Shown: piece by piece, positions 1-64,000 of the stretch
Numbering within the stretch: position 1 is the first letter of the stretch
How the letters are laid out: each line of letters opens with the position of its first letter
Assembly: GCF_000711695.1 (NCBI RefSeq)
Contig: NW_013547012.1
Coordinates: 62,001-126,000 of the forward strand
Reading direction: 5' to 3'
DNA: 64,000 nucleotides
Source of the DNA: Tilletiaria anomala UBC 951
Lineage: Eukaryota > Basidiomycota > Exobasidiomycetes > Georgefischeriales > Tilletiariaceae
Made by a program: the position numbers and the translations under genes
Notes under the pieces: generated by a model
What the model was told of the DNA's origin: nothing
What the model saw: the letters and a program-made list of their open reading frames with translations, nothing else
Database searches by the model: none

Positions 1-1536
<1,536 letters not shown>

Positions 1537-2022
1537 GTTTGAGGAGGGTATCGTCCTCGGGTTCCTTGCGCGTGACTGAAGCGACTTGCTTTCGACAGTG
1601 GCTGCGAATCAAGTGCTCGTGGAATGAAGGGGGGAACGGACTGCAGGCAGAACGGAGAAGTGAGCGTCACAAGAAGGTAAATGGAATGCCAAAAGCTCGC
1701 CCTCGTTACTGCATGTGGTGGATGATACCCGAGACTCGACTGTCGGTTGGGGGTGGCCGCACGAGCCATGCTATGCCAGCACACCAGATTGACTCAACGT
1801 ACTTCCAGCTCTCTCGGCCGAAAGATTTAACCCTCGGGCCCTCCTTCCCCTGCATCATGCACTCAGCCTGATCGTCATCGCGTGCAGCAGCCGGTTATGC
1901 TTTCCAATTCCAACAATTCCGGTCGGCCTAGCAAGTCGACAAAAGCATGAAGAACTTCAAGCTTAACGCTCGGCGCTTGGCGTGGAAAGGTCACGGAAGC
2001 CACACGGCTGAACACCAGGAGA
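1537..2022. promoter_or_regulatory. Divergent intergenic region, PGM and helicase
   Basis: These 486 bases separate two genes transcribed away from each other and must hold both promoters. I see no clear TATA box and no open frame that resembles a protein. Confidence 0.4.
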
Positions 2023-5000
2023 ATGGGAGCTGAATCGCATGCGTGGCCGCCAAGCGAACGTTTGACAATCATGTCCTCTCAGAGCGCAGGCGATGCGGCT
2101 CTCGGTCGCGCACCGACGAAAGCAAACCAGCATGTTTTCAGCCGTGGAGAATCTTCCTTGCCCTCTGCACCGGGGCGTTACAGCATCCGGTCGTTCGTGG
2201 ACCGTCAACTTGTCTTGCTGCAAGCAGAGTGCGATGCGGAGCACACTTCGCAACAACTGCTGCTTTCCGCATTTCCGCCTAAGGTGCTCGCGCAAAATGG
2301 CCTTGCACTGCTGCATCTGAATGTTCGAGATGTACAGGAAAGCTGGGGTGCGACACTGTGCGTTATATCTTGTGGCTTAAAAGTCACAGTGTGACCAAGC
2401 TGATCAGCTCCCCCGCTTGTTTCGCGCACGACGTTTAGGGTGGAGCTGGTCATGTCCCCAGCACACCACACCGATACATCCGCCTTCCCGCCACACACTT
2501 TCCGGCCGGGGGATATAGCCGAGCTGCAAGACGAAAGTCAAAAGCAGTCTGTCCAAGTGCACGCTTTAAAATCTGCCAGCTCATCTTCGCAAGCAGCTGG
2601 GAGCGCAAGCTCCACCAAGGCGGAAACAAAGCTCAAAGGAAAGGCAGGCAGAGGCAAGTCCAAAGGCAAGGGAAAAGGCAAGGACGACAGTGACGGTGAT
2701 GCTGCTGGAAATAATGGAGTGCAGGCCAGTAGCAACCGTATCAAACCGAGCAAGCCCCTTTCCGCTGTCATCTACCGTGTGCACGAGAACAAGATTGTCG
2801 TAGCACTCAAGGTCCCTCCATCGTCGTACTCTGACAGACGGGCTCAAGATGGGCAAACAGACGCCTCCATCTCACAAAACTCCAAGCCGGCCAAACTCAA
2901 ACAGGGATCCGCCGCGCCCAATGGTTCCAACAATCTAAATGCCCACACCGCCATACCTTCTGGACCGCTGCGCCTTGTCAAGCTTGCGAATGACGCAACC
3001 TACGACCGGATGAAAGCTGCTATGATCAGCTTGGCAGATATCTGCGGCGTCAAAAGTGAGGTGCAGCACGCTCCCGTGCCACAGCCAAAGATGAATCCAG
3101 TAGTCCATGTGCACAGTGAAAGTCGTGCTCAGGGCGATGATACGGCAGATGAGCAGCTGTCGTTGCAGGCGGAAGCGGCCGATGGAGATCTACAGCAAAG
3201 GTCCGAGTCAGCAGCTGAAGTTGTTGGAAACTTACCTTCGGAACAAGATCGCATCAAGGATTGTGGAAGAGCGCCGAAAAAGGTTGCCAACGGAGAAGAT
3301 AGTGCAGAAGAGGATGAGGATGGCATGTCAGCGGCAAATCCTGTTCAAACAGATGGTGAAGACGATCCGTCTGTGTGTCAAGCTGTTGCCGCAGAGGCAG
3401 AAGAGAAGACCCATATTGGGCGCGTGCCACGGGGGCCAACACAGCTCATGCGCGCTCTCCTCGCCATGGCACCGTTTGATTCACGAGAAAGATGTGTTAA
3501 GCGAGGGAGAAAACTTCAACAGCCTCTGCCGATCGAACCACCTTTTCAGAAGCTCAATTCGTCGCAAATCGAAGCGATCCAACGTTGTCTACCTATTCCT
3601 CCCCCACCTAACTCGCACAGTAGTAGGCAAACTGAAACAGAGGCGGATCTGGTGCTACCATTTCATATCATCCATGGACCACCAGGGACAGGTAAGACAA
3701 CAACTGTCGTGGAGCTTCTCTTGCAGATTGCCCTCGGTGTTCGCTTGCCAGATCGACGTCCGTCATCGCACATCCCTTCTGCTGAATTCCGGCATGCGGG
3801 TGAAGAAAGCGACCCCGCTCCCAATCGACCAGCTCGAGTGCTGGTTTGTGGAGCGTCTAATTTGGCAGTCGACACGATCGCCGAGCGTCTGCTTGCTTCC
3901 TCTGCACCATGGAGCCCGCGTCTCCAGCAAGAAGGCGTCAAAGTGACGCGAGTCGGCCACCCTGCACGCGTGCTACCGTCGGTTGCGCAGAGCACACTCG
4001 ACGCCCAGCGCGAGTCAAGTGACCAGGGAGCGCTGCTCAAGGATGTCCAAGACGAGCTCAAGCGCGCCATGGAGGAGCTCTTCCCGACCACTGCGACGCT
4101 GTCATCCCGCGCTTCTGCACAGCAGAAGCGCGGCCTGAAAGGCTCGGCGCGCAAGGCTAAATGGGAACATGTGCGCGCGCTGCGGCGCGAGCTGCGCAAC
4201 CGCCAAAGCAAGCTGACCACCGACGTACTCTCCGAGACGCGCATCGTTCTCTCCACGCTGCATGGAGCGGGCGACCGCGCACTGGCCAAGATGCACTTTG
4301 ATTATGTCATCATCGACGAGGCGTGCCAGGCGCTCGAGGCGAGCTGCTGGATTGCCGTGCTCAAAGCGCGCGAAGACGATTTTGGCGGCGCCAAGTTGAT
4401 CCTCGCTGGCGATCACAAGCAGCTGGGACCAACCATCAAGTCGAGCAGCGCGGATATCGCTGCTGCCTTGGCAAAAGCAAGAGAACACTGGCGGGAGCGA
4501 CCTGAAGCGAGCGGCCGACCTGGGCAAGATGGTGAAAGCGATGCGAGTAACGTGCGCGCTGAGACGACGAAAGACGAGTTGTCGCCAGAATCTGCATCCC
4601 CAACTGACGACGAAGAAGAAGAGCATCCGGAAGCAGAAGTCGACCTTGAGTCTGGAGCTGAGGCAAGCTCGGAAGAACGGACCAACCCGGTCTCAAATCT
4701 GGATTCATCGCCGACGGTTGCGAAGAGCACAAAGAAGCACGCAAAGCTCAAACCACCGCGTTCTTTGGAAACCACACTTTTCGATCGCCTGCTGACAATC
4801 TACGGCCCGCAATGCAAGTCCCTGCTGTCCTTGCAGTACAGAATGAACGAGGAGATCATGGCCTTTCCCAACATGGCCATGTATGACGGCAAGCTGTCTG
4901 CCCATGCTAGTTGCGCCAAAATACGCTTGGCGGATCTCGAAGGGTTTGACGCCCAGACACCCGCTAGCGTTGGCAATACCAGCGAGAATGCGAGTATCAA

Positions 5001-5553
5001 CGCACCAGGCGAGTGGCAAGAGCCTGACCAACAACCATGGGCGGCGCCGGTCATGTTTCTAGACACCGCTGGCGCAGAGATGCATGAAAAGGCAGGGGAT
5101 GACAGCGGGGAGAACGCGTTGCGCAACGTGATCGCAACCGAGAGCAAGTGGAACGAACACGAAGTTCACCTGGTCGCCAAGCATGTGGCCACGCTTGCCG
5201 AACGTGGTCTTCCACCCTCGCATATCGCCGTCATCGCACCGTACTCGGCGCAAGTCGCCGCGCTGTCCGCGTTACTGCGGCCCATCTACCCGGAGCTCGA
5301 GATAGGGACGGTTGACAGCATGCAAGGGCGCGAGAAGGACGCGATCATCCTCACGCTGGTGCGCAGTAATAACGAAAAGCAAGTCGGCTTCCTGCGCGAG
5401 AAGCGCCGTCTCAACGTCGCCATGACGAGGGCCAAGAGGCATCTTTCTATCGTTGGCGATTCTGACACGGTCGGAGGCTCTAGAGAAGCATATCTCAAAA
5501 AATGGATGGATCACCTGCAAGAACACGCAGCGATAGAGTATGCATTCATGTAG
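2023..5553 (+). CDS. HCS1: SF1 DNA/RNA helicase, Hcs1/IGHMBP2 type
   Basis: ATP-dependent 5'-3' helicase of the UPF1-like SF1B group (yeast DNA helicase A, human IGHMBP2/SMUBP-2). The model is join(2023..2357,2439..5553), 1149 residues. The 81-nt intron (donor GTGCGT) restores the family N-terminal module, in which FVDRQLVLLQ is followed by LVELV across the splice. Walker A GPPGTGKT is at about 525-532, motif II DEACQ at about 738, then GDHKQLGPT, LQYRMNEEI, VDSMQGREKD, and RRLNVAMTRAK near residue 1100. Fungus-specific insertions include a Lys/Gly-rich stretch near residue 180 and an acidic, Ser-rich insertion between GDHKQLGPT and LQYRMN, which make the protein longer than human IGHMBP2. 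A second in-frame ATG at 2071 also has A at -3, so the start is uncertain by 16 residues. The 3' end is only 31 bases from the convergent FAD-enzyme gene. Confidence 0.9.
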
Positions 5554-5584
5554 CATAGAACATGCATCTCCTTTTGTTTCTGCT

Positions 5585-7681
5585 TCAGGCCTCCATCGAG
5601 AGGGTCTCAAAGCCAAAGTGGGTGAAGGAAAGAGGATAGTCATCCACATCTGTGTGAGCGGTGGTCGAGTGCTTGCTGCCCTCTTCTGCAAGTGACAGCT
5701 CGGCCAGCCGCGTGGCAACACGGTCGGCCGCCTCTCGAATGCCGCCAAGATTGAAAGCGCCGGGTCCTACTTGCAGAGCTGATGCAGCGCCGATCATAAA
5801 GAACGGCACATCTTTGGTCCATTGCAGATCCTCCGTCAGCATGGGAAGACCGCCGTACATGGGCACAGGATGCTGCTCTGTGAGCTTATGCATGAAAGGT
5901 AGCTTGGAAAAGGCAAGCTCTGCTCCCGTAGCTGCAACGATGTAGTCGGCTGTGAGGTCGCGATTCTTTGTGATGGTTTCCCGCGACGGCGTCCCACAGA
6001 GCGAAACAGCGACTGTCTTGAGCTCCTTTGTCATCAATGTGATGCTGTTGACGCCTTGTTCGGGTATCCATTTCCAGCCCGTCACCTCGGAGAAAGGTAG
6101 TATTTCAAGTTTGCCAGCTTCCTCCCATCCCTTCAAAATGCGTGCGTAGATTGGTGTGATGCTGCCACCTTCCCGGGCAGCTCGAAGAGCGAGCAACCGC
6201 TTTTGAGGATCATCCTCTTGCCAGAAACGCATTTTTTGCAGGTTGGAGTATTTTCCCATCCATTCATCTGCATTAGCGTCCAGAAAGGTTGTCAGTAATG
6301 GCCTCGGCTGTACGAGATGTAAGGAGGAAGACCTTACCGCCAACATCGAATGGCTTGCCTATAGCATTGGAGCCCACGCAAAGTGTCAGGCTGAGTTCGA
6401 GAATAACGTGCATGGGATGGACTCACACTTGAGATGGCCACGGAGGAGCAGAATGACTGAGTCGAAATGATGATGCTTCAAGCACAAGTCGATGATCTGC
6501 GCGGACGTGAGTCCTCCCCCAATGACGACGGCGGTGGTCTTGTGCCCGGCCAGGCGTGCAGTCAGCACGTGAGGAGGGGGGAAGGCAAATTCCTTACTGG
6601 CGAGAGCGGAAGAATGGCACCATCCCAAGCCGCTCGCTGACGCTGGCTTGTGTTGATCAGCTTTCTGTTCACGGAGAAACAGAGAAGGGACTGCCGGCAT
6701 GCCACCTGGACCGACGGCAGCAACCACTGCCTTTGACACGACAGTCTCGCCAGAGGCAAGCTTGAGCACAAACCCGCTGTCTTGCGCACCACAGAAGCAC
6801 GTGCCATCATCCTGCCACTCAAGGTCTTGCACCTCTCCCTTTACGACGGTGAGTTCAGAGCCAGAACATTGTGAGTGAGTTGGTTGTTCCAGCAGTTGTT
6901 CCGCGAGGCCTTTCCACGGTGCAAGCAGGCCTGGTAGGCCGTAGCGATCGACAATGTCCTCGCGGATGAATTTGGCGAAGAGGTCCGTAGACGGTGTGTA
7001 AAAGTCTTCCCGCGCACGCTCGTTCACATTGACGCCGAGGTCGAGCTGGCACTTGCGCCCTGATCGCTTCTTCTTCTTTCGGTGGTTTGATATCTCCTTG
7101 CCGACAACGCCGCAAATTTCGATGAGGTCAGGTAATGATGCATCCGAATGGCCTTTGTTGCGCGTGTACAGGACGCTAGGATTTCCGAGTCGATTGCGAT
7201 TGCTTCGCACGGCGTATGCGAGCAAGTCGTCGAGTCCCGACGGTGACGGATGGAAGAACATTGGCGACCGCAGGTGGGTGATCTCGAACGCCTTGAACGA
7301 TCGGTTCCATGCTCCAAGCCAGCCTTCTCCGAGCTTGTCTATGACGAGAACCCGAGGGCAGGCACAACGGCGCAGCAACCTCGTGCAAATGTCGCCACGG
7401 TCCTTCGCTTTGATGTGCACGCCTTGAGAGCTCTTATACGTCTTTAGCGTCGTACGGCCGCGAGACTGACCGTTGGTGCGGCGTTGCAGCCAGTGCAAAT
7501 GAACGCGCTCGTCCTCGGTGTACAATGCGGCTGGGCGCTCTTCGAGAATGCGAGAGAGCAGAGCGAGGGCACTCGGCCCCGAGCCGATGATCACGAGGTC
7601 GTACTCGGCATAAGCGTCAGCTGCCACCGTGGTCGGCCCGCAGCTTGCCGGCGAGCTGGTAAGAGAAGGAGCCTTGTCCAT
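5585..7681 (-). CDS. FAD/NAD(P)-dependent monooxygenase-like enzyme (SidA/OSGIN-like)
   Basis: Probable flavin monooxygenase or oxidoreductase; the substrate is unknown. The model is complement(join(5585..6267,6338..6358,6427..7681)), 652 residues. The first dinucleotide-binding motif VIIGSGPSAL lies near the N-terminus and the second, VVIGGGLTSAQ, in the middle, the spacing seen in N-hydroxylating and OSGIN-type flavoproteins. THLRSPMFFHPSP and GGSITP are conserved-looking segments. The middle exon is only 21 nt and encodes most of CKPFDVG, a segment expected before the EWMGKY block; both flanking introns (70 and 68 nt) are GT-AG and phases match. I chose ATG 7681 because the FAD motif follows about 30 residues later. 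In-frame ATGs at 7753 and 7843 would add 24 or 54 residues. The gene is convergent with the helicase gene. Family assignment is good, specificity is not. Confidence 0.8.
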
Positions 7682-7843
7682 GACGAGGAGATGAATCAAA
7701 GTTGCCTCAAGCTTTTGCGACAAACGATGAAGGCCTTCAATGTTTCTGAGCATGGCCGTCTTTACCTCACATACGATCTTCCAGTCTGCCTTTAAATAAC
7801 AGCTTGAGCGAAAGATGGTGTGCATCGCGACCTTGATAGCCAC

Positions 7844-9102
7844 CGGTTAACCTAGAGGGTACACATCTTAGTCAAAATATGCCAGAGTATGCATTTCAAA
7901 TCAGAGGAGCCAGACGAGTCAATAACTCGGTCTATGCTATCTGAAGGTCAGGCAGGAGGACATTGCTAGCATCCGTCAGCGCTCAAGCGCTCTGACGCTC
8001 GATGCTTGAGGCTTGGGGCTTGAGGTATTGTACACGTTATTGGATGCATCACAGTGCATGCAATGTGCATTACGCACAGAGGAGCTGCGAGCTGGAGGGG
8101 AGGGGGCTCATGCGCCCATTAAGGATGAAATTCAATTTGGCTGCGCGTTGACCCAAATCGCGGCACTGCTGTTGGGCCATCGTGCTACCCTCACGGCTCT
8201 ATTTTCGGTAACGGCATGCTCCTAGTCTCTGCTTTGCGCGGCCTCTTTGGAAGTCAAAGGAGCACTGCCTGAGCTACTCGCGATGCCGCGTGAGAACGCA
8301 TTCTCACTCCTCGCTTCGAGAGGCGGAGGCCGCACATATTATCAGGCCAGCAATGAAAGGACTTCAATTCGGCCGCGAAGGTCCTCATTCACCCATCCAT
8401 GCTATCCGTGGGTTCATCCAAGTTCTACCTTTGTATCCTTCTATATAATGGGAACAAAGCATTGTTGCTGGCGCGCCTGGTGAGATCGTCAGTAGACCAC
8501 TATGCAGGGCGACACCTGACAGAGAACAAGGCTGGCCCTCGCTTATCGCGGCTACTTGGTGAAGATGGGTGCGCGCCGACATGTGTAGCAGAGGCGCACA
8601 ACAGGATGGGAGGCGGGCAATGAAGCCTAGGAGGGTGAGGGAACCTGCTGTAACCTTACAGCTGGACTCTTTTCGCCGATAACGAAGCGTCCGAAGATTC
8701 CCACCCATATTTGTCTCTAGACACAAGGAGGGGCTCACAAACCCAAGAGCAAGAACCGTAATGGGCAAACTCGAGTTTCTCACACACGCTTCCAAAATGA
8801 AGCGGTTATTGTTTCCGATATGGAAGGATACATGCAGTGCGAGGGTGCAAAGTGAGGAATGGGCGGTTGCCAATGCAATGTCATGTCGACGACAGTGGCG
8901 ATGTGGTTTTTAGAGAGAAAATCAGAAGCTATCCCCAAAAGGGCGTGCCGGAACGAGCGGCTCGCCATGTACAAAGAAGAAAAAGGCAGGAATCACAGGG
9001 CTAAAGGCACCGTCACGCAAGGGAGCATGCAGCGGGGATCAGGCGCCCAGCAGAGCCAAGAAAGCGGATACAAGGAAAAGCCTTCTGGAGCGCAAGAGCA
9101 GC
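7844..9102. other. Intergenic region, no gene seen
   Basis: This stretch holds the upstream region of the FAD enzyme and the downstream region of the small secreted-protein gene. Several short open frames exist on both strands, but none has family motifs, splice-consistent continuation or convincing composition. A short degenerate repeat of GCTTGAGG-like words lies at about 8000-8025. Confidence 0.4.
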
Positions 9103-9822
9103 TCAGAGCTTGGGGTGGCAGTTCTTGTCGAGAAGAGTGTAGTCGATGTTGTCGATGGCAACGGCGTTGAGGATGGGGATAGTCGATTCGGCCTCAAAGG
9201 TGACCGTGTCGAGGTTGCACCAGGTGCCTTTCTCGAAGTTCGCCTTCACGGGCTTGGCGGCGAGGAGGGGGCTGCCAGCCTTGAAGTCGAAGCTCTTTGT
9301 CACGACCTCCTGGCCATCGCGGAAGCCGTGGACCTTAAGCGTGCACGCCGGCTGTGGGAGGTTGATGATCGACTCGATCGTGTCGACGAAGCAGGCGAAG
9401 TACAGCGAGTGCAGGTTCAGGTACTTGGACTTCGACCCGGGGTAAACGACTGTCACCGTCGGGGTGCCCTGCGTCAGCTGGTTCAGAAGACCAAATGCAA
9501 TGACGTTCGGCGGCGAAGGCGGCTTGACGGGCTGGATGCTGAGGCCGAAGAGCTCCGTGTCTGCGCCGCTGAAGCCTTCGTAGTGCAGGCCCTTGTAGGT
9601 GCCTACCGGGTTGACAATGGGCAGGGCGAGCGTGTAGCTCTGGTCATCGAAGGCTGTAAGGGCAAATCACCGTCAGCAAATGCTCCCGGACGGCAAGCAG
9701 GGCGTTCCTGTACGGCACTCACTAGCAACTGACTTGGTTGTCTTGCATTTTGGCTGGGAAGTCTTGGGCACCGCGGCGGCAAAGCCAGCAAGGGCGAGGA
9801 CAGAAGCGGCGAAGAACTTCAT
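9103..9822 (-). CDS. Small secreted cysteine-containing protein
   Basis: Secreted protein of unknown function. The model is complement(join(9103..9653,9723..9822)), 216 residues, with a 69-nt GT-AG intron. The N-terminus MKFFAASVLALAGFAAAVPK is a classical signal peptide ending at about residue 18. The mature protein has about six cysteines and no transmembrane segment. It contains YKGLHYEGF followed by stretches predicted to be beta-rich (PSKYL-type strand, FACFVD, FKAGSPLL). The layout recalls a group of secreted beta-sandwich proteins common in plant-associated and saprotrophic fungi; that resemblance comes from memory and is not verified. A TATA-like element sits about 140 bases upstream of the ATG. 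An effector or cell-wall role is possible but unproven. Confidence 0.8.
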
Positions 9823-9956
9823 TGTGAGGGTGTGAGAGAGGTGACGGCAGGAAGTGAGAAGGGAATAATGAAAGAGATGTTGAGCAGGTCGAGCAGATTG
9901 AGCACGGTGATGTCTGGAGGACGAGAGGGAAGAACAGTGGATGTAACTCTCTCCCT

Positions 9957-9966
9957 CTTTTTATAT
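9957..9966 (-). promoter_or_regulatory. TATA-like element upstream of the secreted-protein gene
   Basis: On the minus strand the sequence reads GATATAAAAAG, about 135-140 bases before ATG 9822, followed by a pyrimidine/purine-biased leader. The position and match fit a TATA box of a strongly or conditionally expressed gene. This is the clearest TATA candidate in the window. Confidence 0.45.
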
Positions 9967-12688
9967 CTTTGGCATGTACTATTGATGCGGTCAGTTTTCG
10001 CTTCAGGCGTTCACTTGAGGCACTCATGCTTTGCCTCCTTTGCGATTCCAACGATGACCGTACGGCGAACACCCCGAGAGACCCCCTCGAGGGCCATCAG
10101 AGCCTCTCAGAGTCTCCCAGGAGATCACTGTGAACAGGGGGGGCGAGCCAGAATGACGAGTCAATGAGTATGCATGCACATTGAACCCCTGATGCCACAA
10201 GCGAAGAGTAGCACATATGCACAAGCCGCTGAAAGCCTGTATGCATTGGACCGTGGTCCACACGTGTCAGCTGCAGGAGGACGTAAAAATCCACTAAAAT
10301 TGGACGGCTGTTGCGAGCTTGGGACAAGATGCGACTTGAGCTTGTCCATCATGAAACGTCGCGTTGACGTGGCTTTTGTTGCTGGGCGTTGCGGTCCCGC
10401 TGTTTCCAGTTTGATGAAGCGCTGTCAGCGGTGAGACTCATGCTTGCGCTTCTGCGGGAGCTAAGGGGGTCGACGGGATATGTATGTACTTGACTGCAGT
10501 CTATCAAGTCTGCATCTGTCAAAAAGTAGAGGGGGCGTTCCATTGGTTGTGCCATAGGCAGGGTAGGGTGAGATGTCGATCATCTCGCTTAACAACCCGT
10601 CATGTAGGGTATCGCGAGTACCTCAGGGCCTTTTTGAAGTCTTGCACTGGGTCTTGCAGAGTCTCGCCGGTCTCCGTTGCATCACTGCGCTGGTCAATAA
10701 TTCAGAAAGCTACCAATCCTAATCAGCCTATAACACTGGACAGATGGCAATTGAAATGGTTTCGCGGGACTGTTGGAGCGCACAGGGAAGAACAGGCTGC
10801 ATAGAGCAGAGCACTAAATCCGAAGCGAGGGGCAAGTCCCACAACTGGAAATCGTCTCTGAAATGAAGGAGTGGAAAACACCAACTGAGAAACACGGAAC
10901 AGGCGGAACGCAGATGGAAGGCGCTCAAATACTGACCTGATTACATAAGCTGTGCGTGACCACTGCGAAAAGCGCCGACGCACCACTAGACGACTCACGG
11001 CAGCCTGGTGAGTGGTCTACATAGCCTGCTGGCGCGTTGATGCGCAGCAAGCCACAAATCGGGGAACCTTCAGACTCCGACACCCCGGCGCATGGCGATG
11101 GCGGAACTCTGGAGAAAGTCTGAGACAACCGCTGAAAAAGAGTTGACGTTCACTCGCAAGGACAAGTGACTCGGGCCGAGGCGGTCAATCTCTTCGGAAG
11201 AACTGACGAGATCTGAGAGGAAAGGACAGAAAGATCTACAGTACACTTGCATTGATGGGCCTCCGTCTCTCTGCTCATGTGCCTGCGTGATCTGCATCCC
11301 CCCTGCTTCTGCGCGCTTTTCGCTACGTCAAGTTATCGAAGACGGAACACCCCTCGGGCGGTTTCTCTCCGCGACAGCTCCCAAGCTCGATATCGGGCGC
11401 TCAGACGACTGAGTATGGACGTACTCGTACATACATAGATTGCTGGGCGCTAAGCGCAGACCGGAACTACGTCTTCAAGCAAAATGATTAAGTGAAATGG
11501 GCATTGCATACATCCATACCTACATGGAATATGTACACGCTACAATTTGCTATAAGTGTGTGTTGTGTTTGTGCACGGATAGCCCCTTGGCGCTTGCAGA
11601 GAGTGCAGGTAGTGTGCAGGTGCCTGCAGTTAGGCGGCCAAATACGGTGAGATACAAACCATTGAGCCATGCACCTACATAGCCCTCTATAATACAAAAC
11701 CCTAAACACCGTGTTCTCCTACATACCTCAGTTCCCAACCCCACTCATCCCCAGGCCTTCCCAGCGCCCAAGGTCCAGTACGTCAGCCCCGAGACAAGCC
11801 CGGGCCTAGTTGTGCCCATTGCCCAAGCGCCGGCTACGCGTCATGTATGTATGATGCGTGAAAGCCTGTGTAGACTCCAGAGTGCAGACCCAGGCAGACC
11901 AGAGTAGGTTCACGACCTGGGTGCCAAGTGCAGCAGGGCTCAGTCCCGACGTTGAGTCTTGGAGACTGGGCAGACCCTGTGCAGTTTTGAGATGGGGCAG
12001 ACCGCCGACTCGCAGAACATTCTATAATAAAAAGTCGTCGCGCTGCGACCATCATGGAGAAACCTAAGCATCACACAGCAAGCACGGCAACTTTGTTCAC
12101 GATTCGAACGGTGCAAAGATCTAGGGGACGTACGCAAGTAGCGTGCTGCGGCAATGCTCCGGTAAATTACTGCACGGTGGAATATGCGACCATGACGGGT
12201 CGATGCTGATAGGTGTATAGCAGCACAAGTGTAATCAACAACGCTTGGCTCCTTGCCGCACCAAGGTTGCTCCTCGCTTGCTCGCTGGCAAGAGAGAGAT
12301 AATGTATGAGTGTACACCGCCTGCAGTCGGCGGCTGAGAATGACAATAACATGGTGGCAGTAGTGATGAATGATGGACGATGAACAATGAATGACAATGA
12401 TGATGGCGGTGGCGGTGATGGGCTATACGACGATGGCGATGGTCTAGATCACGTAGGACGTCGATGAGAAGCTAGATGCACTTGTCAGCAAGTACCTAGC
12501 ATAGCGTCGCATGCAAGGGCGGGTGCAGCGCGACAAAAGGCAGGGAATAGAACATATGCAATAGTCCGTGTAGGGAGCCGCGGGTCCCCAGAAAGCGAAC
12601 GTGAAAAAGGTGGCCGTGACGCGGTATCGCATCAGCGCGGGCGGCGGCCGTTTGCGCGTAGGCGCTGCAGGGAGGGTCGCACGCCCGC
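9967..12688. other. Long gene-poor intergenic region
   Basis: About 2.7 kb between the secreted-protein promoter and the 3' end of the alpha/beta-hydrolase-like gene. I see no open frame that resembles a protein. At about 12340-12440 there is a purine-rich tract of imperfect GATGGN and GAATGA repeats in the probable 3' flank of the hydrolase-like gene. At about 11420-11560 there are several GTACATAC-like alternating stretches. Confidence 0.4.
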
Positions 12689-14214
12689 TCATAGGAGCAG
12701 TACAATGCTCAAGGCAGTGGCAGCGGCCCCAAGCGCGACAGCGTCGCTTATCCGGAGAGTGCCCGCTGCCCTGCTGCTGTTTGCGTGGGAGCCAGAGCCG
12801 CTGTCAAAGTTGCTCGCGCTGCTGGTGCCAGACTTGGCGCTGGGTACGCGCTGGCCGTTGCCTGCGGCGCTCCAGCCGACTGGACGCCAGCCGGTAGGGA
12901 GCGTGCCACTGGAGAAGAGTGCCGCGCGGCCCTCGGCGGAGCCAAAAACGAGCGCCGCATCGTGGTCGGCGTTCTCGATGACGATGAGGCGGTGTGCAAT
13001 GACGTTGCGCGAGACATTCGACCAGTCCGGCAGGTGCTTGAAAGTCGCATTGAAGCCGGTGAGGTCAAAGTTGGTCTTGGCGAGCGTGTTGATGTACTTC
13101 CAGTACGCAAGGTTGCGATCGCGGCGCTTCGGCCCGCCCTGCAGCTGCGCCATGCAGTACTCATCGCCGGACGACTTGACGTCCTGCAGACCGATCATGC
13201 TGACGACATCGCGCTGAATGTACTGTGCAAAGTAGTCGATCGGCAGCTTCGGGGACGTCGGGTTGACGTCAGTGGTGAAGTTCGCAAAGCCGTACCGCCA
13301 TGTGTTGTACATCGGGCAGGAGCTTATGTTAGCAACGGATGCTTTGACCTGCGGCCGGTCCTTTGTGAAGTAGACGCTCGACGATGGGTCGCCATAGATG
13401 TATCGCACGTGCACGTTTGACGGCGGGCTCTGCCCGACGACAGCGTAGCGCTGCATCAGCTGGCCGCCGCCACCGTGACCGACAAGCGTGACGTTCTTCA
13501 TCGCAGGGTACTTTGTCTGGTCGGCAAACTCGGCGACAAACGCGTCGAGAACGTCAAAGGCTGAAGCTGTTGTGCCCTTGGGGTGCGTCGCAATCTCGCC
13601 GGCCTGCCACGCGTTCACGTCAGACCAGCCGAGCTCGTGCTCATTGTATTGCCCCTCGTTCAACTTGGTCGAGAAGTACTCGGGCGCGACGACGATTGCA
13701 TCCTTGTCCACGCCTGGGTACTTGGCTTTGACGGCATTCGTCAGGGCGTCATCCATAACTTTCCAGTACTTGTCGCCGTCTCCTATGTGCTCATGGACGG
13801 TTGTGAATCAGCATTGACCATGGGACGACAGTTTCGGTTGTGGAACCACTCACGTAATCGGCCATGGATCATGACAAACGCATGTGTTGCGGTGCTGTTT
13901 TTCGGGTTCGCGGTCCAATAGGTGCCAATCATGTCACCATTGGTCCCGACCGGCAAGTCTACAAAGTTGGCCCCCGAAGGCTTATTGATGGGACCATGGT
14001 CCTCGCCTTCGCTGCTCGTCCCCCCGCTCATCACGGTCGAGGCATCTCGCTTGCCATTCACCAGCTCTGCGGGCAACGCATCCTCCGTGGAAAGACGGTG
14101 CCGTTGGACGAGTGCCGCGTGTGCTTGCTTGTGCGGTGATGATGCAAGCGACGTAGTGATCTGCGAGAGTGCAAGGATGGCGCCCGCGAGAACCGCCTTT
14201 CTGAGGACCTTCAT
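12689..14214 (-). CDS. Secreted, probably GPI-anchored alpha/beta-hydrolase-like protein
   Basis: Cell-surface protein with an alpha/beta-hydrolase-like fold. The model is complement(join(12689..13782,13854..14214)), 484 residues, with a 71-nt intron. The signal peptide is MKVLRKAVLAGAILALSQIT. The segment HAFVMIHGRLRDGDKYW is the expected strand with the oxyanion HG motif. The nucleophile-elbow position reads LVGHGGGGQLMQRYA, with Gly at about 224 where GHSxGG is usual, so the catalytic serine appears absent. A late acidic/His region reads VIENADHDAAL. The C-terminus is Ser/Gly-rich and then hydrophobic (AVALGAAATALSIVLLL), as for GPI attachment. Several N-glycosylation sites (NVT, NIS, NFT, NAT, NVS) are visible. 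It could be a non-catalytic member of the family or use another residue. Fold assignment is moderate. Confidence 0.75.
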
Positions 14215-16122
14215 CGCGGCATGTGTTGATATGACTTTTTGGCCGGACGGCTGAGAAAGAGCGGAAAAGAAGGGATTCTGCTGGTCTGTTACAAGGAGTG
14301 TGAGGGGTCGGGAACGATGCGATGATGCTGATGATGATAAAGAAGAGCGACACCACCCCGTTTGGATCCAGCGCAAAGGGGGAAAGTTACGAGCGAGGAT
14401 GCGAATGGGATCCACGGGACGGGGAAAAGGAGGTCGTCGTTAAGATGTACATAAATCGGCGAGGTCAAGAGCACCTTTAGGATGATGCGACACAGTGATC
14501 AAGGAGCGACCTGTGAGCGGGGAAGAAGCCGGAATCGAGGAGACAAGGGTTGGTTTTAGCTTGCCGGCTTGCTTGCGAGTCGTCCATGTTAGTGCGGTTC
14601 ACTGTAGCGCAGCGCGTGTGGGGGGGGAGACAAAAAGCGAGGCAGACAGACAAGCAACTGCCACGTTCTGCGGCTCAAGTGAAGTGCACATTAGGCACAG
14701 AGGGAATGAATGGGACAGCGAGGATCTTCGTGCCCTCGCTAATGGATCGACAGTTGCAGGCTGGCCGCAAGCGATCCAGTCTGGCACAATGTGGAAACGG
14801 GTGGAAAATAATAAAAAAATCACGCCCACCACACCGGTGCCCCGTGCCCCGAGAAACGGTGCGACGCGTGGCACATTGGCCGCCGCTGCCAGCAGCGGCG
14901 GCGCGCACTAGCACGAACGTCTTTTATTTCGGGGTGAGTTGACGGAATTTGGTTGGCCACAGCCCCAAAGCGACAACTAACAGGGCCGCGCCGAGCACAG
15001 CATCGCTGCAAGCCACGCTGCCACAGCGGCTGACGCTTTACAAACAGTATTGTGACATCTTTCTAGACGTTGGCCACCTCCGTGATGATGCAGAACAGTC
15101 AAATACCCAACCACCAGAGACCCAGACTGAAACGCAGTACTGAGTGAGGCTCAGATTGGCACTTGGCAACTTTGCTAGCCCCTGCCAACTTACCGCTGTC
15201 GCCTGCACTCAAATGACTACTGTCAAGTGCTCAGACTGGCGAGGGACCATGTACACATTGATGACGTCTTGAGAGTGGCTGGACAAGACATGGCGACCTT
15301 GGGCCGCAACAAACGTTTGCATGCGTTCGCATTTCCTCTGAGGCCCGAAAGAAGTGGAATTGTGGGATCGGCGAAGCCGTCTGCCCTTCAGCGCGATAAC
15401 CCACACGAGGCAGGGGGACAGTGTTCCAGCATCATGCCTTGCTGCACCCAGCGGCGGGAAACCATCGCTCTTGGTGCCAAATCGCCGGGGGTTTAACAGT
15501 GCATAGCATACTTTCTACAAAACTCTTGCGTGCCGCCTTGGCAGTTTGCATGATGGCACTGCGCCAGCTTGTACGTGCGACGTGAGTTCAGCATCTCACA
15601 CGGCAAAAACCACCAAACGCAGGCACTACAGCAGTCGGAACAACACGGCAGAGGGACGAGCCGCCGATTCCCAGCAGGTCACGCTCAGCTGCTCTAGAAA
15701 CGACCCGCGCAGTGACTGCGGGGACTCCCACTGGGGCTTTCGCACCGATCGACCGAGCCGTTACTACTCTGGCAGATTAGAACCAGAAAGAGTAAACCAA
15801 GAGCCAAGAGGGGGCCTCTCCCATTTCAGATTATCTCTATGCGAAGCGGGAGTCTTCATGAGGGCTACAAGTAATCTACAAGGTGAAACGCCGGTGCCAG
15901 AGGTAGCATCGCGAGCAAGGTGTAACGTGTGAAAGTCTATGAATGCAAGATGCAACACGACCACAGAGTCCACTATGTAGCCTGATCTGGAACACCGTCA
16001 AATGCATGGCAAGCCAAGCAGAAGCGGCACAGTTAGAGGGTACTGAGTCGAACGGGGCGCAGTCGCGTAGATGTGCAGATAGTCAAACTCAAAGCGTGCG
16101 TCTTGGAATGCTTGCGTGTTTT
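14215..16122. other. Intergenic region, no gene seen
   Basis: About 1.9 kb upstream of the hydrolase-like gene and downstream of the GH16 relic. No protein-like frame or RNA gene could be supported. Confidence 0.4.
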
Positions 16123-17682
16123 CTAGACGGTCGAGGAGGCGAGGCACAGTGCAATGTGCAGCGCGATTTGGCAGGGGATGTTTGGGAGGATCACCGTCGG
16201 CGCCGAGCCACTGCCAGTATTTGTCGGCGTCTCGGACTCACTTCGAACATACTCCTCGCAGGTGAGGTTCGTCGGGTAACCAGGTGTAGTGATCAACATC
16301 TCTCCAGCCCCTTGCAAACGAGAGAGCGTGATCCGAGCAAGAAAGAGCAAGGCGAGTCAGGGAACGCTGCGCGACATGCTCGCCAGGAAGCAAGGCAGAC
16401 GCAGCACGAGTGAACGTGGCCACGCACAGTCTCTGCAGAACTTCAAGTCGAAGATAATCTCGTTTGACCCCAAGGAAGGCGTCCAGGTCGCAAAGGCCTT
16501 CGTGGCTGACGAAGCGTGCATGCGGCATGCCCCACTGCCGCACGGCGTCTTCGGTCAGCACAAACGCCGGCGGGGGCACCTCCGCGCTCGCGCTCGTGTC
16601 AGCATGCGCAGGACAGAAGAAGACTCTGATATAGATCCCTGTGTCGTTGGGCGCCGCGATGTGGCGCATAATGGCATAGCCGCCGCCGCCGCGCCGTTTT
16701 AAACCGGTCCGAACGACGCATTCGTCCCCACGTGGATGCCACAGTCCGGCTGCGTCTGGTAGTCGATGTGGCCAAAAGAGCCGGATCGTCGCATTCATTG
16801 TTGCTGAGGAGCCCGTGTCGGAGAGCGCTGCAGCCGAGTTGAAAGGCAACATTGCGCAGCCTGCCGGCGTGTGCAGCGTTTCGATATTGGTGCCTTGATC
16901 ATCCACGCCTTCGAGCTGAAATGGAGCAACAGTTCATTCAGCAAGGCCACCTCTCTCTCTCGCGCGCGCGCGCGAGCAGAGCGCTCCGGACGCCGGTCGG
17001 GGGCGCGCGAAGGTGGCGTTCCGTTCGCTCGGCGACGCATGATGTCAATCTCGCGCGTCGTCTGCCATGAGGCCTTTCCGAAGATCCAGTACACGGGGCA
17101 CCTGCCGCAGCATTGTGGCATGCGCAAGATCTTGGCAATGACGATGCTGTTGCCAAGCTTTTGTTTGCGTTGGATCCGGTTCGATGGACTGGCCTTGTTA
17201 CTGGTCGCGAAGTCAACTGGCCTGGTGCCCGGCTGCAGGACAAGGCGGCCCGTCACGGGCTCGGTGTACACGAGCTTTTGGGATTTGGCTGTGCGCTGGT
17301 CGACATAGCTGTTTTCATTCAGAGAAATTTGCGATGTCAGATGTTACGCAGAGCGGTCCGTCCTGTAGGCGCCAGATCACTCTACATGACCTTGCCTAGG
17401 ATCTGCCACCATTTGACGGAGCATTCACCGAGGAATATCGCTCGAGTCAGCCAGCATGAAGTGCGTTGCTCGGAGCGAGCGCGCTCACTCTGGGCCTTTC
17501 GCGCGCCTCTGCTCAGCGTCGTAGCTCCACCACCAGAATTGGTCGAAGAACGCATTGCTGCTGATCTCGTGCGAGAGCGAAAGTCTTTTGCAGGTACGCG
17601 CTCCGTCGGGTTCACCCCGAGCAGCAGCAACAGCAGCAGCGTTGCCTGCGCCCACAGCCAAGGGATTGACGTGGAGTCTCAT
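16123..17682 (-). pseudogene. Decayed GH16 endo-1,3(4)-beta-glucanase gene
   Basis: Relic of a secreted glycoside hydrolase family 16 (laminarinase-like) enzyme that cleaves cell-wall beta-glucans. Minus-strand blocks follow the family order: SSNAFFDQFWWW, then YVDQRTAKSQKLVYTEP, LGNSIVIAKILRMP, GRCPVYWIFG, EIDI, LEGVDDQGTNIETLHT, PAGCAM, GIYIRVFF, CDLDAF, and LTCEEYVR. Possible exons are 17489-17682, 17041-17308, and 16915 downward. The catalytic box ExDxxE is interrupted between EIDI and LEG by 125 bases that start ATGCGT where a GTGCGT donor would be expected and end in CAG. Further on, the frame carrying CDLDAF and the frame carrying LTCEEYVR differ, so at least one frameshift lies near 16290-16330. 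The hydrophobic tail ALHIALCLASS resembles a GPI signal. A miscalled functional gene is the alternative, but decay fits better. Confidence 0.65.
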
Positions 17683-19088
17683 CGGGGCTGTCGAGGATCA
17701 AGCTACCTACTTGTTGGTATGCTCGCATCGGCGCCATTGTATCTATAATACAAGGGGGTGTGGTGGCCGTCACCGAGCTCCTGGATCAGTGGATCTCCTC
17801 GCTGCTGTCCTCGCGATCCAACAAGGAGCTCAGCGTCGAGGTCCTGGTCTTCAACCACGAAAATCAAGATAGCAAAAGTGCTGCCAGTGGGACTGCCGTC
17901 ATGCTCATGGAGCTTCTACCGCGTTTAGCTGGCCACATACGTACGTATCAATTGCAAGGTGCGGGGAGGGCGGCGGGTGCTGCGAAAGCCATACTTCACG
18001 GCCCACTTTATTGCCCGCGCCCCACGGGAGCAGCCTCAGGACGCGGTCACCGAACCGGCTCTCAGAGACGAAGCGATCTACTATCTATCTTGGGCAGTAA
18101 GCATCACGAATCGTGGTGACGGATAGATGCACGCGATGGATGATGTCTGACGCCAGCCTTGTGCGTCGTCGATGCCCGTTTCCTCTCATCACACTCTCCT
18201 CTCGTGACTATTTTGGATATGGCTGCTGGAGGGCGTGGTGTGGCTAGAGGTAGAATATGATCTCATCATGTAACGTCACACGCTCCTGTGCAGGATATAT
18301 ACTCGTTACCCACCTACCCGACCGCACCAGGTAGGACGGACGCAGGCGGCCGCTGATCGACGGGTCTTTGTCCGTCGGTCCTTCTTTAGTGTCGAGGCTG
18401 GGCTTGCGCAGCCCGATGGAGTGTTGGGCAACTGTATGACTGCCGCAGTGCCTCAAATGAAATTTGGAGGGATGGGCCCGAAAGATACAGTGGCCCTGTG
18501 CCGCTCCTCGTCCTTGTCCCCAAAGCACGATCCGCCGCTGCGTGAGAGCAAAGTGGGTGCCTTTTCCAGCCCCAGTCCCCAGCATTCAGCATCAGCATCG
18601 GCATTCCACGGGTGCCGCTAGTGACAAACAGCCGCTGCTCATCAGTCTGCGATCGGCAAAGCGAAAAGGGCGGCGGCGGCACCCGCACCCGGATAGAGTC
18701 CAACCCTGCGCTATATCGAGAGCAAAAAGATGGGCGAGCGAGCCACAGCGGAACCCAACTCGGTCCGCCTTTCTTCCCCCTCTGCCGTTTGCCAAGTGGC
18801 GTTGGCTCACATCACACACTCCACACTTGGACCTCATCCGCTTCACCACCTGCTCCCTTCTAACACACCTGCTTCTCAGTCCTCTTGTGTAACAACGTTG
18901 AGCACGGACGCTGGCTGCCGCGCCTTCGCTGGTCCAACTCCCCTCGTCTCCATTGCATTTGGGTTCTTCGGCCGTCACACACGCGCACACCTGGCAGCGG
19001 GCATCTGCCACGCCGCACAGACAAGCAGAAGCACAAGGGCACAAGGCGAGGGCGCTTGTATATATATATACAGCTTCATGCGGCGGTG
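17683..19088. other. Intergenic region with one orphan coding-like fragment
   Basis: It holds the 5' flank of the GH16 relic and the promoter and leader of the Q/S-rich gene. At 17760-18119 (+) an open frame starts with a protein-like stretch (TELLDQWISSLLSS, then VEVLVFNHENQDSKS) that I cannot assign; it may be an exon or a relic. An alternating TA tract at 19059-19071 lies only about 20 bases before the next ATG, too close to be its TATA box if transcription starts downstream. Confidence 0.35.
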
Positions 19089-22000
19089 ATGGGAACGCTG
19101 AGCCTCATGCCGGCGGTAGTTACATCCTCGTCATCCCACGCCGACTACGACTCGGCGCCGACATCGCCTTTCGGCGTCGGCGCGTCCTACAAGATGGATC
19201 GCGTGCCCAGCCCCTTGTCGTCAGGGTCGCCCTCTGCAAGGCGGCGGCAGCAGCAGCAGCAGCATACGTCGCCGTACAGCAGCCCTTCGCCGGCTGGCGG
19301 CACTTCAAACGCACCCCTCGCGTTCCCGGCGGACGTCGGCGCCTCCGAGCTGGAAGAGGCGAAGGAAAAGGAGGAGGAGGAGGAGCTCAACGATTATGCA
19401 CGGCTGATGGCGCGCCTCGAGAACGTCGACATGAACGTGGACGCAAGCGCAGACACCCAGAGCGACAGTGCCACTGGCCTCGGTGCCGAGGGCATGTGCG
19501 TGCGCAGCATCAGCGACGGCAATGGCTCGAGCAGAGTCGCCGCGGCTGTGGTGGGCTCGTCTGCTTCCACGCAGGCCTTGCCGGCCTACGCCAGTCTGCA
19601 GTATCAGAGCGACCCATCAAGCAGCAATGCAGTATCATCTTATGCCGCACAGCAGCTCCGACCGAGCGCGAGCAAGGCCGCTTTTGGCTCCGGCACCTCC
19701 AATGGCACCTCCCCCGAGGTCCAGCAGCAGCACGATCAGCAGCCCGGCTCCTCCTCCACCCCCTCCTCGCGCGCCTCGCCAAATGCCAACGGGCACAGCC
19801 ACTCCTTTGGCACTGGCACTCCAAGCGGGAATGCGGACGGGAACGGGCAGGCGCACGAGAGCGACGATGGCGCGTCAACGACGTCGGCCATGTCCGGCAC
19901 GCTGCGCGAGCGTCGCATGGCCGCACGCGCGCGCCGCGCCCAAGAGCACGGCGGACAGGCCATGCCCGCCGAGTTCCTACACAACGCCGGCGTCCTGCCT
20001 AACATCTCCACCGCGCGCCCACAGCCGCGGCACTACCAGCAGCAACAACAACAGCAACAACAACAGCAACAACAACAGCAACAGCAACAACAACAACAAC
20101 AGCAACAACAACAGCAACAACAACAGCAACAACAACGCCCGCCGAAGAACCCGGCGCGCCGCAGCGTGCTGCTGCAGGCCCAGAGTGAGCATATGCGGAG
20201 AGGGCCCGCGTCCGCGCCCTCTGGCCTTTCTCCACACCAGCACCAGCAAGAGCACCAGCGCCCCTCGCATTCGCCGCAGCAATCGCAGAAGGATGAGGAG
20301 GAGGAGGAGGAGGAGCTGCTAGCCTCACTGGCAGCAGCGTCGGAACAGAGCAGGGAGGCTGCTGCGCAGGCGAGCGAGGAAGAACGGGAACGCGCAGCGA
20401 GGACCGAGGAGCAGGCGAGCGAGGAAGAACGGGAACGCGCAGCGAGGACCGAGGAGCAGGCGCGCGAACATCGGTGGCAGCAGCAGCAGCGCGAGGTGGG
20501 CGAATGCGAGGGTGATCGGGCGCCCGCGCGCCAAGAACCGCGCGTGACCGCTGCTCCGAGCGCGAGCCAAAGCGAGAGCGAGCACGAGCAGGATTTGCGA
20601 AGAGCTTTCGAGGAGGTCAGCGATGAGCTGCATCACACCCTGCTCGTCGAGACTCGCATACGAGAACAGAGCGCCGGCGGGAGCAGGCAAGGCCAGGTGC
20701 CATCCCGCCGCGCTGCAAACCAGGACAGCGACTCGTATGCAGATGCCAGCAACAGCGTCGCGAACAACATGGACTACGATCATGGCAAGTTTCAGCTCCA
20801 GACCCAGGTGCCGGCGCAACCGCCCTTCGTCTCTGCCAACGCGGCGTCGGCGGCGCCTGTTGCTCTGCCATTGGCGTTCGCGAGCAGCTCCGCCGCTGCC
20901 CCACGTGCTATCGATCACTGGGACGATACTCTCGCCGCGGTCCCGAACGATACGCTTCCGCCGCTTCCGTCGTACGACAGCGTCATTGCGCAACAGCGCT
21001 ACCAGCAGGAGCTCGCAGTGCGCGGGAGCATGCGCCCCGCACAGCAACAAAACCACCACCAGCAAGCCCTGCAACGAGCCGCCAGCGCCGAGCCGGTTGA
21101 CAGCCGGCCTGAGACCGAGCCGCTGCTGAACAAAAGCGTCGAGAATCTGCACGATGCACCCTTCCGCGGCGGGCGTAGCAGCCTACGCGCCGGTGGAGGT
21201 GCAGGGCGCGGCGGCGAGCCGGACTATGGATCAGGGTCGGACATTGAAGGCGCCCCGCGGAGGCTCGGAGGGGGAGGGGGGAGACCGGGTGCCGACCCGG
21301 ATTGGCCGACGTACCTGCACGACAACGCCTCGGAGGAATCAGCGACATCCAGCTTGCGCTTGCAGCTGGGCATTCCCGCCTCGCAGCAGAACGACCACCG
21401 CGACTCGAATGGGTCCACGTTGCACCTCTCGCGCATCATTCCGCAGCCGCAGCTGCAAACGCAGACGCAAGCACGTGGGCAGCCTGCGCCGCTCTTGGCC
21501 AGCATCAGCGGACAGGGTATGCGCGCGCCCGTCTCGCCCGCCAGCGCTCCTGACTATCCGCAGCGGCCCGACTACGCGCGGTCGAACAGTGCCTCGACTG
21601 TGCCGCGCAACGCGTCGCGTCCGGGCAGCGGCGCGGCGCCACCCCTGCACGCGCTGTCCCAGTCTGCATCGCGCGCGGGGCCCAGCGAAGAGTTCCGGCC
21701 GGCGTCGCCGGACCGGCTGTCCAATGCGCCGTCCAGCCGGTGGGGCGCTGACTCCATCGCCGGCTACGAGCCGAACGAGCCGTGGGGCACGCTGCGCGAA
21801 GACGATATCGAGTATGAGGAGGTGCGCGAGGCGCAGCAGCAGCTCAGCCTCTTCGGCATCCGGCGCCGGCTCGTGGTCATGTATCCGCAGCTGGGCACAC
21901 GCTCGCTGACGTCAGCGCGGGAGCCGCTAGAGACGACTGTCAATGATGATGACGAGGAGGGCGCCTTGTCCGGCGGCATGGGCGCGTTCGGGCAGGATGT

Positions 22001-23067
22001 GCTGATGAGCGAGAAGCATATGCGCAAGATGGAGGAAAAATACGAGGCTAGAGAGAAGGACCTGACCATTGAGGCATGCAGCAAGCAGGAAATGGCTAGC
22101 GTCACGGTCAGTGTTTACACTGAGTCGCGCGACGGGAGATGGAACATTCGCAGGTCCGTCGAGGCTGAAGGAGGTGCGTGCGAGTTAAACTGAAGTATCG
22201 CATTCTGTCATTCTGTACTAACTTTGGCTGCTTGCGTGTGGTCCATGCGTTGCAGACGAGATCGCTCCAGAGCCGCCAGGTGCCATGGATCCCTGGAGTG
22301 TTCCGATCGATGCAAAAGGCATCTTGGCGCGAAAGAAGCTCAAGTCGAATGTTGAACTCACTGCGACGCGGATGAAAGTCCGCTGTCCGGCATGTCTGCG
22401 CGCGACGAGGCTCGACCTCACGTGCCACTCCTGCCAAGGCACGCTCGTCGTCGAGATGAGCTACGTCGTCACCGTCACCCTGCGCGTGGCCAACTTTCTC
22501 CCGCTCAAACTGCCGTCAATGCACCTGGCTGGCGCGCGTCAGCCACATATCAAATACGTCGACACTATCGACCCGGGGCATCGCAGCAGCGTGCTGCGGG
22601 ATCGGGCGTTGGACGGGACGCAGAGCGCAGCGCAGCGTGTCGGCAAGCAGCATTACCAGCAGCACAGCGCGCGGCTGCTGGTGGCCAAGGCACGTGTCGA
22701 GCGCCGCGGCGTGCTTAGCATTGCCGTAACTTCGAGCAAAACCAAGGTTCGGCGGACATTCGACGTGTCCGACGGGCCGCAGGGCAAGATCACGGACACA
22801 AGCGAGTTCACGCGCGGAGCGGGCCAAACGGCCGAGCGCAGTTCCAAGTCGCTCAACATCAGCCGTTCCTCCAATGGCATCTCTCGCAGCAAGACGGGGC
22901 GTGACACCCAGGAGGTGCTGCAATCGAGCAACAGGAGCATCGCGGGAGGCTACGCGGGCAGCATGTACGCGCCGAGCACCTACGCGCCTAGTACGTCCAA
23001 TGTCTCCGTCTTTTCTTCTCGCAGTGCCAAGGCCAAGGCAGCATTCAAGAGCGTTTTCTCAAAGTAA
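19089..23067 (+). CDS. Large Q/S-rich protein with C-terminal CxxC-CxxC motif, function unknown
   Basis: I do not recognise this 1298-residue protein. The model is join(19089..22173,22256..23067). The 82-nt intron has a GTGCGT donor and a perfect TACTAAC branch site at 22216-22222. About the first 900 residues are low complexity: Ser/Ala/Gln-rich, a 33-glutamine run, a 15-residue repeat unit (ASEEERERAARTEEQ, twice) and a charged coiled-coil-like segment. The last third is better conserved in appearance: EEVREAQQQLSLFGIRRRL, then VRCPACLRATRLDLTCHSCQG, a CxxC-x9-CxxC zinc-ribbon-like pair followed by alternating hydrophobic beta strands. The tail is Ser-rich and ends AKAAFKSVFSK. The ATG at 19089 was chosen because the preceding in-frame sequence looks like leader DNA. 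It may be a regulatory or scaffold protein; no function is claimed. Confidence 0.75.
20037..20135 (+). repeat. Polyglutamine (CAG/CAA) tract, 33 codons
   Basis: An uninterrupted run of 33 glutamine codons within the Q/S-rich gene. CAG and CAA alternate mostly as a 12-nt unit (one CAG and three CAA), which points to expansion by unit duplication followed by slippage. Confidence 0.95.
20368..20460 (+). repeat. 45-bp tandem duplication in coding sequence
   Basis: Two adjacent, essentially identical 45-bp units each encode ASEEERERAARTEEQ. The period is a multiple of three, so the frame is kept. The segment is highly charged and probably alpha-helical. Confidence 0.9.
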
Positions 23068-23714
23068 CAGTGGAGCATATGGACACGGGGCTGCGCTTTG
23101 GAGCGCCTGTAGTGTTTGTTCAAGTGTTTATAAAGGGGGCATAAGCGGAGGGAAATATTGTTCAGATGTTCACACAACTCTGTTCACGGTTCAGCTCCTT
23201 CGAGACTTGCTTGCATTCAGCATTTCTACTCAACTCTCTCGCTGGCGGTTGTAGTCACCTTCCCAGCCAAAACAAGGGCTGGCTTGCAGGGAGAAGGCTG
23301 ATGCTGTCTGCAATGCCGTTCTATCGTTCGACGATGAGCAAGGAGGTGTTCTATGTGTTAATTTGTGTGCTCCAAAGCCCCCATTCGAACAAACGCGACC
23401 CGCACGTGCATCTCATGTTCGGCTGCTCGGCGTCATCGCCCTGCTGTTAGCAAGTTTTTCAAAAAGCTTCTCCCATAAACCACTGACAATGTGCACGTTG
23501 TAGGTTGACAGCTTATGGAGAGAGATACGTCTACGACGTCTCCGATGCCAGCACATTTGGCGCAGACAGTATGCCCGCGAAGCATCCTTCCAGCGCTGAA
23601 CCCAACATGTAAAGGTATATTCGGCAATGGACAGATCCTGAAACGCAGTTGGAAGACAATTGTCGATCCGTGGCTATTACACGGCCGTCTGGAAGCCGTG
23701 CCTCTCGCTTGTGG
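23068..23714. other. Intergenic region, no gene seen
   Basis: The 3' flank of the Q/S-rich gene and promoter of the acid phosphatase gene, which are transcribed in the same direction. No further gene could be supported. Confidence 0.4.
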
Positions 23715-25478
23715 ATGACCAAAATGCAGCTGCTCGCTGCACCACTGCTGCTGACCGCCTTCCTGGCCACCGTCGCCAGCTCTGCCGCGCTCGACATCGA
23801 CGGCGACGATGAGCTGAACTGGGGTCTTCCGGCGCACGTCTTTTACCATCTCGGACAGTATGGTCCTCGATTTGCTGTCGACAGCCAGATCGAGCCAGCA
23901 GTTGCGCCGCCATTGGGCTGTCACGTCGTCTTTGTCAACTCGCTCGAAAGGCACGGCGTGAGACATTTCACCTCAGGGTGATTATTATACTCTTCAAACG
24001 TTTCCCGCATATCCGGCGCGCATTGCTAATGGCTTCCGTAGCCTTCTGACAGAGCATACAAGCGCACTGTTGCCTCCATTAGCAAGCTCCACACTGCCCT
24101 TCAAGGGTTCAAGGATTCTGAGCTGGCAGACCCTGCTCTCGGCTTCTTCCGCAACTTGACCGTCTCGAGCACGACCGATTCACTGGTTCCCTATGGTGCA
24201 TTGCAGTGCGTCTGCTCTTGCATTTTGCATCCTCCCGCATTTCGAGCTGACTCTTACGCTGCACACACTCGACCCAGAGCGTACTATTCTGGACGCTCGA
24301 CTCGTGAAGTTTATCGAAAGCAGAGCCACCTCTTACCTTTTATTCGAGCATCGGGAGACGAGTCTCTGGGTAATGACAGAGTGATCGTGACGGCCAAGTA
24401 CTGGCGTCTTGGTTTCTCTGGTGCCAACTTTCCATCGGGCTCTTTCACTAGGTCGCAACAGATTCGCCAAGCTCCAGGCTTGCAAAAGCCTGATATTGTC
24501 TTCTCCGAGCGGTCGGGGCAGAACAATACACTCGATGTCAAAACCTGTACCAATGCTGGGCATTTGTCCCCAGACCTAGAGGATGCCGCGCAAGAGGCAT
24601 ATGGCGAATCCACGATCTCACCTGTGATCGGAAGGCGCCTTGCAAGCCGCCTGGCGCCGGCTAAGGTGGATCTCACGTATGCGGACATCATGCACATCAT
24701 GGGCTTGTGCTCGTTCAAGACGCTCAGCAACGCCAATATCACAAACGGCAAGCTGCAGCTAACCGTCAGCCCTGTCTGCGGTGCTTTCAACGCTACCGAG
24801 TGGAAAATCTACGGTTATGCTAACAGCGTTGGCAAGTATGCCGGTGCGGGCTATGGCAACCCTTACTATAAGGCGCTCGGACAAGGCTTCTTGAGGGAAC
24901 TGTACGCGCGCCTGGACGGTACGGCACCACCGCTCTCTGATCCTACTTCGCTGAACTCGACCCTCGGCGGCCAAGTCTCCACATTTCCGCTCCCTTCGTC
25001 AAAAGGGCATCTAATCTACTTTGACGGTTCGCACGATAACAATATTGGGCCCATCGCCGCCGCCTTCGGCCTCTTCGACGGGCCAGCCTTGACGACGGGA
25101 GCGCACGCCGAGCGCAACACACACGCGTGGGATTTCGCGCGCATCGCACCACTGCAGGGCAAGATCGTCTTCGAGAAGCTCATCTGCGCTGCGCCTCCGA
25201 CGAGGCGTACGCTCGGTAGCCGCCGCCGGCAGCGCTCCCAGACGGCATTGGCGGTGGTTGACGCGGCAGGCACCCGCAACCAGCAAGCTTACGTCCGCGT
25301 GCGTGCGAATGCTGCTGTTCAGAACCCAGAGGGCGCGCCATGGTGCCCCACGTCTCGCCGCCATCCCAACACGGACGACATGGACTACCTGCAACAAGGG
25401 CTGTGTCCGCTGGAGTGGGTCCTGGAAGCGCTTTCGTGGGTCAACACGGAAGATGAATGGGCTAAGTGCTTCACTTGA
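23715..25478 (+). CDS. Secreted histidine acid phosphatase (phytase-like)
   Basis: Extracellular phosphomonoesterase of histidine phosphatase clade 2. The model is join(23715..23977,24053..24205,24278..25478), 538 residues, with introns of 75 and 72 nt. The first donor is GTGATT, a weak but acceptable GT donor. The signal peptide is MQLLAAPLLLTAFLATVASS. The catalytic motif is split by the first intron: ERHGVR (nucleophile His) then HFTSG-AYKRT. Here Phe replaces the Pro usual in RHGxRxP. PFIRASG and the proton-donor motif SHDNN near the C-terminal half are present. C-terminal cysteines (CPLEWV, KCFT) fit disulfides. ATG 23724 is an alternative start three codons later. Such enzymes release phosphate from organic esters and are often phosphate-regulated; nothing in the promoter proves that here. 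Confidence 0.88.
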
Positions 25479-26480
25479 TGAGATGCGGTCCTAAGAAGTA
25501 TTATAGCAGTTGGTATCTAGAGCATGATCTACGGTATGTATGTAAAGCAACACGGTTTAAAAGAGGCATGCAATCGCTGATGAGAGAAGCGCTCTACATC
25601 TGTAGTGTATTGCCCTGCTAGGCCTTGCGCGCTCTTCGCACAGTCACCTGTGATGGCGCCTGCGGCGGTCTTGAAATAGCCGGCAGCCTGTACCACACCA
25701 AACGCAGGAAAAATCAGCGCGTTACTCGTGCAACAATTGAACAGCATCATGGACGGCAAGTATTCGATTGTTCCAGAAAAGATGGACCATGTCCTGGGCG
25801 GCATTCGCGTGCCGCTGTGCTTTCAGTGCTTTGTACTGCACATCTTGTGCCTTTGGCGCGGTCGCCGGCACGAGACTCTAATAATATTCAGTCTGCAGTG
25901 ATGTATGCTTTTGTAGCACTCAACGAAGTCGGTTTTCTCTGATCTTCGCTGCTGCTCACGCTGGTTATCTCTCATCCGCTAGGCCATACTACTCTCAGAC
26001 CATCGTATTCAGACCCCACTGAGCAGAAACCAAACCACGGGCATTTACCCCAAACTCGCTCCACTCGTTACTCGCATACACCGTAAAAGTCACAGGATTT
26101 GCCCGTATCTCTGCATCCTGACCGCTGGTCCCTTTGTGGACACTGTGCATGGTACAGGTGAACTTCTGTCTGTGTCTGCGTGCAAGCTCGATCCTTCACA
26201 CCAGTGGAGGCAAGAAAGCCGACATTCTCTCCGCCGGCATCATGGCCAAGATATGGCAAGCAGATGAACACATTCATTGTTTGGGTTGGTCGTCACATTC
26301 GAGGTCAAATTCTCTTAGTAACAGTACACAGAGTGAGGTTCTGTGAGCAAGGAATAGATAGGTACGCGCGAAACCCAGAGAAAAGGAGTGTGTATGTGTG
26401 TAACTGTGAGATTATTTATATATTGCTCTTGAAGGTTGCGAAATGGAGATCGGATACGAGAATGTATTGTACGCGCAAGT
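25479..26480. other. Intergenic region, no gene seen
   Basis: About 1 kb between convergent genes. A 91-codon minus-strand frame at 25529-25804 has no recognisable motifs and no supporting splice signals. Confidence 0.4.
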
Positions 26481-29400
26481 TTACTTGCTGAAGACCTTGC
26501 TGAGCCTCCGGCCGAGGAATCCGCTGCCTTCATTGTTGTTCGAGCCGTAGCCATCGACGACGGTATGCTCCTTGCCGTAGCTCGATACGTTCTTGGCTGG
26601 CCCAGCTGAGAGCCTCCTGCTGCCTCCATAGTAGTGGTCGCCCATTGCTTGCGCCAGTTCACTCCTACGACGGATGCTTTTCGAGTTGTAGCTGTTGCTG
26701 GAGCCATTGGTGATCCGGCTGCTGCGCTTGTCTGCTGTTGCAGCATCCTCATCGAAGCCTTTAACCGTACCGTTCGTAGTGTAGACGTCTGAGCGGGTGG
26801 CCAGATCTGGCGCAGGCTTTCCTTGGCCATGGCCGTTGACGTGACCATTGGAGATGGCGCTGCCGTTGCCGTTGTTGCTCGAGTTTCCATAGCCAAGAGT
26901 GTCAGCAAGATCAGAAGTGAAAGCGCTGGCGGCCCCGGCCAGACTGCGCACAAACCCGCCATTTGACTGCAGTGAATCAGCCTGCGCAGGTTCCTGCGGG
27001 TGCGCATCCCTGTTCTGGATGGAAGCAGGGACCTCATCATCGTCGGTATATTGACGACGGCGACGAGTGGAATAGTCGATTATGCCATCTTTGCTTCCCC
27101 GTATGTGTCCATTGGAATGGCCAGAGGGCACCTTGTCGCCGTCGAGCGCGGAAGAGATGGCGAGCGTCGTCCCCCTCAGAGCATCGTGAAACTCGCCCGG
27201 GGTTTGAGCAAGGGCCTTGTTCTCTGCGGTACCGGTTGACTGCTCGTTCTGCTCGTGCTGCTCCTCCCTGTCGCCTCCAGTGAAATGGCTTGTGAATGCT
27301 GAAGCGGTACCCCCTGATGCGGCCGCAACAATTCCTGCGGCAGCAGTAACGCTTGCGATGACTCCCCTATTCTCATTGTCGGCTTGCTCTGCCTCATGTT
27401 TTTCCTCCTCGGTAACAGGTGCAGCCCGGGTTGCCTGCTCTGCTTTTTGCAGCCCCTGCTGTTTCTGCTGCTCCTGTAGAGAAGATGCATGTTGAGCCGC
27501 AGCGGAAGCGCCAGAGCCCGTGGTTCCCTCGAGCTCGATTGCTGTCTCTTCATCACCGTACAAAGCCACCCAATCCTTCGCCTGAAGAGCCTTCTCGCTC
27601 CTGTCTTCAACCTCCGCTGCGCTCTTGCCCTCCTCCATCTCAACAATCTCGCGCCGAAGCGTGGCGGCACAAGACTTACGTCCCACCACGTGGCGGTACG
27701 CCTTGCCGTTCTTCTGCTCGTAAATCCACGTGACTTTACCTTGGCCGTCGATCGTGCCATCGCGATGGTATTGGGTGAGACCGCGGATCCAAGGTTCTTG
27801 ATCGAATTGAGCAACGCGGAGTTTCTTCTTCAGCAAAATGCGCTTCTGGACAACCTTCTCACTGGTAGGGAGGTGACGAAATTGCACATCAGCGGCTACT
27901 GCCTTTTTGATCTAAAGAGAACGCACTTACTCTTTACCTTCCGACGTGATCAGTTCTTTAGTTATGGCCTCATACTCCTGGGCGAGGGACATGTAGTTAT
28001 CCCACAGTTTTTGCTGGGTCTCTTTATCCTTCAACTTATCATTCTCTCCATCTTTGGGTTCCACGAACTGAAAGGTGTTGGTAACATCGCCACCCAGGCA
28101 TGCGAGCAGGCGGTCATGAGGCACATGGTTCTTAACATCCTCCGGGCCCTTGGTGAACGCCACCTTCGAACGGACGACGGGGTCGAGAAGCGGCCCGAGG
28201 ACCTTCCAAATGCCGGTGAAGATCCATGGCGCATTGTGGATGTACAAGATTCCAAGAGACTCGGGGAAGTAGGCTTCGAGGCACTTGACGATGTACAAGA
28301 TGCAATTCCAGTCCCTACGAGCACAAGAGGGTGCAAACTTTGTCAATAATAGCCCTGGAACTTAAGACCAGGAGTCATTTTCGGTTCTCACATGTTGCGA
28401 AGTCCGAAATTTGATAGGTCGAAGAAAAGAACGACCTTTTCTTGCGGCGGTTGCATGAGCAGACGGAAGCTCTCCATGGCGTAGATGGTGAACTTCTGCA
28501 TACTCGCCAGTGGTTGCCCGGAGGTAAAATGCAGCTTGACATGCTGCAGAGAGTGAGAAAGGGGACACAGTTCAGCCGGGCAAGTCTTCCGCATCGCCCA
28601 GGGCAAATACCAATGCTCACGATATAGCCGATCGGCTGTTCGTTGCTGGCGGTACCAGCGGTGTGCGTCTTGCCGGAGCGCTGCTGCTCAAGGAATTTTT
28701 CGATCTTACTATTGCCAAGGTCTCCGCCGCGGACCAGGTCCTCGACGCCGTTGTCGAGGCGCCACTTGAGGCACGATGCGAACATGCCTAGCGCTCGCGT
28801 AACGTCCCACTTGCGAGCGCGCAAGAAGCGCAGGAATGTGGCGTCCGGGTCGTCCATCTTGATGAACTCCCACAGAGCGCGCTTGAGCGAGTCGGGGCCG
28901 TACGTCTGGAGCAGCGCATTGAGACCTTCCTCCTCCGCCTTCCTCTTTGCCTCCTCTTCCGCGGCATCGCCCTTGGGGATGCCAGACTTGCCCGGGTCGT
29001 TCGCATTCTCCGCGAAGTCATCGCTACCGGTGCCGCCTTGAGAGGTGCCGGTGGCCTTGGGGCACCAATCAAAGTATCCATTCCACTGGAGGCAAGAGGT
29101 GCAGGTGTAAGATACGGATGCTGCTCAAAACATGCAGGTCGCAGCATCACTTACCATCTGCCTCAGTTTAGCCTCCTGCTCATCCGTGAGGCTGCCGGGG
29201 CTGCCCTCAGGAATCTTGATCGGAGCCTGGTCGATCTCGATTGCGTCGGCAGGACCTCGCGCCTTGTACGTGAGGCCTGTGCTCTTGCGCGCGGGCTTCT
29301 TTGCCGCGGGAGCCAGTGCAGCGCTAGCCTGTGTGTCTCGGGCAGCTGCCGAAGTAGCCGCAGCGGCAGCACTCACATCGTCGGCAACGCCGTTGCTGCT

Positions 29401-31362
29401 CTTTTTGGGATTTATCTTTTTGGCGGCGCCCGCGATCACAGCGCCAGCAGCGACGCCTGCGACAGCCTGCTTGGGCACCAACTTGGCCTTCTCGTTGCTA
29501 GCCTGCGGGTCGTCGGCCATCTCCTGTGCTGAGTCAGGGGCCTGCTGAGGGGCCTCGGCGGACTTCTCCTCGTCGTGCTGGTAGGCTGCACCTGCACCTG
29601 CACTGGCAGCCCCGGCAGCATGGCCGTTCGAGGGGGACGCGGGAGTGCTCTCCTGTGCTTCCTTGATCACGTCAGCATTGACGCTGGAACCAGGGACGCC
29701 CTGCTTGTCGCTGTCTTCTCCGATGCCTTCGATCTTGCCCTCGAGCTTCTCGGCGCTGGCCCAGTCACCATACAGGGCGACCCAGTCGCGGCTGTCGAGC
29801 GCCGCTTGGGACCGTGCTTCGACCTCCTCGGCAGTGAGCAGCTGGCCCTTGCCGCCGACCCCGCGCTCCATCTCGCTGATTTCGCGCTTGAGCGTCGCCG
29901 CGCACGTCTTGCGGCCTGCAACGTGGCGGATCTCGTTGCCGTCATTCTGGACGTAGCGCCAGGTCACCTTTCCCTGGCCATCGATCGTGCCGTTGCGGTG
30001 GTACGTCGTGAGGCCGCGGATGTAGGGCTCGAGATCATAGTGCGCCACACGGAGCTTCTTGACGAGCAAAGCGCGCTTCTCAGTGATCTTCGAGTCGGAC
30101 CCTTTCGACCCGATCCAATTCCTCGTCGTGTCTTCATACTCGTTTGCAATCACCATGTAGCTGTCCCACAGCTTCTTCTGCGTCTCGGTGTCCATCAGTT
30201 TGTCATTCTCGCCGTCCTGAGGTTCCTGGAAGTCGAACCCGGTGATTACGTTGCCGCCCAGATCAGCGATCAGACGCTCCGCTGGCACGCGGTCCGAGAC
30301 ATCGTCTGGGCCCTTGGTGAAAGCAACCTTTGAGCGAACGACGGGGTCAAGCAGCGGACTGAGGATCTTCCAAATGCCGGTGAAGATCCACGGCGCATTG
30401 TGGATGTACAAGATTCCAAGCGACTCAGGGAAGTAGGCTTCGAGGCACTTGACGATGTACAAGATGCAATTCCAGTCCCTGCGAGAGAGAAAGCGGTTGT
30501 AGACGGCGTCCAGCATAGCTCTACGGCTGGAGAATAGGTGGCTCATTTTTCCGCTCACATATTTTTCAGGCCGAATCCCGTGAGATCGAAGAAGAGGATG
30601 ACCTTGTCTCCAGGAGGCATCATGAGTAGGCGGAAGCTCTCCATGGCGTAGATGACGTACTTCTGCATGCTGGACCCGGGCTGGCCAGAGGTGAAATGTT
30701 TCTTGACGTGGATGTAGCAGATGGGCTGCTCGTTGACGGCGGTGCCGAGCGCGTACGTTTTTCCTGAGCGCTGCTGCTCAAGGAATTTTTCGATCTCACT
30801 GTTTCCGAGGTCTCCGCCGCGGACCAGGTCCTCGACGCCGTTGTCGAGGCGCCACTTGAGGCACGATGCGAACATGCCCAGCGCTCGAGTAACGTCCCAC
30901 TTGCGAGCACGCAGGAAGCGCAGGAAGGTGCCATCTGGGTTATCCATCTTGATAAACTCCCACAGCGCACGCTTGAGCGAGTCCGGACCGTAGGTATTGA
31001 GCAGCGCGTCGAGGCCGGCTTGCTCCTCCTTCATCTTGGCCTCCTCTTTGGCGGCGTCGCCCTTGGGGATGCCGGCCTTCTTCGGGTCGTTGGCGCTGTC
31101 GTCCACCAAGGTACCGCCGGTGCCTTTCGTGACATTTCCGGTAGCCTTGGCGCACCAGTCAAAGTAACCATTCCACATCTCACGCAGCTTTTCTTCCTGC
31201 TCTGCGGTCATGTTGCCTGTTGGGAGGAAAAGGCGCCGCCGGGGGACGGCAATCAGCGAACTACATCGGCGTGCCAGGAAATGCACCGGGGTCGGGCTGG
31301 CACGTACCAACGTAACCCTCCGCCGGGGGCAGGTTGGGCTGCCCGATCTCGGTGATAGCCAT
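26481..31362 (-). CDS. Double CRAL-TRIO (Sec14-like) lipid-transfer protein
   Basis: One gene encoding two Sec14-type phospholipid-binding modules in tandem. The model is complement(join(26481..27861,27931..28314,28392..28543,28621..29085,29155..30478,30559..31216,31308..31362)), 1472 residues; all six introns (69-91 nt) are GT-AG with matching phases. Module 1 (about residues 20-430) has the CRAL-TRIO N-terminal helices (LRFLRARKWDVTRALGMF), the lipid-binding fold (LFFDLTGFGLKNM, AYFPESLGILYIHNAPWIF) and a conserved C-terminal part. After an Ala/Lys-rich linker, module 2 begins at TDEQEAKLRQM and is joined through a 69-nt intron to WNGYFDWCPKATG, with no stop or fresh start between. The far C-terminus is Ser/Asn-rich and ends GFLGRRLSKVFSK. 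Role inferred from family: phosphatidylinositol or related lipid transfer at membranes. Two separately started genes are less likely. Confidence 0.88.
28718..28788. repeat. 71-bp identical block, module 2 copy
   Basis: This block is identical to 30808-30878 in module 1 of the same gene. A second identical block is 28264-28316, matching 30428-30480. These are direct repeats left by an internal gene duplication. Confidence 0.9.
30808..30878. repeat. 71-bp identical block, module 1 copy
   Basis: Partner of 28718-28788 on the same strand, 2090 bases away. Identity includes third codon positions, which suggests recent duplication or gene conversion. Confidence 0.9.
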
Positions 31363-33118
31363 GGTTGCTGTACTTTGGTCGGAGATTCCGCTGTGAGTTC
31401 AGGCCAGCGTGTTGTCGTGATCTACAGTTCCAATAGGTCCGCCGAAATCGTCTGTGCCGATTTATCTTTGACGAGGTGTCTTTTTATCTCTTGCGGGGTC
31501 AGAGAGAGAAAGACCGAGGAAGCAAGAGAGGTCTTTCTACCTCTCTTTCTCGGTCCGGTGTGGGCTATGCCAGCGCGATCGCGCTCGGCGCTCTTGGTCA
31601 GGACGCGCTCGAGTGGGCGCTACTGACGGTGCGGACGGTGTCGAGGTGGGAGCGTACAGGTGGGATGAACGGAGGGATGGAAGAAAGCGATGAATTGTGC
31701 GACGGCGATGCGTGACGATGTCCTTTCCCCACATACACAACCACAAGCAGTCCTAGCGCCAACGTATGGGGGCCGCAATGAGCCAACGAGGAGGTTGGAG
31801 GGCTTCACTTCTTCGCTTTGCTGCTCTCTCGGTCGTATGGAGGGTGGGATGGCGCAATGGATTGTGGGCGAGTGGGGAGTCAGATTGGGGCACCACACGG
31901 TTCACATCACTGACACGGAAAGTACCCTGCTCCCTTTCCCCCACTTTTTCACTGAAGGCCGACGAAGGCCCGGCACCAGTTGTGCATCTGGCCATACATA
32001 GCTGCTGAGGTGTGCCTTCCAATGTCGCTGTGCTTGCTGCTCGATCATCTTCTTCGTGAATCAAGGAGAATCATCACTCGCCAAGCGCCTAACTGCGTTC
32101 GGCCCAAAATTTCTTAGCACGGCTGCGGGGTCGAAAGCCACACTCCGCTTGTGCTCGGGGTCCCAGGCTGCCCACTGCGCCCCAGCTTCCAGACCAGAAG
32201 CTCGTGAAAATGCACCTTTCCGTCCACAATGGGGTGCACTGCAGCAAAGGAGAAGGAGAGTGGCCTAGCACTCATCGAACCCCATCCCCCGACTATTCGT
32301 CATGCTCAAATGCCCATGTAGGCCCTTGTCGGATACTTGTGTATCAGCGGAGAGCTTCGAGCTGGGAGCACTTGCCTGAGAGGCGAAGAAGTCCGCAGAC
32401 AAAGAGCTAGGACAGTCGAAAGGGCAGAAGTGCCCATTCGACGCCTGCCATTTGAGGCAATTACTGTTGGGAACGGAGGCGCTCCAGCAGCACCTAGAAA
32501 CACAAGGTGCATATGACATGTCCTGAAGTTTCTGCATCGACGAGAAAACCACTAATGAGACCCTTTCGCAAGCAAAAATAAGCAAACTGGATTCATGGAT
32601 AGGATTTCTTTTACAATTCCTGTCTACTCGTACAACGCGACTGGTGCCGCGTAGCTGCATTTTCTCTCCTTTTGGCGGCTGCATAGCCACGTCAGTCAGG
32701 AGCATCGCGCTAGATAAAGTGTCCATCCGTTCAAAAAAGGGCTGCAGCATGGATTATTGAACGTGTATGCAGGGCGCGCGATATGATGCAAGCGGGAAAG
32801 TGAAGGTGAAGTAGTGGTAAGGTTAGCCAGGCGACGCTGATTGTGGCAGGGATCGGTCGCTTTCATTGCAAGGACGAACGGCAGAGAGGTGGGGGCGTTT
32901 CAGAAACAAGAATGCGAGGGACGTAAGAGTGTAGCCGAGGATGGAAGGAGGCTGACGGAGAAGCAAAAGTGACACGGCGGATATGCATCACGGCGGCATT
33001 CCACGCTTGCCAAAAGAGATACACTGGCGACGATGAAAGCGTTCGGTGGTATAAAGCGCACCTTCAATGTATCTCGGCAAGTTGAAAGGGAAAAAGGTTG
33101 CGTCGCATGGAGGTAGAC
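31363..33118. other. Intergenic region, no gene seen
   Basis: Promoter region of the double CRAL-TRIO gene and 3' flank of the homeodomain gene. Purine/pyrimidine-biased tracts occur at about 31480-31560. No protein-like frame was found. Confidence 0.4.
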
Positions 33119-34775
33119 TCAGGCAATACTTTTGCTGGCCCTGGGCGATTCGGACTGGTCCAATGGGGAAGTGCCGACGGCTGTGTCTTGAGCAATCGTG
33201 TCGGCGCTCGTCGTGTCGACGGGCGTTAGGATCCGCCGTCGCGCATTGATGAACTGCACAACACATGCAAGAATGTTGTGCATCAGCAGCCAGACCAACA
33301 CGAAGCTTTGCATTATTCCTGTGCTCTGGGCTTTTACTTACCCAGTTCGATATCTGACTCATCGTCAGACCCGTCGCCTCACACAGTCGGCGCTTCTCTT
33401 CTTCTGTCGGGTAGGGACGTGCGACATGGTCCAGCAGCCATGTACGGAGCGTATCGGTCACTTCTTTCGGCAGCTTGCCCCTCCGTCTCGGTGCAAGCGA
33501 AGGGTACTGGTTTGGCGAATTTGGCCCGTTGACGACGAGCATCGTTGACGGAGGTACTTGTGGAGACGGTACCTCACTGGCATCGACATATCCACCGTGC
33601 GAGGCCGCCATGGTCGGACTCAAGTACGGGTGGTGGCGCACAGCGTGCTGGTCCGAGGGTAAGGCTGACTGGCTGATGCTTCTTTGCCGTCGGTACAGGA
33701 CGCGGTCAAAGTAGCTGGGAGCGTACTCATCAGCAGGCCCAGGTGAATCAGAGAAAGCTGTTGCCGTCATATCGAGAAGGAAATCAGCCGCACGTTGCAC
33801 CGTCTCAGAGCTTTCTTGCATCCGCAACTCACAGGTGGCTTGCCAATCAGTTGAATCTGCAGCAGCACCCTGGAACTGCCGGCTACCGCTGGCGCTGTGG
33901 GCCAGCTGATATTGCGGTTCTATCCGAATCGCCGAACCAGAAAGCATGGGGAGCTCGGGAGGCCAATCTTGTGCGCTGAGTTGCGTCCGAGTTTGTGGGT
34001 TCATAGGCTGATGGACAGGGGCGTTGCCTGGTCCTGGAGACTCATCTCTGTAGTGGGTTTGCCCGTACGGCGCTCGCCACGGGTGGACGGGAGCTGGCAA
34101 AAGCGACGAATGTTCTGCAATGAGGTGAAGACCGTCAGCGCTGGCGCAATGCAATACATTGCCTTCTCCAGATGACCCACCCTGACGGTGTAATGATTGT
34201 TCGTTCGGCAGTGGACCCGGAGGGAGAGGCTGGTCGATTCGAGGACCAAGGCTCGTGCTTCGCCATTTCGACGCATGTAACGACTCGGCATGGGTTGAAA
34301 AGGGTAGCCGCTGCGATGTACCGTAGGCGGTTCTTCCCCTCGGTCCGGATTCCGACGCGATGCCACGCCTTCTGGACTCAAGGAAATTCTGGGGCAAGAA
34401 TTGATCAATGTACGCGATGCCTGGTAGCCGTTTTTGCTGACGCCCGTAAGACTCCGAGCCTTCTGATGGTCTTCGGTAAGATTGCCACCGTGCGGACACG
34501 CTCTGACGCCCATCACCCGAATTCCCACCATGTGACAACGATGTCGATTCATCCAGACTGCTCGCGCCCCCTAGCCCGTGTGCTTCCTGTGGGAAAGCGT
34601 CGCCTGGCATTCGTCTCGGCCGCCTCAATGCTCTCTTGATGGGTTCAGCGGTGAAGATTGAAAGTGCAACAGTTGCCGAGCGCTTGCAAGTCACGAACGG
34701 ACTGGCAACGCAAAAGACCTCGGGGCTCTGCAAGGGGTTATGGAGTTGTTCACGGAGAGTGCCATCAGCAAGCAT
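33119..34775 (-). CDS. TALE-class homeodomain transcription factor
   Basis: Nuclear DNA-binding protein with a C-terminal homeodomain. The model is complement(join(33119..33253,33342..34775)), 522 residues, with an 88-nt intron. The homeodomain begins RRRGKLPKEVTDTLRTWL and contains the three-residue TALE loop extension (ARPYPTEEEKRRL). The recognition helix ISNW-FINARRR is completed exactly across the phase-0 intron between Trp and Phe. Only about 37 residues follow. The long N-terminal part is Ser/Pro/Gln-rich and disordered-looking. The first ATG (34775) is used; a later in-frame ATG at 34610 would remove 55 less protein-like residues, and an upstream exon cannot be excluded. I see no divergent partner homeodomain gene nearby, so a b-type mating locus is not supported. 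Confidence 0.85.
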
Positions 34776-37700
34776 GCAAAAGCTTTTAAAAGGAACTCAC
34801 CGGAACGGTGACACTAGACTGCAGCCTCATCCGCGTCGTCGATGCATGAATGGCCTTTCGAAGATTAGTTGTAATAGCGGGTCGTTGGTCGTAACGCAGT
34901 TGAAGGTCCCGTTTCAAACAGCATTGGCCATAAGCACGAAGCCCTTACGGAATGGTAAAATGGTGCCGTGATCGACCTCCGAGAGCAAAGCGCTGCAAAA
35001 CATGATGCGACACGGAGCCACAGCGTCAGCTCTCAAAGCCAAAACCGTGTTTGCACAGGGGCCGCGATCTGCGCATTTGCTCATCCGATTGACAAACAAT
35101 CCGTATCACTTTTTGGGTTCAAAGCGCTTCGTTCAGCGGCGCGACGGTACCCGAGACCAGGGTATTTCTGATGACTAAGAGGGCTCGCCGGGGTGCTCGA
35201 CGGGGGTTGTGCCGTTCCTTCCAAGAGATTCCGTGTGCCTCTATGCTTAGAATGGGGGGCGTTGAGTGTATGGAAGATTACGCTGGACAGAGTCAGGCAT
35301 TTGCCGTACTCGCTTTGCACGCGAAGATGTCGATCAAGGCGGAGGTGTCGAGGTCAGGAAATCAGTGGCCTAACTTCACGCTCTAGATGAGGAGACCATG
35401 GTCAAATCTTTGCGAATGTGCAGAACAAGGTTGTCCGTAATCACGAAAGAGGTAAGCACTTGGAGGTCGCTCGCAAGGAGCAAAGGATATTCGAAGAGTT
35501 GGTAGGAAGAGCAGGAAGGCGAGCGGAGATGCATTGACGTGGTCCAATATTCCAAATGCCATGTGCTCCAAATATTTCACAGTAATCGCAGGCTATTCAT
35601 TACCCACTCTGTTCATCGTTTATACATACATACAAACATATATACATAAATATATACACGTGTTCAATATGGGCCATCCTGTCTTAAAAAGCAACGGAGA
35701 TCGGACAGAGCGCAACATGCAAATCAAAAGACAGAAGCGCAATCGTGAAATGCTGACGTCGGCTTTATTTGGGGGTCCCGCATGCCGCACAAGCCCTGGG
35801 GTGCGCCTCGTTCGGCTGTCCGCGTTGGCAATTTCACTTGTGGGTTCGTTCGTAAGGACGCAGACAACCGAAGCGAACATGTCCTGGGTGAGTGTGGCTG
35901 GGGCTGGCGGCTGCCCTCACCTCACCTCTCTGTTACCCGCTTTTGAAAACCCTCAGATTCCAGTATTTTTCAAGAAAAAAAATTGCTTTGGCCACCTGAG
36001 CCAAGGCATTTTGCAATGAGTGGGCACGCCCTGGCAAAGCTGTCATCAGCGCAACAGCGGAAAGTGATCCACAACGACCCGGCTTCCTGGCACCTTTGGA
36101 CAAGTACTGCATGAGATGATGCCACAGCTTCGTAATTTGTCGTCCTTTTGGGATTTGCGTGGTGCACGTACCTATATTTGTCGACAGCGGGGGGACACAA
36201 GTCATGCACGATCTCCAGAGTCCGAACTCCGTCTGTGTTTGTGGTATGTAAGAGTACGGTACGATGCGCAACTGTGCGCGATGGGCTCAGGGCTAGGTCA
36301 CTGCTGCTCTACATGACCGTTGTGCGCATGTGAACATGATCCATCCAGATACATGCTCGCATGTATCGTCAAGTGTCCAAATAATGAATGCATGCACGCT
36401 GAGCGGTGCATGAACCATTCGCGGGCCGCCCCAGGAGGCCTTTGAAGCTGCTGAGTCCTGACCGCTGGGCCACTGGCTGACCGGGACAGTCCCTAGATTC
36501 TGGAGGCCTCAGCAGCTATAACTAACTCAATAAGTAGGCAACAGGGCCGCGGCGGATTATGTGTATGCAGCAAGTCGGGATAGGCTCCGAGCGCCCGATT
36601 GGCTAAGATTGGATATTGGCGCTGGGTGCACCATGCCAACAAGTGAAAAGTACCTGGAGGTGACCTGATCTGTTTCAAATTATCATTTCTATCACCTTAC
36701 TCCCTGCTGGAGGCGCTGATGGAAAGAGGGTCGTCCAATTTCCTATTTTACCGCCTGGCGCAAGCTCTATGCCTCGCGGCTCGGGAAGGCGCGATGGACC
36801 GAGAGCGGAATTGAAATTGGAACTCCGTGCAGTCGGCCCAAAATCTGCATCTATTGTTTGCACAGTGTATTTCAGGCAACATCTCTCGCAACCTCAAATC
36901 CGGACTCCGGATTCACTAATAGTGACATTTTAGATCATGAGGCACAAGAGCGGTGTATATCATGTATGTGGTAATCGTACTATGTATATTTTGTTCATGG
37001 TACCGACCCATGGCTGCTAGTTGCCAAGTCCAGGTGTATCCAAGGTGTATGAAGACTTCAGCATTCAGTGATACATAAACTATATAATGTATAGTGTATC
37101 ACAGTATACCACCAACTATCTATGTGCGTCTAATATCATACGTACTATCGTACTATGTGTAATGCTTATTCCTTTTATGCATAGGCTTCTCTCCAACTAG
37201 CTCCACTAACGTTTGTCTCCTGTGCCAGCCCATGTCAGCCTGAAACCTGTGGGCTGTACTTCGGCATTCGCTTTCAAGTACGCTCCTCTTCAACTTGAAA
37301 AATGACGGAGGAATATATGGATCATAGACTATATAGTTGCCCTGCATATAACAGCATATAACAACTCGAACAAGAGGCAAGATGGGAGCATCAGGTACGG
37401 TATCGGCGCGGATAGGGCGCATCAGTGGCACAGCCTAGCGCAATACGGTCATGCAGGGCGCCGCATTTCTAATCGAAATGCGCAATGGATAATGCAAGCA
37501 TGGAGTATGGACCAATAATACTGGGTAAACACTACGATACGCCTCTATCGAGAATGATTGATAATGAACAGCGAGTTGAAGGAGGAAAGGATCACGTGAC
37601 CATGCGTTCAGCCTTGCCACTGCATGGGCGCCACCGTCCGTGCATACCCCAACGGCTCCCTCTCCCCACTCACCACTCATGCTCGACTGTGCTACATGCA

Positions 37701-38099
37701 CTTTTATGCACCTCAAATTTGAATGAATCTAACCATTATTCCTGCTGTCGTAGCGTGCCGCTGCACCCCTGTGGATTGTTGACTGTGAGCGCCGAGGGTC
37801 GCAACACTTGTACTCAGCGCCTCAACACTGTCTCGTCGGGCTGGCTACACCACAGCGGTGAACGCGCAGTGAGGACGCCCGTTCCGCCCTCTCGCTTTCT
37901 TCCGACTCTGGGCTTTCGGCTTGAGTGCCTCGCGAGGGCGAGGGAGTCAAGGCTCTCTTTGCCACCTCTTCCGAGCCGTTCCTCAGCCATTCTCAACCCG
38001 CCGAAGTGGTAGTAGCGATAGTAGTGATAGTAGCAAGACGTAGATCAAGGCAGACACGGACGCGCTTCCTGGCAGATAACAGCGATCGAACAACGGACA
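34776..38099. other. Long gene-poor region with AT-rich microsatellite-like tracts
   Basis: About 3.3 kb without a supportable gene. It contains ATACATA-type tracts at about 35615-35660, an AT-rich stretch of GTATA- and TACTATGTA-like words at about 36940-37160, and an inverted pair of 10-bp arms at 36446-36455 and 36508-36517. Confidence 0.4.
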
Positions 38100-38380
38100 A
38101 TGGTGCGGTATCTCATCGGAAAGTGAGTCCGAATCCATACCCTGGTGCGCGCAAGCGATCAGAGAAGGTAAGGCTGACCGCGACTTTCATCCTTCATCCG
38201 GATAGATATTCGGACCCTGTGTTCGGAATGGTGACAGGCGCATTCGCCTACTACCTGTGGGAGAAGGATCCGAAGAATGCCGCTGAGCGACCGCCAGGTA
38301 GGTCGCTACATGAACTCGCATCCAGGCGCTGGCAGAACGGCCAAGCACCCTTGTCCCTCGCGCCGGTCACTTCGCGTTGA
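38100..38380 (+). CDS. NCE101: Nce101-like small membrane protein
   Basis: Homologue of yeast non-classical export protein Nce101, a tiny single-pass membrane protein. The model is join(38100..38122,38206..38380), 65 residues; the first exon is just 23 nt. The 83-nt intron has a GTGAGT donor and a GATAG acceptor and joins MVRYLIGK to YSDPVFGMVTGAFAYYLWEK. The segment is followed by DPKNAAERPPG, then SLHELASRRW; the family pattern is a start MxxYLI, DPxFG, a hydrophobic span, YLYE-like sequence, and RPPG with a basic end. The length fits the family (about 50-75). Because it is so small and spliced, automated annotation could miss it. Its molecular role is poorly defined in the literature. Confidence 0.85.
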
Positions 38381-40755
38381 AGCTGGAAAGGCGATCGTCA
38401 GCTCCGGGACAATGGCGAAGCGCTCGGCATGTTATCACTCGAGAAGCTGGTCAAGCCTCGGAAAAGAGCTTTTATGCTTTTCGACTCGGTGCGCCGTCAC
38501 CATCGGCAATGCAAGGATCCCCTCCCCCCTCGGGACATTCAGCATTTGGTTCCCATGCATCACTTTGCGTCTTCGGCGCATCAAGCACAGCCGGCCTATG
38601 ATTCGCGTCTGACGCAGGCGGCAACAGCGACTTCATACCCAGGGCGGGTGCAGAGGGCAGTTCTCGCTGCCCTGTCACCCCCACCCCTACTGGTCAATCC
38701 TTGAACTCGCCAATGATGCCATGCCTTCGCATGATGGCCTGGGTGCTGTGCACAAGAGTCAGCGCAAGCCAGATAACATCCTGAGTAAAGGAGAGATATG
38801 TGATTCTATCGGTGCTTGCTTGCCCCTGCTCTTTTGGCTTCTCGCCTCATCAATTTTAAGTTCATCACGGACGCAGGAGGAATGTACCACGTTCATCGGG
38901 CATGCGGCAGGAGTGCCACTGCATCGGGGTCTATCAGTACCGACCCTTGTGATGACAAGCAGACATAAATAGGAATATGAGACGTTGATTTCATCCGCCA
39001 TCATGTTCATCGCGTTTCTTATGCGGCGCTTCGTGGGGCTGTGTCCTCCTACATCAAGCACAATACAATGATGAATGGTGCTTGATGACCTCCTTCAAGA
39101 GTCAGATGTCCGATACCAGCACAGGGAAGCCGGTTTTCCAATCTTGCAGCTGCCATCGCCGCCGAGCATTGAGGCGCAAGTATATCGGATTCTGGGTGTA
39201 TCTTTCTGAGCGCGTTCACGAGTACACTAGCCTGAATACATACTGGCACATACTCCCATCAGGAATGCCCTGCGGCGCAGGCAGTCAGCAACGTCTGCGT
39301 CACCAGTCTCCTGCAAAGTCCAAGGTCTAACGTCAAAACCGAAATCATTAAGCCATAAGTAGCCAGCGCGATGCGTTATGCGCATCAGCGACCAGCACGT
39401 TGTTGGCGATTCCTTCAAGTGACGCGTGACGCCGGATCCGTCCGAAAAAGTATCATTTGAGCGGCTGCCTCGACTCCCATGCCACTCATTGCTCAATCAC
39501 TTATTTGTCATTTCGCATGGCTGAGCCGCCGGCCGAACCTCGATGTAGCGTACCTACGCGTCGAATGTTGTGTTGACTGACTAGTCGACCATTTGCCGTA
39601 TGTCAAGTGTGTTGATTAGTCGACAGCACCAGGAAAGCGGTTGTCGAAAGCCTCAGTCGACATTGAGTGCGTTTATGAACCTGATTCGCCGGAACGACAC
39701 CGGTTGCTGTACGTATAAAGAGACCTTGCTCATCAATCAGTCCTGCATTGTGGCTTGCAATCCAGCCACTATCACCACGTGGCAGGAGTGAAGATGCAAA
39801 TTCTGTGAAGCTTCCAGGAATTGAGCCAAAGCATGGAAGGTCGAGGTGTTGAGCTCGTCACTGATGGTGCGTCATTGGGTCAAACAGTAGCAAAGGAGTG
39901 GTGGGTAGACACTGCTCTGTAGCTGACCAACCAAATCTTTTGTTGATGGCATCAACAGCGATACCGCCTCGGGAACACCAATCTGGAATCCCCTTCTGGT
40001 TCGCACACCTGCATCCAAGTGCACGTAGACATCTGACCAGGTAGGTATACATGGTTCCGGGTGGAACCCCTGTTTATGCTTGACCCGGTGTTATTCCATC
40101 CGTATCAGTTTTGTAAATGCCCCCATGCCTTACTCGACCCCAGACTAGCAATGTTGTAGACTGATGTGATAGGGCTGCAGGCGCTGGGAGCGCGACTTGA
40201 CCACTTGTCTTTATGGGTTATTTTCTCAAAGTTGCTCGACAGCAGTCGACCGAAGTCGACAACAGGTCACATATCCCTTCGCTGCGAGGGCAAGAACTGG
40301 ATGATGTAGAAACACACTCATACAATCGGAGCTTCGGAATCCGGGTCAGTCCACGGCATATGTGTCATATTGTCGGCGCTCGCAGTTGACCAATCTACAG
40401 AAGTGCATAAACGCTCTACAAATGTAGGGATAATTGCTAGACTTATACAAGTCTGGGGAGCATGCAGGTGCATATAGCATGGTTGAGCATGGAGGCGCTG
40501 ATGGATGTGCCGCTGGAAACCTTCATTTTTCGGCAGGTCCGAATGCATGATCACGTGATCATCTCCGTCCTTCAGTTCACAACAATACCGCCCTTCCGTC
40601 ACCACGCAATCGCAGCGAACTGGTCCAATCCAATCACCTCTCTCTACCTCCTATTCCATATTTCACTATCCTTCACACACACCCTAACCCCCCCCCAAAT
40701 CTTTGTCATGTGTTCAGGAGCCCAGCGCCCCAGCATACAGTAAAAGACGCTCACC
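38381..40755. other. Intergenic region upstream of the RING gene
   Basis: About 2.4 kb without a supportable gene. Its second half carries five GTCGAC palindromes (see separate entry) and C-rich leader sequence just before the RING-gene ATG. Confidence 0.4.
39584..40260. promoter_or_regulatory. Cluster of five GTCGAC palindromes
   Basis: The hexamer GTCGAC, usually preceded by A, occurs at 39584-39589, 39619-39624, 39656-39661, 40245-40250 and 40255-40260. Random expectation in 677 bases is about 0.2. The position, 0.5-1.2 kb upstream of the RING gene, fits a factor-binding array, but no factor is known to me. Confidence 0.3.
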
Positions 40756-43700
40756 ATGGGACTCTCTCAGTCGAGGGAACGCCTAGAGGACGCGGGAGTC
40801 AGCGCAGCGGAGCACGGCCTGATCAGGGAGGCTGCGGCCAGGCAGCAACACCCTCAACAAACACACCAACAGCAGCAAGAGTTGCCTTCTGAACAAAACT
40901 CGAGCCCAAGGGGGTTTCCCGGATCCTCGCACTTGCAAGTTGAAGGCAGGTCCGAAGCATACGACATGGACGTGGACGCATCGAGCCCAGCTCCCGCCCA
41001 GGGTCGGCGCAGGAGGGAGAGGATGGTCAGCTCAGGCTCCAGTGCTGGCGCCAGCGATCCATCGCCACAGCGCCGGCGTCTATCCCTTTCTCGTCGGCTA
41101 GGCATCACGTCTCGCGGGAACGTGCTACGCAGTGCACAAGAACCAGAGTTGGAAGCGCAGCCGCTAGCAGGAACGAGCGATTCGTCACGCCTAGCAGCGT
41201 CATCGTCTTTGCCAGCACAGCTATCGTCAAGAGAATCCGCTACACACTGTGACCACAGGAGCAACGAGGGTCGTTCAGCGAAAGACAGGTTGCTTGCTCG
41301 GAGCCGCAGGGTGCTCAACTTTGGGGCAGCCAGTCACCAGGTTAGCACTCCTGCTGACTCGGCGGGAGGCAGTTCTGCGACCGGTGCCGACATGCACATG
41401 TCGGATGCCACTGACGAAGTTGCCGCCACGAGCAGCTCACAGGCTCTTGGGGCTAACTCTAGCTCCGGAGGCAGCGCTAGTGGTTCTGGTATGCAGTCAG
41501 CAACAGCTACGCAACGCGCTTCGAGCCCAGACGAGCTAACCGAAGAGCGCAGCAGGGTCATGCATCAGATTGCTAGCGTCCTCGGCGAACCGGCCGTCCA
41601 GCGCAGCTCACGGTACACTGAAGTCCGCTCGCCGACTCTGTCTACTGCAACGCCTAGTCCTCTACCTGGCATCTCCGATGTGCCTGGGCAGCAACCGAGC
41701 TCATTAGCGGCGTCAGACGCCGCATCACGCGGTCGTTGGTTTGAGGCACCACGTGCTTCCCGAGCAGAAGGGCCGCACGAGGAGCCGCCACCGCGCCCAA
41801 GCACCATCCCTGCGCTTATGAACGACCTTCTTGGTCTGCGGCCAGCAGGAGGAACTACGGCAGGTGCTGGACAACCCGGAGCAGAAGCAGGCGATCAAGC
41901 TGGCGCGCCGAGGCCATCCGTGTCGTCGGGAACGTACGTCGTCGTTCAAGGTATGCTAGTCGCAAGAAGCGGTCCGCCTTTGAGCAATACAGCATTGTCC
42001 CCTTCTGTAGCTCAAGGACAAGAATCGACTCGACCTGCAACATCGCAGAGCCACGCCGCTACGTCAGTGTCAGCGCCATCCGACGCACCCACTCATTCAA
42101 CACGCGCAGCTGCATCGAGGAACCCCTACGCGACTTCAACAGCAAGATTGTCCAGTTCTCCCGGCTCTTCCGCGAGTGGCAGCACGATGCGAAGGCGCAG
42201 TCTCTCCGACGCGGGTCCAGCAGCATCGACATCATCGGGACAGTCCGGAACAGGCCGAACTGGTCCAGTTCGCCAGCAGCATGCAGCTAGCGAGCAAGCA
42301 GGAAGCACAAACCCGTCCAACATCGGCACCAGCACAGGCCCGGCTATTGGCGCCAGTGCTGCTGATGCGGCGCCCTTCACGCCGCCATCGACTGCGACCG
42401 AGCAAGCTGCGATGCTGACGCGCATGATCTCCATCGCAGCTGCCGCGACGGCTGTCTCCCTGCTGGATCCGGCGCAAGCACAGCATCAGCAACAGCAACA
42501 GCAGCAGCAACGGCGCTGGAACTCTTCAGCACATGGTGTAGCGGATCCGCTCGGCGACAGGCTGCGTGCTGCTGAGACTGCGCTTGCTGGCGTTACTGCC
42601 CGACCCACAACAGCGCCAGCAACAGCAACCGGGACTGGCACTGGGCCAGGGACTGGTCTCAGGGAAAGGCTTGCGCGTTTGGGCTCCAGGCTAGCTAATT
42701 CTTTCGTGCCAGAGGAGACGAATGCGGCTGCCCAACCTTCTGCTGGAACGAGCATGGCGACAGGGAGCAGTACCCGCGGGGGCACGGGTGCTACAGCAGA
42801 GTCCAATGTGCCTGCAGCTGCTCAAGGCCTAGCTGGTACCGGTGCAGAAACGACTGCTCAGCCGGACTTGCCGTCCATGCTGCGCAATGCTTTGAATGCC
42901 GGACATGATGGCGAGGGTTCGCTCTTCACTCCGCTCTCCACGTCTGCTTCTCCGACGACGAGCAGCGGAACAGCAACGTCTGAGGCACCTGCTTGGACGA
43001 CAGAAACGCTGAACCAGACGCTTGCGAGGGCTCGCTCCGGCGCAGTGACCGATGGCCCAGAGCATACATTCGACCATTTCCTGCACAGCTTGACGCAGGA
43101 CCTTTCCGCTGCCATTGAGAATGCATATGGCACCGCGCCGCAGCTACCACCTTCGAACAGCGTCGCGATGAGACGCACACACGACCTAACACGCGGTAAC
43201 GTTTCTTTCTTCCGAATCTTTCGCTTCGAGCAGCCATCAGAGACTGCTGCTGCGTCCGAGCCCGGCCCACGAGCAACGCAGCCGTCTTCGTCCCCAGAGG
43301 ATGCCCATGCTTCCGCTTCGCAATCTCAACAGAGAAGCTCGTGGTATCCTCGCTTGACTAGCCCATCTGTTAGGCGAGCGCAAGGAGACCAGAGCCCGAG
43401 CACAGCACCCGCTGCAGGATCAGAATCTCTTCTCCCATGCCTGGTTGTCGGCGTGCGGTCAGGCCCGCTGAATGCAGGAGCAACTTTTTTGCCCATGTAC
43501 ATGCCTTCGTCAGCACAAGAGGCGAACATGGGCGATGCAAGAGGCGCCACCGGCCCCGATGTGCCTGCAGCGTCGCAAGCAGATATGCACATTGCCGAAA
43601 GCGGCGATAATGATGCTGCGGGTGCAGCGACACCGTCCGACGCTAATGTTAATGTGGGTTCAGCCGCAGCCGAGGGTGACGCACGAAGTCCGGACGGCAA

Positions 43701-44220
43701 TGCGATCCGCTACAACCTCTTCGTCTCTGCTGGCTACTATCCGAGGGACCACGCTTTGCTCTCATCCCCTTTGCACCTCGCCGCAAGGGATCTGATGTAT
43801 CTGATGGAGCTCCTCGCATCTATGAGTGTCTTTCAACCCAAACGCAACGTGGCAACGGAGAACGACCTGAAGAATAGCGCGCTTCGCATTGTGTCAGGCA
43901 AGGAAATCGTCGAGATGGCTCAGAAGGGGCAAGTCGCTTCTAATACAGCGGAGAAATGCCTTGTGTGCCTTGAAGATTGGCTGGTCAGTCCGTCGCTAAT
44001 AGTTCCTTCAACTATAGGTTTGAGCCTGACATACTTTTGAAACTCATTGCAGTCCGAAGACAAAATCCGCGTGCTCGACTGCAAGCATGCATATCACATG
44101 GACTGCGTCGATCGGTGGCTCTGCAGCTCATCGAACACGTGTCCGTTATGCCGGCGCGAGGCCGTCAAGAGGTCTGAGCCCACGCAGACCGCAACTCATG
44201 CACCAGCATCCGCGATTTGA
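40756..44220 (+). CDS. RING-H2 finger protein, probable membrane-tethered E3 ubiquitin ligase
   Basis: Probable ubiquitin ligase. The model is join(40756..43983,44053..44220), 1131 residues, with a 69-nt intron (donor GTCAGT, branch-like GCTAATA). The RING-H2 domain is split by the intron: [10 protein letters not shown] then [22 protein letters not shown] and NTCPLC, giving all eight zinc ligands. The N-terminus [10 protein letters not shown] matches the N-myristoylation rule (Gly2, Ser6). About 1000 residues between are Ser/Ala/Thr/Gln-rich and mostly disordered-looking, with a short Gln run near residue 580. A more ordered block ([27 protein letters not shown]) precedes the RING, as in other fungal RING proteins of this layout. 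Substrates are unknown. It is convergent with the Dug3-PTPA gene, with 144 bases between. Confidence 0.88.
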
Positions 44221-44364
44221 TTAATACTTGCATCATCACCATGCACTTACATGTTTTCACAAGACTAGATTTTCTTTCAGACACTGTATTATTTCAGCTG
44301 CATTCCTTTCAATTGTCGAGAAGCTAATACGCAATGTTCCAATGTCATCATTTACGTCACTTCA

Positions 44365-47300
44365 TCAATCGAAAGGAATCCTTCGCACTGCGGGTTGCGA
44401 AGGCTTAGCGCCTTGCGCGTACGCGCTCGCTGCGTTCGAGCCAGACTTTTCCTTCTCAGCGGCAGCAGCAGCGAAGGCACTCGGGATAGGAATTCCACAG
44501 CAATCGCCCCAGCCGGCCGCTTGTCCTTCACCGTGCCCATGCTTTGAGTGGATGTGCCCGTGCTCGTCTTCCTCTGCCTCGCCTTCCTCTGCCTCCTCGC
44601 CGGCTATTGCTTCGGGGAAAGCGAGCAATGAGCCGAAGAAAATGTGCTGTGCAATGGGCAGCTTTAGCAGGACTTCGGCCCGATACATCTTCTGCATGCC
44701 TTCGTTGACCTTGGCCCATGTCTTGACGCCGGAGATGTCGTCGAGCATCGGCGAGTGCCATCTGAGGGAAGCGGTTTTGATCTGTTTAGAGTATTTCGGA
44801 AGTGTAATCGTCAGGAGGTGTGGCAGAGAAGCCAAATTGGATGTCGTGCGTTGACTTACCGAGTTGATGAACTTGATGCAAGCAAAGTACATGTAATCCT
44901 CTGCGAACTCATCCAGGATCTCTGGATCGTGAATCGACTTAGGTTTCAAATGCTTGTGATCTGTAGCGGACAAAACGCCGTTTGGTCAGCCGCGCGGCTC
45001 ACGCAGCGAGCGGGGGAATATGCGGTGGACTCACTTTGCAGCTGTCCAGATCCCCACAAGAACGGCAAGAAGTGATAGTCGTCCAAACCCCAGACGCCAT
45101 GGCTACCAGCAGGCTCGAGCCAATACGTGCTTTGGATCTTTCGCATGACTGTGATGTACTGCCAAAACACACTCATGACCAGCGCTTGCGCATCACGCTC
45201 TACGGTGAGGACCCCTAGCTTGACCAAACATAGCCTAAAGTGGGAAATGGTAGGTAGGAATGTCGGCCAGTCTGTGACGCGTTGTCTCCGTTTCGAAAAG
45301 AAACACTCACAACCAGCAAGCAAAGTTCAGCTCCATCCCGCTGCCGTAATCAATTCTCTTCTCATTTCCCCAGCTCTCCTCAAGGTAGACGCTGATCTCC
45401 TCGACCGCAGCAAGCGGCAAGCCAGGAATGAGCGCATGCAGCGGGCCCATGACGTCCTTGACTTTGTTGTAGAACGTCCGGAACGCCGAATTACCAAAGC
45501 GCGAGCCAGACGACTTGTCTGCGGGAGTCTCATCCAAGAGCGCACTTACTTGCGCCAGTAGCTTCAACAGTGCCCGGATGGGCTCGCTCTGTACAACGTT
45601 TTGATCGTGCAGCTTCTTGCCGATAACGGCGTCGTTGAGCAAGCTGATGAAGCTCAGCAGCTCGTCGAACACTTCGCTTCCTTCAAAGCGCTTCAGTGAC
45701 CGTGGTGAAACGATGCGTTTGCGCGGTCGCGAAAAGATCACGCGCGAGGGATCGACCATGCGCAGCTTCCTGGATGGCTCAAGCAGCGGCAGAGGATGGC
45801 GTTGCGCGTCCGATGATGATGATGACAATTGGCCAGAAGATGCCGGAGGGGAGCTGTCCGTAGGCACCGCAGCTTGCTTCTGCAACGAAGCTTCAAGATT
45901 CGGGACCAAGGAAGCAGAGGCATCTGCGCCACACCCTGCCAAATTGGAGCCAGAAGATTTAGCCTTGGAACGCAGCCTGGAGACGAGCGCGTCAGCCGCT
46001 ACCGCGCTGCTTGCCAAGTCTGTCGCGGCAGCAGCGTGGCTCTTCGTCGGCGACTGCAGCGAGAGGTGCGAGGGCCCTGAGTTGTAACTTCCGGCACTAC
46101 TTCGCATAGGCGGGCTGTGCTCCGGGAACTTGTTCATGCCTGCGCCGGGGCTGGGACTTGGACTTGTGGTCCACGCCTGCTGTTGCTGTTGCTGCGTGCC
46201 GTTAAGCGGGCTGAGCGGCGCCTGCTCTGCTCTCTGCCTCGTCGCAGCGGCGTGACCTACAGGCACATTGATCTGATAACCAGCCTTGATCGCAAACTCC
46301 GTGTTGCGCTTTGTCGCACCGTCCTGGTCCCCTTTGACAGTGGCAAACTCATCCTCGATGGGCTGTTGCAGGACATTCATCCTGGGAGTGATGGCGACAA
46401 GTGTGTTGGTCGGTATCTGGATCCAGTCAGCTTTCTCGAATGTCAGAGGTTCGGAGGCAACGACAATGATCTTCTCGCGCTTGTCGGCCTTGACCATCCT
46501 GTACCGTCCCGGCCCGCGAGGCGGCGGTAGGCCGGGGACGTTCTTGACCTCTGTTGTCGCAGCGGACAAGCCATCAGGATCGCTGCTGGTATCCGCGCTG
46601 CTTTCTTCCTTATCCTCGTAAAAAGAGGTACCGGAAGAAAAGTAGAGGCTTGCAGCTTCCTCAGTCCGACTCGAGACGTAGCGCGTGCAGACGACGCTCT
46701 CACCATCGCTGACGACGAAATTCATCAAGCTTGGCTCCTGTACGCCAGCTTCTTTGGCCCAAGCATTGAAGTCCGCGATAGTGGCCAGCATGGCCTCGCG
46801 CAATTCTCGCCAAGCAAAGGTGCCACATCGCAGTGGATCACGCAGGTGCGAGAGGAAGACGCAGAATGCCAGCTCCGAGTCTGTGTGGCCCTGTGGATAG
46901 AGGAAGAGCTCCTCGGGCAAAGCCGCAAGGAGGCGCCGCTTGACGCGTGAGAAGGACGAGATCTGGCCATTGTGCATCCTGTACCAGCATTATAAGGTGA
47001 TTTCGGGCATTGAGAGATTGGTGAAGCGAACACGCAGACCTATGCGAACGGTGTGCTCACCACATTAAACGCCCGTACCGCCAAGGATGACAATTGGTCT
47101 CGCTTAGTGCACCAGCGGTAGAAGCTCTGACATGCGCAAAGATCAGAGGGCTCTGAATCTTGTCCGCGAGCCGATGTAAATTCGCGTTGTTCCACGCGGG
47201 CGTGACGCTGGTGAAGATGCACGGCGCGTACGGGTGGGTGTTGTAATCGTACTCTCTTGACCCTACCTCTTCTTGCTCAGAAGGTATGTTGCGGGTGGTA

Positions 47301-47572
47301 TTCCCTTTGCTAGCTGAAGTAGCCGAGTCCTCGTGGCGCCCCAGTGAGGAAGACTGCCCGGCGCCAGAGGCAGCAGACGCTGCCACTAGGGCGGACGGCG
47401 CCATGGCCGCGTCATACCAGCCGACACCAAAGCCATCGCCATTGACGGACCGCGTGGCGTCTAGACGTAGCCGCGCATCGAAGGCTTGGTTGATGATGCT
47501 GTGCGCCGGCTTCGTGACGAGATGCGAGATCTGGATCGGCTCGGTTCCTTTAAAGACGAGCAAGCGGCACAT
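44365..47572 (-). CDS. Fusion of Dug3-type glutamine amidotransferase and PP2A activator (PTPA)
   Basis: A single reading frame encodes two normally separate enzymes. The model is complement(join(44365..44781,44860..44960,45035..45234,45311..46978,47061..47572)), 965 residues; all four introns (74-82 nt) are GT-AG and in phase. Residues 1-382 are a class II glutamine amidotransferase like yeast Dug3 (glutathione breakdown complex): Cys2 as N-terminal nucleophile in MCRLLVFKG, then [40 protein letters not shown] and ASEPLTF. Residues about 383-589 are a Ser/Ala/Gln-rich linker. Residues about 590-930 are PTPA, the PP2A-activating prolyl isomerase: [45 protein letters not shown] and HSPMLDDIS. 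An internal ATG at about residue 580 could start PTPA alone. No stop separates the halves. Confidence 0.88.
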
Positions 47573-49461
47573 GCTGCGCGCAATCTGCCTTTGAAGGAAC
47601 GCTCTCCGACTAGTGAGTGACGGGCGGTCGTGCAGTTCGCAATGCGCCTCTCCAAGCCGGGATGAGTTGAAGGAGGACCAACTACGCCTTTCTGCAGAGT
47701 ACTGGAGGCTTTTCTTCCCTTCGTCGATTGACCTTTTTGAAAGAGGTTGACGTATTGCGTTGTCAACACGTTGACCTTCAAGGTCAACGGCGCGATGTTA
47801 GGACCTTTGGGATAAAGAGGCGGCGGAGTCCGGACGTAAGAAGCAGAAAGCCTACGCATAACAGAAGTAGGGTTGAAGAAACCATAGCGAGTTCCGTCTT
47901 CGGGCCTCCACTCTCAATCATTCTTTCTTTTGTTGCAATTTGCAACCGCGGGGAAAAACCCCCTCACAAATGACATGAGGCAGGACAACTAAATGTGACA
48001 GAATGACATCATGCGCCTTCCAATCTAGCAAGGGCGAAAATGACTTGCACCGGGCAGCGCCGCGCCCAGCGGGACCCCACCTTGCTCGTTTTGGACCAGA
48101 ACCGCGGTCAATCAATCACATTCCCGTGCCCGTTCTTTTCAACGCACGAAACCGACCACTTCCACCAGGCTCCAGGGCATACGTTTTCCTCTTCTGCATC
48201 AATCACATTTACATCGCGTCCTCACTCCGCAAGCCGTTCTGTATCGCCCCGCGCTTCAGCGACTCGTCCATAGCAATCACAGTCATCGTGTACATATCTC
48301 TCTGGCCCGCGGGCAACGCAGTACTCACTTGGAAGAAGCTAACTAGTACTCTGCTGAATCGTCTGAAACTGTCCTACGCCTCAGTCGCCGATGCCTCTTC
48401 GCCGTCCGAGCAGCCACTGCCGGACCCAACTTTACTGGATTGAGGCAAGCCATCCGGGGCGTGTTCGTGCGGCTGTCCGCGTCCGCTTTTTCACTTCTGG
48501 ATTCGTCGGCGGAGACAACACAGGCTAGTCAGTGCAGTCCTTTGCTCTTCCCATTGTCCGCGCCGACATCGTCGATAACCCTACGATTCATATCGTGCCG
48601 GTTTGGCTGATTGTCCGCATCAGGCTGGATTGCGGACAGCACAGCTTTGGCTAGTGCTCCGGCAAAGATCTTATTGGTGCGGATGGTGCACCATCGGTAC
48701 ACCAATGTTTGGGTTTTCCTCAGGCAAACGAATGTGCCTCAACGTCAGTCCGCATCGTGCGGGTCGTCTGCGGGCCTGGCGCGGACAAAAAGTAGGAAAC
48801 GGGGTGGAAGCGGGCAGTCGAACACACCCCAGCAAGCAGCCCGATTCAAGGTGAACGAGGCCGCTTGTCCTCACGTGACTGCTACGAACAGCAGCAGGTC
48901 AGCATGCCGCAGCTCAAACGGGTCACTGTCGAGCTCGACCCAAGCCTTCTTACAATGGGTCGATCCTCCTCGGAAGGACGCGCTTTGGTGACGATTACCT
49001 GTCCCGATAATTCTAATGTCTCTCTCCCCGCCTCTTTCCTCTCGGGCTGCGACGCTACTGACAACTGCTACTTTCCGCCCCGCTCGCTTTTGCTACGCCG
49101 CTGCCGTGCTCTGCCGTTCTGTCACTGTTGTGACACTTTGTACGCGTGGTGCCCACCTGTTTGCTTCCGCCCCTGCACTTGGCTCATCACACTGCATGCC
49201 TGCACCACCGGCCGCATTACAGTCTCCGGCGCTCTGTCCGCCTTGCGTCATCGATCGCGCCTCTGCACATCAGCCTCGTCCCCCACACCATACCCTCTGG
49301 GCCACCGTTTCGTCTTTCACCGCCATTACATGCTTATTGGGCTCTGTCCATCTTCACCTTGCACTTTACAACATCATTTCAACCTGATACCCGAAAAAAG
49401 ACCTGTCGACGTCGACTCCCCCAAGCTCACAGTCGTGCCACTCAGCACCAACCTATGCAGC
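47573..49461. promoter_or_regulatory. Divergent intergenic region with a TGTCCGC cluster
   Basis: About 1.9 kb between the divergent Dug3-PTPA and OM14-like genes. TGTCCGC or its complement occurs at 48474-48480, 48555-48561, 48612-48618, 48632-48638 and 48781-48787. No gene is supported here, although an open frame runs into the OM14-like gene from 48865; its composition upstream of 49462 is not protein-like. Confidence 0.35.
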
Positions 49462-50011
49462 ATGTCCACCTCCACCTCGCAGCAGATCGATGACGCCGCC
49501 AGCCGGGCCGACGAAAAGCGCCAGGAGCTCCAGCGCGACGCTGAGAACGCGGCCCACCGCGCAGAAAAGAAGGCCAACGAGATCGGCGACGAAATCAAGA
49601 AGGGCGCCAAAAACTTTGAGAAGGCGTACGTGCTGAACTGACCCAGACCCCACCTCGGGTTGGGTTTTGCTCTGAGTGTAAATAAGCACGAGGCACATGC
49701 TGACCATCTTGCATCCATCCACTCGACACCAACGTCACAGTGCCTCCCGCGCTGCTTTGGACGCCAAGAAAGAGGCCACGCAATTCTGGTCTACCTTCTC
49801 GTCGAACCCGGAATACTGGGCCTCGACGCTCGCCTCGGTCAACCTCGTGCTGCTCGGCGCCGGCGCGGTATACGCGTACACCAAGCGCGACGAGATCAGG
49901 CACACTGACAGAGGCACAATCGCTGCCACTGTCGCCGGCATTGCAGCCCTTCTCGGTGTTCAGACGTACGCTGCCAATGAAGCGGCCAAGGCGCAGAACA
50001 GCGGGTTCTAA
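49462..50011 (+). CDS. Small OM14-like mitochondrial outer-membrane protein
   Basis: Predicted small membrane protein of 144 residues. The model is join(49462..49625,49741..50011), with a 115-nt intron (donor GTACGT). The N-terminal half is hydrophilic, very rich in Ala/Glu/Lys and probably helical (DDAASRADEKRQELQRDAE). After the intron come FWSTFSSNPEYWAS, a first membrane span (VNLVLLGAGAVYAY), a short basic loop (TKRDEIRHTDRG) and a second span (TIAATVAGIAALLGVQTY). This hydrophilic helix plus W/Y-anchored hairpin recalls the C-terminal OM14 domain of fungal mitochondrial outer-membrane proteins; that match is from memory and not verified. ATG 49462 is chosen because the sequence upstream is not protein-like. 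The gene is convergent with ALG11. Confidence 0.78.
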
Positions 50012-50191
50012 GTTTCGCTTTTGGAAGATCTCGCTACTCCCACAACGTTTGTCTCTCGCACACATGGATGTAACGAACCAGTCTGACTGGCATTTGGACA
50101 CAGCTGTCTCGGCGTCCTCCTCGCTACCTCTTCCCATTTTCCGATGACCCCTGGTTTTAATGAGCGGATGATGTATAGTCTGAAAGATACA

Positions 50192-52236
50192 TCACTTGTC
50201 CTTCCTGCTCTCTGCTTCTGATGGCAGGAGACCCGCGGCTTGAGCGCCCTGGCTTCCACCGCCGAGTGATCCGACTAATGGCAACCAGAGATGATTACAC
50301 CAACTGTCACGGAAGCTTTGTGCCCCGAATATGTTCTGCGCCCGAGCCCGCGCCCGTTTGCGGATCGACAGTGCCTCTCCCTCCCGCAGACGCAAGATCT
50401 CCGCGGCGCGATCAGCAAAGTCGTCCGGCGTCAGCGCGTGGTAGCCGGTCCGCTCGCCCGAGGCGTTCGGCACGGAAATGTCTAGCAAGGGTCCAGCGGA
50501 TGCGTGCGACAGTGTGATCAGCCCTGCAGCCTGTAGAGATAGCACGTGCGAGTGGGGAGGAAAGCTCATCAGCTAGATATCAACGCGAGTGCTGGAGAGG
50601 ATGCGCACCATGAACTCGACGACATTCATGCCAAAGTGTTCATCGACCATAGTGCTGATACCGATGCTTGCCGTAGAGAGACGTTGGATGACTTCCGACC
50701 ACGGTGCATTCACGACGAATTCCACGTACTCCTCAAGGTGTAGGCGCTTGACAAGCGCCTTGAGCATCTCTATTCGCGCCTCGTCGCCTTCGTTCCTGCA
50801 GCTGCCCATCATGGTCATCTTCAGATCTTGCTTGCCATGCTTAGCGACCACGTCGGGATGGCGGTCGAGGAGCGCACGGAGAAATCGCAGCTGCGTTGCA
50901 TGCTCCTTCTCAGGCCTGAATTGCGCCAAGCTGACGAATCCTACTCGAGCATTGTCGAGAGGGAAGGTAGCAAGACCTTCCGTGTCGCATGGCGGGTAGA
51001 CGACCTCCACTCTTCGCCTCTTGTGCGAGTTCCGAGGCAGTCCAGCATTCATCAGCTGGTCGAGGTGATTGCGCGTCCACGTACCGTTGGCCACTACGCG
51101 GCTTGCACGGCGCAGAGCCCACGAGTAGATCCATGCAAAGGTGCGATAATAGCGCAGCTTCAAAGCGGACCGCCATGCGGAGGACGCTGTTGTGGTGTTG
51201 TTCGTGTGACTCGCTTCACGGTTCTCGATACGTCGAAGCATGTCGGTGCTGTCGTCAGGGAAAAGGCCCGGATCAGCCAGGCGCCAAAGTGCAGAGTACA
51301 TGTCAAACACGCACGAGATGGTTGGGTAGTGAGTGTAAGTACCGATCGGCAACTTCTTGGAAAAGAGTCGTACGGCTGGATACGTGAATGCGTAGCCCAT
51401 CGTATCTGTAGCCACATATATCACAGTCAGTGAGAAGTGGAGACTGTAATTGTCACACGGTCATCATAGCGTACCGATAAAGACATCAGGGATCAACTCG
51501 CTCATCGCTTCAAAGGCAAGCAACACGCTGCCGAGGCTCTGGCCGAGGAGGGTGAAGTGCTTCCAATAACTGTCATCTACGAACTTCCTGGCGTCCAGTG
51601 GGAGGAAAAGAAGGCGCTCGCTGTCCAGCTCAATTGCGAAGCGTGACTTGACCTTGGAGATGATGTCTTCCTTGGTTACTTTCTTCTCGCGTCCAACTTC
51701 GCGAGCTTCCGCGTTCTGCTTGATCGTCTTGGGAGAATCTCTTGTTTCTTGTGTCTCGCTGCGCAGGCTTTTATAGGCCGCGTCAAACGCGGCCTCATCG
51801 GCCGGTGCATGAACCTGTTTAACGTCGGGCAATGGACCGACGTCGCCCGTGTAAACCACACAGATGACGTTCGGGTCATTCTGCAGGTGATAGGCAAGAG
51901 CCTCGAAAAGGACTCTCTCTCCACCGCCGCCTGCATTGCTACAGTATAACAGCGGGTAAGTGCGTAAGTACAGGTTCCATTTGAACGGAGTATCATTGTA
52001 TTTCCTCACCAATAAGGGTGGAAGAAGCCAATGATCAACCGCCTGTCCTCGCCGCCTTTGCTTTCCGTGATGCCTAAGCGAGCGAGCAGCTGTCTCCGCC
52101 GCTTGCGATTTGTCCTGACGACTCGGCGCGTGTGCCCCTCGACCAGTTGGATGAACCCGACGAAGAGCGACACGCCAAGGAGGAAAAAGAAGAATGCGAA
52201 TGAGGCCAGGAACGCGTTGAACGATGGCAGTGCCAT
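50192..52236 (-). CDS. ALG11: GDP-Man:Man3GlcNAc2-PP-dolichol alpha-1,2-mannosyltransferase
   Basis: Endoplasmic reticulum glycosyltransferase (family GT4) that adds the fourth and fifth mannoses to the lipid-linked oligosaccharide on the cytosolic face, for N-glycosylation. The model is complement(join(50192..50530,50609..51405,51475..51938,52010..52236)), 608 residues; introns are 78, 69 and 71 nt. An N-terminal membrane anchor (FLASFAFFFFLLGVSLFVGF) is followed by GFFHPYW-CNAGGGGERV, the hallmark glycine-rich loop completed across intron 1. DTMGYAFTYP is completed across intron 2. SLAQFRPEKEH, DEHFGMNVVEFM-AAGLITLSHASAG and LLDI form the C-terminal nucleotide-sugar domain. Length and order match the family. 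The gene is divergent from the long-chain-base phosphatase gene, with 417 bases between. Identification is firm. Confidence 0.95.
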
Positions 52237-52653
52237 GGTCGCAACGGCCTCTTCACGGCCTCAAACTCCTCAGGTCCATGAGCCCGTGCTGACCCGTCTT
52301 GTAATGCTCAGGCGACTACGATGCCCATGCCGAAGATGCACTGTCGTCTTTTAGAATATCTGTCCCGCGTGAGATGAATGACGGTTCATTGTCATCAATC
52401 ACGGTAGTGAACAGACGTGTGATGAACACAGGCGCAGCGCCCCAGCGGAGCCCCCGCCCCAGCCGTCGCGTTGCTCTGTGCTGAACCTCACTCCGTCCGA
52501 GCGAAACCGAGCCCGAACCAGCATCACCTACGCGTCCTTGTCACCTTCAGGATTACTTGTCTCCAGGAGCATGCGCACCTTTGGACATCAATCGTACATT
52601 CAAGGCTGGGCGCCGAGCCAGATCCCCTCACCACATTACTGCTGGCCATCACG
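52237..52653. promoter_or_regulatory. Divergent promoter region, ALG11 and LCB3-like
   Basis: These 417 bases must contain both promoters. I see no distinct TATA box. No gene is present. Confidence 0.4.
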
Positions 52654-54734
52654 ATGGCCAATCGTCGCGCCAAGTTCCATTTACGGTCGGGCACCGACTC
52701 GGACCTCGAGAGCATCGGACCTTCGTCGCGACCAGCTTCTCCAACGCTACAGATACCTCGCAGCACATCACCTCTGCCTCAATCGCTTGGAGAGATCGCT
52801 CAGAGAGCCAGAGATGCGCCGCTTTCGCCCGCAAAGAGCATCAACGACATGGGCAAGTCGGTCTACAATGCAACAGATATTGGCATCTTAGAAGATGAGG
52901 TCTACGATCGGTACTTGTCGAAGCCTATCGCAATGATCCGCAGGCTGCTAATGTGGAGCTTGCGCAAGGAAATGCCCCTTCTCAAATGGCAGCAGGTATG
53001 TCGATAGAGGGGCCGCGCTGTCCATCACTGTGACCGTACTCACCATGCTAAATGTGGTACAGGACAAATTACGAAGCCGGCTTCGTGATCGCTACTTCGT
53101 TTACAGCTCGATGCTAGGGACGCACTCCTTCTTCCTTATCTTCATTCCGATGACATTCTGGCTCGGTAGTCCCTACTTTGGCCGTGGGCTTATCAATGTA
53201 CTAGCATTTGGCGTCTACTTATCCTCGGCCCTTAAGGACTGGCTCTGCGTCCCACGGCCATACTCTCCTCCCGTCACTCGCCTGACCATTGGTACACATC
53301 ATCTCGAGTACGGCTTTCCCTCGACGCACTCGACAAACGCTGTCAGCATCGCATGCTACGTCTACCTTTGGATACGGACATTACGGGATGCTTTCACCGG
53401 TGGCGTGTGGAGCAGTTATCTCTGGGAGGCCGGATTGCTCTACTACGTCTGCAGCGTTGTTTACGGCCGAATCTATTCGGGTATGCACAGCATCGTCGAC
53501 TGCGTTGCAGGATCCCTTCTCGGCCTCGTCATCGTTCTCGCACAGTGGGCAGGTTTCGATAAAATCGAAGCATTCATGATCCGTAGTGACTGGTCAGTCC
53601 CATTCTTGGTTATTCCGATTGGCCTTCTGATGGTGTCAATACACCCTCAGCCATTGGATGACTGCCCATGCTTTGAGGACGCTATCGCATTCATCGCAGT
53701 CGCTATGGGTGTTTCCGTCTCGCGCTGGGTCGCGGCTAACCTAGGCGTCATGCTGGTCGACGATCATCCGTTGAACACGTACCCACAAGCACGCACGACG
53801 CCTGTCATACGCCTCCTACCAAACGGTTACTCGTGGGCTGACAAGCTGGAAGACTCGCTCGACGTACTGCTCGCACAGATCAACGCAGTCATAAGCATCG
53901 ACCGAGCTTCCGAGGATCTTGGCAACAGAGTCGCTGCGTCAACCCTCATGGTTCTAACAGGTGCGCGTCGGACGCAGCACTCGGAATCAGCGTTTGCTCA
54001 TGTAAAATTTTGTTTTCTTACAGGTATATTCTTGGTCATCCTTACTCGTCTCGTGACAAAGACGATGTGTAACATCATCTTACCGCCGATCATTCGATTT
54101 TTCTACGAAACCTTCGGCTTGATTCTGCCCCGGCGACACTACGTGCCAGCCACGGAATACAACAAGATTCCGCTGGCCAACTTGCGGGCGGTACCATCCA
54201 TCCTGGACCTTCCAGACACGCTCACGCCGACCACAGAGATGGGGGATGATCGGCGCAGATCATTACTCTCCCCCGACAGCGCATATCGGCGCAATGGATC
54301 TATTTCCATTTCTAGCCCCAGCAGCTCCAGGGTATCCAGTCCTGGTCCGCTACACGAGCGCAATGCGGGCAGCAAGCGGGTCGACTACAAACCCGCGAAC
54401 GGGAGCGGCGTTCCTGCGCCAATCACACAATCACGACCGGGTTCTCCAACGTATGTCGACCCCATTGCCGAAAAGATCGCGGAGGCGCTTAGGCTCAAAG
54501 ACAAGCAAAGGCGTCAAGAAAAAGAGAAGAATCCGGTCAAGCATTATGATGCGGATGGTGAGTAGCAGTAAGGCTTTGCTGAAACGTGAGGTCCGTCAGA
54601 CCCTGCCTGACTCTCGCACCCTTGCAGTCCTCACTAAAGTCGTCGTTTACTTTAGCATTGGCTTCCATGCCACCATGAGTATACCTGTTCTGTTCGAACG
54701 ACTTGGCTGGAACGGCCAAGTTGTGCAAGCGTAA
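52654..54734 (+). CDS. LCB3: Long-chain-base-1-phosphate phosphatase (Lcb3/Ysr3-like)
   Basis: ER membrane phosphatase of the PAP2 superfamily that dephosphorylates sphingoid base 1-phosphates and returns the bases to ceramide synthesis. The model is join(52654..52995,53063..53960,54024..54557,54628..54734), 626 residues; introns are 67, 63 and 70 nt. The three catalytic motifs are KDWLCVPRP, PSTHS and RIYSGMHSIVDC. About eight hydrophobic spans follow, including VIVLAQWAGF and FLVIPIGLLMVSI. The second intron is 63 nt with no in-frame stop, so its retention would add 21 residues. The C-terminal part is Ser/Pro-rich (SISISSPSSSRVSSPGP), then a last exon encodes VLTKVVVYFSIGFHATMSIP, resembling the final span of the family. 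Start at 52654 (MANRRAKFHL). Identification is good. Confidence 0.92.
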
Positions 54735-55767
54735 ATTACAATTCAATGAAGACGCTATGCATTCGCTGAAGGAAACTTTTGACGACTTGGATTGCCGGCG
54801 TCTTGGCGAATAGATAGTCGCTGTATTGATCGTAGGTGGACGTCATCGACACGGATCGTGTCCAATGCTTTTCCCAAGCTCGGGAACCGCTCTGCTTCCG
54901 AATTCTGGCTCTGCGAGTTGACTTCTGCGTGGGTGAATGCAGACGATTCGATCATCGAACGACCTCGCAAGACATGCTGTTCCAGTGAAAGTCTGACGTC
55001 TGCGTTCCACAGAGGATACATCGCTGAGCGGACCGTATCGGGTGGTACCTGTCCTCTTGGCAGCTCCGCCGGCCCGGAATAGTTGCCTGCCCACAGTAGA
55101 ATGGGCTAACGCCCGTTGTGCGTCCGATCTCGGACGCACAACGGGCGTTAGAGGCGACGGATGACATCTTGCGGTGCCTTTCGGCGGCGGCTTCGGAGAG
55201 TTAGTCCGATCATGTGCGCAGCAGCCCAGCGATGTCGCCCGCATCGCTCCATCTCAACGAACACCGTTTTTTCGGCGAACAGTATTCGCACTCGACCCCG
55301 CTTCTTACCCACTGAGCATACCGCTGTTGCCCATCGCGTTGCATACCACGCAAGCTTGTACGCGGCTCTTCAAGGTTACTGCGTCAATAGAACACGCAGC
55401 TTGAGTGTATCTATGGACCATTTTGAGACGTCGTGCTTCATTAACCCAGCAATTTTCATTCGCCGATAGCTCGTACAAATCAGACACCAACACCCGGCGA
55501 CCACCACATCTTGATACTTCACGCTTCCGACATGACCGGGTGGGCTTGACCCGCCTTCCCACCCGATCGCCATCTCATGCCTCACGGAAGATCGGCTTTC
55601 GATCAGACATGGTCTGCAAGCAAAAACAAGACTAACGACAGTGCTCCCTTACAAGCGCAGATGCGGTAAGGAACTAGCTCATTGCTTCATGCAAACAGCC
55701 CATGGCATTGTCTCCAAAGGGATGTAGTATACGTACATGTACTAGATGACCAGCTGCGCGGCTCCCT
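54735..55767. other. Intergenic region between convergent genes, contains a 46-bp palindrome
   Basis: About 1 kb without a supportable gene. Short open frames on both strands (for example 54755-55021 minus) show no family motifs. Confidence 0.4.
55106..55151. repeat. 46-bp near-perfect palindrome
   Basis: Two 22-bp arms (55106-55127 and 55130-55151) are exact reverse complements with a two-base centre. The arms begin CTAACGCCCG. It lies between two convergent genes. It could be a foldback or MITE-derived element, a protein-binding site or a replication-fork pause site; the sequence does not decide. Confidence 0.9.
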
Positions 55768-57662
55768 TCAGACGAGAGAGCGCCAGAACTTCTCGACAAA
55801 GTTCCTCGGTGGCAGCTCCTCCTCCTCGGCCGCTTCGATTTCCTTGACGCCAGTGACAAAGTCCATTTCATGAAGTTGAACGACCTTGGACTTCGTGACG
55901 AACTTGTAACCGAAGTAGATGAGCGGGAAAAGAGGGACGGTTAGGTAGTTGGTGATGAACGTGGCGCCGTCCCAGTGACCCTTCATGAAGACACTGAAGC
56001 CGGAGAAGAGGATGCACGTGATCGACCAACAGAGGCCCCACCAACCCAGGAACGGCTGGAGTGGCGATTTGAACGGCAGCGTGGAGCGGTCGATGCCCTG
56101 GACCTTCATGCCGGCGTGGAAGCGGAGGTAAGTGAAGCAGATGCATGCCCAGGTGCTAAGACCGGCGACGGCGGTGAGGTTGGCAAAGTAGTTGAACACC
56201 GTGTACGCATTTTCCGTGGCAACCATGAACGAGAGGAAGGCACAGACGGTGCCGATGGCAAGGGAGACGTACGGTAGACCAGACTTGGTGGTGCGGGCAA
56301 AGATACGGGGTGCCTGTCCAGAGAGCGCCAGAGCATATAGAGCACGCGACGACGTGTACAAGTCCGAAGAGCCGGCCGAGGTAGCAGAAGTGACAAGTAC
56401 GGCGTTGATGATGTGCGGCAGAACCTTGATCTTGGCATTGTCAATGGCAATGACAAACGGAGACGCACGCACAGTAGAGCCGCCTAGTAGGCGCGGATCG
56501 TTGTAAGGGACAATGACGGAGATGGCCAGTGTTCCGACGATGTAGCTGAGTAGAAAGAACTGTCAGAACATTACACACTCTGGACATGCGAAGTAAACGT
56601 CGACTCACAAAAGAAGAATACGAATGTAAACGCTCTTAATGGCACGGGGAATGTTGCGACGCGGGTTCTTGGCCTCACCGGCTGCGATGGCGACAATCTC
56701 GCTACCGATGAAGGAAAAAGCGGCCTGGATGAGAACAGCCCAGAAACTGAGGAAGCGGCCCCAGGCGCCGGGAACCCCTTTGTACTGATTAAACGGGCCC
56801 GGGTGGATCCAGTAGCGGAAGCCGAGACGGTCGCCGACGGCACCAACGTCGATCAAGAAGGAGAGGATGATAAGGCCGACGATGGTGATGACTTTGATTG
56901 AGGCGAACCAGAACTCTGCTTCACCGTATGCACCGGCACCGAGGAAGTTGATGACGACGACGAGAACAAGCAGGATGGCGACCCATATCGCTGGGTTCAT
57001 GTCGGGTGCCCAGTAGCCGATTAGCACCGCAGCGGCAGACAGTTCAGCAGGAAGCACACTAAGAAACGGCACACATAGAGCTGATTAGCCCTTGGTCGAT
57101 CTCAAGTCAGACGCGGACGGGCACGAAAGAACAGACTCACATTGACCAGTTATACCAGTAGTTCCAACCCATGACAGCCGAGAACGAAGGGTCGACAAAG
57201 CGGGCGGCGAGCTTGATGTGCCCACCGGGAACGGGGAGGAAGGAGGCCATTTCACCGAGCGAAAGCATTACCGATAAGCAAATCGTACCCATGGCGATGT
57301 AGCCGAGCCAGAGAGCGAGAGGCCCACTTCTTGCGAGCGCACCGCCTGATCCGAGGAAAAGACCAGTCCCTGTGATCAACAAGAAGCGAAGGTGACGTGA
57401 AGTTAGCAAGTCTGAATATTTCTGCTTCGCAGGCAGGTGTAAAAGGAGACGTACCGATAACACCACCGATAGAGATCATGGCAATATGTCGGGCCTTGAG
57501 CTTTCGACTGAGTTCCTCTCCGTTGCGCTGGTCGAATGCATTCGTGGCGCCGACCGATACGGTCGCCTCAGGGTCGTACCCGTTGAAGTCAACTTTTGGG
57601 GTGGTGCCATCGCTGGCGTACTTTTCGTCGGACTTCTCGTCCGAGGCGCGCATCTGCGACAT
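55768..57662 (-). CDS. Amino-acid permease, fungal YAT family
   Basis: Plasma-membrane proton/amino-acid symporter (APC superfamily). The model is complement(join(55768..56545,56609..57058,57141..57369,57455..57662)), 554 residues; introns are 63, 82 and 85 nt. An N-terminal hydrophilic stretch is followed by LSRKLKARHIAMISIGGVIG-TGLFLGSG, the family signature of span 1 completed across the first intron. Other family blocks are GYIAMGTICLSVMLSLGEMA, MGWNYWYNWSIVLPAEL, AFSFIGSEIVAIAAGEAKNP, RNIPRAIKSVY, VPYNDPRLLG and SSRALYALALSGQAP. About 12 spans are visible. The C-terminus is short and acidic-basic (PPRNFVEKFWRSLV). Length fits the family (550-600). The ATG at 57662 is the first with a plausible hydrophilic head. 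Substrate specificity cannot be told from sequence. Confidence 0.93.
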
Positions 57663-59624
57663 GGTGGATATGGATGGGGTGGGGCACGAAGGGAGCAGGT
57701 CAGGGATGGCAAAAGGGGCCGGGTCTGTCGGGGAGAAAGGAGGTGAGGCAGATGGACGGTGGACAATCCGGAGGCGATTGGCAAAGGCACGGCGTGTGAC
57801 CAAGGATGGTGCAATGGGGTAAGGGGAATGAGGGAGATCCCAGGTAGGGGGATGAGGCCAAGGCTATTTATAGACGAGTGACAACGTGGTGCTCGCTATG
57901 CGGAGGGAGCGTATGGGCTTGCTGGCTTCTGGAATTGATAGGAAGCCTTGCCTGCGCTGCTGCTGGCGGGCGGTACATAGATTCTCCCAACATACAGTGA
58001 CACAGCGCTGCCTCCAGAGGCGACCACTCAGACTCTGATGCAAGATAATGCTGTGATAACAACCCCCGCTGGATCCAGGCACGCCGACGGGGAAAGCAGA
58101 GCTGTCTTCTTCCACAGTTCATGGGGATGGGACCTTTTCGCGACTCACGGACTACATACACAGGGTTGGAGAGAGAGCTTCTCACTTGTCATATCAATTG
58201 TGTCAAGGTTTGGTGGGGGCTTTGGCAGCTTTGGGCGCATTTGCGGCGTACGGTCACGCAGCAGGCGCAACTCTCAAGAGGAAGGGAGCAAACTGGCAGA
58301 AGAAGGCACAGGGAGCACTTAGCAGCGAGCCGGGCTGCAAACGCCTGGGGAGAGACGAAGCTCAAGCAGTGCGGCAACGCACGAACCAGAGATACCAAAG
58401 GGCAACATTGTACGTACCCGCGCACCAGGAGAGATTGCTCCATGCTTCTTGCCTGTAGCCAGGTCCCTCTTCCTGGTCCATCTGCAGGGCGGAGCTGCAG
58501 TTGGGCAGAGTGTAGCGACAGGCAAGAAGATTGAAGCGAGGCTCCGAAAAGCCCAGTGGTGTAGGCGGGGAAAGCCGCACCCTGCGGCACCCGACCGTGC
58601 CACCGCAGGCGCCGATCTCCGCCTGGCTCCAGTCCAATTTGGGCCTCAATGATTAGGCACCTGAGCTGTGTGCTCGTCATATATTCGGAGCCTCATTGAT
58701 ACGCCGGCGGGACAGGGCCTGCCGTGGCGGGACTCTTTAGGACTTGCGAGCAGCGAATATGTAATCTCGACTCTCGCAGCCCCGAGCGGTTTCCTATAGC
58801 CTGCTCGGTCTGCATGTTAAGGTTCCTGGCCACTGGTGCCATCCCCACTCAAACCAGGCAGCCAGAATAGCAAAGCGCTCGCGAGCCTGCCAGGGCAGTG
58901 TCTACGAGTCGATGTGTTTTCAGCTGCCTGGACACTGCAGTGCGCCACTTGCTGGGCAGAGTGGCGCACTCTGGAATAGTGGGGCGCGATTAGTTTGTTC
59001 ATTGTTACATGGCCGCGGCGGTGTGGGCCCCAAAGCCACACCTTTTGCAGATATCGGGTTGGCATGGGCTGGGGCAAAGATAATAAATCGGTTGTTGTCT
59101 GCTGTAGTCCATTGTAGGGGCTGCAGGGCAGACCGGGGCAGAACGCGTGTGTGCATTGTGAGGCACATACATAGCCCCGACATTTGCCATGTGCAGCCAT
59201 GAGGACAATCTTGCATTTCTTATCTCAGACCAGCTCAGTCGGGTGTGACCGCAATCTGCCCAGATCTCATGCAATTTGACTCAACCCTATGGAGGTGCAC
59301 AGTGTACCCCACCTTCGCTTTCCCCGTTGGCTTCTGTCGTCTACCGCCGCTTGTTCGAGACCACAGCCATAGATGCCCCACCACGATCCGCACCGTTGCC
59401 GCTTACGGAAACCCGTATCGCCGACGAGGCAGCGAGCAATAAGCGAGATGTTGCGAACTGCACGCGAACAAGAAGCGCTGTATCGGTGCAGCAGGTGTCT
59501 GCAGCGGAACCATCGGGCAAACACAGGTGGCTCGAACATACCGAAGGCGCATTCCCCTCTCCTCCGCTCTCCCGATCCCAACATCTTGGTGTTAATGCCT
59601 CAAGTGCAGTGCATCACTCGCATC
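57663..59624. other. Intergenic region, no gene seen
   Basis: Promoter region of the permease and 3' flank of the sphingomyelinase-like gene. It contains an 11-bp inverted repeat with a 10-base loop at 58939-58970. No protein-like frame was found. Confidence 0.4.
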
Positions 59625-61675
59625 CTACGCTACATGTGGCGAGCACAGCGACTGCTGCCAATGCTGTCCGCTGCGCGGGTTGATGCCGCGTGAATCGATT
59701 TGGCGTTGGAGCGTGACGAGGCCATGATTGCTGCTGGCCTTGGTCCAATAACTCGACTCGCTCGTGCGCAAGTTGGCGATAATATCATGTGCGCACTGCT
59801 CGCCAGCGGCGCAGCTACCGTCCAGGCCGGACGACTTGGAGCGATGCATAAAGTAGCGATCGAACGCCGTTAAATTGTGCTCGAAGTTGAGCGTTGCTTG
59901 GTGCCAGAATGTCGCGTTCAAAGGTGCGTCTGGCGCCCAGTTGGGGACGTACTCGCGCGCTGAGTACTCCAGATGCCAGTTCGGACCGCCATTCGCGTCA
60001 AATGAGTCTGCTTGGTCAAGATTGGCAATGTACGTCAGGCTGTCCATGATCTCCCAGCTGCCCGAGTCGACGCGGTAGACGCGCCAGCCGGGATTGAGAT
60101 TCGTGTATGGCGTCGCTGATGGACCCCAAGCGGCCCAGGAGATTGCATCGGCTCTCTGCACTTCCTTGGGGTCCGACGTGCGATTGTAGAAGACATTGAC
60201 TGCAGGGGATGAAGGAGCACGAGGATCAGTCTCATTCCGAATTCTCCTAATCAAATCTCACCGAACGGACATTCATCACGGTGGGTATGCCCGGCGCCGA
60301 TGAAGGTGATCGTTTCGCTGTAGCGCCTGACGATCTGGAGAAAGTAGTTGGAGAAGGCCTGCAGCGAATCGCCACCGGCGGTCGGAACGTGACTGATAAT
60401 CCATGCTGCCTGGCCGCTGTCCTCGGCAGCTTGCAGTTCGTCGACAAGCCATTCCAGGATACCTGCCGGGTCCGACTCGTTCGTCCGTGGATACAGGTAG
60501 AAGTTCAGACTGTACGCGAGGTTCGTGTTCAGTGAGATGAGGCGGAGCGTCCCTGCGTCACCAAGGACGAGCGAATAGGAGCCGTGACCATTCGTGGCAA
60601 CTTTCTCTTGCGAACTTTGCGGAATCCAACCGTTCCACTTGTTGGCGAGAAGCTTATATAGGTAGGTAATCATGGGCGGGTTGAACTCTGACGGTAGATC
60701 CTGCAGGGTGGTGGGATGAGCAGCACGCCTGGCACCTGTTTGGTTCGAAGCCCTACCCACATATTGGTTCACTGGTCCCGCATCATGGTTCCCGATGGCA
60801 GCGTAAAGGGGGACCCCTTGAGCGTCAAATAGAGAATGAAGGTCGGTGTACGCACGGTCAATGTTGGTGCTGGTAAAGTTCACATCATCGGACCAGATGT
60901 TGTGAGGGTCGATGTCGCCGGTCAAAATAGCCATGCGCGGCTGTCCGCTGACTTTTGGGATGCTCTTGATCAGGTTCGAGGTCAAGAGCTCGTTGCCATC
61001 GCAGTTGTAGTCTCCCCATTTGCCCGCTGCGCGAGTCACGGTACTTGACGACACATTCAATCCGCGACAGCAAAGGAACGTATCGCACTGCGCTTCGCCC
61101 CCTGCGGTGTACTGGTAATCCACGTGGTAGTCGCTCAGATGAGCGACGTTGACAAGTTCACCTGATCCTTTTGGCCTGATGACGATGTCAGGTTTCGACT
61201 TCGGGAACTTGACCTCGTAAGCGGCTATCTCGGGCCTCGGGCACAGTTGTAAGCTGAAGGCGGAGTAGCAGAACAATTTGCCCTGTTCGCTGTCTGGATC
61301 GATGTTCTGGACCATATACGCTAGTGGCGGCCCTTGCAGATCAGCAATGCCTCGACACACTTCGGGAATCGAGACATCGAAAAGGTCGCAGACACCATGA
61401 AGAGCCGATTGCACGGCGTCTTCTCCGCCGACCGCGGCGAGACCCTTGAGGGCGTAGAGGATTCCTTGGCATGCACCGCACTCCAAGCCTTGTAATACCC
61501 CGCCCTCCGTCACGGCGCGATGGATTGTTGTCGCAGAGTCATGAAACTGGCGCTGATACTGCTCGACGGACGGCTCCGACAGTAAGGGAATCTGTGAGGA
61601 CTGTGCAGCACAAAAATACGAGGCGAAGTGGAGGACAATTGGGCAAAAGCCAAGCCACCGGGCCATGAATGGCAT
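59625..61675 (-). CDS. Acid sphingomyelinase-like phosphodiesterase, secreted
   Basis: Secreted or vacuolar metallophosphoesterase of the acid sphingomyelinase family. The model is complement(join(59625..60199,60262..61675)), 662 residues, with a 62-nt intron. The signal peptide is at about residues 1-25 (WLGFCPIVLHFASYFCAAQ). A saposin B-type domain (about 62-150) begins LECGACQGILYALKG and has six cysteines. The metallophosphoesterase domain has all ligand motifs: HLSDYHVDYQY (DxH), GDIDPHNIW, AIGNHDAGP, ISHVPTAGGD and GAGHTHRDE. The intron lies just after the last motif and joins CPF to VNVFYNRTSDP. N-glycosylation sites are frequent. Paired ATGs at 61675 and 61666 are both possible starts. 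The family hydrolyses sphingomyelin or related phosphodiesters; in fungi inositol phosphosphingolipids or other esters may be the substrate. That last point is inference. Confidence 0.9.
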
Positions 61676-62701
61676 GGCGAGGATGACAGTGTGTCGCGTT
61701 CAAATACAGCGTGTTCTTTGAGCCGCCATTGCTCTAGATCGACGGACTGTCACGCGGATCGATCCGCAGGGAAGGAATTGATGGTGAAGAGCAGACTTCG
61801 GACTGCAACATGATGATGCTCATATCCAGCGGCGCAAGTACAAACCCCTGTTCCTTGCCAGATACCGAGCAACAACAGGAGGACCAGCCGCTATAGCATA
61901 TGGGTTATGGATATTGGATATTATGGAGCCTACTGTTTGCCTTGTGCCTGCTCAGTGCAGACTGGGGGGGGATGCGGTTGAGTTGCCTGTTGGGGCCGAA
62001 AGGTATCTGGCAAGTGTTTGCCGCTACTTGCAGTAATGCCGACTTTGACATTATTTGCCCGTGGGTTATTGTAGCCTGTAGTGCCATCCAGGATACTCGC
62101 AAGAAGAGTCTCACAGCCTGAATACCAGGCCTCGCTTCGTGTAGGCTGTCGCGCATCTCGCGAGTCAAAGACTTCTCCTTCGATTGGTTTTCTTTCTTTC
62201 TTTTCTGGCAATTTTAAAGGGCCTCAGTCTCCCTGACTCGGCCCTTTTCTTCTTGGCAGTTGGCCGGCCGGCGCCTCAAGAAATAGTCTCGAGAGTCGAG
62301 TGAGACGACGGGGTCGCAGCGACGAGCCGACACTGAGGCCAAACCCGAAGGATGAAGGTCAGTAATTGAAAATGGAACAGCCGTGGATGGTCAATTGGGA
62401 CTCTCATGGGCACACTAGCACACCTGTTTTTGTTCAACTTGCAAGTTCTCTGCGCCGCAGTCTCCAATCTCTGTAAATGACAGCAGGTCTCTCTGAGCCT
62501 AACGCATCCAGGTGCACACCAGGTCCGCAGCTGCGTCACTGCTACAGGCTGCCACGTGTGTGACGGCTGTTCTGATCAGCGCGAGCACTGATTAGTACTT
62601 CATTCGCCCACTACATTCTTCTTATAAGCCAACCCGGTAAAAGACTGCCCAGGAAATGGGAGAAGAATCAGGAGCACAGGCGGCAGTGACAACCTTCTAA
62701 G
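61676..62701. other. Intergenic region with one strong hairpin
   Basis: About 1 kb without a supportable gene. An imperfect hairpin at 62216-62247 pairs AAAGGGCC with GGCCCTTT and AGTC with GACT, followed by a T-rich run on the plus strand. Confidence 0.4.
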
Positions 62702-63310
62702 CTACAAGACCAGGGACAAGTCGATCAACGTGTCTAATATGCACAGGTGGAGCTTATGTTTAACAACCATGTCTTTTCGAGCTTTTACTCGTCCTGCTCC
62801 ACGTTGAATCTCGGCTCTTTGCACTCTGTAGACCGCCTCCTCTTTTTCCCGTGCACGGTCCGCGTGTGGTGCCTTTATCTCTGCTTCTTTGTCCGCGTAG
62901 GAACGTATAGCATAGTGAGCAGAGCGGGGCGGCTGCCACTCGCACTCGCCGAAGCCGAGGCTCATGCTGTAGATCGCTAGCGGGAAGAGCGCGATGCCAA
63001 TGGCGATGTACAGGAGGGTGAGCACGCTGCTCTTCCTAGCCTGGAACAGCATGAACCCGCACTGCCTGTGGCTGCCTTTAGAGATAGCCAAGCGCGTCAG
63101 CGCGAGGCCCAAGCAGTGGTACGGGTGGTTGAGATGGTGCTTGGCGTGCTTCGCCCAGAGCGTCCCGAAATCGATGCACATGCAGACAACAATGAAGAAA
63201 ATGGCGGCCACCTGCGGTGCACGAAGCACGCTCACTGCCAGGCACGTCCGCTGTCCAAGTCTCTTCCGCCTGCCGAAAAAGGAAAGACGTTCGCGTACTC
63301 GGAGCGCCAT
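62702..63310 (-). pseudogene. Degenerate cytochrome b561-like copy
   Basis: A 202-codon minus-strand frame whose middle resembles the neighbouring intact b561-like gene: AIFFIVVCMCIDFGTLWAKH, HPYHCLGLAL, and LYIAIGIALFPLAIYSMSLG correspond to spans of the neighbour. The His of the neighbour's LHIIIGI is Tyr here, the region between is altered, and the N- and C-terminal ends (rich in Arg/Lys and Ala/Glu) do not look like membrane protein. It lies directly downstream of the intact gene on the same strand, so an old tandem duplication is likely. A small functional paralogue with unrecognised introns is the alternative. Confidence 0.45.
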
Positions 63311-63439
63311 CCTATCAAAAAATTATCGATTTCGAGGTAAACACAAAGGAACCAATACACTACACCTCTATCTCGAAGGTCGAGCAGTTATCAGGCAGAC
63401 GCGTATTACGGCATTGCCGAATCGGAATCAAGGCGGAGG

Positions 63440-64000
63440 TCACGCCTTTCTGTCGTGCTGGCCGCCGACATCATCATTCGAATCGATCCGAATCGCAGCA
63501 CGCAGCTCCTGCGCCTTGCGGTCTGTCTTGAACTCGCGAGGGAGAAGGGCAAGTCCACATATGTACACGACACCGAGCAATGCTGCCCACGCGATGCACT
63601 GTGAGATGAGGGGAGCGAGCGGTGGTCAGACCGAGCCATGTCCTCGAATTGAGGGCTTACGCAGCGGAAAGACAACACGATGAGAGCGACTCACGACATA
63701 TTTTCCCGCTACCGATGGGTACCAGGGCACCCACAGGTCGAAACCCAATGCCATGTTCCACGGCGCAAGGCCGAAGAGGACGATTCCGATGATGATGTGC
63801 AGGTAGTTCTGTACGCGGATGCGCTTCGCATTCCAGAGCATGTGGCCGAACTGCCCCAAAAGCCCTTGGAAGACGGCGAGCATGGCAAGCACAAAGCCTA
63901 GCTTGTGGTGCCGCTGGCTAAAATCGACGCCACCCTCGCTCTTAACGATTGCAAAGCCCAAACCCATGGCAATCAGGATGAACGCGATCGAGACGGTCTG
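63440..64000 (-). CDS. Cytochrome b561/ferric reductase-like membrane protein, 5' end outside the window
   Basis: Transmembrane heme protein of the cytochrome b561 type, expected to move electrons across a membrane. Visible exons are complement(join(63440..63598,63695..>64000)), with a 96-nt GT-AG intron. The frame is open to the window edge. Visible features are a span (VSIAFILIAMGLGFAIV), HHKLGFVLAMLAVFQGLLG, QFGHMLW, NYLHIIIGIVLFGLAPWNMA with candidate heme histidines, then after the intron a final span (IAWAALLGVVYICGLALL) and a short basic cytosolic tail (PREFKTDRKAQEL). A DOMON or other N-terminal domain could lie beyond base 64000. Family assignment is good at the level of b561-like; substrate and location are unknown. 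Confidence 0.75.

What the first reader, a model, noticed from the sequence alone, without database searches (positions are those of the whole stretch)
44365..47572. In-frame fusion of a Dug3 glutamine amidotransferase with a PP2A activator
Seen: exon phases and frame run without a stop from the Cys2 amidotransferase ([22 protein letters not shown]) through a 200-residue low-complexity linker into a complete PTPA domain ([23 protein letters not shown]). Known: in yeast Dug3 acts in glutathione degradation, and PTPA/Rrd proteins are separate PP2A phosphatase activators. Inference: one polypeptide may couple glutathione turnover or redox state to PP2A activity, or may simply be a co-expressed fusion cleaved or started twice. 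I know of no description of this architecture.
Basis: partly seen in the sequence, partly recalled or inferred. Interest (0 to 1): 0.82.

Follow-up and report, generated by a model that had tools for sequence, protein, structure and literature searches.

The report
Conserved Dug3–RRD2 fusion gene, annotated split
In the smut relative Tilletiaria anomala and two unnamed relatives, a glutathione-degrading enzyme and a phosphatase activator that are separate genes in other fungi appear to be encoded as one long protein, although the public annotation of Tilletiaria lists them as two genes.

Summary
On the minus strand, five exons (47572-44365) with four GT-AG introns of 74-82 nt give one 965-residue frame: Dug3-type glutamine amidotransferase (1-411), a 174-residue linker, a complete RRD2-type PTPA (589-882) and its tail. 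The genome is Tilletiaria anomala UBC 951; its public models split the locus into a stop-less 'partial' Dug3 and a PTPA starting at Met578. That split is probably wrong: the same pair, in the same order, is joined in two other predicted proteins (P0001, P0002; 2 of 71 hits), the joined sequences form one clade in both domain trees, and the linker carries, upstream of Met578, an N-terminal motif of stand-alone Ustilaginomycotina RRD2 (28 of 32 long-N-terminus rows). No second Dug3 was found; the one other PTPA is not RRD2-like. So it looks like a single-origin, lineage-specific fusion. Transcript proof is missing, the relatives' DNA was not readable, and one weak splice donor or internal starts could still release separate products. 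Coupling of glutathione turnover to PP2A is untested; I favour two ancestral functions on one flexible chain.

The parts
47061..47572 (-). Exon 1: Dug3 N-terminal part, Met1-Cys2 start (MCRLLVFKG), up to GRLMW
   Evidence: homology. The public model P0191 lacks 47 residues here, as if 141 nt (47396-47256) were an extra in-frame intron
46979..47060 (-). Intron 1 (82 nt, GTGAGC...CAG)
   Evidence: the joined protein gives MWMHNG, as in P0001 and P0002
45311..46978 (-). Exon 2: rest of Dug3, whole linker, PTPA N-terminal part, in one uninterrupted frame
46255..46281 (-). Last conserved Dug3 element GYQINVPVG (residues 404-412); public Dug3 model P0191 ends at residue 405 without a stop
45736..46257 (-). 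Linker, residues 412-585, low complexity
45970..45999 (-). [10 protein letters not shown] (498-507): N-terminal motif of stand-alone Ustilaginomycotina RRD2, inside the linker
45757..45759 (-). ATG of Met578, start of the public PTPA model P0072
46255..46260 (-). GTAGGT at the Dug3/linker border, the only GTRNGT or GTRAGN site of the linker region; some pairings would end Dug3 early
45235..45310 (-). Intron 2 (76 nt)
45035..45234 (-). Exon 3: PTPA core, [24 protein letters not shown]
44961..45034 (-). Intron 3 (74 nt)
44860..44960 (-). Exon 4: PTPA
44782..44859 (-). Intron 4 (78 nt)
44365..44781 (-). Exon 5: end of PTPA, acidic/His tail, [14 protein letters not shown] and RRIPFD, stop
   Evidence: similar [12 protein letters not shown]...R[RV][IV]PFD tails in stand-alone P0074, P0075, P0076, P0087, P0088

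Best explanation
This is a real, lineage-specific gene fusion in the Tilletiaria lineage. A rearrangement put an RRD2-type PTPA gene directly behind a Dug3 gene; the Dug3 stop and the PTPA start were lost as boundaries, and the two former tails became a disordered tether. One mRNA most likely makes one 965-residue chain. The Dug3 half keeps its exposed Cys2 because it is N-terminal, pairs with the Dug2-like protein and starts glutathione breakdown, which Dug1 finishes; the PTPA half keeps activating PP2A-type phosphatases. Shown: the frame, the domains, recurrence as predicted proteins, one clade in both trees, no second copy found, presence of Dug1 and a Dug2-like protein. Inferred: how it arose, one transcript, one polypeptide, retention of both activities, two PTPA units per (Dug2-Dug3)2 complex. 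(The odds given here and for the rivals overlap: the coupling reading is a special case of this one, and minor separate products would not exclude it.)
For: Uninterrupted frame, clean introns. PTPA complete, and the Dug3 half aligned over most of its length to fungal Dug3 proteins. Same pair and order in P0001 and P0002, 2 of 71 hits. Domains conserved and linker not: Dug3 114-295 143/181 and 153/181 identical, PTPA 586-793 148/208 with P0001, linker 412-497 26/86 and 13/77. Whole linker 30 identical columns against a maximum of 16 in 60 shuffles. RRD2 N-terminal motif inside the linker (28 of 32 stand-alone rows with a long N-terminus; shuffled mean 0.43). Joined rows are one clade: Dug3 tree 100/99 (3 of 24 rows), PTPA tree 100/97 (2 of 31 rows). 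A Dug3 query finds only this gene (4 of 4 matches); the other PTPA is nearer human PTPA and RRD1 than RRD2. Dug1 and a WD40 + M20 Dug2-like protein are present. (Dug2p-Dug3p)2 complex in yeast: PMC6508711, passages.
Against: Public models split the locus, and the genome paper says 93% of models are transcript-supported over >75% of length (PMC4056295, whole text), so the split could rest on transcripts. P0001 and P0002 are unnamed predictions whose DNA I could not read; a predictor could have merged neighbours or spliced round stops, and merged-looking models occur among the other hits. Both end inside PTPA (817 and 561 aa), and P0001 fills only 44% of the PTPA tree's columns. The linker stretch 412-497 alone is only marginally above chance (10 identical columns, mean 5.2, reached by 2 of 60 shuffles), and the synonymous codon bias of 404-577 is not coding-like. 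A weak donor at 46260 with 8 of 11 tested acceptors would give Dug3 its own stop. The NCBIfam model nearest P0001's amidotransferase is EgtC, below its cut-off (129.3 of 218.65 bits).
Confidence: 0.78

Rival explanations
1. Two separate neighbouring genes, as publicly annotated: Dug3 ends at about residue 411-471 by an unannotated splice, and PTPA has its own promoter in the linker.
For: Public models P0191 and P0072; transcripts back 93% of models; a weak donor GTAGGT at 46260 pairs with 8 of 11 acceptors to end Dug3 at 411-471 aa; Met452 lies 46 residues before the motif with a purine at -3.
Against: P0191 has no stop and P0072 omits the conserved motif at 498, so neither model looks right as it stands. 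P0001 and P0002 read through as predicted. The donor differs from the gene's own four (GTGAGC, GTGAGT, GTGAGT, GTAAGT). Shared residues continue past the donor (G[HF]AA).
Confidence: 0.12
2. One gene, two products: the joined frame exists, but alternative splicing, an internal start (Met452, Met462 or Met578) or cleavage in the linker yields free Dug3 and free PTPA as the working forms.
For: Linker without confident structure in a poor model; a Met before the motif in all three (T. anomala 452 and 462, P0001 464, P0002 381); weak donor.
Against: I did not test whether these Mets exceed chance, nor look for cleavage motifs; nothing here measures products.
Confidence: 0.2
3. The fusion is a regulatory device: Dug2 binding, glutathione or redox state at the Dug3 half changes PTPA activity or places PTPA and PP2A at the DUG complex.
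For: Kept while the sequences diverged to 54-66% identity; no free RRD2-type copy was found, so that PTPA would always be tethered to Dug3. Yeast Rrd1/2 act in the Tap42-Sit4 branch of TORC1 (PMC6506691 passages; PMC8103650 abstract) and DUG serves sulphur and nitrogen supply (PMC12653102 passages), so both sit in nutrient response.
Against: No paper of the library holds RRD2 and DUG3 together as whole words. The linker is long and poorly conserved, which fits a tether more than a signalling interface. The second PTPA may cover essential needs.
Confidence: 0.15
4. Assembly or sequencing error joins two genes or hides a stop.
For: Short-read assembly at 25x; a glutamine repeat (QQQQQQ) lies in the linker.
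Against: The locus lies inside one 260 kb contig, and two other sources show the same join with different linker sequence.
Confidence: 0.02

Closest known systems
Dug3 (class II glutamine amidotransferase of the DUG glutathione degradation pathway)
   Same: Met-Cys start, GDGFG, HVR, HNG and GHTDSE elements (motif roles recalled), 54-64% identity to the named stand-alone Ustilaginomycotina Dug3 rows among P0192-P0206, Dug1 and Dug2-like partners in the genome
   Different: Carries a PTPA at its C-terminus instead of stopping after the GYxxNVP tail
RRD2 / Ypa2 / PTPA (PDB 2ixn)
   Same: Full PTPA domain, best solved match RRD2 (E 2.1e-94), the N-terminal motif and GWGDCC...PFD tail of smut RRD2 proteins
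   Different: Not free at its N-terminus; encoded behind Dug3
Unnamed predicted proteins P0001 (817 aa, 561 kb NCBI contig) and P0002 (561 aa, 4.4 kb contig, sources lgn and ena)
   Same: Same architecture, same order, linker motif AADALVSRL; same clade in the trees (P0002 in the Dug3 tree only)
   Different: Diverged linker; both predictions end inside PTPA; organisms unknown
Other multi-domain Dug3 predictions (Pfam partners, names recalled: Ssu72, DnaJ, GTP cyclohydrolase, kinesin, WD40/M20)
   Same: Dug3 joined to another domain in a gene model
   Different: Partners vary. In P0041 and P0045, which have the partner in front, the MCR start is lost, as in merged models; here it is kept and the pair recurs

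Membership tests
Dug3 | N-terminal Met-Cys with class II amidotransferase domain | tested here: met
   MCRLLVFKG start, GATase_4 over cut-off, 3mdn match E 7.9e-29
Dug3 | Groups with fungal Dug3 proteins | tested here: met
   Best hits are fungal amidotransferases, several named DUG3 or glutamine amidotransferase subunit; tree held only such rows, so it does not test against other families
Dug3 | Partner Dug2 (WD40 + M20) and Dug1 in the same genome | tested here: met
   L013 WD40 + Peptidase_M20; L012 matches DUG1 4g1p E 3.4e-101
Dug3 | Glutathione gamma-glutamyl hydrolysis with Dug2 | not testable with these tools
   needs enzyme assay
EgtC (ergothioneine biosynthesis amidotransferase-fold protein) | NCBIfam TIGR03442 over cut-off | tested here: not met
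   P0001 129.3 bits, cut-off 218.65; the window's own protein was not scanned with NCBIfam
PTPA / RRD2 | Complete PTPA domain | tested here: met
   PF03095 positions 1-293 of 293, 397.7 bits
PTPA / RRD2 | RRD2 rather than RRD1 type | tested here: met
   2ixn 320.5 bits against RRD1 163.2; the C5 paralogue (a frame lacking the domain's first part) shows the reverse, RRD1 147.5, RRD2 120.6
PTPA / RRD2 | Activation of PP2A-type phosphatase | not testable with these tools
   needs assay or complementation
Genuine gene fusion | One frame without stop across both domains, in more than one lineage | tested here: met
   DNA of this window; relatives only as predicted proteins
Genuine gene fusion | Single origin | tested here: met
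   100/99 (3 rows) and 100/97 (2 rows) clades
Genuine gene fusion | Single transcript and single polypeptide | not testable with these tools
   no RNA or protein data reachable

The most novel reading that the evidence does not exclude
The fusion is a working regulatory enzyme: the (Dug2-Dug3)2 glutathione hydrolase carries two built-in PP2A activators, so that sulphur/nitrogen starvation or glutathione load sets PP2A-type phosphatase activity directly, a link I found described for no fungus (listings).
Probability: 0.15. Interest if true: 0.8.

Novelty: new variant of a known kind. Interest (0 to 1): 0.5.

Why it matters
If the product is one chain, the RRD2-type phosphatase activator of these fungi sits on the glutathione-degrading enzyme, a natural experiment that points to a possible link between glutathione use and PP2A/TOR signalling, testable in yeast, where the genes are separate. 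At the least it questions a split public annotation and shows that domain-architecture databases can miss fusions when a gene finder cuts them.

Tried and rejected
GC content as a sign of an intergenic boundary: the 3' intergenic stretch of this gene is 36% GC and the linker 62%, but the 200 nt downstream of 11 long frames in the window range 38-69% per 100 nt, so this says nothing. Some of those frames may end at introns, not true stops.

Codon-usage scoring of the linker: the right frame scores best overall, but the synonymous-only score does not; judged uninformative.

AlphaFold model of P0001 from a 41-row alignment of joined and stand-alone proteins: mean pLDDT 51, pTM 0.47; too poor for a fold search or any claim on domain contacts; most of 446-616 is under pLDDT 50, with one short predicted helix at 523-527, inside the motif.

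RRD2 N-terminal motif: a strict pattern found 10 of 32; one loosened after seeing the sequences found 28 of 32, shuffled mean 0.43, maximum 3 in 500, so that control is optimistic. The recount: of 122 rows, 81 were dropped because my pattern for the domain start did not fit them; 32 of the remaining 41 have 35 or more residues before the domain. Of the 81 dropped, P0003, P0094, P0095, P0096 and P0154 also show the motif near their N-terminus; most of the rest, largely Agaricomycotina by the names listed, do not, and the other matches among them lie further in, at residues 36-84. Several of the 28 are near-identical rows of unnamed source, not independent.

C85 and C106 amidotransferase matches considered as second Dug3 copies: C85 has SIS domains, as glucosamine-6-phosphate synthase does; C106 and C3 hit GATase_6; none of the three matched a Dug3 query. 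These counts hold for the assembly held (18.41 Mb, 202 contigs; 18.7 Mb and 289 published). Rfam on the window: 0 matches at gathering score.

Literature: eight searches. Those aimed at the architecture were 20 of 361 listed, no Dug3 in any listed; 1 paper; 10 of 10 listed; 0 papers; 8 of 58 listed; listings only. Searches were for background. The library holds open-licence PMC papers only.

Full report
What was checked. The window lies in contig C10 (62001-126000, contig 260,435 bases) of an 18.4 Mb, 202-contig assembly. A PTPA protein identical to residues 578-965 of the window's comes from a 260,435-base contig of Tilletiaria anomala UBC 951 (P0072), so the organism is T. anomala, by its paper the first genome published for the order Georgefischeriales (PMC4056295, read whole).

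Gene model. On the minus strand five exons (47572-47061, 46978-45311, 45234-45035, 44960-44860, 44781-44365) joined at GT-AG introns of 82, 76, 74 and 78 nt give 965 codons and a stop. Pfam finds GATase_4 at 131-268 and a complete PTPA at 589-882. Among solved structures the PTPA half is nearest RRD2 (2ixn, 2.1e-94) and the front half matches 3mdn, a class II glutamine aminotransferase-domain protein (7.9e-29). The linker is all within exon 2, so the join does not hang on any splice prediction.

Public annotation. The database holds two models for this locus: P0191, 358 aa, 'N-terminal nucleophile aminohydrolase, partial', and P0072, 388 aa, 'Phosphotyrosyl phosphatase activator'. P0191 ends at residue 405 of the joined frame, where there is no stop codon; P0072 starts at Met578. 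Residues 406-577 are in neither. P0191 also lacks 47 residues of exon 1, which fits removal of 141 nt (47396-47256) as an in-frame intron, in a loop that is variable in the relatives.

Relatives. A search with the whole protein gave 71 hits among 7985 scored candidates (only those sharing most words were scored); 2 of 71, P0001 and P0002, carry both domains. Both start [16 protein letters not shown], run through GYQPNVPVG[FH]AA, a variable stretch, AADALVSRL[KR], a second variable stretch, P[LM]PLLKPS, and KRIVSQ. Identity with T. anomala: Dug3 1-54 53/54 and 52/54; 114-295 143/181 and 153/181; linker 412-497 26/86 and 13/77; motif 498-508 9/11 and 10/11; PTPA 586-793 148/208 (P0001) and 38/66 (P0002, which ends early). 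The whole linker aligns with 30 identical columns against a mean of 10 and a maximum of 16 in 60 shuffles; the half before the motif alone has 10 against a mean of 5.2, reached by 2 of 60. I could not read the DNA behind P0001 or P0002.

What the linker is. I examined 122 PTPA proteins: the 120 listed (P0072-P0190 and P0003) and P0051 and P0057. My pattern for the domain start fitted 41; 81 were dropped. Of the 41, 32 have at least 35 residues before the domain, and 28 of these 32 show the pattern [ADEKNQRT]-x(1,3)-[LIVM]-x2-[KR]-L-[HKQRSW], 25 of the 28 within the first 20 residues (shuffled mean 0.43, maximum 3 in 500; pattern loosened on the same sequences; misses P0051, P0057, P0075, P0086). 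Five of the dropped rows show it near the N-terminus too; most others do not. The named rows among the 28 are smuts such as Testicularia, Ustilago and Sporisorium, Thecaphora, Jaminaea, Sympodiomycopsis, Ceraceosorus and Malassezia. The joined proteins have it at 498 (T. anomala), 520 (P0001) and 431 (P0002). So the linker reads as a Dug3 tail, a short junction, and the old N-terminus of RRD2. That puts the PTPA's ancestral N-terminus upstream of the public start at 578 and leaves about 86 codons (412-497) in which a gene boundary would have to fit.

Origin. The three Dug3 domains form one clade (ultrafast bootstrap 100, SH-aLRT 99; 24 rows), the two usable PTPA domains too (100/97; 31 rows). 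End branches of the joined rows are 0.10-0.52; none was flagged as long, though P0001's (0.46 in the Dug3 tree, median 0.16) is the longest of the three. In the Dug3 tree a long Cryptococcus branch meets the others at the root; P0001 fills 44% of the PTPA columns. Tilletiopsis washingtonensis (Dug3 only seen), Ceraceosorus, Jaminaea, Sympodiomycopsis, Tilletia, Malassezia and true smuts have separate proteins. Where both proteins of a named species were listed, the contig lengths differ for Thecaphora frezii, Testicularia, Jaminaea rosea, Ceraceosorus, Melanopsichium, Malassezia vespertilionis and Pseudozyma flocculosa, which suggests that they are unlinked; in Sympodiomycopsis kandeliae both lie on a 4,498,260-base contig at unknown distance.

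Copy number and partners. A Dug3 query (P0203) finds only this gene (4 of 4 matches). PTPA matches are this gene (3) and one on C5, whose open frame scores 169 bits with human PTPA, 147 with RRD1 and 121 with RRD2. DUG1 is on C16 (4g1p, 3.4e-101) and a WD40 + M20 protein like Dug2 on C61. So, in the assembly held, this gene must supply whatever Dug3 and RRD2 functions the fungus has.

Mechanism. In yeast (Dug2p-Dug3p)2 cleaves glutathione to glutamate and Cys-Gly, and Dug1p is a Cys-Gly dipeptidase (PMC6508711, passages); the pathway lets cells use glutathione as sulphur or nitrogen source (PMC12653102, passages). Rrd1 and Rrd2 are positive regulators of PP2A-type phosphatases and act with Tap42-Sit4 under TOR (PMC6506691, passages; PMC8103650, abstract and outline). 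Class II amidotransferases use the amino-terminal Cys as nucleophile (recalled), so only the order found here, Dug3 first, keeps that residue exposed. I infer one chain with two working halves and a flexible tether; if the yeast stoichiometry holds, each Dug complex carries two PTPA units. Equal expression of both halves is the surest consequence; cross-regulation is possible and untested.

What speaks against. The public split may rest on transcripts (93% of models are transcript-supported). One donor-like site, GTAGGT at 46260, lies at the end of Dug3; of 12 acceptor-like sites listed I joined it to 11, leaving out one that overlaps it: 8 give Dug3 a stop at 411-471 aa and 3 keep the fusion. 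It differs from the gene's four donors (GTGAGC, GTGAGT, GTGAGT, GTAAGT), and shared residues continue past it. Internal ATGs at 452, 462 and 578 could start a free PTPA. Merged models seem common in this family: other hits join Dug3 to varied partners.

Novelty. No paper in the library holds RRD2 with DUG3 as whole words; one holds 'phosphotyrosyl phosphatase activator' with 'glutamine amidotransferase' (PMC4965049, a nematode proteome, listing only); the other searches (listings, partly capped) show nothing on it. Both parts are known families; the joined architecture is the new thing.

Noticed in passing
window 45970-45999; P0073-P0131: A short N-terminal motif (as AKDxLxSKL[RK]) precedes PTPA in most Ustilaginomycotina RRD2 proteins with an extended N-terminus that I counted (28 of 32); function unknown to me.
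   Followed up: partly
window 47256-47396: The public Dug3 model lacks 47 residues of exon 1, as if 141 nt with an unusual GTCCGC donor were an in-frame intron; either form keeps the frame.
   Followed up: partly
P0034, P0058, P0059 (Rhodotorula): Dug3 with a DnaJ domain (PF00226) in three Rhodotorula predictions; P0034 keeps the MCR start. Another possible Dug3 fusion, or merged models.
   Followed up: no
P0067 (Planoprotostelium fungivorum): One predicted protein holds the amidotransferase, then WD40 and M20 domains, that is Dug3 followed by Dug2, though its start is not MCR; perhaps a merged model, perhaps a Dug3-Dug2 fusion.
   Followed up: no
window 40744-44220 (+): Convergent neighbour: long low-complexity frame that, after an apparent intron, ends in a RING-like pattern (CKHAYHMDC...CPLC; by eye, no family search); its stop at 44218-44220 is 144 nt from the fused gene's stop.
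   Followed up: partly
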